From Chryseobacterium binzhouense (GTDB lineage Bacteria > Bacteroidota > Bacteroidia > Flavobacteriales > Weeksellaceae), in assembly GCF_007474545.1 (NCBI RefSeq), contig NZ_VKOG01000007.1:1-64000 (forward strand): a stretch of 64,000 bases of DNA, in the 5' to 3' direction. Below the pieces are notes generated by a model that ran no database searches, was not told the origin of the DNA, and saw only the letters and a program-made list of their open reading frames with translations. The first letter of the stretch is position 1. Each line of letters opens with the position of its first letter. The position numbers and the translations under genes are program-made. Below are positions 1-64,000 of the stretch, one piece after another.

Positions 1-418
1 TTTTTCCACTAAATCCCATTTCGTATACAGTATGCTGAAAATTATATCCGTAAGGATCTGCGTTATCGTCAGCATTCTGAAAACTGTCATAGAGAATATT
101 TCCCTGTCCATCTTTTATCCTGATTTTTCCCATTAGCTTATCCCATTTTCTGTCATCATCACCAAAGTCTATTTTTTTCTCCAGTTTTAGCTCTATTTGT
201 TTACCTTCAAATGTTCCTTTCCAGGTTCCTTCATAAGTATTAAGGCGGTTATCTACATCTTTTACATATTTCGCGCTTTGCAAGTCGGGGCATCCTTCTG
301 TAGCTCGATTAGGCCTGTTACCGCATTCTTCCATTTGTTGTAGAGATATAGATTGTGATTTACAGGAATAAGATACAATTAGCAATAAGACGACACATAA
401 TTTAATTATATTTTTCAT
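1..418 (-). CDS. DUF6705-like small lipoprotein (partial, runs off left edge)
   Basis: The frame opens with an ATG at 418 on the minus strand and stays open to the window edge, giving about 139 residues. The N-terminus is a hydrophobic signal ending in a lipobox (VSYS followed by Cys, then KSQS), so the product is probably an outer-membrane or periplasmic lipoprotein. The middle holds YEGTWKG, an alternating hydrophobic strand and an ILYDSF segment, which align with DYVGTWKA and VLFDN in the proteins at 2785-5160. All therefore seem to be one family, which I believe is the uncharacterised DUF6705 group. It follows cassette A at 440-1240 directly, as the other members follow cassette B and the main lipoprotein gene. 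Function is unknown; a partner or immunity role is inference from position only. Confidence 0.7.
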   Translation of the reverse strand, partial: MKNIIKLCVVLLLIVSYSCKSQSISLQQMEECGNRPNRATEGCPDLQSAKYVKDVDNRLNTYEGTWKGTFEGKQIELKLEKKIDFGDDDRKWDKLMGKIRIKDGQGNILYDSFQNADDNADPYGYNFQHTVYEMGFSGK

Positions 419-439
419 TTTTTAAATATTTATATTATA

Positions 440-1240
440 TTAATTTCCGCATTCGATAGGTTCTGCATTTGTTTGTGTGGTATTGAGCTTGTATTCAGAT
501 ACCTTTCCGTTTGGTTTTACTTTATACAAGGAGACACCTTGTATTAACATTTTATTTTTCATAAATAATAAAAGATTAGTTTCATTATCTCTATCAAAAT
601 ATTTATCAAAATAATTCTTATATTCTACCCTCCAATATTCCGTATCAAACCCCATTTTAATATCAGCTGCTGTTCCGGTAAATTTGATGACATAGGTACC
701 GTCGCTGGAAAGCATGAATCCTTCAGGTGTAAGATCAGAAGTCGTTTTATCATTCACATGCACATGGGTATACCCTTTTGTATTCTGGTCGAAAGTTATC
801 GTTAACACATCGGACTTGTTGTTTGCGGAAGGAAGCAAATCTACAAATGTCCCATCTTTATTTTCGCTGAAACCAGTCTCTTTTTTTAAATTGAAATTAT
901 AATTTTTGTTGATGGTTGCTACCTTGTTTTTATAATTTTCATTAGCAAACTGAGCTTTTACCTTACTGCATGGAGAATTTGGATTAGGAAACTCTATCAC
1001 CGTAGGAATACCTTCACATCCACCTTCGGCAATACCGCCGATAGGATCTACAGGCTGGATAGCTACACCGTTGCCGTTGCAGGGTTCCGGCTCAGGAGTC
1101 GGGTTTTCTGCAGGACAGGAGGAGCAGTCACCACCTCCGCTGTTGGTTCCGCCTCCGGGACCTGCCCACCATCCATTATCTATGGGTGCCTCTGCGATGC
1201 TCTTGCATTGTAAACTAATAACTACTTCCCAAAGCCTTAT
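440..1240 (-). pseudogene. Cassette A: start-less C-terminal copy of the polymorphic lipoprotein gene
   Basis: The open frame runs from just after a TAA at 1241-1243 to a stop at 440, but it has no ATG, so it cannot start like a normal gene. Its first part (987-1210) repeats positions 5871-6094 of the full gene over 224 bp with about a dozen differences, including the Gly-rich and Pro-Glu-rich linker (PAENPTPEPEPC, GGIAEGGCEGIPTVIEF). After the linker the sequence is different: about 180 residues with a THVHVND motif and no clear SxxD partner. It looks like a displaced, probably silent C-terminal module that could be joined to the full gene by recombination through the linker. A lipoprotein gene (1-418) follows it. 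Expression from the GTG at 1000 cannot be excluded but I see no evidence for it. Confidence 0.75.
987..1210 (-). repeat. 224-bp linker repeat, copy A
   Basis: Nearly identical to 5871-6094 in the full lipoprotein gene and, over its downstream 140 bp, to 2571-2713. In the part shared by all three, copies A and B differ at two positions that I could count and resemble each other more than the full gene. Similarity ends abruptly at both borders. Confidence 0.9.
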
Positions 1241-1247
1241 TTAAAAA

Positions 1248-1272
1248 GTAAAAAAACCTCTTTTTAGAGGTT
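1248..1272 (-). terminator. Rho-independent terminator between cassette A and the lipoprotein gene
   Basis: A 7-bp stem (AACCTCT/AGAGGTT) with a 4-base loop is followed on the minus strand by a run of six T. It lies just after the stop of the lipoprotein gene 1279-1857 and before cassette A, so transcription from upstream should stop before the cassette. Confidence 0.85.
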
Positions 1273-1278
1273 CTCATT

Positions 1279-1857
1279 TTACTGCTTCGTAAAAATCATA
1301 TCTAAGGGAAATGTGGTTCCCGACTGATAATAAATCGTTCCAGTTCTAGGTCGAGGATATGTATTTTCTCCTATTTTACCTGTAAACTTCATTTGAGTTG
1401 GAGATAATTTTTCAAGCTTCACCTCGTAACTCGTTCCTCTAAAAACATCTTGAAAAAGGGAGCTATCTAGCTTCCCATTACAAAGAATATCAAAACTAAC
1501 GTTTAAACCATAATCCAAATTAAGATTGTCACCTGATGTATTAACAACAATGATCCCATTTTCTTTATATATATAATATCCAACTAATCTGTCTTCAAAG
1601 TAATTATCACTACCATAATTATTAATATGATATTTAGTCTGTTTTAATAATGTCAAAAACATTTCTTTGTTTCCTTCTGCCCATTTCCAAGTTCCAATAT
1701 ATGGTTCATAAATATTACTTATATCCTTCAAATATAAGCTTCCATTACTCCTGTTTAATGGTGCATGATTACATCTGTTAACAATATCTATAATATTCGT
1801 TTGAGATTTACAACTGATCATTATCAGTAAAATTATCAATAAAAATATTCTGTTCAT
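1279..1857 (-). CDS. DUF6705-like small lipoprotein downstream of cassette B
   Basis: A 192-residue protein with a classical lipoprotein signal (LLIMIS before Cys17, then KSQ). The motif YIGTWKWAEGN and the ending IFTKQ match YVGTWKAS and IFVKQ in the four tandem proteins at 2785-5160, so it belongs to the same small family (DUF6705-like by my reading). It starts 18 bases after the stop of cassette B and is closed by a hairpin terminator at 1248-1272, so B and this gene form one unit. The lipobox distinguishes it from the four tandem paralogues, which have ordinary signal peptides. Its role is unknown. By analogy with toxin-immunity modules it could be the cognate partner of cassette B, which is inference only. 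Confidence 0.8.
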   Translation of the reverse strand: MNRIFLLIILLIMISCKSQTNIIDIVNRCNHAPLNRSNGSLYLKDISNIYEPYIGTWKWAEGNKEMFLTLLKQTKYHINNYGSDNYFEDRLVGYYIYKENGIIVVNTSGDNLNLDYGLNVSFDILCNGKLDSSLFQDVFRGTSYEVKLEKLSPTQMKFTGKIGENTYPRPRTGTIYYQSGTTFPLDMIFTKQ

Positions 1858-1875
1858 TTTATCTTTTTTTTATAG

Positions 1876-2736
1876 TTACAAAGGGCAATTTTCTTTGCTT
1901 ACATTTCCATTAGAATCTATATTCAGTTTACCCCATCCGTCAGCATCTTTTCTATATAAATGTATTGAATTTCCACTACCAGCTTCAGGGTCATCAATTA
2001 CGCTCATAAAAAGTTTTTCAGCTCTTGTTTGATTGTAAGGCTGCTCATCCTGACCACAATCTTTAAACATTTTTTTGACTTTATCCTTTGCTATATTTTT
2101 CTGTACTGTAGTAGTCGTAGCTGTACCGATATTCATACCTGCAAACAATGCATCAAGAGCGGTGGTGTCATTTATTTTCAAGGCATAAGTTGTTCCGTTA
2201 AAATTAACCAAATAAGAAACAAATACCTGTTTTCTATTTGGATACAAAAATTTATACGAATCATAAATATTCACAATATCTCCAAAAGCAAATATAGGAA
2301 TAGTATCTGGAGGGTGATTATGTGCATCTGCTATGTCATTATTAGTTCCTACACCCGAGACACCAATAAATCCGGTACCTGATGTTGCCGACACATATGT
2401 ACTGTATATAAGCTCACCACTAGGTTCTTCTTTTGTAACTACCACCATTGTTTCATGTTTATCAGGATTTGCCTTAGTAACAAGTGTTCTTAAGCTGTCT
2501 ATTTTATGTTTAAGTTCTGGAATAGCATCATTATTTTTTAATATTTGACAAGGAGTTTCAGATGGATTAAACTCTATCACCGTAGGAATTCCTTCACATC
2601 CACCTTCGGCAATACCGCCGATAGGATCTACAGGCTGGATAGCTACACCGTTGCCGTTGCAGGGTTCCGGCTCAGGAGTCGGGTTTTCTGCAGGACACGA
2701 GGAGCAGTCACCATCAACGTGGTAGAAATTATACCT
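1876..2736 (-). pseudogene. Cassette B: start-less C-terminal copy of the polymorphic lipoprotein gene
   Basis: The frame is open from after a TAA at 2737-2739 to a stop at 1876, with no ATG in frame in the first part. Positions 2571-2713 repeat the Pro-Glu and Gly linker of the full gene almost exactly. Upstream of that the similarity breaks within a few bases, leaving a short unrelated lead (YNFYHVDGD). The unique part, about 220 residues, contains ADAHNHPPD followed by FGDI. This resembles the HxHP...D core of JAMM/JAB metallopeptidase-type domains with the usual Ser replaced. It is preceded by a terminator (2757-2778) and followed by a lipoprotein gene (1279-1857). I read it as a stored C-terminal module, not an independently expressed gene. 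Start at the in-frame GTG 2580 is possible but unsupported. Confidence 0.75.
2571..2713 (-). repeat. Linker repeat, copy B (shorter, about 143 bp)
   Basis: Matches 991-1133 of copy A with two differences seen by eye, and the corresponding part of the full gene with a few more. It lacks the upstream 80 bp found in the other two copies. Confidence 0.9.
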
Positions 2737-2756
2737 TTACTTTTTATTACAAAGCA

Positions 2757-2778
2757 AAAAACCTCTTAAAGAGGTTTT
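2757..2778 (-). terminator. Rho-independent terminator after the tandem paralogues
   Basis: Stem AAACCTCTT/AAGAGGTTT with a very small loop, followed on the minus strand by TTTTTG. The stem is almost the same sequence as the terminator at 1248-1272. It closes the transcription unit that contains the four tandem genes and separates it from cassette B. Confidence 0.85.
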
Positions 2779-2784
2779 GAGTAT

Positions 2785-3378
2785 TTACTGCTTCACAAAT
2801 ATAGCGGCTTTAGGCAAAGGATTAGGCAGCTGATCAGGAGGATAATTGTAGAAGAAACAGTCTGAATCCAGCCACTCATATTTATTCTGAAAATAATTCC
2901 ACTGCAACTCGGTTTTTGCCAGATTATTAAAGTTTATTCTTACTTCTCCTGAGGTATCGCATAAATCAGGATCTAAGTATACAAAACCATACCTGTCATC
3001 TGCTTTTCTAAAATTCAGTCCTTCAATTTTAGCTTGTTCGTCTGATAGTAAAGTATTGTCAAAAAGAACTGCCCCATTAATATCTAAAGTTTTAAATTTG
3101 ATTATTAAAAAGTCTCTATTAAACTTAAAGACATTATCATATTTATTTGTAATCTTTTTTATGTAAATAAATATGGTTTTACTGTCCCAGCTTGCCTTCC
3201 AAGTTCCTATATAATCATTTAGTTCATTGTTGGTATCTTTTCTATAGTAACATTGATTCTCAGGAATATCTGTAGTTACAGATCTTAAAGGAATCTCTGT
3301 AAAAACGGTACAGGCTTGCTGGGAAAAAACAAAACCGTACAATGCTAATAACAATATAATCAAAAATCTTTTCAACAT
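2785..3378 (-). CDS. Secreted DUF6705-like protein, tandem copy 4
   Basis: 197 residues with a Sec signal peptide (MLKRFLIILLLALYGFVFS, then QQ). It contains DYIGTWKASWDSKT and ends with the PPDQLPNPLPKAAIFVKQ tail shared by all four tandem copies. It is the last gene of the row and sits directly before a hairpin terminator. Its central part (residues about 70-130) differs most from its neighbours, while the last 60 residues are almost the same in all copies. This points to duplication followed by divergence of the core and conservation or gene conversion of the tail. Function unknown. Confidence 0.85.
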   Translation of the reverse strand: MLKRFLIILLLALYGFVFSQQACTVFTEIPLRSVTTDIPENQCYYRKDTNNELNDYIGTWKASWDSKTIFIYIKKITNKYDNVFKFNRDFLIIKFKTLDINGAVLFDNTLLSDEQAKIEGLNFRKADDRYGFVYLDPDLCDTSGEVRINFNNLAKTELQWNYFQNKYEWLDSDCFFYNYPPDQLPNPLPKAAIFVKQ

Positions 3379-3380
3379 CT

Positions 3381-3971
3381 TTACTGCTTCACAAATATAG
3401 CGGCTTTAGGCAAAGGATTAGGCAGCTGATCAGGAGGATAATTGTAGAAGAAGCAGTCTGAATCCAGCCACTCATATTTATTCTGAAAATAATTCCACTG
3501 CAGCTGGGTTTTTGTAGGATTATTAAAGTTTATCCTTATATTTCCGCTTGTGTAGCACAAGTCTGGATCTATGTAGGTAAGAGAGTATCTATCATCGGCT
3601 TTACCAAACATCAATCCATATATTTTAACCTGAGCATCTGGTAAATAGGTATTATCGAAAAGAACTGTTCCGTTATTGGTTATGGTCTTAAATTTTATTA
3701 CCAGATTATCTACATAGTATTCACCAGTCCAATCATAATGCTTTACTTGTTTTGTAATATACACATAGATTGTTCTGTCATTCCAGTTTGCTTTCCAAGT
3801 TCCTACATAATCGTTCAGCTCATTTTGAGTGTCTTTCAAATAATAGCATTCGTTTTGAGGTATGGTCGTAAATGTTCTTAAAGAAACCTCTGTAAACATT
3901 AAACAGGTTTGTTGAGAAAAAACAAAACTGTATAATGTTAAAAACAATATAATTAAAAATCTTTTCAACAT
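3381..3971 (-). CDS. Secreted DUF6705-like protein, tandem copy 3
   Basis: 196 residues. It has the same MLKRFLIIL-type signal peptide as copies 2 and 4. The segment after it (LMFTEVSLRTFTTIPQNECYYLKD) is of the copy 1 type, so this gene looks like a mosaic of the two types. The stop of the previous gene and this ATG are separated by two bases (TAA AG ATG), so translation is probably coupled along the row. The protein is predicted to be exported; no enzyme motif is visible. Confidence 0.85.
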   Translation of the reverse strand: MLKRFLIILFLTLYSFVFSQQTCLMFTEVSLRTFTTIPQNECYYLKDTQNELNDYVGTWKANWNDRTIYVYITKQVKHYDWTGEYYVDNLVIKFKTITNNGTVLFDNTYLPDAQVKIYGLMFGKADDRYSLTYIDPDLCYTSGNIRINFNNPTKTQLQWNYFQNKYEWLDSDCFFYNYPPDQLPNPLPKAAIFVKQ

Positions 3972-3973
3972 CT

Positions 3974-4567
3974 TTACTGCTTCACAAATATAGCGGCTTT
4001 AGGCAAAGGATTAGGTAGCTGATCAGGAGGATAATTGTAGAAGAAGCAGTCTGAATCCAGCCACTCATATTTATCCTGTAAATAATTCCACTGTAACTCA
4101 GTTTTTGCCAGATTATTAAAGTTTATTCTTACTTCTCCTGAGGTATCGCATAAATCAAAATCTATATATACAAAACCATATCTGTCATCTGCTTTTCGGA
4201 ATCCTAAACCATAAATTTTTACCTGATCATCTGGTAAAGATGTGTTATCAAAAAGAACGGTTCCGTTATTAGCTACGGTTTTGAATCGTATTATTAAATT
4301 ATCTGAATAATATTGACTTACCCAACTATAATATTTTATTCTTTTTGCTATATATGCATAAATTGTTCTATCATTCCAGCTTGCCTTCCAAGTTCCTACA
4401 TAATCGTTCAGCTCATTGTTAGTGTCTTTCAAATAATAACATTGATTCTCAGGAATATCTGTATTTACAGATCTTAAGGGAATCTCCGTAAAAACGGTAC
4501 AGGCTTGCTGGGAAAAAACTAAACCGTACAATGCTAATAACAATATAATCAAAAATCTTTCCAACAT
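3974..4567 (-). CDS. Secreted DUF6705-like protein, tandem copy 2
   Basis: 197 residues with a signal peptide (MLERFLIILLLALYGLVFS). Mature N-terminus QQACTVFTEIPLRSVNTDIPE matches copy 4, while the core (NDRTIYAYIAKRIKYYSW) matches copies 1 and 3. It has the same conserved tail ending IFVKQ and the same two-base spacing to both neighbours. The four copies form one operon-like row behind the full lipoprotein gene. No function can be assigned from the sequence. Confidence 0.85.
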   Translation of the reverse strand: MLERFLIILLLALYGLVFSQQACTVFTEIPLRSVNTDIPENQCYYLKDTNNELNDYVGTWKASWNDRTIYAYIAKRIKYYSWVSQYYSDNLIIRFKTVANNGTVLFDNTSLPDDQVKIYGLGFRKADDRYGFVYIDFDLCDTSGEVRINFNNLAKTELQWNYLQDKYEWLDSDCFFYNYPPDQLPNPLPKAAIFVKQ

Positions 4568-4569
4568 CT

Positions 4570-5160
4570 TTACTGCTTCACAAATATTGCGGCTTTAGGC
4601 AAAGGATTAGGCAGCTGATCAGGAGGATAATTGTAGAAAAAACAGTCTGAATCCAGCCACTCATATTTATTCTGAAAATAATTCCACTGCAGCTGGGTTT
4701 TTGTAGGATTATTAAAGTTTATTCGTACTTCCCCTGATGTGTCGCATAAATCAAAATCTATATATACAAAACCATACCTATCATCGGCTTTTCTGAATTT
4801 TAGCCCCTCAATTTTCACCTGAGAATCCGGTAATGAGGTATTATCGAAAAGAACCGTTCCGTTATTGGCTATGGTTTTGAATCGGATTACTAAATTATCT
4901 GAATAATATTTTCCAACCCACTCATAAAACTTTACTCGCTTAGTTATATAAATATAGATTGTTCTGTCATTCCAACTTGCTTTCCAAGTTCCTACATAAT
5001 CGTTCAGCTCATTTTGAGTGTCTTTCAAATAATAGCATTCGTTTTGAGGTATGGTCGTAAATGTTCTCAAAGGAACTTCTGTAAATGTTGAGCAGGTTTG
5101 CTGGGCAAAAGCCAAATAAAAAAGATTGGATAGTAACAGTATAGTGAATATTTTTTTCAT
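4570..5160 (-). CDS. Secreted DUF6705-like protein, tandem copy 1
   Basis: 196 residues. Its signal peptide (MKKIFTILLLSNLFYLAFA, then QQ) is unrelated to that of the other three copies, whereas the rest of the protein is very similar to them. It starts 19 bases after the stop of the full lipoprotein gene, so it is the first partner gene of the expressed unit. It contains the family motif DYVGTWKASWNDRTIY and the conserved Pro-rich tail. The exchange of the signal peptide suggests copies 2-4 arose by duplication and were joined to another leader, or the reverse. Confidence 0.85.
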   Translation of the reverse strand: MKKIFTILLLSNLFYLAFAQQTCSTFTEVPLRTFTTIPQNECYYLKDTQNELNDYVGTWKASWNDRTIYIYITKRVKFYEWVGKYYSDNLVIRFKTIANNGTVLFDNTSLPDSQVKIEGLKFRKADDRYGFVYIDFDLCDTSGEVRINFNNPTKTQLQWNYFQNKYEWLDSDCFFYNYPPDQLPNPLPKAAIFVKQ

Positions 5161-5179
5161 AATGTATCAATTAAGGTTA

Positions 5180-6358
5180 TTATTTTTTAGGACAAGGGAT
5201 GGAGATAGCTTTTTTCGTAGCTAAATCATAATCTAATTTGGATGCAGAATTTTCTGTGATCTCAAACACATCCAGCCCGTCTACCTGTACCACTTCCTTC
5301 AAAAACTGTGCAAACACACGTTTAACATTCTCTGAATCCATTTGTTGGTTGTACTCAAGATTTTGAAACTCTCGTTCATACCAATTCTTCCACCTTGCAA
5401 AATCAGCTCCTGTCACATTACTTGGCCAATTGGTACCGTTATACTTAAACATATAACTTCCCCAGTCGGTCATGGTCACAAAATATCCTTTAGAATAGCT
5501 GCCTTTATAAAGATTTGCCTGCTTGATAATGATATGAAAAAATTCGTACAGATCCTTAGGCGAAGGTGCTTTTACATTAACTTTAGTTCCAAATGTAGGA
5601 TTATCGTTACAGTTAATATTATTGTGAATATGGAAAAGCCCGGTAATGCCATTTTTATTGGCAGGTAGTGTAAGATGAGTTGTACACGCCTGGTTACTCA
5701 TCGGCACAAAAGAAGATGCTGATCCCGATCCAACCGGCGGAGTCCTTTCAAACGCTCCTTTTTCATTGATACTGTTATAATTGGCAGGAGTATTAAGATT
5801 GATAAACTGCTGTTTAAAAAAAGGATCACTAAGATCTGCTTTTGCGTTTTCACAAGCTTCATCTGGAAGAGGAAACTCAATCACAGTAGGAATTCCTTCA
5901 CAACCACCTTCGGCAATACCGCCGATAGGATCTACAGGCTGAATAGAAACCCCGTTACCATTGCAGGGTTCCGGCTCAGGAGTCGGGTTTTCTGCAGGAC
6001 AAGAGGAGCAGTCACCACCTCCGCTGTTGGTTCCGCCTCCGGGACCTGCCCACCATCCATTATCTGTGGGTGCTTCTGCGATACTCTTGCATTGCAGATA
6101 ATATTCTTTTATAGGTTTAGATTTTACTTTTGCACTACATGCATTGCTGCCTTCGCCATTAAAATGCGCATTTTCACTGCATGCTGTATACCCCACGATA
6201 TACGACTGCCACACACAGCTTTGGTTAGATTTAGCTCCCAGCGGATTGTATACCGTACCATCCAAAAGCGTCACCGTTGTTTTATCCTGGGTATCTACAT
6301 ATTCACCCGACATCATCATCTGCTTTTCCTGAGGCGTCAGATTATAGCTGATGAGCAT
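5180..6358 (-). CDS. Polymorphic surface lipoprotein, linker and JAMM-like C-terminal part (second half of split gene)
   Basis: 392 residues from ATG 6358. Residues 1-110 continue the conserved N-terminal region encoded by 6342-6767 in the other frame. Residues about 110-165 form a Gly-, Pro- and Glu-rich linker with Cys pairs (CSSCPAENPTPEPEPC), and from about 170 a specific C-terminal domain follows. That domain has GLFHIHNN (His243, His245) and SPKD (Ser266, Asp269), an HxH...SxxD layout like that of JAMM/JAB zinc peptidases; true family membership needs structure prediction. Two start-less copies of the linker with different C-termini lie downstream (440-1240, 1876-2736). The start overlaps the end of the first half by 17 bases. 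A one-base change would fuse the halves, so independent translation from ATG 6358 is doubtful unless coupled. Confidence 0.75.
   Translation of the reverse strand: MLISYNLTPQEKQMMMSGEYVDTQDKTTVTLLDGTVYNPLGAKSNQSCVWQSYIVGYTACSENAHFNGEGSNACSAKVKSKPIKEYYLQCKSIAEAPTDNGWWAGPGGGTNSGGGDCSSCPAENPTPEPEPCNGNGVSIQPVDPIGGIAEGGCEGIPTVIEFPLPDEACENAKADLSDPFFKQQFINLNTPANYNSINEKGAFERTPPVGSGSASSFVPMSNQACTTHLTLPANKNGITGLFHIHNNINCNDNPTFGTKVNVKAPSPKDLYEFFHIIIKQANLYKGSYSKGYFVTMTDWGSYMFKYNGTNWPSNVTGADFARWKNWYEREFQNLEYNQQMDSENVKRVFAQFLKEVVQVDGLDVFEITENSASKLDYDLATKKAISIPCPKK
5871..6094 (-). repeat. 224-bp linker repeat, copy in the full gene
   Basis: This is the parent position of copies A (987-1210) and B (2571-2713). 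It encodes the linker from QCKSIAEAP to VIEF and marks the exact border between the common N-terminal region and the variable C-terminal domain. Confidence 0.9.
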
Positions 6359-6767
6359 TTATTTCTCTATAACTCCCGTCTGTAGCCGGGATCAGTACCA
6401 GATTTTCTATAGGATCTGTCGGTAAAGCATTTTGACGGGTAAGATGAAAAGTGTAGGTGTGAAAGTTGGGACCGTTCTCAATGTACATTACATGATCGGT
6501 ATCAATAGATACTCCATCGGCGTAATTAATTTTCCCTTTGGCATTTTTCTGCGCAAAAGCTTTAATCCCAACCTCTGCTTTTTGAAGCTCAGGTAAAAGC
6601 TTTGTTCTGTGCTTAGATTCGTTAAGGGAAATTCTTTGGGAAGTCAGACGCAAGCCCGTGTTGCCGTGCGCTTCTTCTTCGTTGTGAAATTCTTCGGTGC
6701 GGCAGGAGAATGCCGAGACACCGACCAGGAACATCAGGCAGAGCCTGAGAAATAAATGTTTTTTCAT
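6342..6767 (-). CDS. Polymorphic surface lipoprotein, N-terminal half (frameshifted)
   Basis: A lipoprotein signal (LVGVSAFS before Cys) is followed by about 115 residues including DTDHVMYIENGPNFHTYTFHL and a PIENLVLIP segment. These recall the common N-terminal region of large Flavobacteriia paralogue families of unknown function. I prefer the start at 6767 (MKKHLF) over 6773 because it gives the usual Lys-Lys signal start. The frame ends with SYREINAHQL and a stop, while the next frame (ATG 6358) continues with LISYNLTPQEKQ, as expected for the same protein. Removal of one base near 6352-6362 would restore one reading frame. This is a true frameshift, a sequencing error, or translational coupling. 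A weak TATCTTTA -7-like element lies upstream. Confidence 0.7.
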   Translation of the reverse strand: MKKHLFLRLCLMFLVGVSAFSCRTEEFHNEEEAHGNTGLRLTSQRISLNESKHRTKLLPELQKAEVGIKAFAQKNAKGKINYADGVSIDTDHVMYIENGPNFHTYTFHLTRQNALPTDPIENLVLIPATDGSYREINAHQL

Positions 6768-6881
6768 AAGCATTTATGTTTTAATGGTTTAAAGATATAA
6801 ATTTTTCTGAAACAAAAATGAAAAAAAACATCTGAAAAACAATGCCCTGTTTTTGATGCATCATTATTTTAATAAAAAAAT

Positions 6882-6889
6882 TATATTTG
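6882..6889 (+). promoter_or_regulatory. -7 element (TAnnTTTG) of the XRE regulator
   Basis: TATATTTG, 20 bases before the ATG at 6909. A TTTG at 6852-6855 is 26 bases upstream, longer than the usual 19-21, so only the -7 part is convincing. Confidence 0.5.
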
Positions 6890-6908
6890 CCTTAGCTAAA
6901 CAGAGATC

Positions 6909-7298
6909 ATGAATACAACCATTGGAAAAAGAATACGAACCTTCAGAGAAAACAAAGGTTTCTCGCAGGAAGAACTGGCAGAAAAACTGCACATTTCACG
7001 GTCTACGTATCAAAGGATAGAAAACGGTGAAACCAACTCCTGGATCAACCATATCGAAAATATCTGCCATTCTTTGGAGGTAAATCTGGATGATATTTTG
7101 AAGCCGGAAGAAGGATATACCCAGATAAATAAAGAAAATTCAACCAATGAAAATTCCAGCAACAATATGATTCAAAATCAAACAAATAATTACAATATTT
7201 CAGAAAAAATGCTGGAAAATCTTTATGACACCATTGCTTCTCTTAAAGAAGAGAACAGATTGTTAAAAGAAGAAATCAATCTTTTAAAATCAAAATAA
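6909..7298 (+). CDS. XRE-family helix-turn-helix regulator with C-terminal coiled coil
   Basis: 129 residues. Residues about 5-62 form a Cro/C1-type helix-turn-helix (IRTFRENKGFSQEELAEKLHISRSTYQRIENGE). Then comes a long Asn/Ser-rich stretch, and residues about 98-129 form a short coiled coil (LYDTIASLKEENRLLKEEIN), typical of dimerising regulators of this build. It is transcribed away from the polymorphic lipoprotein locus with 141 bases between the starts, so it may control that locus or itself. Target sites cannot be named from the sequence. Confidence 0.9.
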   Translation: MNTTIGKRIRTFRENKGFSQEELAEKLHISRSTYQRIENGETNSWINHIENICHSLEVNLDDILKPEEGYTQINKENSTNENSSNNMIQNQTNNYNISEKMLENLYDTIASLKEENRLLKEEINLLKSK

Positions 7299-7375
7299 AA
7301 CCAACGGATAACATCAGTTTTCTGAGGTTTAAAAAGGATTTTAGAAGAATAAAAAAGTCATTAGTCTTTCTTTTA

Positions 7376-7418
7376 AAAATGAGACGTGTCAACCGATAAA
7401 ATGACACGTCTTATTTTA
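7376..7418 (+). terminator. Strong hairpin terminator downstream of the XRE gene
   Basis: Arms AAAATGAGACGTGTCA and TGACACGTCTTATTTT pair over 16 positions with one G-U, leaving a 10-base loop. The downstream arm is T-rich. It lies 78 bases after the XRE stop codon. Confidence 0.8.
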
Positions 7419-7506
7419 CTAAATGATGCTCATGAATTGTTCAGTTTATCCGCATCAATTTAGAGATTAGTACGCATGAGTTTTTTACAGCTGCTAAGCC
7501 GCTTTC

Positions 7507-7545
7507 TAAAACGTCCGCATCTTTCATTCAAAACGTCCGTAGGTT
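7507..7545. repeat. Two extra direct copies of a terminator arm
   Basis: AAAACGTCCGCATCTTT at 7507-7523 and AAAACGTCCGTAGGTTTT at about 7529-7546 repeat, fully or in part, the left arm of the hairpin at 7552-7591. They could pair with the right arm in place of the proper left arm. The rest of the 314-base gap 7299-7612 shows nothing else that I recognise. Confidence 0.7.
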
Positions 7546-7551
7546 TTAATG

Positions 7552-7598
7552 AAAACGTCCGCATCTTTTACTGAAAAGATGCGGACGTTTTTTATTTT
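7552..7598 (+). terminator. Perfect 18-bp hairpin between XRE and hemL
   Basis: AAAACGTCCGCATCTTTT and its exact reverse complement are separated by a 4-base loop (ACTG) and followed by a T-rich tail (TTTATTTT) on the plus strand. Because the arms start and end with A and T runs, it can also act on the minus strand for hemL. Confidence 0.85.
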
Positions 7599-7612
7599 GG
7601 TTAGAATTACTC

Positions 7613-8896
7613 CTACAAACTTTCAAATTTTCTTACCGCTTCCAGCGTCATGTCAATTTCGTTTTCTTTGATGGCATCACTGATGAAATAGGTTTCGTAG
7701 CCGCTCGGCGGAAGATAAATTCCGTTGGTAAGCATGTGATGAAAGAAACGGTTAAATATGTCGTGGTTGGCTTTCTGCGCTTCATCAAAATTAGAAACAT
7801 TTTCGCTGTCGAAGAAAACAGACATCATCGATCCTTGTCTGTTGATGGTATGTGCCATCCCTTTCTCGGTTAAAATTTTTGAGATTTCGGCATCTAAAAT
7901 TTCGGTAGTTTTTTCCAGTCTGCTGAAAAATCCTGCATCGTTTTTAATGATCTGCAAAGTTTTCAAACCGGCTCTCATCGCCAGAGGATTTCCACTTAAT
8001 GTTCCTGCCTGATAAACCGCACCCTTCGGAGCCAGATGATCCATAATTTCATTTCTTGCTGCAAAAGCTCCTACCGGAAGCCCGCCTCCGATTACTTTTC
8101 CGTACGTTACCAGATCTGCCTTTACGCCATACAATTCCTGCGCTCCGCCAAAAGCCAGTCTGAAACCCGTCATTACTTCATCGAAAATCAGCAAAGCTCC
8201 GTTTTCATCACAGATTTTTCTCAGTTCCTGAAGAAAATTATTTTCAGGAAGCACACATCCCATATTTCCGGCTACCGGCTCAATAATCACCGCAGCAATT
8301 TCCTCCTGATTATTGGCGAAAAGATCTTTCACCTGTTCCAAATCATTGTATCTTGCCAGCAAGGTATCTTTTGCCGTTCCCGAAGTAACTCCCGGAGAAT
8401 TCGGATTTCCAAAAGTTGCCGCACCACTTCCCGCTTTTATGAGAAAAGAATCTGAATGACCATGATAACAGCCCTCAAATTTTACGATCTTATCTCTTCC
8501 CGTAAAACCTCTTGCCAGTCTAATGGCACTCATACAGGCTTCGGTTCCGGAAGACACCATTCTGATCTGGTCTATATTCGGAACATTTGCTGTAATGAAT
8601 TTTGCGATTTCTGTTTCAAGTTCTGTGGGAGCACCAAAAGAAAAACCTTTCTCTGCCTGAATTTTAAGCTCTTCCAAAACTTCAGGATGCGTATGCCCTA
8701 AAATTGCCGGTCCCCAGGAATTGATGTAATCAATATATGTATTATCATCAGCATCGGTAAGATATGCCCCTTTTGCAGATTTCATGAAAACAGGCACCCC
8801 GCCTACTGATTTAAAAGCGCGAACAGGAGAATTTACACCTCCCGGAATGTATTGGTTAGCTTCATTAAATAAAGCTGAACTTCTTTGATATTTCAT
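7613..8896 (-). CDS. hemL: Glutamate-1-semialdehyde 2,1-aminomutase
   Basis: 427 residues, the usual length. A class III PLP aminotransferase that converts glutamate-1-semialdehyde to 5-aminolevulinate in the cytoplasmic C5 pathway to heme. Visible signatures are NSPVRAF near the N-terminus, VSSGTEA (about 114-120), the Asp of LLIFDEV for the PLP pyridine nitrogen (about 239) and the PLP lysine in [12 protein letters not shown] (Lys267). It stands alone, with a strong hairpin on its 3' side and repeat-like DNA (8908-8988) on its 5' side. Confidence 0.97.
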
Positions 8897-8907
8897 TGAT
8901 ATTAAAT

Positions 8908-8988
8908 AGTTGATGGTTTTTGGTTTTTGGTTGATAGTATACCTGTAAGCTAAAAACCGACAACCATCAACTAAAAACCAACAACCAA
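8908..8988. repeat. Low-complexity inverted and direct repeats upstream of hemL
   Basis: AGTTGATGGTT (8908-8918) is the reverse complement of AACCATCAACT (8962-8972). In addition CTAAAAACCGACAACCA and CTAAAAACCAACAACCA follow each other in tandem (from about 8950 and 8971). It fills the whole space between hemL and the glucosaminidase gene. Confidence 0.7.
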
Positions 8989-8990
8989 TT

Positions 8991-10055
8991 TTAGTTTTTA
9001 GGTTTTTTGTCGATTAAATAGATCAGCTGTCCGGCAGAAGGTTTCTGCCCTTCATTCATTCTGTTTTTTGTGTAAAGTTTATTAAGTTTTATTCCGAATT
9101 TTTGTGCAATGTCGTACATGTCTTCTCCAGAAGCAGCTTTATAGGTAGGAGTATTTCCGTCAGAATTTTTAGATTCCAGAAAAACAATAGCATTCTTTTT
9201 CAGGACATCAGATTCCAGTTCGTTCCATTTTAAAATTTTACTTTCGCTGATTTTAAATTTATCTGCAATGTATTTCACATTGGTGTCTTCCGGAATGACA
9301 ATATATTTTAAGCCATCATTCGGGTGACTTTTGATTAAAATAGTATTTAAAGTTTCTTCTTTTTTAATCCTTTCTACCCTTTTTTTCTGCTCTGCATAAG
9401 ATGTTGCTTTGTAAGGAACCGTTACAATAACAGGCTGTGAAGCTTTTTTGATTTCTTTCACCTGTTTTGCAGGCTCTAAACTTGCCATGAAGGTTCTGTC
9501 GTCTTTCAGATCGGGGTATTTTTTGAGCAAAGCGTAAGTAACTTCCTTGGAATTGACCTCATCAAACTCGTACAGTTTATATTTTTCAATTTTTCCGATG
9601 AGAATAGATGCATATCGTGGGTTTGTAGCATACCCTGCTTTCTTCAAACCATGAGCCCAAGCTTTATAATCTTTCATATCCAGCTCAAAAAGTTTGGTGT
9701 AATACTTTCGGGTCGCCAAAAATACGGAGTGATCTTCATAAGACTGTTTCGGATCGTCGTACACGCGAAAACATTCGTTGGGAGCATCATCAGTATGCTT
9801 CATAGTTTTTCCCGTCCAGTCTTCTTTACATTTTATTCCGAAATGATTTTTTCCTTCCTGAGCGAGACGGCTTTGTCCGCCCCCGGTTTCCAAAAGTCCC
9901 TGTGCGAGAGTAATAGAAGCCGGAATTTTATACTTCTCCATCTCCTCTACCGCATATTGCGCAAACTTTTGAATGTACTGATCTTCTGTAGCCCAGGTCT
10001 GAGCTGAGAATTTTGATAAAACTAGAAGGCTAATGAGTAAAAAAAGTCTTTTCAT
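8991..10055 (-). CDS. Secreted glucosaminidase (GH73-type) with two LysM domains
   Basis: 354 residues with a Sec signal peptide ([18 protein letters not shown]). Residues about 25-165 are a GH73-type N-acetylglucosaminidase domain: [16 protein letters not shown] carries the catalytic-type Glu, followed by NHFGIKC and the [11 protein letters not shown] ending. Two LysM repeats follow, at about 248-292 ([17 protein letters not shown]) and 304-350 ([16 protein letters not shown]), which should bind peptidoglycan. The expected role is cleavage of cell-wall glycan during growth or division. The order catalytic domain then LysM is common in Bacteroidota. Confidence 0.92.
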
Positions 10056-10113
10056 TTTATTTATTTATTGTTTTAAAATAAAAAATGGAACTTGATGTTT
10101 CCTGTTTCTCTAT

Positions 10114-11019
10114 TTAGATTATAATTAAATTTCTGTTCTGTTTTTCCAAAAATAAATTGGTTCCTTCAATTCCCTGCAAGCCTCCTGTATGAAAGCACAG
10201 AATCCTGCTTCCTTCAGGGAAATATCCCTCGTCTGTCATCTCAAAAATTTTTTGCATCATTTTCCCTGTATACACCGGATCTAAGGAAATATTGTGTTTT
10301 AATTTAAAATCATTAATAAAACGAATGTTATCATCATTTATTTTACCATAACCGCCTAAAGAAGAATCCGTTAATATATAATTTTTCTTTTGCGTAAGTT
10401 CAGAAATCTTTTTTTCTAAAGAACTATCCTGTACCGCCTTGAAGCCTATAACTTTCTGACTGTCTTCACAAAATTCGGCAATTCCTGCAATAGTTCCACC
10501 GGTTCCTACTGCCGTGCAAAGATAGTCAAAATCTTTTGTTTGCTCGTTCAGCATCATTTTAATGCCCTGTACAGCATTATGATTGGTACCGCCTTCTGGG
10601 ATAATTAAAGCATCCGGGAATTCCTGCTGCAAAAATTCAGTAAGTTTTTCTTTATAACGATATTCTTCACGGGTTACAAATCTGAGATTCATTCCGTTTC
10701 TCTTGGAAGCCAGTAAAGTGGGATTTTCCCGCCATTTTTGCTCAAGTTCCTCTCCTCTTATTATTCCCAGTGTTTTAATACCTGAAATATTTCCAAAGGC
10801 TGCTACTGCCGAAATGTGATTGGAAAAAGCTCCGCCAAATGTTATGATTAAAAGATTTTTCGGCTTTTTTTCTAAATATTGATTGATGTTGTAGAAAAGC
10901 TTCCAATACTTATTACCTGAAATTTGAGGATGAATAAGGTCTTCTCTTTTCATATAGAGCTTTATATTTTTCTCAACAGGAATTTCTGTAATCGGAATAT
11001 GAATCTCTGGAATTTTCAT
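10114..11019 (-). CDS. ACC deaminase / D-cysteine desulfhydrase family PLP enzyme
   Basis: 301 residues. A fold-type II PLP enzyme: YMKREDLIHPQISGNKYWKL contains the PLP lysine (SGNK), FGGAFSNH is the substrate and phosphate segment, and AVGTGGTIAGI is the PLP-phosphate loop. These are hallmarks of the 1-aminocyclopropane-1-carboxylate deaminase / D-cysteine desulfhydrase group. The sequence alone does not decide the substrate. It ends 58 bases before the glucosaminidase start, on the same strand, and may share its transcript. Confidence 0.88.
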   Translation of the reverse strand: MKIPEIHIPITEIPVEKNIKLYMKREDLIHPQISGNKYWKLFYNINQYLEKKPKNLLIITFGGAFSNHISAVAAFGNISGIKTLGIIRGEELEQKWRENPTLLASKRNGMNLRFVTREEYRYKEKLTEFLQQEFPDALIIPEGGTNHNAVQGIKMMLNEQTKDFDYLCTAVGTGGTIAGIAEFCEDSQKVIGFKAVQDSSLEKKISELTQKKNYILTDSSLGGYGKINDDNIRFINDFKLKHNISLDPVYTGKMMQKIFEMTDEGYFPEGSRILCFHTGGLQGIEGTNLFLEKQNRNLIII

Positions 11020-11101
11020 TGGGGCAAATTTCCTGAATTTATTTCAATTGAACACTTAAGCTGAAGTTAAACAAATCTAAAAACCTTTATAAATTGTTAA
11101 A

Positions 11102-11431
11102 TTAAGACAAATATTTACGGAATGACCAGAATTTTCTTTTTTTAAGATAATTAAAATCGTGTTCCATTGCGTAAGCTTCTCTTTCAAAAGAAATCGAAAG
11201 GTACGCAAGATAAGCGTTTTTCAATCTGAAAAAATGGTAATAATATTCAGCAATATACCATATATAGAAAAAAATAATAAGCAGTTCGAGCTGTTGCCTG
11301 AGATGAATTTTCTCATGATTGATAAAAACTTTATTGTGCTTATCCTCAGGTTTTTTAATTAAAATAAAAGGAAAAAGCGTAATGCCGTTTATTTTTGTAT
11401 TTTTGAGCAGGAATTGGCACACAATTATCAT
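11102..11431 (-). CDS. Small membrane-associated protein with HExxH-like motif
   Basis: 109 residues. NHEKIHLRQ fits the HExxH zinc-protease pattern. It is followed by a hydrophobic helix (LELLIIFFYIWYIAEYYYHFF) and FEREAYAMEHDFNYL, where the Glu could be a third ligand. It resembles a shortened M56/M48-like protein that is common in Bacteroidota without known function. It starts 32 bases from the divergent gene at 11463. Confidence 0.7.
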   Translation of the reverse strand: MIIVCQFLLKNTKINGITLFPFILIKKPEDKHNKVFINHEKIHLRQQLELLIIFFYIWYIAEYYYHFFRLKNAYLAYLSISFEREAYAMEHDFNYLKKRKFWSFRKYLS

Positions 11432-11459
11432 ATTAACAAATATAAAAGTTTTGATTTAA

Positions 11460-12172
<713 letters not shown>

Positions 12173-12360
12173 GTAAATTATTACTACATTTGAAGGCCGT
12201 TACAGAAATGTTTCGGCTTTTTATTTGAATTGAAGAGTTAGTTACGGAATTATTTCACAATAATCCAGTTAATTTAGCCTGTGAAATTTCATTTTATAAG
12301 TTAAAAACCATACTAAACATAAAATTGTCAGGGATTTATGTGAAATATTTTCGCTGTTAA

Positions 12361-12393
12361 TTTGTGACTATTCAATTTTTTTAACTAAATTTG
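12361..12393 (+). promoter_or_regulatory. Promoter of the HU gene
   Basis: TTTG at 12361-12364 and TAAATTTG at 12386-12393 with 21 bases between them match the Bacteroidota -33/-7 consensus. The ATG follows 30 bases after the -7 element. Confidence 0.75.
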
Positions 12394-12423
12394 CACACCT
12401 AAAATTTAAAATTTACAAAGGAA

Positions 12424-12714
12424 ATGACAAAGGCAGAATTGGTAAACACCATCTCAAATAAATTGGGGACCGAAAAGAATGAAACACAGAAAGTTGTAGA
12501 AGCTTTTATGCAGGAGATCAGAACTTCTATGTACAATGGAGACAATGTTTACTTAAGAGGTTTTGGATCATTCATCGTGAAAACAAGAGCAGCTAAAACG
12601 GGAAGAAACATCTCAAAAAACACTGCAATAGAAATTCCTGCACACAATATTCCGGCTTTCAAACCATCAAAATCTTTTGTGGAGAAAGTAAAGACCAAAG
12701 TTGCAGTAAAATAA
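12424..12714 (+). CDS. HU-family DNA-binding protein
   Basis: 96 residues with the HU/IHF fold: two N-terminal helices (MTKAELVNTISNKLG, VEAFMQEIRTSM), the YLRGFGSFIVKTRAAKTGRN strand and arm, and the AHNIPAFKPSKSFVEKV ending. It should bend and compact DNA as a dimer. A canonical promoter lies upstream. The gene for a 29-residue basic protein follows after 39 bases and RNase G beyond it. Confidence 0.95.
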   Translation: MTKAELVNTISNKLGTEKNETQKVVEAFMQEIRTSMYNGDNVYLRGFGSFIVKTRAAKTGRNISKNTAIEIPAHNIPAFKPSKSFVEKVKTKVAVK

Positions 12715-12753
12715 AAAATTTAATATTAACGATTTACTAAAAAAATTAACATT

Positions 12754-12843
12754 ATGCCAAGCGGAAAGAAAAGAAAAAGACACAAGGTTGCAACTCACAA
12801 AAGAAAGAAAAGAAGAAGAGCAAACAGACATAAGAAAAAATAA
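12754..12843 (+). CDS. 29-residue very basic protein, possible ribosomal component
   Basis: ATG at 12754, stop at 12841-12843. The product starts MPSGKKRKRHKVATHKRKKR and ends RRANRHKKK: about 60 percent Lys, Arg or His, no acidic residue. Its extreme base content, rigid spacing after HU and its position before RNase G are a conserved-looking arrangement. From memory, similar 29-residue proteins are present in this place in many Bacteroidota, and a short extra ribosomal protein has been reported in Flavobacterium ribosomes. Identity with that protein is my guess. It is too short for most gene finders. Confidence 0.75.
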   Translation: MPSGKKRKRHKVATHKRKKRRRANRHKKK

Positions 12844-12868
12844 TCTCACGCGAGGTTTTTAATATAAT

Positions 12869-12920
12869 AATATAGTTGGTGCAATTTTAATTTTATTATT
12901 CACCGACTATATTTTATTAT
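12869..12920 (+). terminator. Hairpin terminator after the HU / basic protein unit
   Basis: ATATAGTTGGTG (12870-12881) pairs with CACCGACTATAT (12901-12912) with one G-U, then a T-rich tail follows. It separates this unit from the RNase G gene. Confidence 0.7.
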
Positions 12921-12993
12921 GTAAACAAATGGAAATGACGATCTGACAACAGATCTTATTTCATCATCAATCTTTTTATCTTTAATTTTAACA

Positions 12994-14553
12994 ATGAAGA
13001 AAGAACTAATAGTTTCGTATGAAGATGATCTTACAAAGATTGCTTTGCTGGAGGACGGAAGACTATGTGAACTTCATGAGGAAGAAGACAAAAATGATTT
13101 TGTTGTAGGCGATTTATTTATCGGAAAAGTAAAAAAACTGGCTCCGAATCTTAATGCAGCGTTTGTAAATATCGGATATGATAAAGACGCTTTTCTGCAT
13201 TACCAGGATTTGGGACCGCAATATCTTACCTACCGGAAATTTCTGAAAGATTCCGTCTCAAAAAAACAGACCAGCTCCAGCTTGAAGAACTTCGAGATTC
13301 AGCCTGAGATTGATAAAAACGGAACTGTCGACAAAATCATCGCTAAAGATGATATCGTTTTATTACAAATTACCAAAGAGCCTATTTCGACCAAAGGACC
13401 GAGAATTTCTACACAAATATCCTTAACGGGACGTTTTTTGGTTCTGATACCTTTCGACAATAAAGTATCTATCTCAAAAAAAATAGGCAGCTCTGAAGAA
13501 AAAGTGAGACTCCGCACCCTGATTAACAGTATAAAACCTGAAGGCTTTGGCGTTATTATCAGAACAGTTGCAGAAGGCAAAAAAGTTGCAGATCTCCATA
13601 ATGACATGAATCAGCTGATTCAGAAATGGGAAAATACTTTTAAAAATATTCAGAAAAATAAAGTTCCGTCAAAAGTTTTGAGCGAAGATGATAAAGCATC
13701 TTCTATTCTTAGAGACAACTTTAATCAGGATTTTGTAAACATCATTTGCGATGATGAGCAAATGGTAAGCGAAATGAAAAACTATCTTGAAGTCATTGCC
13801 CCTGAACGTAAAAATATTGTTCAGTTTTATGACTCACACATTCCTCTATTAGAATATTACAATGTTGAAAAACAACTGAAACAGAGTTTCGGAAAACATG
13901 TAAATATTCCCAGTTCCAAAGGTGCTTATCTTGTCATAGAACATACAGAAGCGCTTCACGTGATCGACGTGAATTCCGGTAATAACATCACAGCCGGAAA
14001 TACTGCCAATAAAGAACACGCACTTAACGTGAATAAAATGGCAGCCACAGAAATAGCAAGACAACTTCGTCTTCGTGATATGGGCGGCATTATCGTTGTA
14101 GATTTTATCGATATGACCAATCCTGATCACAGAAAAGATCTTTATGAGCATTTCAGAACAGAAATGAGCCGGGACAAAGCACGTCACAAAATTTTACCGC
14201 CAAGTAAGTTTGGGCTGATACAAATTACAAGACAAAGAAACCGTCCCGAAAAACAAATTGATACCAAAGAAGAAAATCCTAATAAAGATGGAGAAATTGT
14301 AGCTCCTATCGTTATTGTGGAAAAAATGGGTGAAACCATCAGAAATATTATGCAAAAAGAAAAAGGTAAACTTTTCTTACACGTGCATCCTTTCGTAGAA
14401 GCTTATCTTACAAAAGGCATGAAAAGCATACAGATGAAATGGTTTTTGAAATACAAAAAATGGGTAACCATCATCCCGAGAGATTCTTTCAGGTATCTGG
14501 AATACAAAATTTACAATTCTAAAAAAGAAGAATTGAGCGGTTATTCTAATTAA
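12994..14553 (+). CDS. rng: Ribonuclease G/E family endoribonuclease
   Basis: 519 residues, the size of RNase G and not the longer RNase E. An S1-type RNA-binding domain lies at about 35-120 (LFIGKVKKLAPNLNAAFVNIGYDKDAFLHYQDL). The RNase H-like catalytic domain has both conserved acidic motifs: HVIDVNSGN (about 322-330) and GGIIVVDFIDM (about 364-374), whose Asp bind Mg2+. Expected roles are mRNA decay and rRNA processing. The Zn-link Cys pair of RNase E is not evident at the end. Confidence 0.95.
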   Translation: MKKELIVSYEDDLTKIALLEDGRLCELHEEEDKNDFVVGDLFIGKVKKLAPNLNAAFVNIGYDKDAFLHYQDLGPQYLTYRKFLKDSVSKKQTSSSLKNFEIQPEIDKNGTVDKIIAKDDIVLLQITKEPISTKGPRISTQISLTGRFLVLIPFDNKVSISKKIGSSEEKVRLRTLINSIKPEGFGVIIRTVAEGKKVADLHNDMNQLIQKWENTFKNIQKNKVPSKVLSEDDKASSILRDNFNQDFVNIICDDEQMVSEMKNYLEVIAPERKNIVQFYDSHIPLLEYYNVEKQLKQSFGKHVNIPSSKGAYLVIEHTEALHVIDVNSGNNITAGNTANKEHALNVNKMAATEIARQLRLRDMGGIIVVDFIDMTNPDHRKDLYEHFRTEMSRDKARHKILPPSKFGLIQITRQRNRPEKQIDTKEENPNKDGEIVAPIVIVEKMGETIRNIMQKEKGKLFLHVHPFVEAYLTKGMKSIQMKWFLKYKKWVTIIPRDSFRYLEYKIYNSKKEELSGYSN

Positions 14554-14563
14554 CAGCTTATTT

Positions 14564-14588
14564 AAGCCTCCGATCAGGAGGCTTTTTT
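14564..14588 (+). terminator. Terminator of RNase G gene
   Basis: AAGCCTCC, 5-base loop GATCA, GGAGGCTT, then TTTTATTG. The remaining 340 bases to the next gene (14589-14926) are very AT-rich and I see no ORF, RNA gene or clear promoter in them. Confidence 0.9.
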
Positions 14589-14926
14589 ATTGTTTAAAAT
14601 TTAAATAAATATTTTGCCGTTTATTTATTTATCTAAAATTAATTGAACAAAAATCTGTGTTTTCTTTTCTTAATCATCTACATCCAATTCCCCACTTGGA
14701 TAAATTACTCACTATTAGAAAATTTGAAACGCTTCACCAGAAGGCAATGGCAAAGAATAATTAAATAAACAATATTCAAAATATATCCCTAAAATTTGAT
14801 ATAAACAGATGCTTTTGCGAATTTGATAAAATAAATACCATAGATTAAATAAATAATTAAAATAAATCAAAAAATATGGCAAATAATTAAATAATATTCA
14901 TATATTTAAAAACTGAAAACTATTCC

Positions 14927-15577
14927 ATGATGAAGCCAAAGTTAATTATCTTTGACGAGTCACTGCTGTATGCAGAAGGCTTGTCAAAACTTCTTGTTCA
15001 AAACAAGATTTTTAGTTCCGTTGAAATTTTTAATTGTTACGAAAAGTTTACCGAGCATCTGAAGAAAGAGCCTCCGGAATTTCTGATGATAGGAACCAAT
15101 ACCATGCTTCTTACTGATATACATTCTTTAATTCAGGAAACTTTACTTCAATATAGATGTACCAAGATTATTGTAATTGGACATTCATTTGATATTTCAA
15201 GTATCAGAAAGCTCTTTAATAAAGGAATCAAATGTTACCTGGACAAAAACAGCCCTTACGAAGAACTGGTAAAATCTATTTCCACATTAATGAATGATGA
15301 CACCTATGTCTGTGACCATGTAAAAGAAATGATGATCAATTACATCAGCCACGAAGAAGAAAAACATGATCCGAACATCAGGGAATCTTTAACTAAAAGG
15401 GAACTAGAAATCTTAAAACACATCTGCAACGGATTAAGCAGCAAAGATATCAGCGAAAAATTATTTATCAGTATTAACACCGTAGAAACTCACAGAAAAA
15501 GAATTCTGATGAAACTCAATGTAAAAAACTCTGTCGGAGTTGTAAAATATGCACTAGAGAACAATATTTTCAATTAG
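14927..15577 (+). CDS. LuxR-type regulator with degenerate receiver domain
   Basis: 216 residues. The C-terminus (about 145-216) is a LuxR/FixJ helix-turn-helix: LTKRELEILKHICNGLSSKDISEKLFISINTVETHRKRI. The N-terminus (about 1-120) has the receiver layout, with a conserved Lys (CYLDKNSP). The position of the phosphorylated Asp reads Gly in PPEFLMIGTNTM (compare LMDI in active receivers), and one of the N-terminal acidic pair is kept (FDES). So it is likely phosphorylation-independent or ligand-controlled. No histidine kinase gene is adjacent. Confidence 0.88.
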   Translation: MMKPKLIIFDESLLYAEGLSKLLVQNKIFSSVEIFNCYEKFTEHLKKEPPEFLMIGTNTMLLTDIHSLIQETLLQYRCTKIIVIGHSFDISSIRKLFNKGIKCYLDKNSPYEELVKSISTLMNDDTYVCDHVKEMMINYISHEEEKHDPNIRESLTKRELEILKHICNGLSSKDISEKLFISINTVETHRKRILMKLNVKNSVGVVKYALENNIFN

Positions 15578-15601
15578 AACAGTCAAATTTTTAAATAAAA
15601 A

Positions 15602-15630
15602 AACTCAGAGCCATACTCTGAGTTTTTTAG
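15602..15630. terminator. Bidirectional terminator
   Basis: AACTCAGAG, loop CCATA, CTCTGAGTT, flanked by A and T runs. It lies between two convergent genes and serves both. Confidence 0.9.
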
Positions 15631-15647
15631 TATGCTATAAAGTGAAA

Positions 15648-16631
15648 CTAATCTAACCATCCCATTTCTTTCATCCATTCATCATTGTAGATTTTACCTA
15701 CATATCTGGAACCGTGATCGTGAAACAGTACAACAATTACATCATCTTTAGTAAACTGATCCTTCATCTGTACCAGCGATGCAATAGCACTTCCTGCAGA
15801 ATATCCACAGAAAATCCCTTCTTCTTTTGCCAGTTTTCTTGCATATACAGCTCCGTCTTTATCTGTAACTTTCTCAAAATGATCAATTACAGACATATCA
15901 TAGTTTTCGGGTAAAATATCTTCACCAATACCCTCTGTAATGTATGAGTAAGCATTTTCAAGATGAATTTCACCTGTTTCGTGGATTTCTTTAAGAATAG
16001 ATCCATAAGTATCAACTCCAATAACTTTGATATTAGGATTTTTTTCTTTGAAATACATTCCGCAACCTGTAATGGTACCTCCAGTTCCCGCTCCTACCAA
16101 AAAGTGAGTAAGCTTTCCTTCTGTCTGTTCCCAGATTTCAGGAGCTGTAGATTCGTAATGAGCAGTTCTGTTAGACAAATTATCATATTGATTTACATAC
16201 CATCCGTTTTCTGTTTCTGTTGCCAGTCTTTTCGATACCGAATAATAAGAACGAGGATCTGTAGGCTTTACATCCGTAGGACAAACAATAACTTCTGCAC
16301 CCACTGCACGAAGAATATCACACTTTTCTTTAGACTGTTTGGAATTGGTAACAAAAATACATTTGTATCCTTTAATGATTGCTGCCAAAGCCAATCCCAT
16401 TCCTGTATTACCTGAAGTCCCTTCGATGATAGTACCTCCAGGCTTTAATCTACCGTCTTTTTCGGCATCTTCAATCATTTTCAGAGCCATTCTGTCCTTT
16501 ACCGAGTTACCGGGATTGAATGTCTCAACTTTTGCCAAAACCAAAGCCGGAAAATCTTCTCCCAAAACTTTATTCAGTTTTACAAGTGGAGTATTTCCAA
16601 TGGTTTCGAGTATATTTTCTGCGTATTTCAT
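15648..16631 (-). CDS. Cysteine synthase / cystathionine beta-synthase-type PLP enzyme
   Basis: 327 residues, fold-type II PLP enzyme. ETIGNTPLVKLN opens the protein, NPGNSVKDRMAL carries the PLP lysine, EGTSGNTG binds the substrate carboxylate and GAGTGGTITG the PLP phosphate. The segment SKQSKEKCDILRAVGAEVIVCPT is closer to cystathionine beta-synthases than to CysK. No C-terminal CBS domains follow. It can be an O-acetylserine sulfhydrylase or a CBS; the sequence does not decide. Confidence 0.9.
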   Translation of the reverse strand: MKYAENILETIGNTPLVKLNKVLGEDFPALVLAKVETFNPGNSVKDRMALKMIEDAEKDGRLKPGGTIIEGTSGNTGMGLALAAIIKGYKCIFVTNSKQSKEKCDILRAVGAEVIVCPTDVKPTDPRSYYSVSKRLATETENGWYVNQYDNLSNRTAHYESTAPEIWEQTEGKLTHFLVGAGTGGTITGCGMYFKEKNPNIKVIGVDTYGSILKEIHETGEIHLENAYSYITEGIGEDILPENYDMSVIDHFEKVTDKDGAVYARKLAKEEGIFCGYSAGSAIASLVQMKDQFTKDDVIVVLFHDHGSRYVGKIYNDEWMKEMGWLD

Positions 16632-16776
16632 AAATCTTTTATAAGCGGCACAAAGATAAGGCTTTCAAAATAATTAGGGCAATACTAAATTCTATGAGGC
16701 TGATTAATGATACAAATCACTTAACAATTCTTCATATTTGATAGATTTTGGAGATTTTTAACTGCAAAGATTATTT

Positions 16777-16848
16777 TTAGGAGCAATTCCCGCTTTCCGT
16801 TCCAATCTTTTTTTGCAAAAAAGGATTTCCTCTGCAATCGGGGCTAGT
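16777..16848. repeat. Possible dispersed palindromic intergenic element
   Basis: TAGGAGCAATTCCCGCTTTC at the left, a central imperfect inverted repeat (AATCTTTTTTTGC / AAAAAAGGATT), and CAATCGGGGCTAG at the right. The layout and wording (CCCGC...TCCG...hairpin...CGGGGCTA) recall an element I have seen between genes in other flavobacteria. It is in a 279-base gap with no gene. Confidence 0.5.
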
Positions 16849-16910
16849 AGTTTGCCATCACATGAAAAAATCAGCAAAAAAAGACAACTTAACGGAACAA
16901 TTTGTAGTAA

Positions 16911-18140
16911 TTAATTATATTTAATTGATTTTACAGGAGAAATTTTACTGATCAGATAACTTGGAATCACTAATGCCAATCCGGAAATAATTAAAATTCC
17001 CAATGAAATAGAAACAATCACCAAAGGATTAAGATCTACAGGAACTACACTTACATAATAGTTTTCAGGGTTAAGTGTGATAATTCCAAAGAATTTTTGC
17101 AGAATCAGAAGACCAAGACCAATGACATTACCATATAAAAGCCCGGGAATCATAATAATCAGAGTATAATTGATAAATGTCGCCCGAATTTGCCCGTTGG
17201 TTGCCCCTAAAGTCTTAAGAAGCCCGATAGAATTGGTTCGCTCTATAATGAGAATCAGCAAAACCATAATAATATTAATGATCACCACCAAAAGCATAAT
17301 CGAAATAATAATCCCTATATTGGTGTCAAAAAGTCCGATCCAGTCGTTGATCTGAGGATATTTATCTGTAGCTTTTTCAGCATAGTTTTTATAACCAATA
17401 AATTTTTCAACCGCAGGAAAATCTTCATCAATATTGTTTACATTTTTGAAAAAAACATCAAGTCCGCCGATTTCATTATCCTTCATATCAAGAATTCTCT
17501 TCACATGGTTGATATCACCAATAACGAACTGATCATCAATCATTTTAATATCTGTTTTATAAATTCCGGTAACTTCAAATTTTCTGTAAATTGGCTTCTG
17601 GTCAGCCTTTGAGAATACTGTTACAATACTGTCATTTACTTTCAGGTGTAAATCTCCTGCCAATTTTTGCGAAATAGCCACACCATTGTTGTATCCGTCT
17701 TCATTAAAGAAAGGTGTTTTACCCTCAATTATAAATTTTCTGAAACGTAAACTGTCAAAATCTTTCGCTACTCCTTTGAAAATGATTCCTGCAAAACTGT
17801 GCTCGTTTCGCATGATTCCTGTAACCATCGCATATTTCTGAACAGCTGCAACATCCGGAAGAGACAGAATCTGCTTAATATTCAATCCTTCATTATCTAA
17901 AACAGAGGTATTATAGGAAGAATTTGATTTGGTAGATTTTACCGTTACATGTCCGCTGAAATCGGCAAGTCTTTCTTTAATTGCTTTTTTAGAACCCAAT
18001 CCTGTAGAGACTGTGATGAGCGAAACAATAATTCCTAAAGCTACAGACAGCCTGCCAATGAAGATAATCACCCGTGAAAGGTTATTTTTGTTATCTTTGG
18101 AAAACGCTATTTTTCTGGAGAAATATAATGGAAATTTCAA
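16911..18140 (-). CDS. FtsX/LolE-type ABC transporter permease
   Basis: About 410 residues. One N-terminal membrane helix (FIGRLSVALGIIVSLITVSTGLG), a large periplasmic MacB-like domain (about 50-260) and three C-terminal helices with the FtsX signature (LLVVIINIIMVLLILIIERTNSIGLLKTLGATNGQI). This is the LolC/E or MacB permease type; its ATPase is not next to it. I place the start at TTG 18140 (KFPLYFSRKIAF), which gives the usual family N-terminus. An ATG at 18209 is in frame but would overlap the divergent gene at 18145. That leaves four bases between the two starts. Confidence 0.88.
   Translation of the reverse strand: MKFPLYFSRKIAFSKDNKNNLSRVIIFIGRLSVALGIIVSLITVSTGLGSKKAIKERLADFSGHVTVKSTKSNSSYNTSVLDNEGLNIKQILSLPDVAAVQKYAMVTGIMRNEHSFAGIIFKGVAKDFDSLRFRKFIIEGKTPFFNEDGYNNGVAISQKLAGDLHLKVNDSIVTVFSKADQKPIYRKFEVTGIYKTDIKMIDDQFVIGDINHVKRILDMKDNEIGGLDVFFKNVNNIDEDFPAVEKFIGYKNYAEKATDKYPQINDWIGLFDTNIGIIISIMLLVVIINIIMVLLILIIERTNSIGLLKTLGATNGQIRATFINYTLIIMIPGLLYGNVIGLGLLILQKFFGIITLNPENYYVSVVPVDLNPLVIVSISLGILIISGLALVIPSYLISKISPVKSIKYN
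18083..18099 (+). promoter_or_regulatory. Two overlapping -7 elements for the NamZ-like gene
   Basis: TATTTTTG (18083-18090) and TATCTTTG (18092-18099) both fit TAnnTTTG, 46-55 bases before the ATG at 18145. They lie inside the coding sequence of the divergent permease gene. Confidence 0.5.
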
Positions 18141-18144
18141 GCTT

Positions 18145-19338
18145 ATGAATTTAAATTTCAAAATTAAAACATTACTTCTTATTTGCCTAATTTTTTTGGG
18201 TGTATTCAATATATATTATTCTCAAACATCAGATAAAGATTTCAAAACAGGGGCAGATCAGCCGGAACTTTATTTACCTCTGCTGAAAAATAAAACGATA
18301 GGTATTGTGACCAATCAGACAGGCTTGTTAAGCGACAAAAGCCATCTTGTCGATTTTTTAGTAAAAAACAATTTCCAGATTAAATCTATTTTTGCACCTG
18401 AACACGGTTTCAGAGGTGATGCAGATGCGGGAGAAAAAGTAAAAAACGGAATAGATCTGAAAACAGGAATTCCCATTATTTCTCTTTATGGTTCTAATAA
18501 AAAACCAAAACCGGAACAGTTAAAAGGAATTGATGTCATTGTTTTTGATATTCAGGATGTTGGCGTGAGATTTTATACTTATATCTCAACTTTAACTTAT
18601 TTGATGGAAGCCGCTGCTGAAAATAACGTGGAAGTTATGGTTTTGGACCGACCAAATCCACATGACGGATATATTGACGGACCTGTTTTAAAGAAAAAAT
18701 GGGAAAGTTTTGTCGGAATGCACGAAGTTCCTGTAGTATATGGATTAACCATCGGAGAATATGGAAAAATGGTGAATGGGGAAAAATGGCTCAAAAACGG
18801 AATTCAGGCTAAATATACTTTGATTCCGATGAAAAATTATCATAAGAAGAAACGCTATCCTATTTCTGAAAAACCCTCTCCTAACTTACCTAATGACCAA
18901 TCTATTAATCTTTACCCTAGTTTATGCTTTTTTGAAGGAACTCAGGTTTCTGTAGGCCGCGGTACAGATCTTCCGTTTCAGGTATATGGTTCTCCCTGGA
19001 CAAAAGAACTCCCCTTTCAGTTTACTCCTAAACCTAATTACGGAGCAAAAGACCCGTTTCTGAACGGACAAATGTGCTATGGTGAAAATCTTTCGGATTA
19101 TCCGAAAAAGCTGCAGGAACTTAATTTGGAATGGCTCATAAATGCGTATAAAAATTATAAGAATCCACAGCAGGATTTTTTTCTTAAAAATTTATTCTTT
19201 GATAAACTTGCGGGTTCAGATGAGCTTCGCAAGCAGATTATTGCGGGAAAATCTGTAAAAGAAATTAAATCCTCTTGGAAACCTGGACTTGAAAAGTTTT
19301 CTAAAGTCAGAAACAAATATATTATTTACAAAGACTGA
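18145..19338 (+). CDS. DUF1343 / NamZ-like exo-beta-N-acetylmuramidase
   Basis: About 397 residues with a signal peptide (LLLICLIFLGVFNIYYS). The family motifs are GIVTNQTGL, FAPEHGFRGDADAGEKV, DIQDVGVRFYTYISTL, VLDRPNP and SPNLPNDQSINLYPSLCFFEGTQVSVGRGTD. This is DUF1343, the group of NamZ, which releases N-acetylmuramic acid from peptidoglycan fragments. It would act in the periplasm in cell-wall recycling. The start at ATG 18145 follows from the signal peptide; a longer open frame to 17929 runs through the permease gene and is not used. Confidence 0.9.
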   Translation: MNLNFKIKTLLLICLIFLGVFNIYYSQTSDKDFKTGADQPELYLPLLKNKTIGIVTNQTGLLSDKSHLVDFLVKNNFQIKSIFAPEHGFRGDADAGEKVKNGIDLKTGIPIISLYGSNKKPKPEQLKGIDVIVFDIQDVGVRFYTYISTLTYLMEAAAENNVEVMVLDRPNPHDGYIDGPVLKKKWESFVGMHEVPVVYGLTIGEYGKMVNGEKWLKNGIQAKYTLIPMKNYHKKKRYPISEKPSPNLPNDQSINLYPSLCFFEGTQVSVGRGTDLPFQVYGSPWTKELPFQFTPKPNYGAKDPFLNGQMCYGENLSDYPKKLQELNLEWLINAYKNYKNPQQDFFLKNLFFDKLAGSDELRKQIIAGKSVKEIKSSWKPGLEKFSKVRNKYIIYKD

Positions 19339-19345
19339 TTTAATT

Positions 19346-19380
19346 AAAAAGGCTTAAATATAATATTCAAGCCTTTTTTA
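19346..19380. terminator. Bidirectional terminator
   Basis: AAAAAGGCTT, a 13-base loop and AAGCCTTTTT between convergent genes. Confidence 0.88.
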
Positions 19381-19382
19381 TT

Positions 19383-20846
19383 TTAAAGTTCTTTTCTTAA
19401 TCTTGCTACCGGAATATTGAGCTGTTCACGATATTTAGCAATCGTTCTTCTTGCGATATTATATCCCTGTTCTTTTAGGATCACTACAAGAGCATCATCC
19501 GTAAGTGGTTTTCTTTTATTTTCTTTGCTGATGACTTCCTGAAGATGGTTTTTGATCTCTTTTGTGGAAACTTCCTCACCGTCGTCATTCGTAAGACTGT
19601 CCGAAAACAGATCTTTCAGATAAATAATTCCGTTGGGTGTATCTGCATATTTGCTTTTTACTACTCTGGAGATGGTAGAGATGTCAAAACCTGTAATATC
19701 TGCAATATCTTTCAGAATCATTGGTTTTAGAGATTTCTCATCTCCTGTAATAAAGTAATTGTGTTGAAATTTCACAATAGCATTAATGGTCTGCAGCAAA
19801 GTATTCTGTCTTTGGTTAATGGCATCAATATACCATTTTGCAGCATCCAGTTTTTGCTTGATAAACAGAGCAGCCTGTTTGTGTTCAGATGAATTCTTAT
19901 CGTGAGAATAGGTTGTTAAAATATCTTTATATTCTTCAGAAACTCTTAATGTCGGAGCATTCTTACTATTCAATAAAGGAATAACCTGTCCGTCTTTTAC
20001 CTGAATAACAAAATCCGGAATAATTTCCTGATTGATCGTAATGGTCTGAGTATCAAAATTCCCCCCAACTTTCGGAGATAATTTTGAGATTTCTTCTAAC
20101 GCATCTTTCAGATCTTCTTCCTCAATATCATATTTCTGAATAATCTTGTTGTAGTGCTTGTTAGTTAAAGCATCAAATTGAAAACGCAAAATATTTGCAG
20201 CAAGAGACACTGCTTTATCCGAGCTTACTTTTTTCTCAATCTGCAGCAAAAGGCATTCCTGCAGACCTCTCGCTCCTACTCCGGGCGGATCCAGTTTCTG
20301 AATATAATTTTCTAATATATCTTCTACCTTTTCCTGTGTTGTATAAATTCCTTGGGAAAAAGCAAGATCATCTACAATAGATTTAATTTCTCTTCTCAGA
20401 TAACCGTCTGTATCAAGATTACCGATGATATATTCTGCAATTTTTAAATCTTCATCTGCAATATTGATAAGATTAATTTGCTCCATCAAATAATCAAAAA
20501 GTGACTGACCTTCTGTAAGGAGACTTTCATTATCAAAATCTTCATCATCTGCCGAATAATTACTGGATGCCGTTTTATAACTTGGCTCATCATCATAAAG
20601 ATATTCATTTACATCGAAATCTGTTTCAATACTTTCCGTACCTTCAGATTCGTAAGAATCATCCAGTGAAGAATATTCATCATCTGCAGTCTCTTCTTTA
20701 GCAATTTCAAGTGCAGGGTTTTCTTCCAGCTCTCTTTCCAGCTCCTCTTCAAACTCCAAAGTATGAAGCTGAATCAACTTCATCAGCTGAATCTGCTGCG
20801 GCGCAAGTTTCTGTCCTAACTTAAGTTGTAAATTTTGTTTTAGCAT
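19383..20846 (-). CDS. rpoN: RNA polymerase sigma-54 factor
   Basis: 487 residues. The Gln-rich activator-contact region I (LKLGQKLAPQQIQLMKLIQLHTLEFEEEL) is followed by an acidic region II (about 50-115), the core-binding domain with the DPPGVGARGLQECLLLQI motif, and the RpoN box ARRTIAKYRE near the C-terminus that reads the -24 promoter element. It directs RNA polymerase to promoters that need AAA+ activators. None of those is seen in this window. The frame ends with ARLRKEL, the usual C-terminus. Confidence 0.97.
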   Translation of the reverse strand: MLKQNLQLKLGQKLAPQQIQLMKLIQLHTLEFEEELERELEENPALEIAKEETADDEYSSLDDSYESEGTESIETDFDVNEYLYDDEPSYKTASSNYSADDEDFDNESLLTEGQSLFDYLMEQINLINIADEDLKIAEYIIGNLDTDGYLRREIKSIVDDLAFSQGIYTTQEKVEDILENYIQKLDPPGVGARGLQECLLLQIEKKVSSDKAVSLAANILRFQFDALTNKHYNKIIQKYDIEEEDLKDALEEISKLSPKVGGNFDTQTITINQEIIPDFVIQVKDGQVIPLLNSKNAPTLRVSEEYKDILTTYSHDKNSSEHKQAALFIKQKLDAAKWYIDAINQRQNTLLQTINAIVKFQHNYFITGDEKSLKPMILKDIADITGFDISTISRVVKSKYADTPNGIIYLKDLFSDSLTNDDGEEVSTKEIKNHLQEVISKENKRKPLTDDALVVILKEQGYNIARRTIAKYREQLNIPVARLRKEL

Positions 20847-21192
20847 ATTCTACTTTGTGTCTGTTAACATAATTTAGGACGAATTTACTAATTTTTTTTG
20901 AATTTAAATATTTTTAGCATGATTTTTGATGTAGAAATTTTCAGATACCACAATACTACATTCTAAGTAAGCTTAATTCTGGCTTATACTATCTCAATTT
21001 CACAGAAAAATGCTCAAAGTATTCAATGTATAGTTGCAGACTTTTGCTTGTAACTCATCAAAAAACTCCAATAAATATAATCCTGATAACAACAACTGTA
21101 ATATAATAGAGATCAAAACTAATCATATAGCGAAATAATCATTTTGATTCTCTGTAATTTAACATCAATTCTAAAAAATTTAATAATTAAAA
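20847..21192. other. Gene-free AT-rich stretch upstream of the tRNA genes
   Basis: About 350 bases between rpoN and the tRNA-Asp promoter. I see no ORF with a credible start, no hairpin terminator and no RNA gene. Confidence 0.6.
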
Positions 21193-21223
21193 TTTGCAGA
21201 TAATGAAAAAAGCTATATATTTG
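21193..21223 (+). promoter_or_regulatory. Promoter of the tRNA-Asp pair
   Basis: TTTG (21193-21196), 19 bases, TATATTTG (21216-21223): a perfect Bacteroidota promoter 42 bases before the first tRNA. Confidence 0.85.
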
Positions 21224-21265
21224 CAACCACAATAATCAAGGGTAACAATCTAAGATTATAAAAAA

Positions 21266-21339
21266 GATCCGGTAGTTCAGCTGGTTAGAATGCCGCCCTG
21301 TCACGGCGGAGGTCGCGGGTTCGAGTCCCGTCCGGATCG
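21266..21339 (+). tRNA. tRNA-Asp (GTC), copy 1
   Basis: 74 bases. Acceptor GATCCGG/CCGGATC with discriminator G, D-arm with TTCAGCTGGTTAGAA, anticodon loop CTGTCAC (anticodon GTC), and T-arm GCGGGTTCGAGTCCCGT. CCA is not encoded. Confidence 0.97.
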
Positions 21340-21371
21340 CAAGCTTTTACAATTTTTAGTTCAAAAAAATT

Positions 21372-21445
21372 GATCCGGTAGTTCAGCTGGTTAGAATGCC
21401 GCCCTGTCACGGCGGAGGTCGCGGGTTCGAGTCCCGTCCGGATCG
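21372..21445 (+). tRNA. tRNA-Asp (GTC), copy 2
   Basis: Identical to copy 1 over all 74 bases, 32 bases downstream of it and in the same transcription unit. Confidence 0.97.
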
Positions 21446-21449
21446 CATA

Positions 21450-21480
21450 AAATCCACTTCTTTTAGAAGTGGATTTTTTC
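21450..21480 (+). terminator. Terminator of the tRNA-Asp unit
   Basis: AAATCCACTTC, loop TTTTA, GAAGTGGATTT, then TTT. Confidence 0.9.
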
Positions 21481-21716
21481 ATTATTAAAAGTAAAAATTA
21501 CGCTTTTTAACAAAATACTCCGCATACTAACCACACAATAACACAGCATTTTCTCAGACATAAATAATTCACTCTCATAATTTACAGTATAATCAACTAT
21601 ATTCCATTATGTGTTAATAATTATTTAAATAAAAATGATTTTTGACATGAATATTATTAATTAAATACCTTATTTTTGACTAATAATATCTCAAAGAAAA
21701 CACGTTTTCACACACC

Positions 21717-22565
21717 ATGTACAAAATAACAGAGGAATTACGTAAAAATGGCTTTAGTATCAATCTTGTCTCAAAAATAATAGAACGCAATAATTTTTCA
21801 AAAATATTCAATACACAAGAATATTTTTGCATTTTTCTTGTTGCTGAAGACCTAGAAATATTGGTAGAAGAAAAAAACTACAACATTTCAGGCGGCAATG
21901 CAGTTTTTGTAGGACCACAAAAAAAAATTGAACTTGGCGACGTTTACGACAGAAACATTTACGTTATTGCATTCACAAAAGATTTCTTTGATAAAACATC
22001 TAAAGACAGTTTTTATCTAAATTCCCATCTGTTTTTCAATTTCAAGTCTGAAATATTCATTTCTCCTTATTACGGTACTAATGAATACAATAATGTTCTA
22101 TTGGTAGAAAGACTGCAAAAATTTTCCAAGCTTAATGATGAGAAAATTTATTTATCTGCTGCTCATAACGCAATTGAAAGCCTCATCCTTGACGCGTATC
22201 TAAATGAAAATTATATTGAAAGCATCAGCCCCGAACATTTGGAATCTTCAAACTTAGTCAATAGATTCACTTTGCTTCTTCAAAAGAACTATAAGATTCA
22301 CAAAAAAGTATCTTATTACGCCGACCAGCTAAGAGTTTCCAGCAGAAAACTTACAGAGACTACAGAATCAGTATATGGAAAATCTGCCAAACAAATGATT
22401 ATAGAAAAAGTAAGTTTTGAATGTGAAAAAGCAATCAGATTTTCAACGCGCTCACTTTCTGAAATTGCGTTTGACCTAGGATTCAATGATGAAGGAAACT
22501 TTACTAATTTCATTAAAAAACATCTCGGCAAAAAACCATCCGAAATGCGTGAAACAGCAGGATAA
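21717..22565 (+). CDS. AraC-family transcriptional regulator
   Basis: 282 residues. The last 100 residues are the double helix-turn-helix of AraC proteins: VSYYADQLRVSSRKLTETTESVYGKSAKQMI and then SLSEIAFDLGFNDEGNFTNFIKKHLGKKPSEMRE. The N-terminus (about 1-170) has the cupin-like sensor layout (NISGGNAVFVGPQKKIEL). It sits directly upstream of the fibre operon on the same strand. Since AraC proteins often regulate surface fibres, it is a natural candidate regulator of that operon, which is inference from position. A TATTTTTG element lies at 21671-21678. Confidence 0.92.
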   Translation: MYKITEELRKNGFSINLVSKIIERNNFSKIFNTQEYFCIFLVAEDLEILVEEKNYNISGGNAVFVGPQKKIELGDVYDRNIYVIAFTKDFFDKTSKDSFYLNSHLFFNFKSEIFISPYYGTNEYNNVLLVERLQKFSKLNDEKIYLSAAHNAIESLILDAYLNENYIESISPEHLESSNLVNRFTLLLQKNYKIHKKVSYYADQLRVSSRKLTETTESVYGKSAKQMIIEKVSFECEKAIRFSTRSLSEIAFDLGFNDEGNFTNFIKKHLGKKPSEMRETAG

Positions 22566-22680
22566 TTTGCCTTTTTTTCTAACTTTTTTATAATTAATTT
22601 ACCCTAAATTCTTTTATTAGTTTATAGATCTGAATATAAATTAAATAAAATACAAGCATTTAATTTACAGATAATTAAAA

Positions 22681-22722
22681 AATATTTTTACGTAAATATT
22701 TATAAATTTTTACGTAAAAATT
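22681..22722. promoter_or_regulatory. Pair of TTTACGTAAA palindromes, operator candidate
   Basis: TTTACGTAAA at 22687-22696 and again at 22709-22718. The second is part of an 18-bp perfect palindrome (22705-22722). The centres are 22 bp apart, two helical turns, so a protein pair would bind the same face. They lie 22-57 bases upstream of the promoter at 22744. Confidence 0.55.
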
Positions 22723-22743
22723 ATTAAATCAAACCCTATATAG

Positions 22744-22775
22744 TTTGCTTTCCCTTGATAATGTAGATACATTTG
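22744..22775 (+). promoter_or_regulatory. Canonical promoter without a following ORF
   Basis: TTTG (22744-22747), 20 bases, TACATTTG (22768-22775). No start codon with a credible ORF follows before the terminator at 22921. Confidence 0.75.
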
Positions 22776-22781
22776 TAATAT

Positions 22782-22973
22782 AAACAACAGCAAATAAAAA
22801 TTATAAACTATAAGAATAAAACACCACACCAAATCACAAAGTTTTATTAGTATTGATAATCTATTCTTTTCAACTACGCATTCAGTATTTTAATAAACTT
22901 TTCATCATTCAGTTTTCAGAAAGGCAACAGGATTTCTTGTAATTAAACAATAAGTCCTGTTGCCTTATTTTTT
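22782..22973 (+). ncRNA. Candidate small RNA upstream of the fibre operon
   Basis: About 190 bases between a canonical promoter and a strong terminator, with no ATG-led ORF that I can find. The 3' end is a hairpin with a 12-bp perfect stem (AAGGCAACAGGA / TCCTGTTGCCTT) and a run of nine T. It could be an independent regulatory RNA or an attenuated leader of the pilin gene. No known RNA family is recognised. Confidence 0.5.
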
Positions 22974-22976
22974 TTC
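22921..22976 (+). terminator. Strong terminator at the end of the candidate small RNA
   Basis: Stem 22921-22932 with 22955-22966 (12 bp, perfect), further partial pairing in the loop, then TTATTTTTTTTTC. No protein gene ends within 350 bases upstream of it. Confidence 0.9.
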
Positions 22977-23133
22977 TAAATTCATGCAAATCCGCATCAG
23001 AACGCTTTCCAACATTATGTTATTGATAATAATAATCTATTATTTAATTGAAACTACAGTAAATAATAGATTTTTTGTAAAAATTCACAAAAAATAAACC
23101 TTTTTTTGCAAATCCCAATCTCTAAATACAGCA

Positions 23134-23141
23134 TATCTTTG
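23134..23141 (+). promoter_or_regulatory. -7 element of the pilin-like gene
   Basis: TATCTTTG, 43 bases before the ATG at 23185. A TTTG at 23105-23108 is 25 bases upstream, slightly long for the consensus. Confidence 0.6.
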
Positions 23142-23184
23142 CATCCGAAAAGAATAGATATTAATACATTAAAACTGATTGACA

Positions 23185-23706
23185 ATGAAACAAATTTTAT
23201 TGACAGCTGCAGCTTTGCTAGGTTTTGCAACAGCAAGCGCACAAAACGTGACTTTGAATGTGGTGTTAAAACCAATCCAAACCCTTGTAGTAAATAACCA
23301 ACAAAAGATTGTAAACTTAGAGTACTCAACTACAGATCATTATGCTAATGGAGTTGAATCTGATAATACGGATCACCTTAATATCTACAGCACAGGAGGA
23401 TTTCAGGTAAAAGTAAAAAGTGGAAATGCAGTATTGCAAAATGGCGGAAAGCAAATTCAGGCAAATAGTATTCAGGTAAAAGCTACTCCGGGATCTGATG
23501 CTGTAAACGGAGCTCAGTATGCTCAGAACGTAACACTTTCTGCTAACGAAACAACTTTAGTGTCATCTACGAATGGTGGTGTAAACAAAAAAATCAGCGT
23601 TCAGTATAAAGGAGCAGGTGCAAACGAATACATCAACAACTATATTGCAAATCAAAACCCAACTGTTTATACAACTGAATTAACTTACACTATTGTAAGC
23701 CAGTAA
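23185..23706 (+). CDS. Pilin-like secreted protein (major subunit candidate)
   Basis: 173 residues from ATG 23185 (a TTG six bases earlier is not needed). Sec signal peptide (MKQILLTAAALLGFATASA), then a small all-beta protein starting NVTLNVVLKPIQTLVV and ending VYTTELTYTIVSQ, rich in Asn, Thr, Val and Gly without Cys. Similar ends (YSTTLQYEITPQ) occur in the subunit at 24570-25595. Its size and fold pattern, and a chaperone gene next to it, suggest a fibre subunit. A hairpin between this gene and the chaperone would favour higher expression of the first gene. No named pilin family is recognised. Confidence 0.75.
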   Translation: MKQILLTAAALLGFATASAQNVTLNVVLKPIQTLVVNNQQKIVNLEYSTTDHYANGVESDNTDHLNIYSTGGFQVKVKSGNAVLQNGGKQIQANSIQVKATPGSDAVNGAQYAQNVTLSANETTLVSSTNGGVNKKISVQYKGAGANEYINNYIANQNPTVYTTELTYTIVSQ

Positions 23707-23733
23707 TAGTATAAGCTATATATAGATATAAAA

Positions 23734-23763
23734 AGTGTCACAAATCTATTGTGACACTCTTTT
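23734..23763 (+). terminator. Intra-operon hairpin after the pilin-like gene
   Basis: AGTGTCACAA, loop ATCTA, TTGTGACACT, then CTTTT. A partial terminator or 3' stabiliser within the operon, leaving 23 bases before the next ATG. Confidence 0.75.
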
Positions 23764-23785
23764 CATATAAATAAAAGATTCTAAG

Positions 23786-24577
23786 ATGAAAAATTTTGCA
23801 TGGTTATTTTGTTTTCTGATTATTCAGATCAGTGCACAGACTGGAATTTCTGTTTCTCCACCCAGAGTTTATTTTGAGTCGGCTTCAGGAAGCAGCAGCA
23901 CGCAGAAAATTACTGTTACCAATGTAAGTGCAAAAAATTCATTAGATCTTGCGGTGAGTCTGGGTGACTGGGAATATGATGAAAAAGGTGAAAACATGAT
24001 GCATCCTGCAAATACGCTCAAAAACTCATGCGCAAGCTGGATCAGTATAAAAAAGGAAGACAACTACTTCAGTCTTGCACCAGGAGAAAGAAAAGATTTG
24101 GATGTCACCATCACTCCACCGGTTAATACCAAAGATCAGCTTCCTGCTCACACCGCAGTTTTATTTGTCAGCCAGATGAATCCTGTTGATGATGTAGATG
24201 CGCAAGGCTCAAAAATCAAAGTAAGTATACGATCAGGAATTAAAATTTTCCATAAATACACCGACATCATCAAAAGAAAGGTAGAAATAAAAGACCTTAA
24301 ATTTGATGCTTCCAAAAAAATGCTGAACTTAACATTTGAGAATCAGTCTCAAATATGGACAGACGGTAAAATAATTACTGACATTATTAATACCAATACG
24401 GGTAAAAAAATAACTATAGAACCTCTTGTATTTTATACCCTTCCAGGAAATATAAGAAAAGTAAGCCTTCCTGTAAATAATCTGGAAGAAAAAGGTTCTT
24501 ACAACGCATCTGTCATCATTGATTATGGAGATAATGAAACATTGGAAATGGCAGAACTAAACTTTAAATATGAATAA
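23786..24577 (+). CDS. PapD-like periplasmic fibre chaperone
   Basis: 263 residues with a signal peptide (FAWLFCFLIIQISA). It opens with GISVSPPRVYFESASGSSSTQKITVTN, the first strands of a PapD-type immunoglobulin domain. It then has FSLAPGERKDLDVTITPP and VLFVSQ (the loop before the G1 strand) and a second beta domain from about residue 160. These fit the two-domain pilus chaperone layout, though less conserved than in Proteobacteria. It would hold subunits and deliver them to the outer membrane. The stop overlaps the next start by eight bases. Confidence 0.8.
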   Translation: MKNFAWLFCFLIIQISAQTGISVSPPRVYFESASGSSSTQKITVTNVSAKNSLDLAVSLGDWEYDEKGENMMHPANTLKNSCASWISIKKEDNYFSLAPGERKDLDVTITPPVNTKDQLPAHTAVLFVSQMNPVDDVDAQGSKIKVSIRSGIKIFHKYTDIIKRKVEIKDLKFDASKKMLNLTFENQSQIWTDGKIITDIINTNTGKKITIEPLVFYTLPGNIRKVSLPVNNLEEKGSYNASVIIDYGDNETLEMAELNFKYE

Positions 24578-25595
24578 ACTTTTTGTTTTTCTTCTTTTAG
24601 CTTTAAGTTTTTTTTGCAATGCACAGGTATCTTTTACTTCGTGGATTAACAGCTATATGCAGATTAACTCTTACAATGGTAATAATAATCCTGACGCACT
24701 TACCGTAACCTTTGCAGCCAATGGAAACCTGAATATGCCTTATTGGAAACTTTCTGCAAAATTAAAACAAAATATCACCTCACAAAACGGACAATATACT
24801 ATCCCGGGAAACAAGCTCTCTTTTCAGCCAATCTCCACTTCAGGACAGGCTGAGCCAAATCCAATTCCTACAATAACACAAATAGGAGCACCTCTTAATG
24901 TTTTTCTACAGGAAAATACCGAAGCATTTCTGGTTCCGCAATCCAACGCTCCGTTTTACAATATGCCCTCAAAACCAAACGGATATTATAATCTTCAGAT
25001 AAAATATGGCTTAACCCTTATTGGTGGTGCTTATCTGGGCAGCTATCCTGCATGGACACGTTTTAATGCTCCAGTTGAGTTTACAGCTTACGATCAGCAC
25101 AATAATATTATTGGAAGAATGAATCATACTTTTCAGATTCAAATAGGAACTTTATCGGGAACTCCGCCTATACAGCAGGAATTTTCGCTAAAAATCAATA
25201 CCAATGCGGCGAATGGACTTTTAGAATTTAAAAGCATGCAGGATTATAATGAAGGGAAAAGCGTGACATATATCAATGGAATGCAGGTAACCTCCAATAC
25301 TAATTTTCAGATTAAGGTTAAATCATTACAGAGCAATCTGATTTCCAATACAGGAGATACAATTCCTATAAATGCTATTCGTCTGGTTTTGCAGTCTTCA
25401 AACCTTGCTAATCAGGCTGTTTTCCCTATCAGTCTAAGTGTTGCCAATCAAATTATAGCGCAAGGAAACACTTCACAAACCACGACGTATTCTTATGACA
25501 TAAAATATTTTACGTTGCCACAGGATGCACTTCTCATTAATGCAAAGCCTCAAAATTATTCTACAACCTTACAGTACGAGATCACCCCTCAATAA
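24570..25595 (+). CDS. Fibre subunit or tip adhesin candidate
   Basis: 341 residues with a signal peptide (MNKLFVFLLLALSFFCNA). The N-terminal half (about 20-190) is a separate beta-rich domain. The C-terminal half (about 195-341) resembles the pilin-like protein, with strand patterns FSLKINTNAANGLLEF and the same type of last strand (YSTTLQYEITPQ). A two-domain protein with a unique head and a pilin-like tail is the build of tip adhesins. It overlaps the chaperone gene, so it belongs to the same operon. Function is inferred from layout only. Confidence 0.65.
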   Translation: MNKLFVFLLLALSFFCNAQVSFTSWINSYMQINSYNGNNNPDALTVTFAANGNLNMPYWKLSAKLKQNITSQNGQYTIPGNKLSFQPISTSGQAEPNPIPTITQIGAPLNVFLQENTEAFLVPQSNAPFYNMPSKPNGYYNLQIKYGLTLIGGAYLGSYPAWTRFNAPVEFTAYDQHNNIIGRMNHTFQIQIGTLSGTPPIQQEFSLKINTNAANGLLEFKSMQDYNEGKSVTYINGMQVTSNTNFQIKVKSLQSNLISNTGDTIPINAIRLVLQSSNLANQAVFPISLSVANQIIAQGNTSQTTTYSYDIKYFTLPQDALLINAKPQNYSTTLQYEITPQ

Positions 25596-25603
25596 AAGTC
25601 TAA

Positions 25604-28399
25604 ATGATACCTCTACAGGGCAGAAAATTTTTACTAAGCTTCTTTTTATCAATTGTATTCGTATGGATCAGCGGGCAAAACACCTCTTCCAATATTTCAT
25701 TACAAATCGAAAAAAACAGCTCTACATCCAACTCAAGAATACTGAGTCTGGTTATTGCTGTTCAAAATTTCAATCCTATATCTTTTTCAGGAAAACTAAG
25801 ATATAAAGCTCCAAAAGGTTTTAAAGTAATTTCCGGTGACGAAACCCCAATAGAACTGAAAGCTAATGAAAAGATTTTTGTTCCGGTAAGAATTATTATA
25901 GGATCGGATGCACAGGCCGGAATCTCCCCTATTCAGGTACAGCTATTTAATCAATTTGAAACACTTATCACCGAACAAACTGAAAACCACATTGTAGAAA
26001 TCAGCAATGAATTGACAATGACAGTTTTAAATTCTAACATTTACAGGTCTTCATCAGATGAACCATTAGAAGTAAAAGTAAGAATTGTGAATTCTGGAAA
26101 TATAGATCAGAATATTACCGTTGTCTGCAAAATACCTGATCCTTCCAATGGAAATATCTTTATGGAACAACATGCAGAGATTGCTGTAAAAAAAGATTCC
26201 ATTTTTGTTTTCAGATATAATGATACCAAGAACTTATCAAGGGTATCTAATCTGATGGTGAGTTTATCTGCTTTCAGAAATCCTGAAAAAGAAATTTTCA
26301 GTACGTCTAATGTTCTAGTACAGAATATTTCCAGTGTACAAAAATATCAGAATCCTGAATTTTTCAACTTTTCGGAAGAAGCCAGAAACGAAATTACAAC
26401 CAGCTACAGAAGAGTGGGAGAAAATATAAACATGTATCAGCTATTGGGTTCCGGAGGCATAAACCTTCCTTCCGGCTATCTTTTTATGCGAGGAAATATT
26501 GCACTGCTCAACAGCCAGCAGCAGCCTTTGGTCACCAATACCAATATTCAGCTGAGACAGGGAAATAATCATTACAGCGCAGGAAGCATTAATAAATTAT
26601 TGGAAATGACTCTTGTTGGAAGAGGTGCTGAATACAGCCATACCTTCAGAGACAACAAAAAAATAGAAATAGGCGTTGTAGATCAAAACTTTAATCTTAT
26701 CGAAAGAAACAACTTTTTGAAAAACGGCTACGGTTTTTTTACAAAAGGAACATTAAATGCCAAAAACAATTCCAGAAATGTTTCTGCAGCTTATATTTAC
26801 AGAAACGATCCCTTTGAGAAAAGCAACAATCACATATTGGGAGGTGAGGGAAATTACACCTTTAATGAATTCTGGACAGCAAATGGAAAACTAAACGCAG
26901 GTCTTACCTCATACGAAGATCTGAAAACCATGAAGCCTTCCTTTTCTGCTGAAAGCAATTATTCCGGGGTCATTAAAAATTATTTGGTAACCGGAAATTA
27001 CTTTTACAGTTCAGATTACTATCCCGGAAACCGCCGTGGAAGCATACAACTTCAACAAAATATTTCTACTACTTTTAAAAACCATACTTACTTTACCAAT
27101 ATTATTTATTCTAATTTTTCTCCTAAATTCTATTTTTTTACCAGACCGCAGATTTCCGAAAACACCAGAATCGAATTTGGAAGCAAATTCCCTAAAATGG
27201 GCAACTTTAATGCAGGTATAATCTATCAGTTTCAGAACGAGAACTCAAACAGTTACAACAATTATTTCGGAAGCTGGGAAGATAACCTGATCAGGAAAAT
27301 ATCGGCTCACAGAATAATAGAACAGCTTTCATGGAATCATATTAAATCAAAACAATCTGCACTCCTGTCTGTTGAAACCGGTTTTGCAAAGTATCCTTCT
27401 TCAGATTCCCGGAAGTTTCAGATAAGACTGAATGCAAATTACAGTTTCAAAAATTTTAATTTTAATACCATTTACCAATCCGGAAGTTATTACTTATCAG
27501 AATATGCCTTTTCTCAGCTTACGGAAGAAAAAGTAGATTATAAAAAACTCAGTTTATCTCTGTTTTATAACAACAATTTTTATAAAGATAAGCTCAATCT
27601 CAGTACAGGAGTTTCCTATGTAGATGATGTTATTTACGGAAAATCACCATCAGCATTTCTCAACACAAGATACAACAGCAAAAATTTTAGTATTTTTCTC
27701 AATTCTACCTGGTATAATTATGCGGTAGGAACATTAGCCAGCAACATTCTTACTGTTGAGCTGGGACTTACTCTTAATCTCAAAAAAACTCTATTAAATC
27801 CGGACAAGAAAGGGAAAGTTCAGATATTTGCTTTCTATGACGAAAACAACAATAATGTTTTTGATCCTGATGAAAAACCAGCTGAAGGCTATCTCATCAA
27901 CATTAATGATATTGCTCTGAAAACTACCTCAGAAGGTACAGCAACTTATAAAAATGTTCCTTTCGGAAAATATAATCTCAAACAGCGTATACAGCAGGGA
28001 TGGTATTATGATGAAACTGATTTTGAAGTTAACAGTTACACTTATCCGCTCTTGGTTCCGCTTCACCAAAACGGAACTTTACAGGGAAAAATTATTTTTG
28101 ACTACAATACGAAAACAGCCGTTGAGTTTGAGCGCCGTGCTTCTTCTGTATCTTTCAGTATTATTAAGAATAATGAAGTCGTTCAAAGACTTTCCAGTGA
28201 TGATGAGGGACATTTCACCTCTTTTTTACCTACCGGAAAATATATTATTACTTTGAATGAATCCACACTACCTTCCAATACATATTCTGAAAAGAATTCT
28301 ATGGAAGTGGAAATTAAAGCCGGGCAAATTTCTGAAATTCCTAATTTCGTTATTAAAGTGAAAGAAAAAAAGGTAAATAAAAAAGTTTTCAGTAATTAA
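25604..28399 (+). CDS. Large outer-membrane beta-barrel, candidate usher
   Basis: 931 residues with a signal peptide (FLLSFFLSIVFVWISG). Residues about 20-245 look like two beta-sandwich domains. From about 260 to 735 there is a long row of alternating strands with many Tyr, Asn and Phe, typical of a big outer-membrane barrel. Residues about 740-800 contain an SdrD_B-like segment (VQIFAFYDENNNNVFDPDEKP, then a TTSEGTATYKNVPFGKY strand pair) and another small beta domain follows. In the position of the usher of a chaperone-usher operon and with the right size, but I do not see classical PapC motifs. Alternative: a general surface export channel or adhesin. Confidence 0.6.
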   Translation: MIPLQGRKFLLSFFLSIVFVWISGQNTSSNISLQIEKNSSTSNSRILSLVIAVQNFNPISFSGKLRYKAPKGFKVISGDETPIELKANEKIFVPVRIIIGSDAQAGISPIQVQLFNQFETLITEQTENHIVEISNELTMTVLNSNIYRSSSDEPLEVKVRIVNSGNIDQNITVVCKIPDPSNGNIFMEQHAEIAVKKDSIFVFRYNDTKNLSRVSNLMVSLSAFRNPEKEIFSTSNVLVQNISSVQKYQNPEFFNFSEEARNEITTSYRRVGENINMYQLLGSGGINLPSGYLFMRGNIALLNSQQQPLVTNTNIQLRQGNNHYSAGSINKLLEMTLVGRGAEYSHTFRDNKKIEIGVVDQNFNLIERNNFLKNGYGFFTKGTLNAKNNSRNVSAAYIYRNDPFEKSNNHILGGEGNYTFNEFWTANGKLNAGLTSYEDLKTMKPSFSAESNYSGVIKNYLVTGNYFYSSDYYPGNRRGSIQLQQNISTTFKNHTYFTNIIYSNFSPKFYFFTRPQISENTRIEFGSKFPKMGNFNAGIIYQFQNENSNSYNNYFGSWEDNLIRKISAHRIIEQLSWNHIKSKQSALLSVETGFAKYPSSDSRKFQIRLNANYSFKNFNFNTIYQSGSYYLSEYAFSQLTEEKVDYKKLSLSLFYNNNFYKDKLNLSTGVSYVDDVIYGKSPSAFLNTRYNSKNFSIFLNSTWYNYAVGTLASNILTVELGLTLNLKKTLLNPDKKGKVQIFAFYDENNNNVFDPDEKPAEGYLININDIALKTTSEGTATYKNVPFGKYNLKQRIQQGWYYDETDFEVNSYTYPLLVPLHQNGTLQGKIIFDYNTKTAVEFERRASSVSFSIIKNNEVVQRLSSDDEGHFTSFLPTGKYIITLNESTLPSNTYSEKNSMEVEIKAGQISEIPNFVIKVKEKKVNKKVFSN

Positions 28400-28541
28400 T
28401 ACAGGTACTCATTCACTATATAAATAAATTTCACAAAATTTAATTATTTTAACATTTTCTTAACTAAAACTTGGCTTCATAATTGAAAATAAGATAGCTA
28501 TAAGCAATTATCTGCTTACTATTTAATTTAAAATTTGAGTT

Positions 28542-29075
28542 ATGAAAAATATAGTTTTAGCAGGAGTAATCTCAATATTTGCAGTTACAGCCTGTAAGAA
28601 AAGTGAAGATAAGGTCGCTGAAAAAACATTGGAACAGCAAAAAATGGAATTTCAGGTAAGACAGCTTGAAATAGAAAAACAAAAATTGGCGATCGAAAGA
28701 GAAAGATTTGAATACGAAACGCAAAAAAGAGCAGACAGCATTGCTACAGCTCAACAGGCAAAAACAGCCGCAGCGTCTAAACCTCAGGTAATCAGGGAAA
28801 CTAAAACAGTTTATCGTGATGCGCCAAGAGCTTCCTCAGGCGGAACAAGTTCAGGCAGCAGTGCTTCACAAGGAACTACTGCTCAAAAACAAGGGATAAG
28901 TGAAGCAGCAAAAGGTACTGCAATAGGTGTAGTAAGTGGTGCCGCGCTGGGAGCAATTGTTAATAAGAAAAACCGTGGCGGTGGTGCAGTTGTAGGAGGT
29001 ATTATCGGAGGAGCTACCGGATATACTTTAGGTAGAGCGCAGGATAGAAAAAGCGGCAGAGTACAGCCAAAATAA
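28542..29075 (+). CDS. Lipoprotein with coiled coil and glycine zipper
   Basis: 177 residues. Lipobox (FAVTA before Cys18), a coiled coil of about residues 30-75 (QLEIEKQKLAIERERFEYE), a Ser/Gly linker and a Gly-zipper of about 125-165 (GTAIGVVSGAALGAIVNKKNRGGGAVVGGIIGGATGYTLG). Gly zippers of this YMGG/OmpA-like type insert in membranes. An envelope-linking or stress role is possible but unproven. Confidence 0.82.
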   Translation: MKNIVLAGVISIFAVTACKKSEDKVAEKTLEQQKMEFQVRQLEIEKQKLAIERERFEYETQKRADSIATAQQAKTAAASKPQVIRETKTVYRDAPRASSGGTSSGSSASQGTTAQKQGISEAAKGTAIGVVSGAALGAIVNKKNRGGGAVVGGIIGGATGYTLGRAQDRKSGRVQPK

Positions 29076-29098
29076 TTTACATACATATACTTTCAGAG

Positions 29099-29128
29099 AG
29101 ATTGCTTATTTTTAGGCAATCTTTTTTT
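29099..29128 (+). terminator. Terminator touching the next start codon
   Basis: AGATTGC, a 10-base loop, GCAATCT and six T; the T run ends directly at the ATG of the next gene (29129). Confidence 0.8.
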
Positions 29129-30763
29129 ATGCTTTTACTATTTTTTTCATCGGTTTTTATCATTCCTACTCTTATGGGGTGGGGTAAATTGCTGGAAAAG
29201 ATAATTCCGGTTCATATTTGCGGAATAGCCGGTAAATCTCTGAGCGGAATTTTAGCCTTAGGGATCATTTTTGCAATGGTCTCATTTTTTGTTCCTCTCA
29301 ATCTGATGGTGGAAATCCCTGCCGTAATTATCGGACTTGCAATTTTCTTTAAAGAAAAACTTTATGAATATTTTTATAAAATTCAGAAGAAAAACCTTAG
29401 TATTCTGGTGTTTTTCATCCTGATCATTCTCTATTGCGGTTCCTCATATCCATTTATTTTAGATCATTTCGGATACTATATTCCTACTATAAAATGGCTT
29501 ACAGAAGTAGGAATTGTAAAAGGAATCTCAAATCTTGATCTTATTTTGGGACAAATGTCTGTCTGGCATATTCTGCAGGCCGGCTTCAGCAACTTCTGCG
29601 ATCCTTTTTTTAAGCTAAACAGTGTATTATTAATCATTTACATTTTTTATATCATTGAAAATAAAACATGGATTCATCTGATTATCATACCTTTTTTACT
29701 GTTTTTTGCACAATCTCCAAGTGCGGATTTGCCAGTTGTCATTTTTTCTTTGATTATTGTGAATGAAATCTTCTCAGGCAGTAAAAACATTCCCTTTTTA
29801 TTTGGTTTAGCGGTTTTTGCTTTTGCAGTAAAACCTACAGTGATCTGGCTGCCCTTATTTGTGCTGCTCTACTCCGCTTTTAGCATGAAAATGAGTATTC
29901 AGAAATTAGTTTTTGGCAGTTTTATTTTTTCTTTATTTATATTTAAAAATATCTGGACATTCGGATATCCTATATTTCCGGTAGCAGTACTAGATCTCGG
30001 AATACCCTGGAAACCGAATCCCCAGCTTTTGCAGTCCTCTTCGGAGTATGCCATTTTAAAAACGTATGACGGACAGTATACTTATGAAGAAATCTTACAT
30101 TTTTCATGGTTCGATTATATCAAAAACTGGTTTCTGCTTTCAGGAATAAAATCTTTTATCAACATTGCTTTTATTCTCGGTTTGACGGGATTTATTATTT
30201 ATGCTTTTATTAAGAAAAAAAAAATCATTTCACTTCTCGTCATTTCTGTATTGGCTAAAAGTATTCTCGTACTGCTTTTTTCAGCACAATACAGATTTTT
30301 TCTGGATTTATTCTTCGTTATATTTTTTGTAATAGGTTTCCAGACACTGCAGAGAAAAGCTGTGATTGCTTTTTCAATATTATTAGTGGTCATTTTTTCA
30401 GGAATATTCACATTTCCGGCTTTTATCCAGAATTATATTCCAAGTTTTAATGTGGGAAAATTTATGGTAAAAAAAGATCTGAAACAACTTTTCGAACCAA
30501 CCAATTACGAATACAAAAACTTCAACCGTTGTAAAGTCGGAAATTTGAATTTTAATGTTTCAAAACAATATCCTTTTAACTTTGAAACGCCTATTCCTGC
30601 TATTTCAACAAGTTATGTTTTAGATTATCAAAAGGCAAAAATATTTCCGCAGCTAATAGACAAAAATAATCTCAGAAAAGGCTTTATCTGGAAAAAACTT
30701 GATTCCACAGAAGAAAAAGAAGTTAATAAAACGATAGACATCATTAAAAACGATTATCGCTAA
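29129..30763 (+). CDS. Polytopic inner-membrane protein of unknown function
   Basis: 544 residues from ATG 29129 with roughly ten to twelve hydrophobic segments up to about residue 435 and a polar C-terminal part of about 110 residues (FNRCKVGNLNFNVSKQYPFNFETPIPAIS). The layout with FGYYIPTIKW and a periplasmic loop resembles large membrane proteins near glycosyltransferase superfamily C, but I do not see a proof. The start touches a terminator, so there is no room for a leader. It must be made from readthrough or from a start further inside. Confidence 0.7.
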   Translation: MLLLFFSSVFIIPTLMGWGKLLEKIIPVHICGIAGKSLSGILALGIIFAMVSFFVPLNLMVEIPAVIIGLAIFFKEKLYEYFYKIQKKNLSILVFFILIILYCGSSYPFILDHFGYYIPTIKWLTEVGIVKGISNLDLILGQMSVWHILQAGFSNFCDPFFKLNSVLLIIYIFYIIENKTWIHLIIIPFLLFFAQSPSADLPVVIFSLIIVNEIFSGSKNIPFLFGLAVFAFAVKPTVIWLPLFVLLYSAFSMKMSIQKLVFGSFIFSLFIFKNIWTFGYPIFPVAVLDLGIPWKPNPQLLQSSSEYAILKTYDGQYTYEEILHFSWFDYIKNWFLLSGIKSFINIAFILGLTGFIIYAFIKKKKIISLLVISVLAKSILVLLFSAQYRFFLDLFFVIFFVIGFQTLQRKAVIAFSILLVVIFSGIFTFPAFIQNYIPSFNVGKFMVKKDLKQLFEPTNYEYKNFNRCKVGNLNFNVSKQYPFNFETPIPAISTSYVLDYQKAKIFPQLIDKNNLRKGFIWKKLDSTEEKEVNKTIDIIKNDYR

Positions 30764-30803
30764 AGCCAGAAACAAACACAGCCGTTTTCTAAATAAAAAG
30801 CAA

Positions 30804-30811
30804 TAATTTTG
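30804..30811 (+). promoter_or_regulatory. -7 element of aroC, only 4 bases before the ATG
   Basis: TAATTTTG fits TAnnTTTG. With this spacing transcription would start at or next to the ATG at 30816, predicting a leaderless mRNA. Confidence 0.5.
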
Positions 30812-30815
30812 CAAT

Positions 30816-31886
30816 ATGTTCAATTCATTAGGCAATTTTCTCAGTCTTACCACATTTGGTGAGAGTCACGGCAAAGCTTACGGCGGAATCATCAATAATT
30901 TTCCCGCCGGTCTGGAAATCAATTTAGATAAGATTCAACACGAATTAGACCGCAGAAAGCCCGGTCAGTCGGCAATAGTTACCCAAAGAAAAGAAAGTGA
31001 CACCGTACAGTTTCTATCCGGAATTTTTGAAGGAAAAACAACCGGAACTCCTATTGGATTTTTAATTGAAAATGAAAATCAAAAGTCCAAAGATTACGAT
31101 CATATTGCAGCATCATACCGCCCGAGTCATGCAGATTTTACTTATGATCAGAAATTCGGCATTCGTGATTATCGTGGTGGTGGCAAATCTTCTGCACGGG
31201 AAACCATCAATTGGGTGGTTGCAGGAGCTTTGGCGAGACAGCTTTTGCCTAAAATTGAGATCAACGCCTATGTTTCTTCTGTAGGAGAAATTTTTTGCGA
31301 AAAACCTTATCAGGCCTTAGATTTTTCTAAAACCGAAAGCAATGAAGTACGCTGTCCCGATACGGAAACAGCTGAAAAAATGATTTCTAAAATTAAAGAG
31401 ATTAAAAAGCAAGGCAATACCATCGGCGGAACGATTACCTGTGTTATCAAAAATGTTCCTGTCGGAATTGGTGAACCTGTCTTTTCTAAATTACAGGCAG
31501 AACTGGCAAAAGCAATGCTCAATATTAATGCCTGTAAAGGTTTTGAATACGGAAGCGGATTTTGCGGAGCAAGAATGACCGGCTCTGAGCATAACGACGA
31601 ATTTAATCCCGATTTCACTACAAAATCAAACCTTTCGGGTGGAATTCAGGGCGGAATTTCCAACGGAATGGATATTTATTTCCGGGTAGCCTTTAAACCT
31701 GTCGCAACTATTCTCAGACCGCAGGAAAGTGTAGACCAATACGGAAATGCTGTTACGGTTGAAGGAAAAGGAAGACACGATCCGTGTGTGGTTCCCAGAG
31801 CTGTGCCTATCGTAGAAAATCTTGCCGCTTTTGTGTTGGCAGATTTATTTCTGATCAATAAAACAAGAAATATAAATCAATTTTAA
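30816..31886 (+). CDS. aroC: Chorismate synthase
   Basis: 356 residues, full length. The three signatures are [19 protein letters not shown] near the start, the FMN-binding [12 protein letters not shown] (about 125-136), and [15 protein letters not shown] near the end. It converts 5-enolpyruvylshikimate-3-phosphate to chorismate in the cytoplasm, needing reduced FMN. No other aro gene is adjacent. The thioredoxin-like gene follows after 16 bases. Confidence 0.97.
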
Positions 31887-31902
31887 AATAATCTTTTAAG
31901 TA

Positions 31903-32466
31903 ATGAAAAATTACTGGGACAAAGCTATTTCTTTCGAGGAATATGTACAGACAGGAAAATCCAGGCTGGAAAATCCTGCCAATCAGCAAGAGACTGATTT
32001 CAAACATTATTATGAACTCGGACTTCAGAGAATCGACAGAACTTTAAAAAAGTATATTCCCAATGAAGAGCAGCTTACTGAGCTTCAGTCTAAAAACTTT
32101 GACGGAAAAATCCTGATCATTTCCGAAGTCTGGTGCGGTGATGCAAGCGCCACAGTTCCTGCTTTGGTTAAGTTTTTTGAAGGCAGAAACGAAGTGAAAA
32201 TTTTCCTCCGGGATAATGACAAAAGTCTGATTAGTCAGTTTCTGACCAACGGAACCGAATCTATCCCGAAAGTGATCATTCTGGATAAAGATTTTAACGT
32301 TAAAAATTCGTGGGGACCACGTCCGAAATTCGGGCATGAGCTTCTTCTGAAATACAAAGCCGATCCCGAAAATTACACCAAAGATCTATTTTACAACGAT
32401 CTGCAGGTGTATTATGCCAAAAACAGAGGCAAAGATGCGGTGCAGGAGATTCTGGAGTTGCTGTAA
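31903..32466 (+). CDS. Thioredoxin-like protein with a single-Cys active site
   Basis: 187 residues. The thioredoxin fold shows in ILIISEVWCGDASATVPALVKFF and the cis-Pro region ESIPKVIILD. The active site is WCGDA instead of WCxxC, so only one Cys is present and a classical disulfide oxidoreductase reaction is unlikely. This matches a small Bacteroidota thioredoxin family. It probably shares a transcript with aroC and ends before a terminator. Confidence 0.85.
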   Translation: MKNYWDKAISFEEYVQTGKSRLENPANQQETDFKHYYELGLQRIDRTLKKYIPNEEQLTELQSKNFDGKILIISEVWCGDASATVPALVKFFEGRNEVKIFLRDNDKSLISQFLTNGTESIPKVIILDKDFNVKNSWGPRPKFGHELLLKYKADPENYTKDLFYNDLQVYYAKNRGKDAVQEILELL

Positions 32467-32482
32467 AGTTTCTTTGGTTACA

Positions 32483-32518
32483 AAAAAGGTTGCCTCAATC
32501 GGCAGCCTTTTTGTTTTA
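32483..32518 (+). terminator. Terminator after the thioredoxin-like gene
   Basis: AAAAAGGTTGCC, loop TCAATC, GGCAGCCTTTTT, then GTTTT. Confidence 0.9.
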
Positions 32519-32680
32519 ATTCGCTTCTAGCTAATTATTCCTTACTCCAACTTCAGACAATAACAGATTCCATTCTTTTACTTATTTAATCGAAAATTAA
32601 GACAGGAAAATAGTTCCAAAAAAATATGTAAGTAATTAAAACTTTCACTATTAAAAGAGCTTAAAAAAAATTCATTTTCT

Positions 32681-32688
32681 TAAATTTG
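32681..32688 (+). promoter_or_regulatory. -7 element of thyA
   Basis: TAAATTTG, 18 bases before ATG 32707. A possible upstream start (TTG 32686) lies inside this element and is therefore excluded. Confidence 0.6.
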
Positions 32689-32706
32689 AGGCATAAATTT
32701 TTCCCG

Positions 32707-33501
32707 ATGCAAAATTATCTTGATTTACTGAAGCATATACTAGAGAACGGAACCGATAAAACCGACAGAACGGGAACCGGAACCCGAAGTATTTTTGGCT
32801 ATCAGCTGAGGTATGACTTGTCTGAAGGATTTCCTTTGGTAACAACCAAAAAAGTTCATCTGAAATCTATTATTTATGAATTATTATGGTTCATAAAAGG
32901 GGATACAAACATCAAATACCTAAAGGACAATGGCGTTTCTATCTGGGATGAATGGGCAGACGAAAATGGAGATTTAGGTCCTGTTTATGGTGCACAATGG
33001 AGAAGCTGGAACGGAGCAGACGGAAAAGTGGTAGATCAGTTTTCTGAAGTTATTGAGCAAATCAAAAGAAATCCGGATTCCCGAAGATTAATTGTTTCTG
33101 CATGGAACGCCGCAGAAATCCCGAATATGGCACTTGCTCCCTGTCATGCTTTATTTCAGTTTTATGTAGCAGACGGTAAACTGTCGCTTCAATTATACCA
33201 AAGAAGCGCAGATGTTTTTCTGGGAGTTCCTTTCAATATTGCAAGTTATGCACTTCTTCTTTTGATGGTTGCTCAGGTGACCGGACTTAAAGCTGGAGAT
33301 TATGTTCACAGTTTCGGAGATGTACATATTTATAACAATCATTTCGAGCAGGTGAAAAAACAACTTTCGAGAGATCCAAGACCTCTTCCTTCCATGAAGT
33401 TAAATCCTGAAATTAAAAATATTTTTGATTTTGATTTCGAAGATTTCACTCTGGAAAATTATGATCCGCATCCGGGAATTAAAGCTCCCGTTGCGATATA
33501 A
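32707..33501 (+). CDS. thyA: Thymidylate synthase
   Basis: 264 residues from ATG 32707, the same length as the E. coli enzyme. [12 protein letters not shown] (dUMP phosphate region), [10 protein letters not shown], the catalytic Cys146 in [26 protein letters not shown] and the C-terminal GIKAPVAI. It makes dTMP from dUMP with methylene-tetrahydrofolate. The folate reductase gene, often a neighbour, is not in the window. Confidence 0.97.
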
Positions 33502-33504
33502 TAG

Positions 33505-33529
33505 AAAGTGGGAATTCCCACTTTTTTTG
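33505..33529 (+). terminator. Terminator of thyA
   Basis: AAAGTGGGAATTCCCACTTT is a perfect 20-base palindrome followed by four T. Confidence 0.85.
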
Positions 33530-33596
33530 TAACAATTTCATAGAATAAAATACTTATCAATCTTTAAAATATAACCACGATACAAAATTCGTCAGA

Positions 33597-36110
33597 ATGA
33601 AAAAAATATTCATTGCATCGTTATTTTTAGGTGCATTTTTTAATTCAAATGTAACTTTTGCCCAAACCGAAACATCCGGAAGAGAAAAAGTATACAGAGC
33701 AACGCACACCAAACTTACCGAGCTTAAACACACCAAACTGAAGGTAAATTTTGACTATGAAAAGGAACAGATGAACGGAGAAGAATGGCTTACTGCCGCT
33801 CCTTACTTCTATCCTGCCAGCGAATTGATCCTTGATGCAAAAGCAATGCTCATCCACGAAGTGGCTCTGGATAATAATGGTAAAAAAACACCTCTGAAAT
33901 ACGAGTATAAAAATGATATTTTAAAAATTAATTTAGACAAAACATATACGAGAAATCAGGATTATACTGTTTACATCAAATATACTTCACGTCCAAACGA
34001 AGTAACACAGGAAGGAAGCGCAGCCATCAATGATGCTAAAGGTCTTTATTTTATCAACGCACAAGGTAAAGATACTGATAAGCCGACTCAAATCTGGACT
34101 CAGGGAGAAACTGAATCTTCATCTGCCTGGTTTCCGACCATTGATAAACCGAATCAAAAAACAACCCAGGAAATCTTCATGACAGTTCCTGATAAATATG
34201 TAACGCTTTCTAACGGAGTTTTAAAATCTTCACAAAAAGAAGCCAACGGATTGCGAACCGATCATTGGGTAATGGATAAAAGACATTCTACTTACCTTTT
34301 CTTCATGGGCGTTGGAGAATATGCTGTAGTAAAAGATAAATGGAAAAATATTCCTGTAGATTATTATATTGAGAAGGAATATGAACCCTACGCAAAACAG
34401 ATTTACGGAAACACTCCGGAAATGATGGATTTCTTTTCTAAAAAGCTGGGCTATGATTATCCATGGGCAAAATATGCACAGATTTCGGGAAGAGATTACG
34501 TAAGCGGAGCAATGGAAAATACTACAGCAACGCTTCACGGAAGTGACATTCTGCAAAAACCCGGTCAGTTAATTGACGAAAACAAATGGGAAGATACTAT
34601 TGCTCATGAGCTTTTCCATCATTGGTTTGGTGATCTTGTGACGGCAGAAAGCTGGAGCAATCTTACCGTGAATGAATCTTTTGCCAACTATTCCGAATAT
34701 CTTTGGAACGAATTCAAATACGGGAAAGATCAGGCAGATTATCATCAGATGGAAGATGTGAATAACTACATTCATAATCCTTCAGATTTCAAAAAAGATT
34801 TGGTAAGATTCGACTACAAATCAAGAGAAGATGTTTTTGATCTGGTTACGTATCAAAAAGGAGGCGGAATCCTGCACATGCTGAGAAATTATCTTGGTGA
34901 TGATGCATTTTTTGCAGGAATGACCGATTATCTGAAAACCAATGAGTATCAGGCAGCAGAAGCACATCAGGTGAGATTATCTTTTGAGAAGGTTTCAGGA
35001 AAAGATCTGAACTGGTTTTTCAACCAATGGTATTTCGGAAGCGGAAATCCTAAGCTGAATTATTCTTACAACTTCGAGCCTGTGAAAAAGCAGGTTACGG
35101 TAACGATCAATCAGTCTCAGGAAGAGCCTTTTCAGTTTCCTTTAACAATTGATGTTTATGAGAACGGTAAGCCTAAAAGACATCAAGTCTGGATAAATGC
35201 TGAAGCAAAAAACACCTTTACTTTTGATGTTTCAAAAAACCCTGACTTAATCAACATCAATGCAGACGGAATCCTGCTTGCTGACATTACCGAATCTAAA
35301 ACTCCTGAACAGTATCTGATGCAGTTTCTTGGTTCTAAAGAATTTAAAAGTAAATACACCGCATTAAACGGAATTAAAGATCAGGTCGGTAAAAACCCTG
35401 CAACTACAAAATTATTGGCGGCAGCATTAAAGGATCCGTTTTTCAGAACCAGAATAAAGGCTTTAGAACTTATTGATCTTACCAATACAGAGATAATGAA
35501 AGCTCTTGGAAGCGAGGTTGAAAAATTAGCAGTAAACGATCCTAAAACATTAGTACAAGGTGCGGCAATTGCTGCATTAGCCAAAACAAAAGATAAAAAA
35601 TACGTTTCAATCTTTGAAAAAGGAGTTAATGCTGTTTCTAACTCGGTAAAAGGAAATTCTTTAGCTGCAATTGTGGCGGTAGATCCTTCAAAAGTAAATT
35701 CCTTAGCTGATAAAATTGATCTGGAAGGCGCATCAGAAGAAATGCTTACCCAGCTTTTGCCTATTGTTGTAAAAAATAAGGTAACCTCTCAAATGGCAAA
35801 TATTGCTCCGCTTGCAGCGTTTTATCCTTTCATAAAATTCCAGAATCCTGATTTGGGGAAAGTTGCCGAAGAAGGCTACAACTGGATCATGTCATCCGAT
35901 AACATGAAGGCTACACAAAGTATTACCAAAATTCTTGGGCAGGCAAAAAGCCAGATGGGCGAAAATCCTCAGGTAAAAATGATGATCAGCCAAATGCTGA
36001 AAGATGGTCTGAACAAAAAAATGGAGCTGCTTAAGCAGAATCCTCAGAAAGCGTCAAGCATCAATCCTCAAATTGATGTGATTAATAAAGCTATTGAAAA
36101 TTTCAGGTAG
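33597..36110 (+). CDS. Exported M1-family aminopeptidase
   Basis: 837 residues with a signal peptide (IFIASLFLGAFFNSNVTFA). Domains: N-terminal beta domain, catalytic domain with GAMENTT (substrate amino-group binding) and HELFHHW (about 337-343) plus the third zinc ligand Glu in NESFANY 18 residues on, and a C-terminal helical repeat region (about 570-837). It should remove N-terminal residues from peptides in the periplasm or outside. It stands alone, with a terminator after it. Confidence 0.95.
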   Translation: MKKIFIASLFLGAFFNSNVTFAQTETSGREKVYRATHTKLTELKHTKLKVNFDYEKEQMNGEEWLTAAPYFYPASELILDAKAMLIHEVALDNNGKKTPLKYEYKNDILKINLDKTYTRNQDYTVYIKYTSRPNEVTQEGSAAINDAKGLYFINAQGKDTDKPTQIWTQGETESSSAWFPTIDKPNQKTTQEIFMTVPDKYVTLSNGVLKSSQKEANGLRTDHWVMDKRHSTYLFFMGVGEYAVVKDKWKNIPVDYYIEKEYEPYAKQIYGNTPEMMDFFSKKLGYDYPWAKYAQISGRDYVSGAMENTTATLHGSDILQKPGQLIDENKWEDTIAHELFHHWFGDLVTAESWSNLTVNESFANYSEYLWNEFKYGKDQADYHQMEDVNNYIHNPSDFKKDLVRFDYKSREDVFDLVTYQKGGGILHMLRNYLGDDAFFAGMTDYLKTNEYQAAEAHQVRLSFEKVSGKDLNWFFNQWYFGSGNPKLNYSYNFEPVKKQVTVTINQSQEEPFQFPLTIDVYENGKPKRHQVWINAEAKNTFTFDVSKNPDLININADGILLADITESKTPEQYLMQFLGSKEFKSKYTALNGIKDQVGKNPATTKLLAAALKDPFFRTRIKALELIDLTNTEIMKALGSEVEKLAVNDPKTLVQGAAIAALAKTKDKKYVSIFEKGVNAVSNSVKGNSLAAIVAVDPSKVNSLADKIDLEGASEEMLTQLLPIVVKNKVTSQMANIAPLAAFYPFIKFQNPDLGKVAEEGYNWIMSSDNMKATQSITKILGQAKSQMGENPQVKMMISQMLKDGLNKKMELLKQNPQKASSINPQIDVINKAIENFR

Positions 36111-36136
36111 TAATTTTTTTAAATAAATTTTTATCA

Positions 36137-36175
36137 TTGACTGGTTCTCTACTAAGAGCCAGTCAATTTATTTTA
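36137..36175 (+). terminator. Terminator of the M1 aminopeptidase gene
   Basis: TTGACTGGTTCT and AGAGCCAGTCAA pair over 12 positions with one G-U, followed by a T-rich tail. Confidence 0.85.
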
Positions 36176-36232
36176 AATCTTTTTTAACTATAAGGTTTTT
36201 TATAAATCTAAAATCTGATTTAAAACTAATCT

Positions 36233-37324
36233 ATGAAAACAAAAAATCTATTCTCTGTTTGGATCTTTTTATTAATATTTTTTGCATGCAGTACTGATTC
36301 CTCTGAAGAAGTACCTGCTAAATCTGAAAATTCCCCATCTGAAGAACCTATGTATTTCCCACCAAACAATAGTGATCTGTGGGAAAGAAAAACGATCTCA
36401 TCTCTTGGCTGGAACCAGACAAAAGTACAGGATCTTTTGACTTATCTTGAAACCAAAAACACTAAAAGCTTTATTATCCTTCAAAACGGAAGAATAGTCA
36501 TGGAAAATTATTTTTCGGGACACACATCAGTAACACCATGGTATTGGGCAAGCGCCGGTAAAACTCTAACCTCAGCCGTTGCGGGAATTGCTGAGCAGGA
36601 AGGTTTTTTAAATATCAACAATACAGTTTCCACGTATATTGGAACGGGCTGGACAAGTGCTCCGTTGGTCAAAGAAAATCTTATCACGTGCAAAAACTTA
36701 CTCACCATGACATCAGGTCTTGATGACAGCCTCGGAGATGATGTATCTCCTGCCAACCTTCTGTATAAAGCGGATGCCGGTACCAGATGGGCATATCATA
36801 ATGTTTATGTAAAGTTGCAGGATGTGGTTGCTTCTGCTACAGGTCAAACCTGGTCACAGTATTTTAATTCCAGACTAAGAGACAAAATAGGAATGACCGG
36901 AAGCTGGATTCAAAATGGCAACAACAGTGTATACTGGAGTACAACAAAAAGTATGGCAAGATTCGGATTATTGGCTTTAAACCGGGGAAACTGGAACGGA
37001 ACTCAAGTGATTAATTCCAATTATTTTCAGAATGCTATTACCACTTCACAAAACATTAATCTGGCTTACGGATATCTGTGGTGGCTCAACGGAAAAACAA
37101 GCTATCATCTGCCCCAAACGCAATTTCAGTTTAGCGGAAAGATTATTCCTAATGCTCCGGATGATCTTTTTTGCGCTTTAGGAAAAAACGATCAGAAAAT
37201 TTATGTTGTCCCTAGCAAAAAATTAGTAGTAATAAGAATGGGTGATGCGGCAGACAGCATAAATCCCGCACTTTCTGATTTTGATGATGTTTTATGGCAA
37301 AAAATAAATGCAGTGATCAAATAG
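36233..37324 (+). CDS. Beta-lactamase-fold serine hydrolase (lipoprotein)
   Basis: 363 residues. Lipoprotein signal (LLIFFA before Cys20). The penicillin-binding-protein / class C fold shows SxxK as SAGK (Ser107, Lys110), YxN as YHN (Tyr188) and repeated features such as LLTMTSGLDD. The substrate is unknown; such enzymes are often esterases or D-amino peptidases, not antibiotic-degrading enzymes. Convergent with the esterase gene downstream. Confidence 0.9.
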   Translation: MKTKNLFSVWIFLLIFFACSTDSSEEVPAKSENSPSEEPMYFPPNNSDLWERKTISSLGWNQTKVQDLLTYLETKNTKSFIILQNGRIVMENYFSGHTSVTPWYWASAGKTLTSAVAGIAEQEGFLNINNTVSTYIGTGWTSAPLVKENLITCKNLLTMTSGLDDSLGDDVSPANLLYKADAGTRWAYHNVYVKLQDVVASATGQTWSQYFNSRLRDKIGMTGSWIQNGNNSVYWSTTKSMARFGLLALNRGNWNGTQVINSNYFQNAITTSQNINLAYGYLWWLNGKTSYHLPQTQFQFSGKIIPNAPDDLFCALGKNDQKIYVVPSKKLVVIRMGDAADSINPALSDFDDVLWQKINAVIK

Positions 37325-37334
37325 TCACTGCATT
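37307..37334. terminator. Hairpin across the stop codon of the serine hydrolase gene
   Basis: AATGCAGTGA, 8-base loop, TCACTGCATT; the loop contains the TAG stop. The tail is only partly T-rich, so termination is possible but not certain. Confidence 0.5.
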
Positions 37335-37340
37335 ATGTCA

Positions 37341-38159
37341 TTATTTCTTACTTTTTTCCACTCTTTTGATTTCGTTCAAAAGCAAAGGAAAAGCAGGGTG
37401 TGCCATTCCCCCGTGATCAAAACCCTGTAACTCGTATAAAGTAGTTTCTTTATGACCTTTCAGTTTCATCATTCTCCACATATAGGCATTTTCTTCGTAT
37501 CTTCCCATCAGCTCTTTTTCTCTGTCTCCGGTAATCAAAAGTAAAGGAGAAGCATCTGCACGTATAAAATACAGAGGAGCCATATCATCTATTCTTGCAT
37601 CAAGTTCACCAATGCCTTTTTCTTTTCTGGTAGTAAAATGCGAAATCATCTGTCCGCTGAATGGTATAATTCCGGCTAATTTATTGGCATCAATCTGATA
37701 TTTATTCAGATAAGATTTGTTTAGACCGACCATTATTGCAAGATAACCTCCTGCAGAATGCCCTGTAATGAAAATCTTCTCATCATTTCCTCCGTATTTT
37801 TTAATATTATTAAAAACCCAGGCTGTTGCAGCTGCTGCATCTTCAATATATTTAGGCGCTTTTACTTTTGGCGACAATCTGTAATTTACAGCGATTACAG
37901 CAATACCCTGATTTTTTAGTTCCTCAGGAATAAACTTTTCCCCTCCGGTAATTCCTCCGCCGTGAAACCAAATTACTGTCGGAAAATCTTTGATATTCTG
38001 CGGAATATAAATATCCAAAACACATCTTTCATTGATGTATGCATCAGACTTGTTTGTTTTTTCGTCATAATAATGAATATTATTGACCGTTTTATAATCC
38101 TGCGCAAAAGTTTGGAATGAAACTAAACTGAGAAAGAAAATAAAAAGAAGCTTTTTCAT
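37341..38159 (-). CDS. Secreted alpha/beta hydrolase (esterase type)
   Basis: 272 residues with a signal peptide (LLFIFFLSLVSFQTFA). The oxyanion motif WFHGGG and the nucleophile elbow GHSAGG (Ser135) place it with HSL/BD-FAE-like esterases. Asp and His for the triad are likely in the TGDREKEL and GFDHGGMAHP regions. Natural substrate unknown, possibly acylated sugars. Confidence 0.9.
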   Translation of the reverse strand: MKKLLFIFFLSLVSFQTFAQDYKTVNNIHYYDEKTNKSDAYINERCVLDIYIPQNIKDFPTVIWFHGGGITGGEKFIPEELKNQGIAVIAVNYRLSPKVKAPKYIEDAAAATAWVFNNIKKYGGNDEKIFITGHSAGGYLAIMVGLNKSYLNKYQIDANKLAGIIPFSGQMISHFTTRKEKGIGELDARIDDMAPLYFIRADASPLLLITGDREKELMGRYEENAYMWRMMKLKGHKETTLYELQGFDHGGMAHPAFPLLLNEIKRVEKSKK

Positions 38160-38283
38160 TTTAAATATTTTGGAGTGTAAAGATACAAATTTGATATTTC
38201 TTACTTAGTTTCTTTTTAACTAAGACAATAGGTATCCTTTACAGCTTTCTGTACCAATACTTTTAAAAATATGTTGATTTTTT

Positions 38284-40614
38284 TTAAATCTTCGTCAGTT
38301 TTGCATATTTAAGAATCAGATTCTTTTCGCCTTCGTGAAGGAAAATTACTTTCGCTTTAATATTTTGTGGATCTGTACCGTCTAAAAATGCTACTTCACC
38401 AACTCCGAAACGATCATGCCTTACTTTATCTCCTACCTCAATATCCTGAGAAGAAGCTCCGCTTGGATTGATAATTTTGGCTGTACTTACAGGTTTTAGC
38501 TTTCTTGGTTCGGCAACAGGTTTGTCTTTATCTGCTTTAGTAATAGTTTTTTTCTCAACTTTTTTAAAGCTGCGGATTTCCGAAGGATGCTCGTCAAAAA
38601 TATTGGAGGTAATACCGGAATTATTGATAAATCTGCCCTGCATCGCCGGATTTAAAAATTCGATATATTCTTCATCAACTTCACTTAAAAATCTTGATGG
38701 CTCTGCATCGGTAATTTTCCCCCATTGAAATCTTGACACCGCATAGGAGAAAAACGCCTGCTTTTCAGCTCTGGTTAAAGCTACATAAAACAATCTTCTT
38801 TCTTCTTCCAGATCCTCTCTTGTGGCAGAACTCATAAAGCTCGGAAAAAGATTTTCCTCTAAACCTACCAGATGCACAACCGGAAATTCCAGACCTTTGG
38901 AAAGGTGAATCGTCATTAAAGAAACGGCATCATCTGCATCATCCTTCTTTTGTGTATCTGCCGAAAGCGCAATATTTTCCAGGAAGTTGGGTAAACTCGG
39001 ATCCCCGTCTTCCAGCTGCATTTGCTCCTCAATGAACCCCTGCATAGAGTTCATTAATTCCTGTACGTTTTCTACTCTGGAAATTCCTTCAGGAGTCTGA
39101 TCGTCTTTTAAAAATTTAATCAGACCGCTTCTTTTTGCCACTTCCATGGCAACATTGTACGCCGTTTCTGTTTTAAGCAAAACCTGAAAGGCTTTGATCA
39201 TTGACCAGAAATCATTCAGCTTGGTAATAACTCCGTTATTAAACCCCATATGAGGTGCATACATCGGCAGATTACTTAGAACTTTTGACACCGAAACATT
39301 CTGAGAATCTGCAAAAACGATTAATTTATTTTGAGTAGTTTCGCCAATTCCTCTTGCAGGATAATTGATGACTCTCATCAAAGCTTCCGAGTCATTTTCA
39401 TTGACTAAAAGCCTTAGATAGGCAATTAAATCTTTTACTTCTTTTCTTTGATAAAAAGAGAGACCTCCATATACTTTATACGGAATATTTTTTCTTCTTA
39501 AAGCATCTTCAAATGCTCTTGTCTGAGAATTTGTACGGTACAAAATGGCAAATTCACCAAATTTCCTTTGATCCCTATTGTGAATCTCCCAGATATTTCC
39601 GGCAACAAAATTGGCTTCATCAGCGTCGGAAAGTGAGCGGTACACTTTTATTTTCTCTCCTTCTTCGTTTTCACTGAAAACATTTTTCTTAAACTGCTGA
39701 AGGTTCTTAGCAATCACTACATTGGCAGCATTCACGATATTCTGAGTCGAACGGTAGTTCTGCTCCAGTGAAACCGTTACTGCATCGGGATAATCTTTTT
39801 TGAAATTTAAAATATTGTAAATATTCGCTCCACGGAAAGAATAGATCGATTGTGCATCGTCTCCTACTACACAAATATTTTCAAATTTTGAGGCTAAAGC
39901 TTTTACAATAAGGTATTGTGAATGATTGGTATCCTGATACTCATCCACGAGAATATATCTGAATCTGTCCTGATATTTAGCCAAAACTTCAGGGAATCTA
40001 GTCAGCAATTCATTGGTTTTTAACAATAAATCATCAAAATCCATCGACCCGTTTCTGAAGCAGGCTTCAACATATTTTTCATAAATTTTACCCAGAAACT
40101 TCATATTGGCTTTTTCGTCAGCTTCCAGCAATTCAGGGTTATTATAATAAGCCTTTACGGTAATAAGGTTGTTTTTGTAGGATGAAATTCTTGCCTGAAC
40201 TTTTTTGGGTTTGTATAAATCCGCATCAATATTCAGGTCTTTAATCACTTTTTTAATCACATTCAGCGCATCCTGCTGATCGTAAATAGTAAAATTGGAT
40301 GGATATCCCAGATAATGCGCTTCACTTCTCAGAATTCTTGCAAAAACAGAGTGAAAAGTTCCCATCCAAAGACTTCTTGCGTTGCTTTGTCCTACAACTT
40401 TTGCAATACGTTCTTTCATTTCTTTGGCTGCCTTATTGGTAAAGGTAAGCGCCAGAATATTGAAAGGATCTATTCCATTGGTAATTAAATGTGCAATCCG
40501 CATGGTGAGAACACGCGTTTTCCCGGAACCAGCTCCTGCAAGCACCATCAAAGGCCCTTCCAGTGTTGTAACAGCTTCATATTGTGATTCATTCAGTCCA
40601 TTCAGATAATCCAT
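38284..40614 (-). CDS. UvrD/PcrA-type superfamily I DNA helicase
   Basis: 776 residues from ATG 40614 (MDYLNGLNESQ); an upstream in-frame ATG at 40665 adds 17 residues that do not belong to the family. Motifs: Q motif (LNESQYEAV), Walker A AGAGSGKT, the DEYQDT Walker B, GDDAQSIYSFRGA, QNYRSTQNI, MTIHLSKGLEFPVV, and VALTRAEK. It unwinds 3'-5' in nucleotide excision and mismatch repair or replication restart. The C-terminal tail (GDKVRHDRFGVGEVAFL) is the RNA-polymerase-interacting Tudor-like segment seen in PcrA. Confidence 0.95.
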   Translation of the reverse strand: MDYLNGLNESQYEAVTTLEGPLMVLAGAGSGKTRVLTMRIAHLITNGIDPFNILALTFTNKAAKEMKERIAKVVGQSNARSLWMGTFHSVFARILRSEAHYLGYPSNFTIYDQQDALNVIKKVIKDLNIDADLYKPKKVQARISSYKNNLITVKAYYNNPELLEADEKANMKFLGKIYEKYVEACFRNGSMDFDDLLLKTNELLTRFPEVLAKYQDRFRYILVDEYQDTNHSQYLIVKALASKFENICVVGDDAQSIYSFRGANIYNILNFKKDYPDAVTVSLEQNYRSTQNIVNAANVVIAKNLQQFKKNVFSENEEGEKIKVYRSLSDADEANFVAGNIWEIHNRDQRKFGEFAILYRTNSQTRAFEDALRRKNIPYKVYGGLSFYQRKEVKDLIAYLRLLVNENDSEALMRVINYPARGIGETTQNKLIVFADSQNVSVSKVLSNLPMYAPHMGFNNGVITKLNDFWSMIKAFQVLLKTETAYNVAMEVAKRSGLIKFLKDDQTPEGISRVENVQELMNSMQGFIEEQMQLEDGDPSLPNFLENIALSADTQKKDDADDAVSLMTIHLSKGLEFPVVHLVGLEENLFPSFMSSATREDLEEERRLFYVALTRAEKQAFFSYAVSRFQWGKITDAEPSRFLSEVDEEYIEFLNPAMQGRFINNSGITSNIFDEHPSEIRSFKKVEKKTITKADKDKPVAEPRKLKPVSTAKIINPSGASSQDIEVGDKVRHDRFGVGEVAFLDGTDPQNIKAKVIFLHEGEKNLILKYAKLTKI

Positions 40615-40793
40615 ACTGCAAAAAAATTTGGAAAACAAAAATAGTGTTTTATAAGGAGAATTCAAATTAGATCGTTGAAAGATGAATCATCATTTGAGAT
40701 AAAAATAAAAATCAGCCTTGTTTGGCTGATTGCGTTTATTAATGTTATCATACGTTGAAAATCAAATTATAACGCAGTCCTAACAATTAGTTC

Positions 40794-41162
40794 TTACTTA
40801 GAGTAAAGCCTTATTTTTTCAATCATATCATTGATGTCAAAAGGTTTTGCAATAAATGCATCTGCACCCGCATCTAATGCTGACTGCTCTAATCCACGGC
40901 TTGCAGACATGATTAAAACCGGGATACTCTTCAGGTTTTCATCAGCTTTTACCATTTTGCAGATATCTCTTCCGTCTTCTCCGGAAAGCCATATATCCAT
41001 CAGAATTACGTTGGGCTTAGATTCCGGACTCAGCGTTTTGAACATATCAGATCCTTTATAAAATTTTTCTACCCGGAAACCTTCAAAATCCAGCATCATC
41101 CCTATTGAATCTACTATTGCAGGACTATCATCCACTACCAATACCTTCAGCGAATCAGACAT
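40794..41162 (-). CDS. Single-domain response regulator
   Basis: 122 residues, a CheY-like receiver only. VVDDSPA has the acidic pair (Asp11, Asp12), the phosphorylated Asp56 is in LMDIWL, and AKPFDI has the Lys near 108. It starts 20 bases after the stop of the histidine kinase gene upstream and is probably its partner. There is no output domain, so it signals by protein contact. Confidence 0.93.
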   Translation of the reverse strand: MSDSLKVLVVDDSPAIVDSIGMMLDFEGFRVEKFYKGSDMFKTLSPESKPNVILMDIWLSGEDGRDICKMVKADENLKSIPVLIMSASRGLEQSALDAGADAFIAKPFDINDMIEKIRLYSK

Positions 41163-41182
41163 CTTTTATTTTTTGTACGTTA

Positions 41183-43039
41183 TTATTTTTTGCATGTTGG
41201 AATCTGGAAGCAAAAATCAGACCCTTTTCCTTCAATTGAGTTGACAAAAATTTTACCTCCCGACCTTTTAATGATTTCAGATGAAATATAAAGTCCCAAA
41301 CCTAATCCCGGAAATGTATGTTCTTTGGAACCGCTGACGCGGTAATACTGTTCAAAAACTTTTGACTGCTTTTCCGGTGGAATACCAATTCCGAAATCTT
41401 TTACACTAAACTGAATACTATCATTCAATAATGAAGCTTTTACATGAACCTCATCTGCTTCCGGAGAATATTTTGTTGCATTACAGATCAAATTGCTCAT
41501 TACCTGTGCAATTCTGTGCCTGTCTGCAAAGATCTCACCAATATCGCCCTTCTGAACAACAATTTTATGCCTGGATGCCATTTGCTGTTCTGCTACTACC
41601 TCATCAATTAGTGTATCAAAATCAAAATAAGACTCATTAAGCTGAATCTGTCCATTCTGAATCTTTGTAACATCCAGCAAATCTCTTACGAGACCGTTAA
41701 GAAGCTCAATCTGAGAGTCCATTTTTGAAGCAATTTCTGCATTTCTTTGATCTCCGTTGAGCAAAAGATTCCTTTCTATAACCTGTGTGTAGAGTTTCAA
41801 ACTTGTAAGAGGAGTTTTCAGCTCATGGCTTGCAATACCGAGAAAATTATCTTTTTGAGTCTGTAGTTTTTTAAAATCATCAATATCGGTGAAAGTTCCT
41901 ATCCATTCTTTGATTTCATTCTTTTCATTAACGATAGGTACAGCTCTTGCGAGAAACCAGCGATATTCTTCCTCATTAGACGGATTGCGAAATTCGTGCT
42001 CTACTTCAAAAGGCTTTCCTGTTTTCACACATTCTTTCCAAATTTCATCAACTCTTTCAAAAACCTCTGGCTTTATCATGTTTTTTACCGACTCTGTGAG
42101 ATTCATTTCCGAATTGGCATCAGCAAAATCAAACCATTTTTCATTCATGTACTGCAATCTTCCGTTAGGATCGGTAGTCCATACAATCTGAGGCATTGAA
42201 TTTGCCATTTCCCGCAGCTTCTCTTCGTTTTTCTGAATTTCTTTTCGGGCATTCACAGAATGAGTTACATCTACTGCAACATTATAAATGGCATAAACCT
42301 GACCGTCCGAGTTCTTTAAAGGTTTATAAGAAAAATTATAGTAAAATGTCTGAAGTTTACCGTCTACCACAAGATCTACTCTGTCTTCTTTTGCGGTATA
42401 TGTTTTACCAGTAATAAAAATATCTTTTAGCAAACCTATAAATGGCTGACCTTCCAGTTCAGGAAGTGCATCTTCCAGTTTCATTCCGATGACAGATTTC
42501 TCTTTGCCCCATGTTTTCAGCATCGGCTCATTGGCCAATTCTATAAACAAATCCCCTGATCTGTAAATCGCAATCGAATAATCTGATTTTTGTATCAGAT
42601 CTTCAAATCTGTATTCACTTTCTTTTAATCTTTTTTCGGATAAAACCTGATCCGTAACTTCTGTTGCAACAACACTTACCCCAATAATCTGCTCGTGATT
42701 TTTATCATAAACCGGAGAATAAATAAAGTCGAAAAAATGCTCTTCATACAAACCATACTTTTCCAGATATACCGAAAGTTTATCACCTTTGAAAATTTCA
42801 CCTTTATGGTAGACATTATCAAAGATTTCTATAAAACCCTGCGATTTTATTTCAGGCAAAACATCAAACAATGCTTTACCTATGCATGATTTATCTTTAC
42901 CCCAAAGTTCAAGAATTTTAGGATTCGCAGTATGAATGACATAATCATCTCCCATCAGAAGAGACATCGCTACCGGTGCCTGGCTGAATAGAGTGATAAG
43001 TGAATCGTAGGATATATCGGAAGGTAAAGTATTTTTCAT
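41183..43039 (-). CDS. Multi-PAS histidine kinase
   Basis: 618 residues without membrane helices, so cytoplasmic. Three PAS domains (about 10-130, 140-265 and 275-390; the last with a PAC ending GTFTDIDDFKKL), then HisKA with the His405 of ASHELKTPL and HATPase with N box (SNLICNATKYS), G1 (VKDFGIGIPPEKQ) and G2 (GLGLGLYISSEI). The first two PAS domains look like sensory domains with small ligands. The response regulator gene follows in the same operon. Confidence 0.93.
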   Translation of the reverse strand: MKNTLPSDISYDSLITLFSQAPVAMSLLMGDDYVIHTANPKILELWGKDKSCIGKALFDVLPEIKSQGFIEIFDNVYHKGEIFKGDKLSVYLEKYGLYEEHFFDFIYSPVYDKNHEQIIGVSVVATEVTDQVLSEKRLKESEYRFEDLIQKSDYSIAIYRSGDLFIELANEPMLKTWGKEKSVIGMKLEDALPELEGQPFIGLLKDIFITGKTYTAKEDRVDLVVDGKLQTFYYNFSYKPLKNSDGQVYAIYNVAVDVTHSVNARKEIQKNEEKLREMANSMPQIVWTTDPNGRLQYMNEKWFDFADANSEMNLTESVKNMIKPEVFERVDEIWKECVKTGKPFEVEHEFRNPSNEEEYRWFLARAVPIVNEKNEIKEWIGTFTDIDDFKKLQTQKDNFLGIASHELKTPLTSLKLYTQVIERNLLLNGDQRNAEIASKMDSQIELLNGLVRDLLDVTKIQNGQIQLNESYFDFDTLIDEVVAEQQMASRHKIVVQKGDIGEIFADRHRIAQVMSNLICNATKYSPEADEVHVKASLLNDSIQFSVKDFGIGIPPEKQSKVFEQYYRVSGSKEHTFPGLGLGLYISSEIIKRSGGKIFVNSIEGKGSDFCFQIPTCKK

Positions 43040-43179
43040 TATCAGATTTGGAAATCAAAATTAGTTGTTATTTATCAATTTAATAAAATTTAATTTTAGA
43101 AACAGATACCACAAAAGTTTAAAAAATAATTTTATCACAACCTTATGCAAAAGTTTTTCCAAAATTGTAACAAATAATG

Positions 43180-43187
43180 TATTTTTG
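43180..43187 (+). promoter_or_regulatory. -7 element of the M16 protease operon
   Basis: TATTTTTG, 28 bases before ATG 43216; no good -33 partner at the usual distance. Confidence 0.45.
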
Positions 43188-43215
43188 AGACTTATTGACA
43201 AAACAATTTCTATTT

Positions 43216-44529
43216 ATGAAAAAACGACTTCTTAGTGCTGCAGCAGCTGCCTTTTTCGGAGCAATGCTGAACGCACAGCAAATCAAGTTTGAAGAATATG
43301 ATTTACCAAATGGTCTTCACGTTATTCTTCATCAGGACAATTCTGCACCTGTAGTAACAACAGGTATCATGTATCATGTAGGAGCGAAAGATGAAGTAGT
43401 GGGAAGAACAGGTTTTGCACATTTCTTTGAACACCTGTTATTTGAAGGAACTCCTAACATCAAAAGAGGAGAATGGTTTAAAATTGTTTCGTCTAACGGT
43501 GGGCAGAATAATGCCAATACAACCAACGACAGAACTTATTATTACGAAACTTTCCCTTCCAATAATGAGCAGCTTGGTCTTTGGATGGAGGCAGAAAGAC
43601 TTCGCCACGCACAAATCAATCAGGTTGGTGTAGACACTCAGAGAGAGGTTGTAAAAGAAGAAAAGAGATTGAGAATGGATAACCAGCCTTATGGAAATCT
43701 TTTCACTAATGTGCAGAAAAATCTTTTCACAAATCACCCTTACCATTGGTCAACCATTGGCTCGATGGAAGATCTGAATGCTGCTAAACTGGAAGAGTTT
43801 CAGGCATTTTACAAGAAATACTATGTTCCGAATAATGCAACTTTGGTTGTAGCAGGTGACATTAAACCGGAACAGACAAAAAAATGGATTCAGGAATATT
43901 ACGGAAGCATTCCGAAAGGAACAGTTTATCCTAAAAATTTCCCTAAGGACGAGCCAATAACAAAAGAGAAAGAAGTTACCGCTTATGATCCGAATATCCA
44001 GCTTCCTGCTTACGTTTTCGCTTACAGAACTCCGGGGAATAAAGAAAAAGATGCCTATATATTAGATATGCTTTCTTCTTACCTCAGCAGCGGAAAATCT
44101 TCTGTACTTTATAAAAAACTGGTAGATCAGGAGAAAAAAGCACTTCAGGTTGCTGCATTCAACCAGGGTCTTGAAGATTACGGTATTTTTGCTTTTTTTG
44201 CTATTCCTATGGGAGCGACTACGAAGCAGACACTTCAGACCGACATAGATGCTGAGATCAAAAAACTCCAGACTACTCTCATTTCTGATGAAGATTATCA
44301 AAAGCTTCAAAACCAATACGAAAATCAGTTTGTAAATGCCAATTCAAGCATAGAAGGAATAGCTTCATCGCTTGCTACTTACAATGTTTTGATGGGTGAC
44401 ACCAATTTAATCAACAAAGAAATTGACATTTACAGATCTATCACTAAGCAAGATCTTCAAAATGCGGCTAAAAAGTATTTGAATTCTAACCAGAGAATCA
44501 TCCTTAATTACTTACCTGAAAAAAAATAA
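43216..44529 (+). CDS. M16 zinc protease, catalytic subunit
   Basis: 437 residues from ATG 43216; an upstream TTG (43195) would cover the promoter region. Signal peptide (RLLSAAAAAFFGAMLNA), then the inverted zinc motif HxxEH in FAHFFEHLLFEGT and the downstream Glu ligand in EVVKEEKRL. It is of the processing-peptidase type. It is followed by a second M16 gene lacking this motif, so the two probably form an active/inactive heterodimer. Confidence 0.92.
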   Translation: MKKRLLSAAAAAFFGAMLNAQQIKFEEYDLPNGLHVILHQDNSAPVVTTGIMYHVGAKDEVVGRTGFAHFFEHLLFEGTPNIKRGEWFKIVSSNGGQNNANTTNDRTYYYETFPSNNEQLGLWMEAERLRHAQINQVGVDTQREVVKEEKRLRMDNQPYGNLFTNVQKNLFTNHPYHWSTIGSMEDLNAAKLEEFQAFYKKYYVPNNATLVVAGDIKPEQTKKWIQEYYGSIPKGTVYPKNFPKDEPITKEKEVTAYDPNIQLPAYVFAYRTPGNKEKDAYILDMLSSYLSSGKSSVLYKKLVDQEKKALQVAAFNQGLEDYGIFAFFAIPMGATTKQTLQTDIDAEIKKLQTTLISDEDYQKLQNQYENQFVNANSSIEGIASSLATYNVLMGDTNLINKEIDIYRSITKQDLQNAAKKYLNSNQRIILNYLPEKK

Positions 44530-44579
44530 TCTAGAGAAAACTTAAGTTTTATAAAGATTATCCATTAAAATTTTTACAA

Positions 44580-46625
44580 ATGAAAAAGCAATTAACATAT
44601 ATAGCCGTAGCATTTTTATTTTCAGGAATGCTTTCTGCACAAAAAATTGATTTGAATGCAATGCCAAAACCAGGACCAACTCCTGTGATCAACATTGCCA
44701 AGCCAAAAACTTTTCAGCTTAAAAACGGGATGACCGTAATGGTTGTGGAAAACAACAAGTTACCAAGAGTAAACATGAGCCTTTCAATGGACAGACCTCC
44801 TTATTACGAAGGAGATATTGCCGGAGTAAGCGAAATCATGGCAGATCAGCTGGGTAACGGAACCACTACTTTAAGCAAAGACGAATTTAATAAAAAAGTA
44901 GACTTCTTAGGAGCTAATTTAAACTTCAGCTCAGGAGGTGCAGCTTCCAATTCCCTTTCAAAATACTTTCCGGAAGTTTTAAATTTAATGGCTGATGCAA
45001 TCATCAATCCTAAATTTTCTGCTGACGAAATTCAAAAATCAAAAGAAAGATCAATTGAAGGCTTAAAAGCTTCAGAAAAAAGTGCCGATGCCATTGCATC
45101 AAAAGTTTCCAACGCATTAGCCTACGGAAAAAACACTTCAAGAGGTGAATTTGAGACAGAACAATCTATCAGCAAAATTCAATTATCAGACGTACAGAAT
45201 ATATACAAAAAACATTATGTACCAGACAATGCTTATCTGGTAATTGTGGGTGATGTAAAGTTTGACAAGGTGAAACCGATGGTTGAGAAAGCTTTTGCTA
45301 ACTGGAAAAAAGCAGGAACAACATATCGGCCTCTTGAGCCGGCTAATAATGTTGCCAAAACAGAGATCAATGTTGTAGACGTTCCTACTGCAGTACAGTC
45401 AGTAGTTTCGGTGGAAAACCTTACTACATTGAAAATGAAAGATCCAAACTACTTCCCGGCAACAATTGCCAACTACATTCTTGGAGGTGGTGGTGAAGCA
45501 AGACTTTTCATGAATCTTCGTGAGAAAAACGGCTTTACTTACGGAGCTTACTCAAGCATGAGTGCAAGCAAGTATTCTCCTTCTTTTTCTGCGCAGGCAA
45601 GTGTAAGAAATGAAGTGACTGACAAGGCGATAAAAGAGTTTATGAATGAGCTTAATGCTATCTCAACAGTAAAACCTGATGAGCTTGAAAATGCAAAGGC
45701 AAAGCTTAAAGGAAGTTTCATCATGTCATTGGAGCAGCCTGCGACTATCGCAAGATTTGCAGTAAACCAAAAAGTACAGAATCTGCCGGAAGATTTCTAC
45801 ACCAACTATTTGAAATCAATTGATAAAGTAACTGCAGCTGATGTTTCTAATGCGGTAAAATCTACTATTAATCCAAATCAAAGCAGAATTTTTGTTGCCG
45901 GTAAAGCATCTGATATTTCTGAAAGCCTTGAAAAATTAGGATATCCTGTAAAGTATTATGACAGCAATGCAAATCCTGTAGCTAAACCTACTGTACAAAA
46001 AGTTGATGCCGGTGTAACTGTTGCTTCTGTTGCCGATAAATATATTGCAGCTATCGGAGGCAAGGAAAACATTGCTAAAGTTAATTCTTATACTGTAAAC
46101 GCATCAATGTCTATGCAGGGACAAAACATTGATATTAAAAACATCAAAGCTAAAGGAGGAAAAGAATTAATGCTTGTTACAGCTAACGGAATGACTTTCC
46201 AGAAGCAGGTATTTGATGGTAAAACCGGTTTTTCTGAGCAAATGGGTCAAAAAGCAGAAATGACTAAAGAGGAAATTGCAGACAGATTGAAGAACACTGA
46301 ACTTTTTCCTGAGGTTGGCTTTGCTAAATCTGGAGATTACAAATTGGCAGGAATTGAAAAAATCAACGGTGAAGATTCTTACGCAATTAAGAGCAACGAT
46401 ACTACCTATTACTATAGCGTAAAAACAGGTCTTAAAACAGGAGAAACAAAAACAATGTCAGCGCAGGGACAAACATTTACCATCCCTACAACTTTCTCTG
46501 ACTACAAAGATGTTTCCGGTGTAAAAATGCCTTACACAATGACGGTGAACCAAATGGGAATGGATATGACCATGAAGGTAAAATCTTATGAAGTAAATCA
46601 GGCGAAAGATACAGACTTCAAATAA
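44580..46625 (+). CDS. M16-like protein without zinc motif, with C-terminal LolA-like domain
   Basis: 681 residues with a signal peptide (LTYIAVAFLFSGMLSA). Residues about 35-440 form the M16 fold, but the HxxEH position reads SEIMADQ, so it cannot bind zinc. It keeps the conserved FTYGAYSS region with Arg and Tyr of the regulatory subunit. Residues about 460-681 are an extra beta domain (ADKYIAAIGGKENIAKVNSYTV onward) resembling outer-membrane lipoprotein-sorting proteins. It follows the catalytic gene after 50 bases. Confidence 0.88.
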   Translation: MKKQLTYIAVAFLFSGMLSAQKIDLNAMPKPGPTPVINIAKPKTFQLKNGMTVMVVENNKLPRVNMSLSMDRPPYYEGDIAGVSEIMADQLGNGTTTLSKDEFNKKVDFLGANLNFSSGGAASNSLSKYFPEVLNLMADAIINPKFSADEIQKSKERSIEGLKASEKSADAIASKVSNALAYGKNTSRGEFETEQSISKIQLSDVQNIYKKHYVPDNAYLVIVGDVKFDKVKPMVEKAFANWKKAGTTYRPLEPANNVAKTEINVVDVPTAVQSVVSVENLTTLKMKDPNYFPATIANYILGGGGEARLFMNLREKNGFTYGAYSSMSASKYSPSFSAQASVRNEVTDKAIKEFMNELNAISTVKPDELENAKAKLKGSFIMSLEQPATIARFAVNQKVQNLPEDFYTNYLKSIDKVTAADVSNAVKSTINPNQSRIFVAGKASDISESLEKLGYPVKYYDSNANPVAKPTVQKVDAGVTVASVADKYIAAIGGKENIAKVNSYTVNASMSMQGQNIDIKNIKAKGGKELMLVTANGMTFQKQVFDGKTGFSEQMGQKAEMTKEEIADRLKNTELFPEVGFAKSGDYKLAGIEKINGEDSYAIKSNDTTYYYSVKTGLKTGETKTMSAQGQTFTIPTTFSDYKDVSGVKMPYTMTVNQMGMDMTMKVKSYEVNQAKDTDFK

Positions 46626-46645
46626 GAATCAATATATTTTTAATG

Positions 46646-46680
46646 AAACGGCGGCATTCAGCTGCCGTTTTTATTTTTAT
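46646..46680 (+). terminator. Terminator of the M16 pair
   Basis: AAACGGCGGC, loop ATTCA, GCTGCCGTTT with one G-U, then TTATTTTTAT. Confidence 0.9.
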
Positions 46681-46691
46681 ATCAATCTTAT

Positions 46692-46722
46692 TTTGCTGTT
46701 CGGCAAAAAAACATTAAATTTG
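46692..46722 (+). promoter_or_regulatory. Promoter of secG
   Basis: TTTG (46692-46695), exactly 19 bases, TAAATTTG (46715-46722), 25 bases before the ATG. Confidence 0.85.
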
Positions 46723-46747
46723 CCCATTCAAAAAGATATCAAAATTA

Positions 46748-47095
46748 ATGGATACAATATTTACACTATTGATGGTTCTTATTATGATTGCCTGCGTACT
46801 TCTGGTAATCGTTGTTATGGCTCAAAACCCTAAAGGTGGAGGTCTTTCAAGCACATTCGGGGGAGCATCTTCCGCACAGTTTGGCGTACAGAGAACCAAC
46901 GATTTTATGGAAAAATCTACATGGACTTTAGGAACTGTGATTATCGTTTTAATTTTGATCAGTGTAGTAGTAACAGGTAAACCAAAGAAAACGGTAGCTC
47001 CGATTCCGGCAGCACCAGTTAAAACTGAAGCTCCGGCAAAGAATGCTCCGGCTTCTGAAAATAATCCTGCTCCGGCAAACGCACCGGCTAAATAA
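46748..47095 (+). CDS. secG: Protein translocase subunit SecG
   Basis: 115 residues. Two membrane helices (about 3-24 and 55-76) with the SecG loop MAQNPKGGGLSSTFGGASSAQFG between them. It is an accessory subunit of the SecYEG channel. The C-terminal 35 residues form an Ala/Pro-rich tail (APVKTEAPAKNAPASE) typical of flavobacterial SecG. Confidence 0.95.
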   Translation: MDTIFTLLMVLIMIACVLLVIVVMAQNPKGGGLSSTFGGASSAQFGVQRTNDFMEKSTWTLGTVIIVLILISVVVTGKPKKTVAPIPAAPVKTEAPAKNAPASENNPAPANAPAK

Positions 47096-47117
47096 GATTT
47101 AAATTAACTAATAATAA

Positions 47118-47149
47118 AAAAATGCAGCTCAATCCTGAGTTGCATTTTT
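47118..47149. terminator. Bidirectional terminator
   Basis: AAAAATGCAGCTCA, loop ATCC, TGAGTTGCATTTTT between convergent secG and the glycosyltransferase gene. Confidence 0.9.
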
Positions 47150-47988
47150 TATTTAAGCTTTATTTTTTCAATTTTATGTCTGAGCTTTAAACCAGCTTTA
47201 AGAAAAGAGTATTGAACGGGATTTTGAGTTTTATAATATTTATCAATAAAAACCTGCATTGCTCCGTAAAACCGTTGCAGATATATCTCATCTTTTATGG
47301 TGCTTTCTCCTTTATGATGAAGAATAGAAACTTTACCGTAATAGTAATTCCTAAATCCGTGATTCAGTAAAGTATAGCAAATATCAATATCTTCTCCGTA
47401 CATAAAGTATTTCTCATCCAATCCGCCAACAGCATGATACACTTCTTTTTTTATCAGAAAAAAAGCTCCGGTAATGACTTCTGTTTCTCCAATGTCATAT
47501 TCTTCAATATCATTTCGGTAATATGATTTTGAATTATTCTTCTTAAATCCTGCAAAAAGTTTTTCAAACGAATTGAACATATCAGGTACGGATCTTTTAC
47601 TTTCAGGAAGAAAATTACCTTCCGCATCATGCATTCTTACACCGAGACAGCCAAATTTAGGTTTAGAATCTGCAAAATCTAAAATTTCTTTTAAGTAAAA
47701 TCCTTCAAGCTCCGTATCGGGATTCAGAATAAGAAGGTATTCCCCTTTCGCCGACTGTATTGCTTTGTTATTCGCCTTAGAAAAACCGTCATTGGTAACA
47801 GAAGCAATAAAGTGGAAATCAGGAAACTCGCTGATAAGATTTTTCCATGACACATCTGAAGAATTATTATCAATAACAATCACCTCATACTCTACCCCAG
47901 TTCCGTATTTTTGAATTGAAAGAAGGCAATTTCTCAATAACTGCGTAACATTGTAGTTAACGATTATAAACGAAAGTTTCACCATCAT
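47149..47988 (-). CDS. Family 2 glycosyltransferase
   Basis: 279 residues. GT2 fold: SFIIVNYNVTQLLRNCLLSI at the start, VIDNNSSD, LLILNPDTELE (the DxD-like motif) and GAFFLIKKEVYHAVGGLDEKYFMYGEDIDICYTL, the typical acceptor region. It belongs to the rhamnosyltransferase-like branch of GT2. The start codon follows the recR stop without a gap, so the two are co-transcribed, although their functions are unrelated. Confidence 0.92.
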   Translation of the reverse strand: MMVKLSFIIVNYNVTQLLRNCLLSIQKYGTGVEYEVIVIDNNSSDVSWKNLISEFPDFHFIASVTNDGFSKANNKAIQSAKGEYLLILNPDTELEGFYLKEILDFADSKPKFGCLGVRMHDAEGNFLPESKRSVPDMFNSFEKLFAGFKKNNSKSYYRNDIEEYDIGETEVITGAFFLIKKEVYHAVGGLDEKYFMYGEDIDICYTLLNHGFRNYYYGKVSILHHKGESTIKDEIYLQRFYGAMQVFIDKYYKTQNPVQYSFLKAGLKLRHKIEKIKLK

Positions 47989-48600
47989 TTAATCTTTTTC
48001 GTTATATGGCAACCTGTTGACAATAGATCTTCCCAAAGAAATTTCGTCTGCATATTCCAATTCATCACCTACAGAAATTCCTCTTGCGATACTGGAAAAT
48101 TTAACATCCGAATTTTTGAATTTTTTGTAAATATAATATGCCGTTGTATCTCCCTCCATTGTTGCGCTCAAAGCAAAAATAAATTCTTTTACATTTCCTG
48201 TACTTAGCTTTTTTTCAATACTCGGAATATTAAGCTGATTCGGACCTACTCCTTCCATTGGGGAAATTTTACCGCCTAAAATAAGATATTTCCCTGTATA
48301 TTTCCCTGTATTTTCAATCGCAATCACGTCTCGTACATCCTCCACAATACAGACAACCTCATCGCTTCTTTTATGGCTGCTGCAAATCTCACAGATTTCA
48401 AAATCCGAAAAATTATGACATTCTTTACAGTATTTTATTTCATTAACAAGACTTATGATAGAATTTCCCAGTCCCGCTGCTCTGGAACTCGGCTGCTTAA
48501 GAAGATGAAGAGCTAAGCGTAAAGCGGTTTTCTTTCCTATTCCGGGAAGTCCTGAAATTTCGTCAACTGCTTTTGCCAATACTTTACTCGGATAATCCAT
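47989..48600 (-). CDS. recR: Recombination protein RecR
   Basis: 203 residues. Helix-hairpin-helix (GLPGIGKKTALRLALHLL), the four-Cys zinc finger (CKECHNFSDFEICEIC), and a Toprim domain (VCIVEDVRDVIAIENTGKYTGKYLILGG). It works with RecO and RecF to load RecA at gaps. The usual neighbours dnaX and YbaB are not here. Confidence 0.96.
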   Translation of the reverse strand: MDYPSKVLAKAVDEISGLPGIGKKTALRLALHLLKQPSSRAAGLGNSIISLVNEIKYCKECHNFSDFEICEICSSHKRSDEVVCIVEDVRDVIAIENTGKYTGKYLILGGKISPMEGVGPNQLNIPSIEKKLSTGNVKEFIFALSATMEGDTTAYYIYKKFKNSDVKFSSIARGISVGDELEYADEISLGRSIVNRLPYNEKD

Positions 48601-48720
48601 ATCTGCAAAAATAACAATTATACTTGATAACCAGAAGCTAAATAAGGCTAAAATCTATCTTAGACCAGAAGAGAAATTTACATAAAAAACCACTATCTTT
48701 GAAATGATAAAAAAATCAGA

Positions 48721-49326
48721 ATGACTTTAAACAACCTGAACTATCCGCTTGATTTTAAATTTAAAATTACCACTCTTGCCAGTGATTTCAATATTACAGA
48801 TAAAAATGGAAACTATGTGGCGTATGTACGTCAGAAAATGTTTAAACTGAAAGAAGATGTAATCGTTTTTAACGATGAAAGCAAAACCAAGGAGCTGTTT
48901 AGAATTCAGGCAAACCAATGGATTGATTTTAACGCTTCTTATTCTATCAAAAGTATTTTGGATGGAAAAAATTTCGGAAGACTTGCCAGAAAAGGAATGC
49001 GTTCTATATGGAAATCTACTTATAATATCTTGGATCAGACTGATCAGAACAGATTCACCGTTACAGAAGACAATCCGTGGGTGAAAATTTTCGACAATAT
49101 GGTAGGAGAAATTCCGGTTATCAGTATGTTTACAGGATATTTTCTTAATCCTTCATACACCGTAAAAGGAATTGACGGTAAAGATTATTTCAGACTCAAA
49201 AAGATGCCTTCTATGTTTGGAAGAAGGTTTCAGCTGGAAAGATTGATTGATATAGACGATGAAGATGAAAGTCTTGTTATTCTGTCCTTATTGATGATGG
49301 TTCTTCTGGAAAGATCAAGAGGATAA
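48721..49326 (+). CDS. LURP-one-related / scramblase-like protein
   Basis: 201 residues. A repeating beta pattern (FKFKITTLASDFNITDKNGNYVAYVRQKMFKLKEDVIVF) like tubby-type LURP-one-related and phospholipid-scramblase-like proteins. The C-terminal helix (LVILSLLMMVLLERSRG) is hydrophobic and could reach the membrane. The biochemical role of bacterial members is unknown. Confidence 0.8.
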   Translation: MTLNNLNYPLDFKFKITTLASDFNITDKNGNYVAYVRQKMFKLKEDVIVFNDESKTKELFRIQANQWIDFNASYSIKSILDGKNFGRLARKGMRSIWKSTYNILDQTDQNRFTVTEDNPWVKIFDNMVGEIPVISMFTGYFLNPSYTVKGIDGKDYFRLKKMPSMFGRRFQLERLIDIDDEDESLVILSLLMMVLLERSRG

Positions 49327-49376
49327 ATAAGCTTATGGCTTATAATTTGAAACTGTATTTTTTTTAAAATTTATCA

Positions 49377-49868
49377 ATGAAATATTTAATCATTTTAGTT
49401 TCAGCTTTTATGTTGATTGCCTGTAAAAAAGATAAAGAAAGCATTTCGGAATCAGTAAAAACAGACTCCATAAAAAACATTCAGGATTCAGCAAAAACAG
49501 CTATTCAGAATACGGATATCACTGTTAATTCCTTTCCTTTTCCTAAAGAAATAAAAGAATGCTCCTGCTTTTTCTCTAAAAACAGAGAAGATTTTCTTAA
49601 CGAAAAATATATTTATGCAGATGATGCCGGAAAAACGGCTTATATGATGCTGGACGGAAAAAGAATGGCATTAAACCTGATCTCATCCAGTGACATGGAA
49701 GCCAATGATGAACTTAGCAAAGAAATTGAAAACGAAAATTATAAAATATCCGTAAAAGGAAAAAAGATAAAAAACGAAGAAGCCTTATTGTTTGAAGGCA
49801 CTCTAACGATAGAAAAGCCGGACGGAACAAAAAGCGTGATTCCAATTTATGGCGAATGCGGATGTTAA
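49377..49868 (+). CDS. Small lipoprotein of unknown function
   Basis: 163 residues with a lipobox (AFMLIA before Cys16). Contains ECSCFFSKNREDFLNEKYIYADD and ends GECGC, with five Cys that may form disulfides. No family recognised. The stop codon is followed by a 7-bp tandem repeat. Confidence 0.75.
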   Translation: MKYLIILVSAFMLIACKKDKESISESVKTDSIKNIQDSAKTAIQNTDITVNSFPFPKEIKECSCFFSKNREDFLNEKYIYADDAGKTAYMMLDGKRMALNLISSSDMEANDELSKEIENENYKISVKGKKIKNEEALLFEGTLTIEKPDGTKSVIPIYGECGC

Positions 49869-49870
49869 GC

Positions 49871-49933
49871 AATTAGTAGTTAGTAATTAGTAATTAGTAA
49901 TTAGTAATTAGTAATTAGTAATTAGTAATTAGT
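49871..49933. repeat. 7-bp tandem repeat (AATTAGT), nine copies
   Basis: Nine consecutive units; the second has one substitution. It lies between a stop codon and a terminator, so copy number change would not alter a protein. Confidence 0.95.
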
Positions 49934-49942
49934 AAAAATACA

Positions 49943-49972
49943 GCTCCTGAATTTCGGGAGCATTTTTTTTAT
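49943..49972 (+). terminator. Terminator after the tandem repeat
   Basis: GCTCCTGAA and TTCGGGAGC pair, then ATTTTTTTT. Confidence 0.85.
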
Positions 49973-49975
49973 CCG

Positions 49976-49983
49976 TAAATTTG
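49976..49983 (+). promoter_or_regulatory. -7 element of pepD
   Basis: TAAATTTG, 17 bases before ATG 50001; it directly follows the terminator of the previous gene. Confidence 0.55.
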
Positions 49984-50000
49984 AGAAAAATAAAATTTTT

Positions 50001-51446
50001 ATGGAATTATCCAACATAGAACCTCAGATTATCTGGAAAAATTTTTCTAAGCTGAATGCTGTTCCAAGACCTTCAAAAAAAGAAGAAAAAGTAATTGCAT
50101 TTATCAAAGAATTTGGTGAAAATCTCGGACTTGAAACCATTGTAGACGAAACAGGAAACGTCATCATCAGAAAACCGGCAACTCCCGGAATGGAAAACCG
50201 CCAATCTATTGTCATGCAATCGCATCTGGATATGGTCTGCCAAAAGAACAATGATGTAAACTTTGATTTTGAAACTCAGGGAATTCAAATGGAAATTGAC
50301 GGGGATTGGGTAAAAGCAAAAGGAACTACATTAGGTGCAGACAATGGCTTAGGCGTGGCAACCATTATGTCGGTTTTAGAAAGTACGGATATTCCTCATC
50401 CTGATCTCGAAGCTTTGTTTACCATTGATGAAGAAACAGGCATGACAGGTGCTTTAGGATTAAAACCAGGACAGTTAACCGGACAAATTCTGCTCAATCT
50501 TGATACTGAAGAAGATGATGAGATTGACATAGGCTGTGCCGGAGGAATTGATGTGACGATTACGCAGTCTTATCAAGTAGAAGAAGCAAAAGGGCAGTTT
50601 ATAAGAATTGAAATAAAAGGTTTACAGGGAGGTCACTCCGGAATGGATATTCATAAAGGATTTGGAAATTCAAACATCATTTTAGGAAGATTTTTATATG
50701 AAGGATTGAATAATCAAAACATCCAACTGATATCTATTGACGGCGGAAGCCTTAGAAATGCCATTCCAAGAGAAGCTTTTGCTGTAATTTCTGTAAGAAA
50801 TGCCAATGAGTTTATAGAAAATACAAGTAATGGCTTAAAAAAAGAAATCCTTGAAGAATTCGCTTCCGTTGAGCCGGGACTTCAAATCAATATAGAACAC
50901 ACAAGCAATACAGAAAAAGCCTTATCAGAAGCAGACTCTAAAAGGATAATTTTAACGCTTAAATCATTGCATAACGGTGTATATAGAATGAGCCCGGATG
51001 TTGCTGATCTGGTTGAAGCATCCAACAATGTCGCAAGAGTTGATCTTAAAAATGGTGATTTGAAAATTTTAAACTTATCAAGATCTTCGGTAGAATCTTC
51101 AAAAAACTCCGTAGCAGAACAGCTGAAATCAGTAGCAGAATTAGCAGGAATGAATGTAGAATTCAGCGGTTCGTATCCCGGATGGAAACCTAAACCCGGC
51201 TCTGCAATCGTTCAGCTCATGGAGAAAATTTATACGGAAAAGTTTAATGAAAAGCCTCATGTTGTTGCCTGTCACGCAGGTCTGGAGTGCGGAATCATCG
51301 GAGCCAATTATCCGGAGATGGAAATGGTAAGCTTTGGTCCTACAATCAGAGGAGCTCATTCGCCTGATGAAAAAGCAAGCATTTCTTCGACACAGAAATT
51401 CTGGGAATTTACCAAAGATATTTTGGCCAATATTCCTCTAAAATAA
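50001..51446 (+). CDS. pepD: Aminoacyl-histidine dipeptidase (M20 family)
   Basis: 481 residues, full length. Metal-binding motifs of the M20 fold: QSHLDMVCQ (His and Asp), GADNGLG (bridging Asp), DEETGMTGA (catalytic Glu), and the C-terminal GLECGI/RGAHSPDEK with the last ligand His. It hydrolyses dipeptides such as carnosine-type substrates in the cytoplasm. Confidence 0.95.
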   Translation: MELSNIEPQIIWKNFSKLNAVPRPSKKEEKVIAFIKEFGENLGLETIVDETGNVIIRKPATPGMENRQSIVMQSHLDMVCQKNNDVNFDFETQGIQMEIDGDWVKAKGTTLGADNGLGVATIMSVLESTDIPHPDLEALFTIDEETGMTGALGLKPGQLTGQILLNLDTEEDDEIDIGCAGGIDVTITQSYQVEEAKGQFIRIEIKGLQGGHSGMDIHKGFGNSNIILGRFLYEGLNNQNIQLISIDGGSLRNAIPREAFAVISVRNANEFIENTSNGLKKEILEEFASVEPGLQINIEHTSNTEKALSEADSKRIILTLKSLHNGVYRMSPDVADLVEASNNVARVDLKNGDLKILNLSRSSVESSKNSVAEQLKSVAELAGMNVEFSGSYPGWKPKPGSAIVQLMEKIYTEKFNEKPHVVACHAGLECGIIGANYPEMEMVSFGPTIRGAHSPDEKASISSTQKFWEFTKDILANIPLK

Positions 51447-51599
51447 TTTTTGAATTTCTATTAAAATTGTAAAATCGAAATTATTACGTATTTTAGAAAT
51501 CTGATAATTTATTGTCTGATAGAGATAAACCAAATTATTCAGATTTCTAATTTTTTTTTCATAAAATTGTTTTTATTGAAATAAAATCTTTACTAAAAA

Positions 51600-51998
51600 A
51601 TGGCACTAACTGTAAAAGCAAGCTTAGGAACTACAAAATATTATACAGAAGTTGTAGCAGGTGACAATCACCTGATTACCGATGAACCTCTTGACAAAGG
51701 CGGACAAAACAAAGGCTTCAATCCTTTTGAAATACTCGCAACATCTTTGGCAAGCTGCACTGCAGCTACACTGCGAATGTATATCGACAGAAAAGAATGG
51801 GAAGTAGAGAAAATAGATGTGGAAGTAGAACTGGAAAATTTCCCTCTCACCAAACTCGCTGTTTTTAAAAGAAACATCAGTTTTGACGGAAAACATCTTA
51901 GCGAAGAACAGCTAAAAAGGCTTCATGCTATTGCAGATGCCTGTCCGATACATAAAATTCTGACCAACGAAATAGAAATTCAAACAAAATTTTCTTAA
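51600..51998 (+). CDS. OsmC-family peroxide-reducing protein
   Basis: 132 residues. The OsmC fold with two redox Cys, one in LASCTAATLRMY (about 58) and one in ADACPIHKIL (about 119). It should reduce organic hydroperoxides. The next gene starts one base after its stop, so they form an operon. Confidence 0.9.
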   Translation: MALTVKASLGTTKYYTEVVAGDNHLITDEPLDKGGQNKGFNPFEILATSLASCTAATLRMYIDRKEWEVEKIDVEVELENFPLTKLAVFKRNISFDGKHLSEEQLKRLHAIADACPIHKILTNEIEIQTKFS

Positions 51999-51999
51999 A

Positions 52000-52281
52000 A
52001 TGATAGAAGTAAAACAAAACGACGACAAAAAACACGGAAGCTTTGAAGCTTCAATCGACGGAAACAAAGCCGGACTCATGACCTACACATGGGCAGGTGA
52101 AGACAGGTTTATTATAGATCACACCGAAGTGGAAGAAGCCTACAACGGAAAAGGAGTCGGAAAAGAAATGCTGATTAAAGCAGTAGAATTTGCAAGAGAA
52201 AACAACAAAAAAATCATCCCTCTCTGCCCGTTTGCGAAAGCTACTTTCCAGAAAAACGAAGACTTAAAGGATGTTCTGTAA
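52000..52281 (+). CDS. Small GNAT-like N-acetyltransferase (YjdJ type)
   Basis: 93 residues. Short GNAT fold with the acetyl-CoA loop as EEAYNGKGVGKEM and an ending FAKATFQKNEDLKDVL with a Cys (PLCPFA) typical of this group. Coupled to the OsmC gene upstream. Substrate unknown. Confidence 0.88.
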   Translation: MIEVKQNDDKKHGSFEASIDGNKAGLMTYTWAGEDRFIIDHTEVEEAYNGKGVGKEMLIKAVEFARENNKKIIPLCPFAKATFQKNEDLKDVL

Positions 52282-52331
52282 TTTTGGATAATGGAAGCTG
52301 GACGCTTGATGTCGGTTTCCACAAACAATAA

Positions 52332-52429
52332 AGATTTCCACGGATAATTTATGGAAAATCTGTTATCATTGCCACAAATGCACGAATTTGTTTTTTCTAA
52401 TTTCTTAAACAAATTCGTGCATTCGTGGC
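52332..52429. repeat. Two palindromic intergenic elements
   Basis: AGATTTCCA (52332-52340) faces TGGAAAATCT (52352-52361). Next, GCCACAAATGCACGAATTTG (from 52371) and its reverse complement (52407-52429) form a 23-bp arm pair with one mismatch and a 13-base loop. The sequence type CACGAATT...AATTCGTG recalls elements found between genes in other flavobacteria. Confidence 0.75.
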
Positions 52430-52535
52430 TATTTTCTTAGATATAATAAATCTGTGTGAAGCTTCGCAATCTGTTTGAAATTTCCAAAACTTCCATCAAC
52501 AAACATTCAACATACAGCTGCATTTGAAAAAAAAC

Positions 52536-52543
52536 TATATTTG
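52536..52543 (+). promoter_or_regulatory. -7 element of the symporter gene
   Basis: TATATTTG, 19 bases before ATG 52563. Confidence 0.5.
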
Positions 52544-52562
52544 CTGAAAATTATTTATAAGC

Positions 52563-54137
52563 ATGAATTCAGGAACAATCCTTTTGCTATTTGTTTTTAT
52601 ATACTTCATCGGGCTTTTGGTCATCTCGTATTTCACAAGCCGAAACTCTGATAATCAGTCCTTTTTCATCGGAAATAAAAAAAGTAAATGGTGGCTTGTA
52701 GCATTTGGAATGATCGGAACCAGCTTAAGCGGTGTTACCTTTATTTCCGTTCCGGGAACTGTCGGAAAAATGACCGGAACTGAATATATTTTTGGTGGTT
52801 TCGAGTATTATATGATGGTTATCGGGTTTTTCATCGGATACTTTATTGTTGCTGCTATTCTTCTTCCGCTTTATTATAAGATGAATCTTACCTCAATTTA
52901 CACTTATTTAGGCAAGAGATTCAATGTTGAGGCACACAAAATCGGTTCGGTATTTTTCATTGTTTCAAGAGCAATCGGGGCAACTGCGAGACTTTATCTT
53001 GTTGTAAATGTTTTACAGATATTTTTACTTGAAGCTTTGGGAGTTCCGTTTTGGGTAACTGCGTTGGTGCTTTTACTGATGGTGCTTTTATATACTTTTG
53101 AAGGCGGAGTAAAAACCATCGTCATTACAGATACGTTGCAGACTTCTTTTATGATTATCAGTTTAATAGCCTGTATCGTTTATATTTTATCTAATCTAAA
53201 TCTATCTTTTGGAGAAGCTTATACCATTTTAGAACAGAAAAATTACACTCATTTCGTCAATTTAGATCCAAATTCAAAAACATTTTTTCTGAAAACCATT
53301 TTAGGTGGAATCTTCATTACGATAGCCATGACCGGACTGGATCAGGAAATGATGCAAAAAAATATTTCGGTTGACAATCTTCAGAATTCCAAGAAAAATA
53401 TGCTCACTTTTGCAGGAACTTTACTTATTGTAAATCTTGCTTTCCTGTTTCTAGGTGGGTTACTTTATCTTTTTGCCTTGCAAAATGGAGCGGGCTATGC
53501 TCAAATCACCAATATTGTAGACGGAAAAGAAGTTGTTTCTAATATTTTCGGGTTCAAAAATGCTTCGGGAAATATTACCAATATTATGGGAGACGATTTA
53601 TTCCCTGCATTATCTTTAAACGGATATTTTCCAATGGCAATTTCTGTAATTTTCATCATCGGGCTTATTTCTGCTCTTTTCCCTTCGGCAGACGGAGCTT
53701 TAACCGCAGTGACAAGTTCATATTGTGTGGATCTTCTCAACCTGAATGAAGACAAAAAGAAAACAGAAAAGCAGAAAAAACGTCTTAGGATGAAGGTTCA
53801 CTTAACTTTTACAGCAGTTTTCTTTCTTCTAATTATGGTTTTTAAAGCATTAAATGATAAATCTATTGTTTACTTAATCATGGAAGTTGCCGGGTATACG
53901 TATGGACCACTTCTGGGACTTTTTGCTTTTGGAATTTTTACCAAATTTAAAATTTCAAGAAAATATTCAATTCTTGCGGTGACGATTTTAGCACCGATTA
54001 TTACATACTTAATAAATTTAGCGGTAACTACTTATACTGACTACAAAATTGGCGTAGAATTGATTATTCTGAATGGATTGCTGACGTTCGTTGGTTTATG
54101 GTTGGTGAAGAATAAGAATTATCTGAAGGTGGTTTAA
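52563..54137 (+). CDS. Sodium:solute symporter
   Basis: 524 residues with about 13 membrane helices. N-terminal YFTSRNSDNQSFFIGNKKSKWWLVAFGMIGTSLSGVTFISVPG is the characteristic start of SSS-family transporters; TGLDQEMMQKN lies in the centre. It takes up a small solute with Na+; the solute cannot be told. It stands alone. Confidence 0.93.
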   Translation: MNSGTILLLFVFIYFIGLLVISYFTSRNSDNQSFFIGNKKSKWWLVAFGMIGTSLSGVTFISVPGTVGKMTGTEYIFGGFEYYMMVIGFFIGYFIVAAILLPLYYKMNLTSIYTYLGKRFNVEAHKIGSVFFIVSRAIGATARLYLVVNVLQIFLLEALGVPFWVTALVLLLMVLLYTFEGGVKTIVITDTLQTSFMIISLIACIVYILSNLNLSFGEAYTILEQKNYTHFVNLDPNSKTFFLKTILGGIFITIAMTGLDQEMMQKNISVDNLQNSKKNMLTFAGTLLIVNLAFLFLGGLLYLFALQNGAGYAQITNIVDGKEVVSNIFGFKNASGNITNIMGDDLFPALSLNGYFPMAISVIFIIGLISALFPSADGALTAVTSSYCVDLLNLNEDKKKTEKQKKRLRMKVHLTFTAVFFLLIMVFKALNDKSIVYLIMEVAGYTYGPLLGLFAFGIFTKFKISRKYSILAVTILAPIITYLINLAVTTYTDYKIGVELIILNGLLTFVGLWLVKNKNYLKVV

Positions 54138-54220
54138 ATTATCATTATCAAAGAACTTTTTAAGTTACTTCATAAAATATTATTGCTAAAGCAAACTTTA
54201 TATTTAAAAAAAATTGAATA

Positions 54221-55066
54221 ATGGCTTTTGGTAAAACAATTAAAATATTTCTAATAGACGGTGATCCAAATGGAAGAATGTCTTGCGAATTATCAAACTG
54301 GACAGGTAAAGCATATAAAATCCCTAGAATAAAAATTAAAGATTGCGTTGATCGAAAAGATTTAATGTCTACAGGCGTTTATTTGTTATTAGGAAAAAAT
54401 GACAGCAATAAAGATTTAGTTTACATTGGGGAAGCAGAAAATGTATTTGCAAGATTAAATCAACACCTTTCCAGTAAAGACTTTTGGAATGAAGCAATTG
54501 TATTTACAAGTAAAGACGAGAATCTGAATAAAGCACATATTAAATACCTCGAAAATAGACTCCATGAAACTGCAACAAAAACTAACAGATATATTTTAGA
54601 AAACGGATGTATACCTACCCAATCTTCAATTTCAGAATCTGACCGAGCTGAAATGGAAGAATTTCTAAATTATATATTTCTAATGGTTAATACCCTTGGT
54701 CACAAAGTTTTTGAAGATAAGAGAGAAAATTCTCAATCTTCAAAAAACAAAGAAATTTTCTATATTACATCTGCAAGAGGTTGCGAGGCTACAGGAGAAC
54801 AAACATCTGAAGGCTTTCTTGTTTTAAAAGGATCAAAAGTAGCCGATTCAGTTACACCATCATTATCAAATTCTTTTAAAAACTTCAGGGAAGAGTTATT
54901 AAAAAAAGAGATAATTGTTAATAATCAATTCACTGAAGACTTTATTTTTTCAAGTCCATCTTATGCTGCAGCTATAGTGATGGGAAGAAATGCTAATGGT
55001 TTGACAGAATGGAAAACTTCTGACGGTAGAATTCTTAAGAGTTTAGAAACTAATTTATTAATTTGA
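54221..55066 (+). CDS. GIY-YIG nuclease-domain protein with DUF4357
   Basis: 281 residues. The GIY-YIG core appears as GVYLLLGKNDSNKDLVYIGEAENVFARLNQH, with the Arg of the second motif and Glu in YLENRLHETA. The C-terminal part (about 215-281) has the DUF4357 pattern: SFKNFREELLKKEIIV and SSPSYAAAIVMGRNANGLTEWKTSDG. Such proteins are often linked to restriction or mobile DNA, but there is no methylase or helicase next to it. It lies between two housekeeping genes and has its own terminator, so it could be a single-gene acquisition. Confidence 0.9.
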   Translation: MAFGKTIKIFLIDGDPNGRMSCELSNWTGKAYKIPRIKIKDCVDRKDLMSTGVYLLLGKNDSNKDLVYIGEAENVFARLNQHLSSKDFWNEAIVFTSKDENLNKAHIKYLENRLHETATKTNRYILENGCIPTQSSISESDRAEMEEFLNYIFLMVNTLGHKVFEDKRENSQSSKNKEIFYITSARGCEATGEQTSEGFLVLKGSKVADSVTPSLSNSFKNFREELLKKEIIVNNQFTEDFIFSSPSYAAAIVMGRNANGLTEWKTSDGRILKSLETNLLI

Positions 55067-55094
55067 AAATAATAAAATACTAATTTATTAACAT

Positions 55095-55122
55095 AAATCC
55101 GGCTTCAATAACCGGATTTTTT
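55095..55122 (+). terminator. Terminator of the GIY-YIG gene
   Basis: AAATCCGG, loop, CCGGATTT, then TTT. Confidence 0.85.
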
Positions 55123-55179
55123 ACATTTCCGTAAACCGTCAAAAAATCGTAAATTCGCACGCAAATAAATCTATCAAAA

Positions 55180-56031
55180 ATGAGTAAAAGTATTGAAGAG
55201 CTGAAATCTCTTACTACGCAAATCAGAAGAGACATTTTAAGAATGGTTCATGCTGTAAATTCTGGTCACCCGGGTGGAAGTTTAGGCTGTACAGAGTATT
55301 TCACAGCACTATATGGTAAAGTAATGAACTATAATCTTCCATTTACTATGGAAGGAAAAAATGAAGACCACTTCTATCTTTCCAACGGACATATCTCTCC
55401 GGTTTTCTATTCTACTTTAGCAAGATTCAACTTCTTTCCTGTGGATGAATTGAGAACTTTCAGAAAATTAGATTCGAGATTACAGGGACACCCTACTACT
55501 CATGAAGGTTTACCTGGAGTAAGAATCGCTTCAGGATCTTTAGGACAAGGACTTTCTGTTGCTTTGGGAGTTGCTGAAGGAAAAAAATTAGATGGCGACA
55601 ATTCTTTAGTTTACTCGCTTCACGGAGATGGGGAATTGCAGGAAGGACAAATCTGGGAAGCTTTGATGTATGCTGCAGCTAAAAAAGTTGACAATATTAT
55701 TTCCACTATAGATTATAACGGACAGCAGATTGACGGAAGCACAGACAACGTACTTTCCCTAGGAAATCTTCATGCAAAGCTGGAAGCTTTCGGATGGACT
55801 GTTCTTGAAGAGAAAAACGGAAACGATATGGAAGCCGTGATCGCTATTTTAGAAAAAGCAAAAACAGAAACAGGAAAAGGAAAACCTGTAGCAATCATCC
55901 TTTATACTCAAATGGGATTTGGTGTAGATTATATGATGGGAACTCACGCTTGGCACGGAAAAGCTCCTAATGACGAACAATTGGATACTGCTTTCAAACA
56001 ATTATACTTAGAAGCTCCGACAGATTATTAA
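55180..56031 (+). CDS. Transketolase, N-terminal subunit
   Basis: 283 residues, thiamine diphosphate-binding half. GHPGGSLGCTEY near the start, LSNGHISPVFYS, GSLGQGLSVALG and the ThDP motif GDGELQEGQIWEALM followed by IDYNGQQIDG. The other half is a separate gene 86 bases downstream; such split transketolases are common in Bacteroidota. It works in the non-oxidative pentose phosphate pathway. Confidence 0.95.
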   Translation: MSKSIEELKSLTTQIRRDILRMVHAVNSGHPGGSLGCTEYFTALYGKVMNYNLPFTMEGKNEDHFYLSNGHISPVFYSTLARFNFFPVDELRTFRKLDSRLQGHPTTHEGLPGVRIASGSLGQGLSVALGVAEGKKLDGDNSLVYSLHGDGELQEGQIWEALMYAAAKKVDNIISTIDYNGQQIDGSTDNVLSLGNLHAKLEAFGWTVLEEKNGNDMEAVIAILEKAKTETGKGKPVAIILYTQMGFGVDYMMGTHAWHGKAPNDEQLDTAFKQLYLEAPTDY

Positions 56032-56117
56032 TATGAATGATTAATGATAATTGATAAACGATATTTTTTAAAAGTCAATTATTTACATCATCAAACAATT
56101 ATAAATTTAGAATTCTC

Positions 56118-57062
56118 ATGAAATATACATATACAGAAAAAAAAGATACACGTTCTGGTTTCGGAGCCGGATTAGCAGAATTAGCAGATAAAAATCCAAA
56201 TGTTGTTGCACTTTGCGCAGACCTTATCGGTTCTTTAAAGATGGAAAAGTTCATCGAAAAAGCTCCTGAAAGATTTTACCAGGTAGGTATCGCAGAAGCC
56301 AATATGATGGGTATTGCAGCAGGATTAAGCATAACAGGAAAAATTCCATTCACAGGAACTTTCGCCAACTTTTCTACTTCAAGAGTATACGATCAGATCC
56401 GTCAGTCGATTGCATATTCTGATAAAAATGTAAAAATATGTGCTTCTCACGCAGGTCTTACTTTGGGTGAAGACGGGGCAACACATCAGGTTTTAGAAGA
56501 TATTGGAATGATGAAAATGCTTCCGGGAATGACGGTAATCAATCCTTGTGATTACAACCAGACCAAGGCGGCAACACTTGCTATTGCAGATCACAAAGGT
56601 CCTGTTTATTTAAGATTCGGAAGACCAACTGTTCCTGTATTTATTCCGGAAGATATGCCTTTCGAAATTGGAAAAGGAATCATGCTTCAGGAAGGAACCG
56701 ATGTAACCATTGTTGCAACAGGTCACCTCGTTTGGGAATCTTTGGTTGCAGCAGATGAACTTGAAAAAGAAGGCATCTCTTGTGAAGTGATTAATATACA
56801 CACCATTAAGCCATTAGACGAAGAAATCATTTTGAAATCCGTTGAAAAAACAGGTAAAATTGTCACTGCCGAAGAACACAATTACTTAGGTGGTTTAGGT
56901 GAATCGGTTGCCGGAATGTTGGCAAGAAAAAGACCTACAAGACAAGAGTTTGTTGCGGTAAACGATACTTTTGGGGAATCTGCAACGCCTGCGGAACTGA
57001 TGAAGAAATATAAAATTGATGCAGCAGCCGTAAAAGAAGCAGTAAAAAGAATTTTAGCTTAA
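56118..57062 (+). CDS. Transketolase, C-terminal subunit
   Basis: 314 residues. Pyrimidine-binding half with [18 protein letters not shown] (catalytic Glu), [16 protein letters not shown] and a C-terminal transketolase domain ([32 protein letters not shown]). It must pair with the product of the previous gene. The two share an operon. Confidence 0.95.
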
Positions 57063-57081
57063 TTGCTGCTCAACACATTAT

Positions 57082-57112
57082 AAAAGTCCTCTATTTTGAG
57101 GACTTTTTTGTG
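57082..57112. terminator. Bidirectional terminator
   Basis: AAAAGTCCTC, loop TATTTT, GAGGACTTTT, then TTG, between convergent transketolase and miaA. Confidence 0.92.
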
Positions 57113-57114
57113 CA

Positions 57115-58035
57115 TTATTCATTAATTTTCTGATGAATATATTCTAACAGGTTCATGAAATCACTATCAGAATAACCTAAAGACAAATAATAAATATCAT
57201 CGGCTTTCCTATACCAAGTCAGCTGGCGTTTTGCATATCTTCGGCTGTTTTTTTTAATTTCAGAAACTGCAAAATCCAAATCCCATTCGCCGTCAAGATA
57301 TTTAAAAAGCTCTGTATAACCAACAGTTTTCAAAGCAGTTAAATCTTTAAATCTATCAAGACTTTTTACTTCTTCCAAAAGTCCGTTTTCAATCATAAGA
57401 TCTACTCTGCGGTTAATTCTTTCATATAATTCCTCTCTGGGAGCTTCAATTCCGATTCGGATGACATTAAAATTTCTGGAATCCTGAGAAACAGCAATCT
57501 GCTCAGAATATTTTTTTCCGGTTTGCCAAATGATATCAATCGCACGCAGAAGTCTTCTGTAATTATGAAAATCAACGATCTCAAAATATTCAGGATCAAG
57601 ATTTTTTAAAATTTCCTGAAGTTTCTCAATGCCCTCTGTCTGCAAAATTTCCTGCAGTTTTTTCTGATTTTCTTCGCTCGCTTCAGGCAGATCATTCAGC
57701 CCTTCAATTACTGCTTTTTCATACATCATACTTCCGCCAACGAGAATTACAAAATCATGCTTTTCAAAAAGCTCATCAAGCTTTTTCAGGGCATCTGTTT
57801 CATATTGTCCGATAGAATAATATTCTTCTACCGAGAGATTTCCGATAAAATGATGTTGTGCTTCAGCCAATTCCTGCTTAGAAGGAGACGCTGTACCAAT
57901 TTTCATTTCTTTAAAAAACTGACGCGAATCGCACGAAATAATTTCCGTCTTAAAATGTTTTGCAAGTTCTATTGCCAGTTTGGTTTTTCCGATTCCCGTA
58001 GGACCAACTACAGAGATCAAGCTTTTCTTTTTCAC
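57115..58035 (-). CDS. miaA: tRNA dimethylallyltransferase
   Basis: 306 residues. P-loop GPTGIGKTKLA, then SCDSRQFFKEMKIGTASP (substrate Asp, Ser), VGGSMMYEKA and the C-terminal RRYAKRQLTWYRK motif. It isopentenylates A37 in tRNAs that read UNN codons. Confidence 0.96.
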   Translation of the reverse strand: MKKKSLISVVGPTGIGKTKLAIELAKHFKTEIISCDSRQFFKEMKIGTASPSKQELAEAQHHFIGNLSVEEYYSIGQYETDALKKLDELFEKHDFVILVGGSMMYEKAVIEGLNDLPEASEENQKKLQEILQTEGIEKLQEILKNLDPEYFEIVDFHNYRRLLRAIDIIWQTGKKYSEQIAVSQDSRNFNVIRIGIEAPREELYERINRRVDLMIENGLLEEVKSLDRFKDLTALKTVGYTELFKYLDGEWDLDFAVSEIKKNSRRYAKRQLTWYRKADDIYYLSLGYSDSDFMNLLEYIHQKINE

Positions 58036-58203
58036 ACCGCTAATTTACGAAAATGAATGAAGTTTTCTTTTCTATTTTATCTGAAGAATGGAATTCTAAG
58101 ACCGAAATGCAATATTGTGATTAATTTATTTTCAAAACAATATTCCTTCTTTCTACTCCAGCTTCCAGTCAATGTCTTTAGCAAAACTATAGACTGAAAT
58201 GTT

Positions 58204-58211
58204 TATCTTTG
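58204..58211 (+). promoter_or_regulatory. -7 element of the YicC-family gene
   Basis: TATCTTTG, 17 bases before ATG 58229. Confidence 0.55.
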
Positions 58212-58228
58212 TACAACAATAAAAAAGT

Positions 58229-59086
58229 ATGATTTTATCAATGACCGGCTTTGGTAGAGCCGAAGATGTTTTTGAAGGAAAAAAAATTTCAATAGATATT
58301 AAATCGCTCAACTCTAAGAGTTTTGACCTCAACATCAAAGTTCCTTTGCGTTATAAAGAGAAAGAATTTGAAATCCGAAAAATTCTAAACGACAGAATTA
58401 TCCGCGGGAAAGTAGACTGCTATATCAATCTGGAGAATCTGGAAGAAAGCAGCGATGTGAAAATCAATAAAAATCTTATTGACTCCTATATTTCTGAACT
58501 CCGCAAAATTGCAGATGACGGACCTGATTTTGAATACCTGAAAATGGCTGTAAGACTTCCTGATGCGGTAACATCAAGACCCGATGAACTTAATGAAGGT
58601 GAATGGGAAGCTCTGTCAAAAATCGTGAATACTGCTGTTGATAAGTTTCAGGAATTCAGAAAAACGGAAGGGAAAATCCTGCATGAAGAACTTGAAAGAA
58701 ATATTCAGAATATTGATCTTTATCTTTCCAGAGTTTTGCCTTTTGAAGAAGTAAGAATCAATTCTGTAAAAGAGCGCTACGAAAAGGCTTTAAAAGAATT
58801 TGAAAATGTGGACGAAACCCGTTTCTATCAGGAAATGGCTTACTTTACAGAAAAACTGGATATTTCAGAGGAAAAAGTAAGGCTTGCACAGCATCTGAAA
58901 TATTATAAAGAAGTGATGGACAACGAAGATTTCAACGGAAAAAAATTAGGATTTATTTCTCAGGAAATCGGAAGAGAAATCAATACATTGGGTTCTAAAG
59001 CCAATCACGCAGAAATTCAGAAACTGGTGGTGATGATGAAAGACGATTTGGAAAAAATTAAAGAACAGACATTAAACGTATTATAG
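58229..59086 (+). CDS. YicC-family endoribonuclease
   Basis: 285 residues. Starts MILSMTGFGRAE as nearly all members, with IKSLNSKSFDLNIKVP, and ends GREINTLGSKANHAEIQKLVVMMKDDLEKIKEQTLNV. YicC proteins are RNA-cleaving enzymes involved in small RNA turnover. The guanylate kinase gene follows, a neighbourhood seen in many bacteria. Confidence 0.94.
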   Translation: MILSMTGFGRAEDVFEGKKISIDIKSLNSKSFDLNIKVPLRYKEKEFEIRKILNDRIIRGKVDCYINLENLEESSDVKINKNLIDSYISELRKIADDGPDFEYLKMAVRLPDAVTSRPDELNEGEWEALSKIVNTAVDKFQEFRKTEGKILHEELERNIQNIDLYLSRVLPFEEVRINSVKERYEKALKEFENVDETRFYQEMAYFTEKLDISEEKVRLAQHLKYYKEVMDNEDFNGKKLGFISQEIGREINTLGSKANHAEIQKLVVMMKDDLEKIKEQTLNVL

Positions 59087-59177
59087 TTACGAGATTGATG
59101 ATATGTGTTTCTTGATTCATCATTAAAAGGTGGAATTTGAAACTCGAAACTTAAAACTCGAAACCCGAAACAACAAA

Positions 59178-59741
59178 ATGAATAAGGTCATCATATTTTC
59201 AGCACCATCCGGAAGCGGAAAAACCACATTGGTAAAATATGCTTTGGAACAGTTTCCCGAACTGGAATTTTCAATTTCCTGCACAACGAGACAGCCGCGA
59301 GGAAGCGAAATTCACGCCGTAGATTATCATTTCATTTCTCCTGATGAATTCAGACAAAAAATTTCAGACGATGCTTTTGTGGAATATGAAGAAGTTTATA
59401 CTGACAAATATTACGGAACTTTAAAATCTGAGGTTGAAAAAATCTGGAATAATCAAAAAGTTGTTATTTTTGATGTAGATGTAAAAGGCGGAATTTCATT
59501 AAAAAAATATTTTAAAGAAAAAGCTTTGTCTATTTTTATAGAACCGCCTTCCATTGAAGAATTGGAACGAAGACTGATCAGCAGGAATACAGATGATGCA
59601 GAAACCATCAAAACAAGAGTGGCAAAAGCTGGAGAAGAGATGCTGTATGCCAAGGATTTTGATGTAATTGTGATTAATGAAAATCTGGATCAGGCGAAAA
59701 AGGAAATAAAAACTTTAATAGAAAATTTTATAAAAAAGTAA
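59178..59741 (+). CDS. gmk: Guanylate kinase
   Basis: 187 residues from ATG 59178. The 48 bases upstream are open in frame but consist of repeated AACTCGAAAC-type DNA and are not likely coding. P-loop SAPSGSGKTT, SCTTRQPRGSEIHAVDYHF for GMP binding, and the C-terminal lid. It phosphorylates GMP to GDP. NadA follows after 70 bases. Confidence 0.95.
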   Translation: MNKVIIFSAPSGSGKTTLVKYALEQFPELEFSISCTTRQPRGSEIHAVDYHFISPDEFRQKISDDAFVEYEEVYTDKYYGTLKSEVEKIWNNQKVVIFDVDVKGGISLKKYFKEKALSIFIEPPSIEELERRLISRNTDDAETIKTRVAKAGEEMLYAKDFDVIVINENLDQAKKEIKTLIENFIKK

Positions 59742-59811
59742 AATCCTAATGAGGAAACCCGGAAATTTAATACTAATTGCCGATTCCTGCATTAAAAAAA
59801 CACTGACTTAT

Positions 59812-60831
59812 ATGAGCACAGAAACATTAGATAAAGCCAAAGCAAATCTACCTGTAAAAGGATTTTTAGACATCAAGGAAATTCAGATTCCGCAGGGAGA
59901 AGAATTGGTGAAAGCTATCTTGAAGCTGAAAGAAGAAAAAAATGCAGTTATTTTAGCACATTATTATCAGCCAGGAGAGATTCAGGATATTGCTGATTTT
60001 CTGGGGGATTCTCTGCAATTGGCAAGACAGGCAAAAGAAACCAACGCCGATATGATTGTTTTCTGTGGCGTTCATTTTATGGCAGAAGCTGCAAAAATTC
60101 TGAATCCTACAAAGAAAGTTGTTCTTCCGGATACAATGGCAGGATGTTCTCTGGCAGACGGATGTTCCGGTGAAGGTTTAAGAAAGATGCGTGAACAGCA
60201 TCCAAATGCTTTAATTGCCACATACATTAATTGTAATGCAGAAACAAAAGCAGAAAGTGATATTATTGTTACAAGCTCCAATGCAGAAACAGTTATAGAA
60301 GCTCTGCCAAAAGACAGACCTATTATTTTTGCTCCTGATAAAAACTTAGGAAGATATTTATCTCAAAAAACGGGTCGGGATATGATTCTTTGGAACGGAA
60401 GCTGCATCGTACATGAAGCGTTCTCCATGGAAAGAATTGCAAAACAATTAGCAGACAATCCCGATGCCAAGCTGATTGCGCACCCGGAAAGTGAGGAAGC
60501 TGTTTTAAAACTGGCTCATTTTATCGGTTCGACTTCTGCATTATTAAATTTTGTTGAAAAAGATGATTGTCAGAAATTCATTATCGCAACAGAAGAAGGC
60601 ATCTTGCATGAAATGAGAAAAAGAGCTCCGCATAAAGAGCTTGTTCCGGCTCTTGTGTTTGATGAAAGCTGCAATTGCTCAGAATGTTTCTACATGAAAC
60701 GCAACACTATGGAAAAGCTGTATCTGTGCATGAAATATGAGCTTCCGGAAATTCTGATTGATGAAGAACTCCGGCTGAAAGCCCTGAAACCGATTGAAGC
60801 AATGCTTGATCTTTCAAAAAGTATAAAATAA
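59812..60831 (+). CDS. nadA: Quinolinate synthase
   Basis: 339 residues from ATG 59812 (MSTETLDKAKANLP); an earlier in-frame ATG at 59749 adds 21 residues unlike the family. ILAHYYQPGEIQDIADFLGDSL, VFCGVHFMAE, DTMAGCSLADGC and a C-terminal ESCNCSECFYM hold the Cys that bind the 4Fe-4S cluster. It makes quinolinate from iminoaspartate and dihydroxyacetone phosphate. No nadB or nadC is in the window. Confidence 0.95.
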   Translation: MSTETLDKAKANLPVKGFLDIKEIQIPQGEELVKAILKLKEEKNAVILAHYYQPGEIQDIADFLGDSLQLARQAKETNADMIVFCGVHFMAEAAKILNPTKKVVLPDTMAGCSLADGCSGEGLRKMREQHPNALIATYINCNAETKAESDIIVTSSNAETVIEALPKDRPIIFAPDKNLGRYLSQKTGRDMILWNGSCIVHEAFSMERIAKQLADNPDAKLIAHPESEEAVLKLAHFIGSTSALLNFVEKDDCQKFIIATEEGILHEMRKRAPHKELVPALVFDESCNCSECFYMKRNTMEKLYLCMKYELPEILIDEELRLKALKPIEAMLDLSKSIK

Positions 60832-60837
60832 ATTTTA

Positions 60838-60864
60838 AAAAGCGGGTTTTGGCTCGCTTTTTTA
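60838..60864 (+). terminator. Terminator of nadA
   Basis: AAAAAGCG, loop, CGCTTTTTT. Confidence 0.85.
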
Positions 60865-60947
60865 AATGTCTTTTGTTAAATAAAATGCATATTTTTTAGA
60901 ACGAACAGTTTATGTTGTAACAACTTAATTACATTAAATACCTAATC

Positions 60948-61331
60948 ATGAGCAAAATATATCTTGAAGATGTAAAAATCTACGCTTACCACGGCGTTTT
61001 ACCAGAAGAAAATATTATCGGAACTTATTATATTCTGAATCTGGAAATTCATACCGATTTATGGATTGCCGCAGAATCTGATGATCTGAACGACACGATA
61101 AGCTATGCAGAAATCAATGAAATTATACACGAAGAGATGAAAATCAATTCTAAACTTCTGGAACACGTTGCGGGAAGAATTATCACAAAAATTCGTGAAA
61201 AATTTGATCAGGTTTCCTATATTAAACTTAAAATAACCAAAACAAGCCCGCCAATGAAAGGTGAAATGAAAGGAGCAAGCATTGAGCTAGAAAAGAGTTT
61301 TTTATTAGGCGGAATTGCAGAAAATAATTAA
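60948..61331 (+). CDS. folB: Dihydroneopterin aldolase
   Basis: 127 residues. Small T-fold enzyme: IYLEDVKIYAYHGVLPEE, DTISYAEINEII and IKLKITKTSPPM with the catalytic Lys. It splits dihydroneopterin in folate synthesis. The DUF4403 gene follows after 26 bases. Confidence 0.93.
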   Translation: MSKIYLEDVKIYAYHGVLPEENIIGTYYILNLEIHTDLWIAAESDDLNDTISYAEINEIIHEEMKINSKLLEHVAGRIITKIREKFDQVSYIKLKITKTSPPMKGEMKGASIELEKSFLLGGIAENN

Positions 61332-61357
61332 TTTCATATCAATAAAAAACTCTTTGG

Positions 61358-62719
61358 GTGAAAATTAGTTATTTTTTTGTTGCATTATTTTTCTGCATTA
61401 GATTATTAGGTCAAAACAGCAATATTTCGGCTGCCTATAATTTTCCAAAAATAAAATCAAGCATTACCATGCCGGTAACGATTCCGCTGTCGGAAATCAG
61501 CAATATGGTAAATGCCTCTGTGAAAGATCTTATCTTTCAGGATGATTCTTATACTGACAACAATAATGATCAGTTTAAAGTAAAAGTATGGAAAACCCGT
61601 CCTATCAGACTGGTTGGTGATACCAACGGAAACATCATGATTGAAGTTCCTTTGAAAATATGGGCTGAAAAAGGCATCGGCACACTCGGAATATACTCTT
61701 ACCAGCAGACAACTTTTGAAACCGTGATGTATTTTAAAACCGCAGTCAGTTTAAGAAATAACTGGTCGGTAAGTACATTTACCCAGCCAATGGGCTTTAA
61801 ATGGGTAACAAAACCTGTTCTAGATTTCGGGAAAATAAAAATACCGATTACTTCTTTGGTGGAAACCAGCCTTAAAGAACAGCAGTATAATTTTTGTAAA
61901 ACTATGGATCAGCAAATGGCTTCGCAGCTCAATTTCCAGGAGTATGCTGTCTTAGCATGGAATGCTTTTTCACAACCATTTAATATTTCTGAAGAATATA
62001 ATACCTGGCTCAAAATTACGCCTGTAAACGTCAATATCACTCCACTAAAATTTTATGGAAATCAGATTGACACCAATATTGGAATTGATATTTTTTCTGA
62101 AACTTTTACCGGAACAAAACCAGAATCTTCACAACCGGTAAAAGCGGTGATGAATTTCAATTCTGTTCCTTTACTTGCCAACGAATTTCTTTTGCAGACG
62201 ACCGCCAATATTCCATTTTCAGAAGCTACGAATATTGCTAGAAGAATGTTTCAGAATAAAGAATATGATGTTCGTAATTCTAAAGTTAAAATCACTGATA
62301 TTAAGGTCTATAAAGACGAAAACAGAATTATGATAGAAGCAGAGACAGAAGGTTATATAAACGGTACATCTTATATATCCGGAATTCCTGTTTATGATGA
62401 GTCAAAGAAAAAAATTGTACTTTCAGAAACAAAATTTAAACTTAAAACAAACAATATTCTTCAAAAAACCGCCACACTTTTATTCAGAGGGAAAATTGTA
62501 AAGATGATTGAAGATGAATATGGAATCCCGACAGATGATATTGAAAATTCATCTAAAAAAAGCATTGAAGCAGCCTTTAATAAAGAATATTATAAAGGGT
62601 TACAATTGAACGGAAAAGTCTTTAATTTAAAACCTAACCAAATTCTACTGAATGATAATGGCATCACCGCCGTCATAGATACCAAAGCTAATTTAAAACT
62701 AACTTTAAAAGCATTCTGA
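61358..62719 (+). CDS. DUF4403-family exported protein
   Basis: 453 residues. Begins at GTG with a signal peptide (ISYFFVALFFCIRLLG). Repeated beta patterns, MPVTIPLSEISNMVNASVKDLIFQ near the start and KGLQLNGKVFNLKPNQILLNDNGITAVIDTKANLKL at the end, fit DUF4403. Two tandem lipid-binding-like (BPI/TULIP-type) domains have been proposed for similar proteins, which would need a structure model. Function unknown. Confidence 0.88.
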   Translation: MKISYFFVALFFCIRLLGQNSNISAAYNFPKIKSSITMPVTIPLSEISNMVNASVKDLIFQDDSYTDNNNDQFKVKVWKTRPIRLVGDTNGNIMIEVPLKIWAEKGIGTLGIYSYQQTTFETVMYFKTAVSLRNNWSVSTFTQPMGFKWVTKPVLDFGKIKIPITSLVETSLKEQQYNFCKTMDQQMASQLNFQEYAVLAWNAFSQPFNISEEYNTWLKITPVNVNITPLKFYGNQIDTNIGIDIFSETFTGTKPESSQPVKAVMNFNSVPLLANEFLLQTTANIPFSEATNIARRMFQNKEYDVRNSKVKITDIKVYKDENRIMIEAETEGYINGTSYISGIPVYDESKKKIVLSETKFKLKTNNILQKTATLLFRGKIVKMIEDEYGIPTDDIENSSKKSIEAAFNKEYYKGLQLNGKVFNLKPNQILLNDNGITAVIDTKANLKLTLKAF

Positions 62720-62738
62720 TACAATAATAACTAATAAC

Positions 62739-63249
62739 ATGATAAAACATCTTAAAATTATAGAACATCATAAAGCGTCGATAGGAATCAGATTTATAAA
62801 TTTCGTAATTGACAGAATTGTAATTTATATATTATTTTTTTTGTTTGGATTATTTTTCTGCAGGATTATTTGAATTTTTCGGCGTAGAATTTTTTATTGA
62901 TATTACTTATCAATTAGCATCTTTAAGTAAATTTGAAGACATTCTGATAATGTTGACAACGTATCTTGTATATATTTTTATTATGGAATATTTTACAAAA
63001 GGAAGAACATTAGGAAAATATATTACCGGTAAAAAAGTAATGAGTCTTGATGGGTCAAGCCCAATATTTTATCAGTATCTGATTAGAACACTTTCCAGAA
63101 TTGTGCCCTTTGACGCTCTTTCATTTTTTGGCGTAAACGGGTGGCATGATTCGTGGAGTGACACAAGAGTAATTAACCTTAAAAAATATAACGCTGAATT
63201 ACAGCACAAAAGAGAAATTGATGAAATCGGCAGCAAAGAAATTGCCTGA
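62739..63249 (+). pseudogene. RDD-family membrane protein, frame broken in a T8 run
   Basis: ATG 62739 begins MIKHLKIIEHHKASIGIRFINFVIDRI, the standard N-terminus of RDD proteins (Arg...Asp-Arg), but the frame stops at 62871-62873 after 44 residues. The rest of the protein (FSAGLFEFFGVEF to the end) continues in another frame to 63249, including LVYIFIMEYFTKGRTLGKYITG. The frames meet in a run of eight T (62835-62842), and seven T would give one protein of about 169 residues. It is either inactivated, a sequencing error or switched by slippage. Confidence 0.85.
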
Positions 63250-63253
63250 AAAA

Positions 63254-63284
63254 TTTGTATCAAATGGAATTTTTGCTATATTTG
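63254..63284 (+). promoter_or_regulatory. Promoter of tRNA-Cys
   Basis: TTTG (63254-63257), 19 bases, TATATTTG (63277-63284), 13 bases before the tRNA. Confidence 0.85.
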
Positions 63285-63297
63285 CACCACTTAAAAC

Positions 63298-63368
63298 GGT
63301 GCTTTGGCCGAGCGGCTAGGCAGTGGTCTGCAACACCATCTACAGCGGTTCGAATCCGCTAGGCACCT
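63298..63368 (+). tRNA. tRNA-Cys (GCA)
   Basis: 71 bases. Acceptor GGTGCTT/AGGCACC, D-arm GCCGAGCGGCTAGGC, anticodon loop CTGCAAC (GCA), T-arm AGCGGTTCGAATCCGCT, discriminator T. CCA is not encoded. Confidence 0.96.
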
Positions 63369-63370
63369 CA

Positions 63371-63401
63371 AAAGCTTTCTCAACAGGAGAAAGCTTTTTT
63401 T
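63371..63401 (+). terminator. Terminator of tRNA-Cys
   Basis: AAAGCTTTCTC, loop AACAG, GAGAAAGCTTT, then TTTT. Confidence 0.92.
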
Positions 63402-63463
63402 GTTTTATCAATCTTTTATAGTTATCTTTCTATCTAAATTTTAATTAGCTTCAATAATAAAAA

Positions 63464-63835
63464 ATGGCATCAAAAATAGAACTTAGAGAAAATCTGAATA
63501 TAGAGATTTCTGAATCTGTGACTGCAGAAGAATTGTTTCAAAACACTGTACTTCGTCCTATTATCAAATTACAAAATGATATTTTGCTGACACACTTTTT
63601 TCATTATCTGAAAAATACGAAGATAAACTGGGAATCATTTTCCAGCGAAAAGCGGAATACATTTATCAAAAATAGTTTTCAGAAAGACAATATATTAAAA
63701 AATACATATATCGGAATGGTTATCGGGATGATGAATGTCGAAGAACTGCAGATATATTACACAGAAAATAAAATGTTTAATAAAAGAATCATTAACATGA
63801 TTACTGAAAGACTGAAAAGCCAGATTGTAGAATAG
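63464..63835 (+). CDS. Conserved-looking hypothetical protein
   Basis: 123 residues, no signal peptide or membrane helix; mostly helical, with ESVTAEELFQNTVLRPIIKLQNDILLTHFFHYL at the start. I do not recognise a family. Its context (after a tRNA, before a convergent tag-like gene) gives no function. Confidence 0.75.
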   Translation: MASKIELRENLNIEISESVTAEELFQNTVLRPIIKLQNDILLTHFFHYLKNTKINWESFSSEKRNTFIKNSFQKDNILKNTYIGMVIGMMNVEELQIYYTENKMFNKRIINMITERLKSQIVE

Positions 63836-63837
63836 AA

Positions 63838-64000
63838 CTATTCTTTTTTCCACATTGGTTTATGCTGTATAATTTCACGATTTACCCAGCAACTTTCTTC
63901 ATGAGCCCCTTTTAGAAAGCCGATACTCATTAAAAATTCGTTAACGATTTCTCCCCCTGTAAACTTGAATGTTTTTTTGAAAATCTTCATCCATTCCTGT
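63838..64000 (-). CDS. DNA-3-methyladenine glycosylase I (C-terminal end, partial)
   Basis: The last 53 codons before the stop at 63838-63840, running off the right edge. WMKIFKKTFKFTGGEIVNEFLMSIGFL and GAHEESCWV match the C-terminal region of Tag-type glycosylases, with the Cys and His of the zinc site. The enzyme removes 3-methyladenine from alkylated DNA. Only the end is visible, so I give no symbol. Confidence 0.75.
   Translation of the reverse strand, partial: QEWMKIFKKTFKFTGGEIVNEFLMSIGFLKGAHEESCWVNREIIQHKPMWKKE

Follow-up and report, generated by a model that had tools for sequence, protein, structure and literature searches.

The closest described systems to the locus analysed here are Tox-JAB-1/Imm65, SitA/SitI and the lipobox-cystatin toxins. 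In the available portion of its description, Tox-JAB-1 is a JAB/JAMM toxin tip of Bacteroidetes with the residues NxxxE, HxH, S and D, for which a nuclease action was suggested, and Imm65, which has a signal peptide and a lipobox, is the only apparent lipoprotein among the immunity proteins of that collection (PMC3482391). SitA, according to the accessible parts of two reports (PMC5562445; PMC8546572), is an outer-membrane lipoprotein toxin joining an N-terminal escort, drawn from several non-homologous families, to an exchangeable tip, with immunity encoded downstream. Polymorphic toxins combining a lipobox with a cystatin-like domain were described in "The lipocone superfamily" (eLife 2025; PMC12419801, excerpts). 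The locus at the start of our window (the whole 64,000-nucleotide stretch of Chryseobacterium binzhouense DNA that was analysed) shares with Tox-JAB-1/Imm65, as excerpted, the occurrence in Bacteroidetes, a JAB/JAMM tip and an exported immunity or partner protein. However, its tip is located behind a small lipoprotein escort and not behind RHS repeats, and its partners belong to DUF6705, the comparison with Imm65 being by description only. The likeness to SitA/SitI (a lipoprotein toxin, an exchangeable tip and a putative immunity gene downstream) is, on our side, one of sequence; in the excerpts the SitA tips are nucleases with a cytoplasmic target and transfer is by TraA-dependent outer-membrane exchange, whereas here the tips are mostly JAMM-like and the partners exported. 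The tips given in the lipocone text, as far as it is available, are Min-Wnt, CapCone-1, colicin M-like, START-like, papain-like and VanY-like, the most widespread immunity protein is BamE-like, and JAB has no occurrence. TANFOR proteins are also polymorphic toxins of Bacteroidetes, whose tips include AHH and whose immunity is encoded downstream, but they are large and proposed to be T9SS substrates, and the words "lipoprotein", "JAB" and "Chryseobacterium" each have no occurrence in the accessible text (PMC7073777).

On the minus strand, the main lipoprotein gene (6773-5180) is followed by four partner genes, a terminator-like site, the start-less cassette B with one partner, a second terminator-like site and the start-less cassette A with one partner. 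The initial annotation had recognized this order, including both terminators, the DUF6705-like nature of the partners and an HxH motif in every C-terminal module, and all of this is borne out; its "full gene" is not a single open frame, since a frame change near 6350 splits it into the ORFs 6773-6342 and 6358-5180. The first piece (143 aa; 6342..6773) encodes a signal peptide, the lipobox CRTEE and the first half of the escort module. The second (392 aa; 5180..6358) encodes the rest of this module, a Gly/Pro hinge common to both cassettes and to paralogues (5861..6103), and the JAMM-like C-terminal tip CT1 with the motifs HIH and SPKD (5180..5863). The escort module, of the lipoprotein type and about 260 aa long, sits before the tip; it has no convincing match in Pfam and none to RHS.

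The four tandem partners (4570..5160, the putative immunity gene next to the tip; 3974..4567; 3381..3971; 2785..3378; all on the minus strand) are 81-87% identical in DNA to the reference copy over 300 nt, at a spacing of 593-596 nt. They have a signal-like N-terminus and no clear lipobox, while the partners of cassette B (1279..1857, minus strand, lipobox ISCKSQ) and cassette A (2..418, minus strand) have one; the latter gene is cut because contig C14 ends at base 1 of the window. More DUF6705 genes lie at the end of contig C2, together with one more start-less JAMM cassette, the only one matched by DUF4329 (below the cut-off), and this contig end probably continues the array. The intrinsic-terminator-like sites lie behind the tandem partners (2758..2778, minus strand) and between the cassette B partner and cassette A (1252..1275, minus strand); on both strands together, 11 such sites were counted against a shuffled mean of 4.3. 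Three window partners scanned against Pfam matched DUF6705 with E values of 1e-10 to 2.5e-20, and a search of the genome with this family (PF20448) gave 16 matches, all 16 over the cut-off, including all six partners in the window.

Cassette B (1876..2736, minus strand) consists of a hinge remnant (2569-2713) and a JAMM-like tip with the motif HNHPP, and cassette A (440..1240, minus strand) of a hinge remnant (977-1220) and a JAMM-like tip with an internal deletion; neither has its own start or signal peptide. The hinge of cassette A retains 244 nt of that of the main gene at 92% DNA identity (E 2e-95) and that of cassette B 145 nt at 93% (E 2.7e-56), far above chance. The HxH motif of the main gene reads HIH, that of cassette B HNH and that of cassette A HVH. 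Cassette A lacks about 40 internal residues and with them the Ser-x-x-Asp part of the JAMM signature; this stretch is kept in a fused relative in the same genome (G000:C10). Contrary to the possibility, raised at the outset, that the cassettes are never joined to a full N-terminal region, relatives of both are fused to one elsewhere in this genome, that of A at G000:C10 (L026; 85% over 167 tree columns) and that of B at G000:C11 (L027; 72% over 219 tree columns). Among 13 hinge-bearing start-less cassettes from seven regions, chosen by eye among 25 partial JAMM frames, seven have a module of which a counterpart with 50% identity or more is joined, at a different locus, to the N-terminal module, and most keep a partner. 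The tips diverge at query positions 895-915 (about 5859-5879 in the window), and six of the eight other DNA matches in the genome end there; the remaining two, on contig C1, end earlier, within the escort. As the cassettes and the full gene have the same hinge DNA, homologous recombination in the hinge could move a stored tip and its immunity gene onto the escort.

JAMM-like domains make up 52 of the 64 C-termini examined on the N-terminal module. The JAMM metal site (Glu, His-x-His and Asp; E33, H71, H73 and D101) is invariant in all 47 aligned tips, the other five of the 52 being excluded as near-duplicates or second copies. The best AlphaFold model of CT1 (pLDDT 76.8, pTM 0.80) appears to resemble JAMM/MPN folds, with no Foldseek match below 0.001. 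The window's own tips, JAMM-like as they are, match no named toxin family: Toxin-JAB1 (PF15659) gave no match at E 1 in this genome and is absent from the Pfam hits of the 47 tips. Profile searches of the PDB with tips and partners returned no credible relative, and NCBIfam and PADLOC scans gave nothing convincing. JAMM metalloenzymes are otherwise known to act on ubiquitin-type substrates or are suspected nucleases.

Four of ten non-JAMM tips scanned on the same escort are known toxin domains (Tae4, two AHH and Tox-MPTase3), and one AHH tip has Imm11, a named immunity family, directly behind it. The genes behind the JAMM tips encode DUF6705 in 37 cases and families P1 and P2 in 11 and three, one locus (L112) having none; the lipobox count was made over 52 partner genes, including one spurious frame at L112. 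DUF6705 was matched by 34 of the 35 partners scanned, and the partners of L073 and L088, which bear other labels in the tip tree, both belong to it. Exceptions to the pairing are L120, where DUF6705 follows a non-JAMM tip, and L117, with none directly behind. Across 37 loci, the divergence of tips and partners is correlated (Mantel r 0.59, p 0.0002) and bears no relation to the N-terminus (r -0.02), and nearest neighbours agree for tip and partner at 15 of 35 loci, for escort and tip at three and for escort and partner at one. The partners of the JAMM tips are exported and those of the two AHH nuclease tips lack a signal-like N-terminus, which argues for an extracytoplasmic site of action of the JAMM tips and speaks against the nuclease activity suggested in the accessible text of PMC3482391. 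The exported partner, together with the paired Cys of the JAMM system, points to the envelope as the likely site. The question of the target of JAB/JAMM toxin tips thus becomes directly testable. The AlphaFold model of the partner, made on 11 rows (pLDDT 62.7), matched beta-barrels only weakly (best Foldseek E 0.011); from these and a G-x-W motif, which we take to be a lipocalin mark, our guess would be a lipocalin-like fold for DUF6705.

It was also considered initially that partners might occur without any cassette in most genomes. Among 321 genomes of the family, 62 have the N-terminal module and 169 DUF6705; 54 have both, so DUF6705 stands without the module in 115 of its 169 genomes. Nevertheless, at 18 of 20 DUF6705 loci sampled in 17 module-negative genomes, DUF6705 immediately follows a JAMM module, which in most cases is borne by a different lipoprotein N-terminus; of the other two, L159 has a JAMM gene nearby, not adjacent, and L173 has none. 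A scan of genome contigs gave six loci, all from one C. echinoideorum strain. No paper on DUF6705 was found in the literature searched, and this uncharacterised family of 169 of 321 genomes gains a testable function.

We therefore regard this as very probably a polymorphic toxin/immunity locus of Flavobacteriia. This interpretation, already offered in the initial annotation, is strengthened by the fused relatives and by the known toxin domains on the same N-terminal module, one of which has Imm11 behind it. The N-terminal part is conserved, while the C-terminal domains are unrelated to one another and interchangeable; the gene directly downstream is putatively the cognate immunity gene (from its position, the joint divergence and one Imm11); separate tip cassettes lie close to the full gene; and, at the level of the family, known toxin families are represented among the C-terminal domains. 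The modular architecture, the swap boundary at the end of the hinge, the fused cassette relatives and the joint divergence are all apparent from comparison of the genes, as is the corresponding position of toxin domains and Imm11 at other loci. The main gene would give rise to a secreted, lipid-anchored, probably surface-exposed protein composed of escort, Gly/Pro hinge and exchangeable toxin tip, here a putative JAMM-type metalloenzyme. Each tip would have its cognate immunity gene behind it, and for most JAMM tips an exported DUF6705 protein would render the tip harmless in the periplasm or at the envelope. We infer toxicity, neutralisation, surface display and transfer to neighbouring cells from these features; exchange through the hinge and a substrate for the JAMM tips are likewise presumed. 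It would give the Flavobacteriia a toxin system carried by lipoproteins, alongside SitA of the myxobacteria. More tentatively, and with somewhat less than even confidence, we propose an apparatus-free mode of delivery in Bacteroidota, in which surface lipoproteins with several unrelated escorts would bring exchangeable tips to neighbouring cells via contact or vesicles, with JAMM domains as envelope toxins of the periplasm and DUF6705 as exported immunity, perhaps lipocalin-like, arrayed with silent hinge-recombining cassettes.

The locus could also be a decayed remnant of tandem duplications and broken copies in which only spare immunity is left, a reading compatible with the preferred one and to which we give a minor weight. 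The frame break of the main gene, the deletion in cassette A and the broken escort copies at L029, L076, L115, L068 and L080 are consistent with decay, but five of the six partners have an uninterrupted full-length frame and the sixth is open over the part present, cassette B is open, the genome has three open paralogues of the main gene (C10, C11 and C1:581k), and polymorphic toxin loci have been described as including stand-alone tip cassettes (accessible text of PMC3482391). Within the toxin/immunity reading, the window locus may now be an immunity store and tip reservoir, given the damage to the main gene and cassette A in the assembly, and the three paralogues the working copies. Very unlikely, in our opinion, is that the JAMM proteins are nutritional or processing peptidases of the surface, restrained or folded by DUF6705 until export and without any interbacterial role: an exported, tip-specific partner and the occurrence of DUF6705 in 169 of 321 genomes would suit such enzymes, but the AHH nuclease tips with Imm11 on the same escort, the tandem partner arrays and the start-less cassettes that keep a partner would be left unexplained. 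Antigenic variation, with the C-terminus as surface antigen or adhesin, the cassettes as gene-conversion donors and the partners as accessory or decoy proteins, had initially been held to fit equally well and agrees with the surface-lipoprotein-like signal and the silent cassettes with common hinge DNA, but is barely credible in view of the invariant catalytic-type residues of the JAMM tips, the Tae4, AHH and Tox-MPTase3 tips on the same escort, partner families that track the tips, Imm11 included, and a tip-specific gene behind the cassettes that an antigen store would not need.

The breaks in the N-terminal module in other genomes also suggested phase variation of the main gene. This idea was dropped because the breaks compared (the window, L076, L115 and L068) share neither position nor sequence context and show no evident simple repeat. 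Divergent from the toxin gene is a gene for an XRE-type helix-turn-helix regulator (6909..7298, plus strand), and a divergent relative is found at most 1.3 kb upstream of 38 of the 65 N-terminal-module genes examined.

Judged from sequence, the N-terminal "escort" module of the window's main lipoprotein gene, which a Gly/Pro hinge joins to a JAMM-like C-terminal tip, bears the hallmark of a polymorphic toxin, for in other genes it carries Tae4, AHH and Tox-MPTase3 tips; one N-terminal module carrying several established toxin families is what marks such systems. The module is present in 62 of 321 genomes and 7 of 33 genera of the family. A broader profile, run on an order-wide sample of 395 genomes, found it in 23, of which seven lie outside the family. 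Sixty regions around stronger module matches (a subset of all matches), the other loci of the window's genome (G000) and the loci of one further genome scan yielded 66 genes with a near-complete module. The window's two-piece gene is outside this set, and a broken gene (L029) and one at a contig end (L032) count as tipless, leaving 64 tips. JAMM-like tips account for 52 of these. Ten of the 12 others were scanned with Pfam: four could be named, as a Tae4 peptidoglycan amidase (4.6e-24), two AHH nucleases (5.1e-5 and 1.8e-6) and a Tox-MPTase3 (1.4e-8), and six gave no credible match. Common to the non-JAMM proteins is an extra domain between hinge and tip, LSTFFxYVKxLPxDLK...FYxGLKxYYD (loci L082, L083, L086, L094, L101, L103, L113, L116, L117, L119, L120, L125), which inspection by eye did not find in JAMM proteins.

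The gene behind the tip occupies the immunity position. Behind the AHH tip of L113 lies a match to Imm11 (2.3e-13), a curated immunity family, and the L101 partner matches Imm11 weakly (0.0015, below the cut-off). Behind the 52 JAMM tips stand DUF6705 (37), a second family (11), a third (3) or no partner (1). On a JAMM tree of 56 rows (the 52 tips and four further G000 modules without label), in which L073 and L088 each carry a wrong partner label, the labels require five changes, the minimum attainable, where shuffled labels averaged 16.1; support for the clade with the second partner family is 90/79, under the tool's star threshold. Among the 37 DUF6705 loci, with partners taken minus their first 25 residues, tip and partner distances are correlated (r 0.59, p 0.0002), whereas escort distances correlate neither with those of the partner (-0.02, p 0.64) nor with those of the tip (0.06, p 0.13). 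Because escort and tip belong to one gene, plain linkage would predict the reverse; these correlations point to the tip with its partner as the unit that moves, the breakpoint falling within the gene.

DUF6705 is found in 169 of the 321 genomes (54 with both DUF6705 and escort, 115 with DUF6705 only, 8 with escort only, 144 with neither; Fisher p 3.4e-10). The initial annotation had asked whether partners occur without any cassette in most genomes. They do so with respect to the escort (115 of the 169), but not with respect to JAMM modules: in 18 of 20 regions around strong DUF6705 matches, drawn from 17 of those 115 genomes, all scored escort-negative, a DUF6705 gene lies directly behind one. 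Three of these 17 genomes (G030, G056, G178) have weak matches to this escort. At L159 the JAMM module is near but not adjacent, and at L173 none was found. DUF6705 goes with the tips, independently of this particular escort. Most JAMM proteins in the 20 regions are lipoproteins on other N-termini, the commonest of which starts C[IV]HDE or C[IV]HDD and continues SKEYxxKSLWKEDE; a few JAMM frames are fragments. This second lipoprotein module, C[IV]HD[DE]...SKEYxxKSLWKEDEKY, was seen among L158-L177 (e.g. L163:8778-10076, L160:5818-7158) with the same kind of JAMM tip, then DUF6705. Further lipoprotein N-termini with a JAMM tip and then DUF6705 occur at L166/L175 and L174.

The JAMM/DUF6705 pair resembles Tox-JAB-1/Imm65 as described in PMC3482391, but is without two features given there, RHS repeats and a PF15659 match. 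The present system would work like SitA/SitI (PMC5562445, PMC8546572); in the former paper the authors, writing in 2017, stated that they knew of no earlier polymorphic toxin that was a lipoprotein in its own right. A 2025 paper (PMC12419801) presents lipobox proteins with a cystatin-like domain, several tips, and TM or lipoprotein immunity; the present escort may be such a cystatin-like domain. The literature searched, with subscription journals and preprints largely outside its scope, yielded no description of the JAMM/DUF6705 pair and no paper on DUF6705.

Genome G000 comprises 3.61 Mb in 16 contigs, and window base 1 is a contig end. The minus-strand order proposed initially holds: main gene, four tandem DUF6705 genes (2785-5160), terminator, start-less cassette B with its partner, terminator, and start-less cassette A with a partner cut at the contig end. 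The main gene is not intact as had been supposed, a frame change near 6350 breaking it into two pieces (6773-6342 and 6358-5180), and a loss of about 40 residues has cost cassette A the SxxD portion of its JAMM signature. An XRE-type regulator lies divergently at 6909-7298; for 38 of 65 module-bearing genes, a relative of it is likewise divergent and no more than 1.3 kb upstream. This array probably continues at the end of contig C2, which carries more DUF6705 genes and one further start-less JAMM cassette. In the window, the tandem DUF6705 copies have nearly identical C-terminal ends and more variable middles, as if one end had been homogenised and the rest diversified.

The module lies at five places in G000: the window, contigs C10 and C11, and two sites on C1. 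With the main gene as DNA query, C10 (93% identity) and C11 (89%) match across escort and hinge and stop at the hinge end (query 903 and 915, respectively), and six of the eight matches beyond the main gene itself end at 895-915. The two C1 matches covering the escort end earlier (398 and 498), that at C1:581k restarting with a hinge piece to 904. Past the hinge the tips differ: C10 carries a relative of the cassette A tip without the deletion (85% over 167 tree columns), C11 a relative of the cassette B tip (72% over 219), C1:581k another JAMM tip, and C1:90k, in a gene likewise broken, an unrelated one. Both stored modules therefore have fused counterparts in G000, which counters the initial refuting condition of cassettes never found fused; these counterparts are homologues of the cassettes rather than recent copies. 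The C1:90k copy (L029:2498-4571), the fifth, has its frame break in the linker, and its unnamed tip is followed by two tandem, similar non-DUF6705 lipoproteins and a hydrophobic protein. On C11, a third hinge-like DNA piece (L027:4268-4468, G000:C11:200267-200467; 77% to the main-gene hinge) follows the two partners, is itself not followed by a tip, and is perhaps the leftover of another cassette.

Among 25 partial JAMM frames outside full genes, 13 were picked by eye as start-less cassettes with hinge sequence, spread over seven regions, of which the window and L030 may be a single locus. A DUF6705-like frame is next in 11 of the 13 by the adjacency rule of the frame listing; at L085 it overlaps the cassette by 84 nt, hence outside the rule, and next to the L084:3271 cassette none was seen. 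In twelve cassettes the hinge DNA matches that of the full gene at the same locus (87-100% identity over 39-150 nt), though five of these twelve match a gene elsewhere, at another locus or in another genome, equally well or better; the L030 cassette has no match. Seven of the 13 tips are at least 50% identical to a module-fused tip at another locus. Hinge sharing furnishes the homology for the proposed exchange. What looks like an extended store lies at L068 (G148:C1:2829606-2842000), a run of tandem escort copies without signal peptide; some of these copies carry a JAMM tip followed by a DUF6705 partner, and others are broken.
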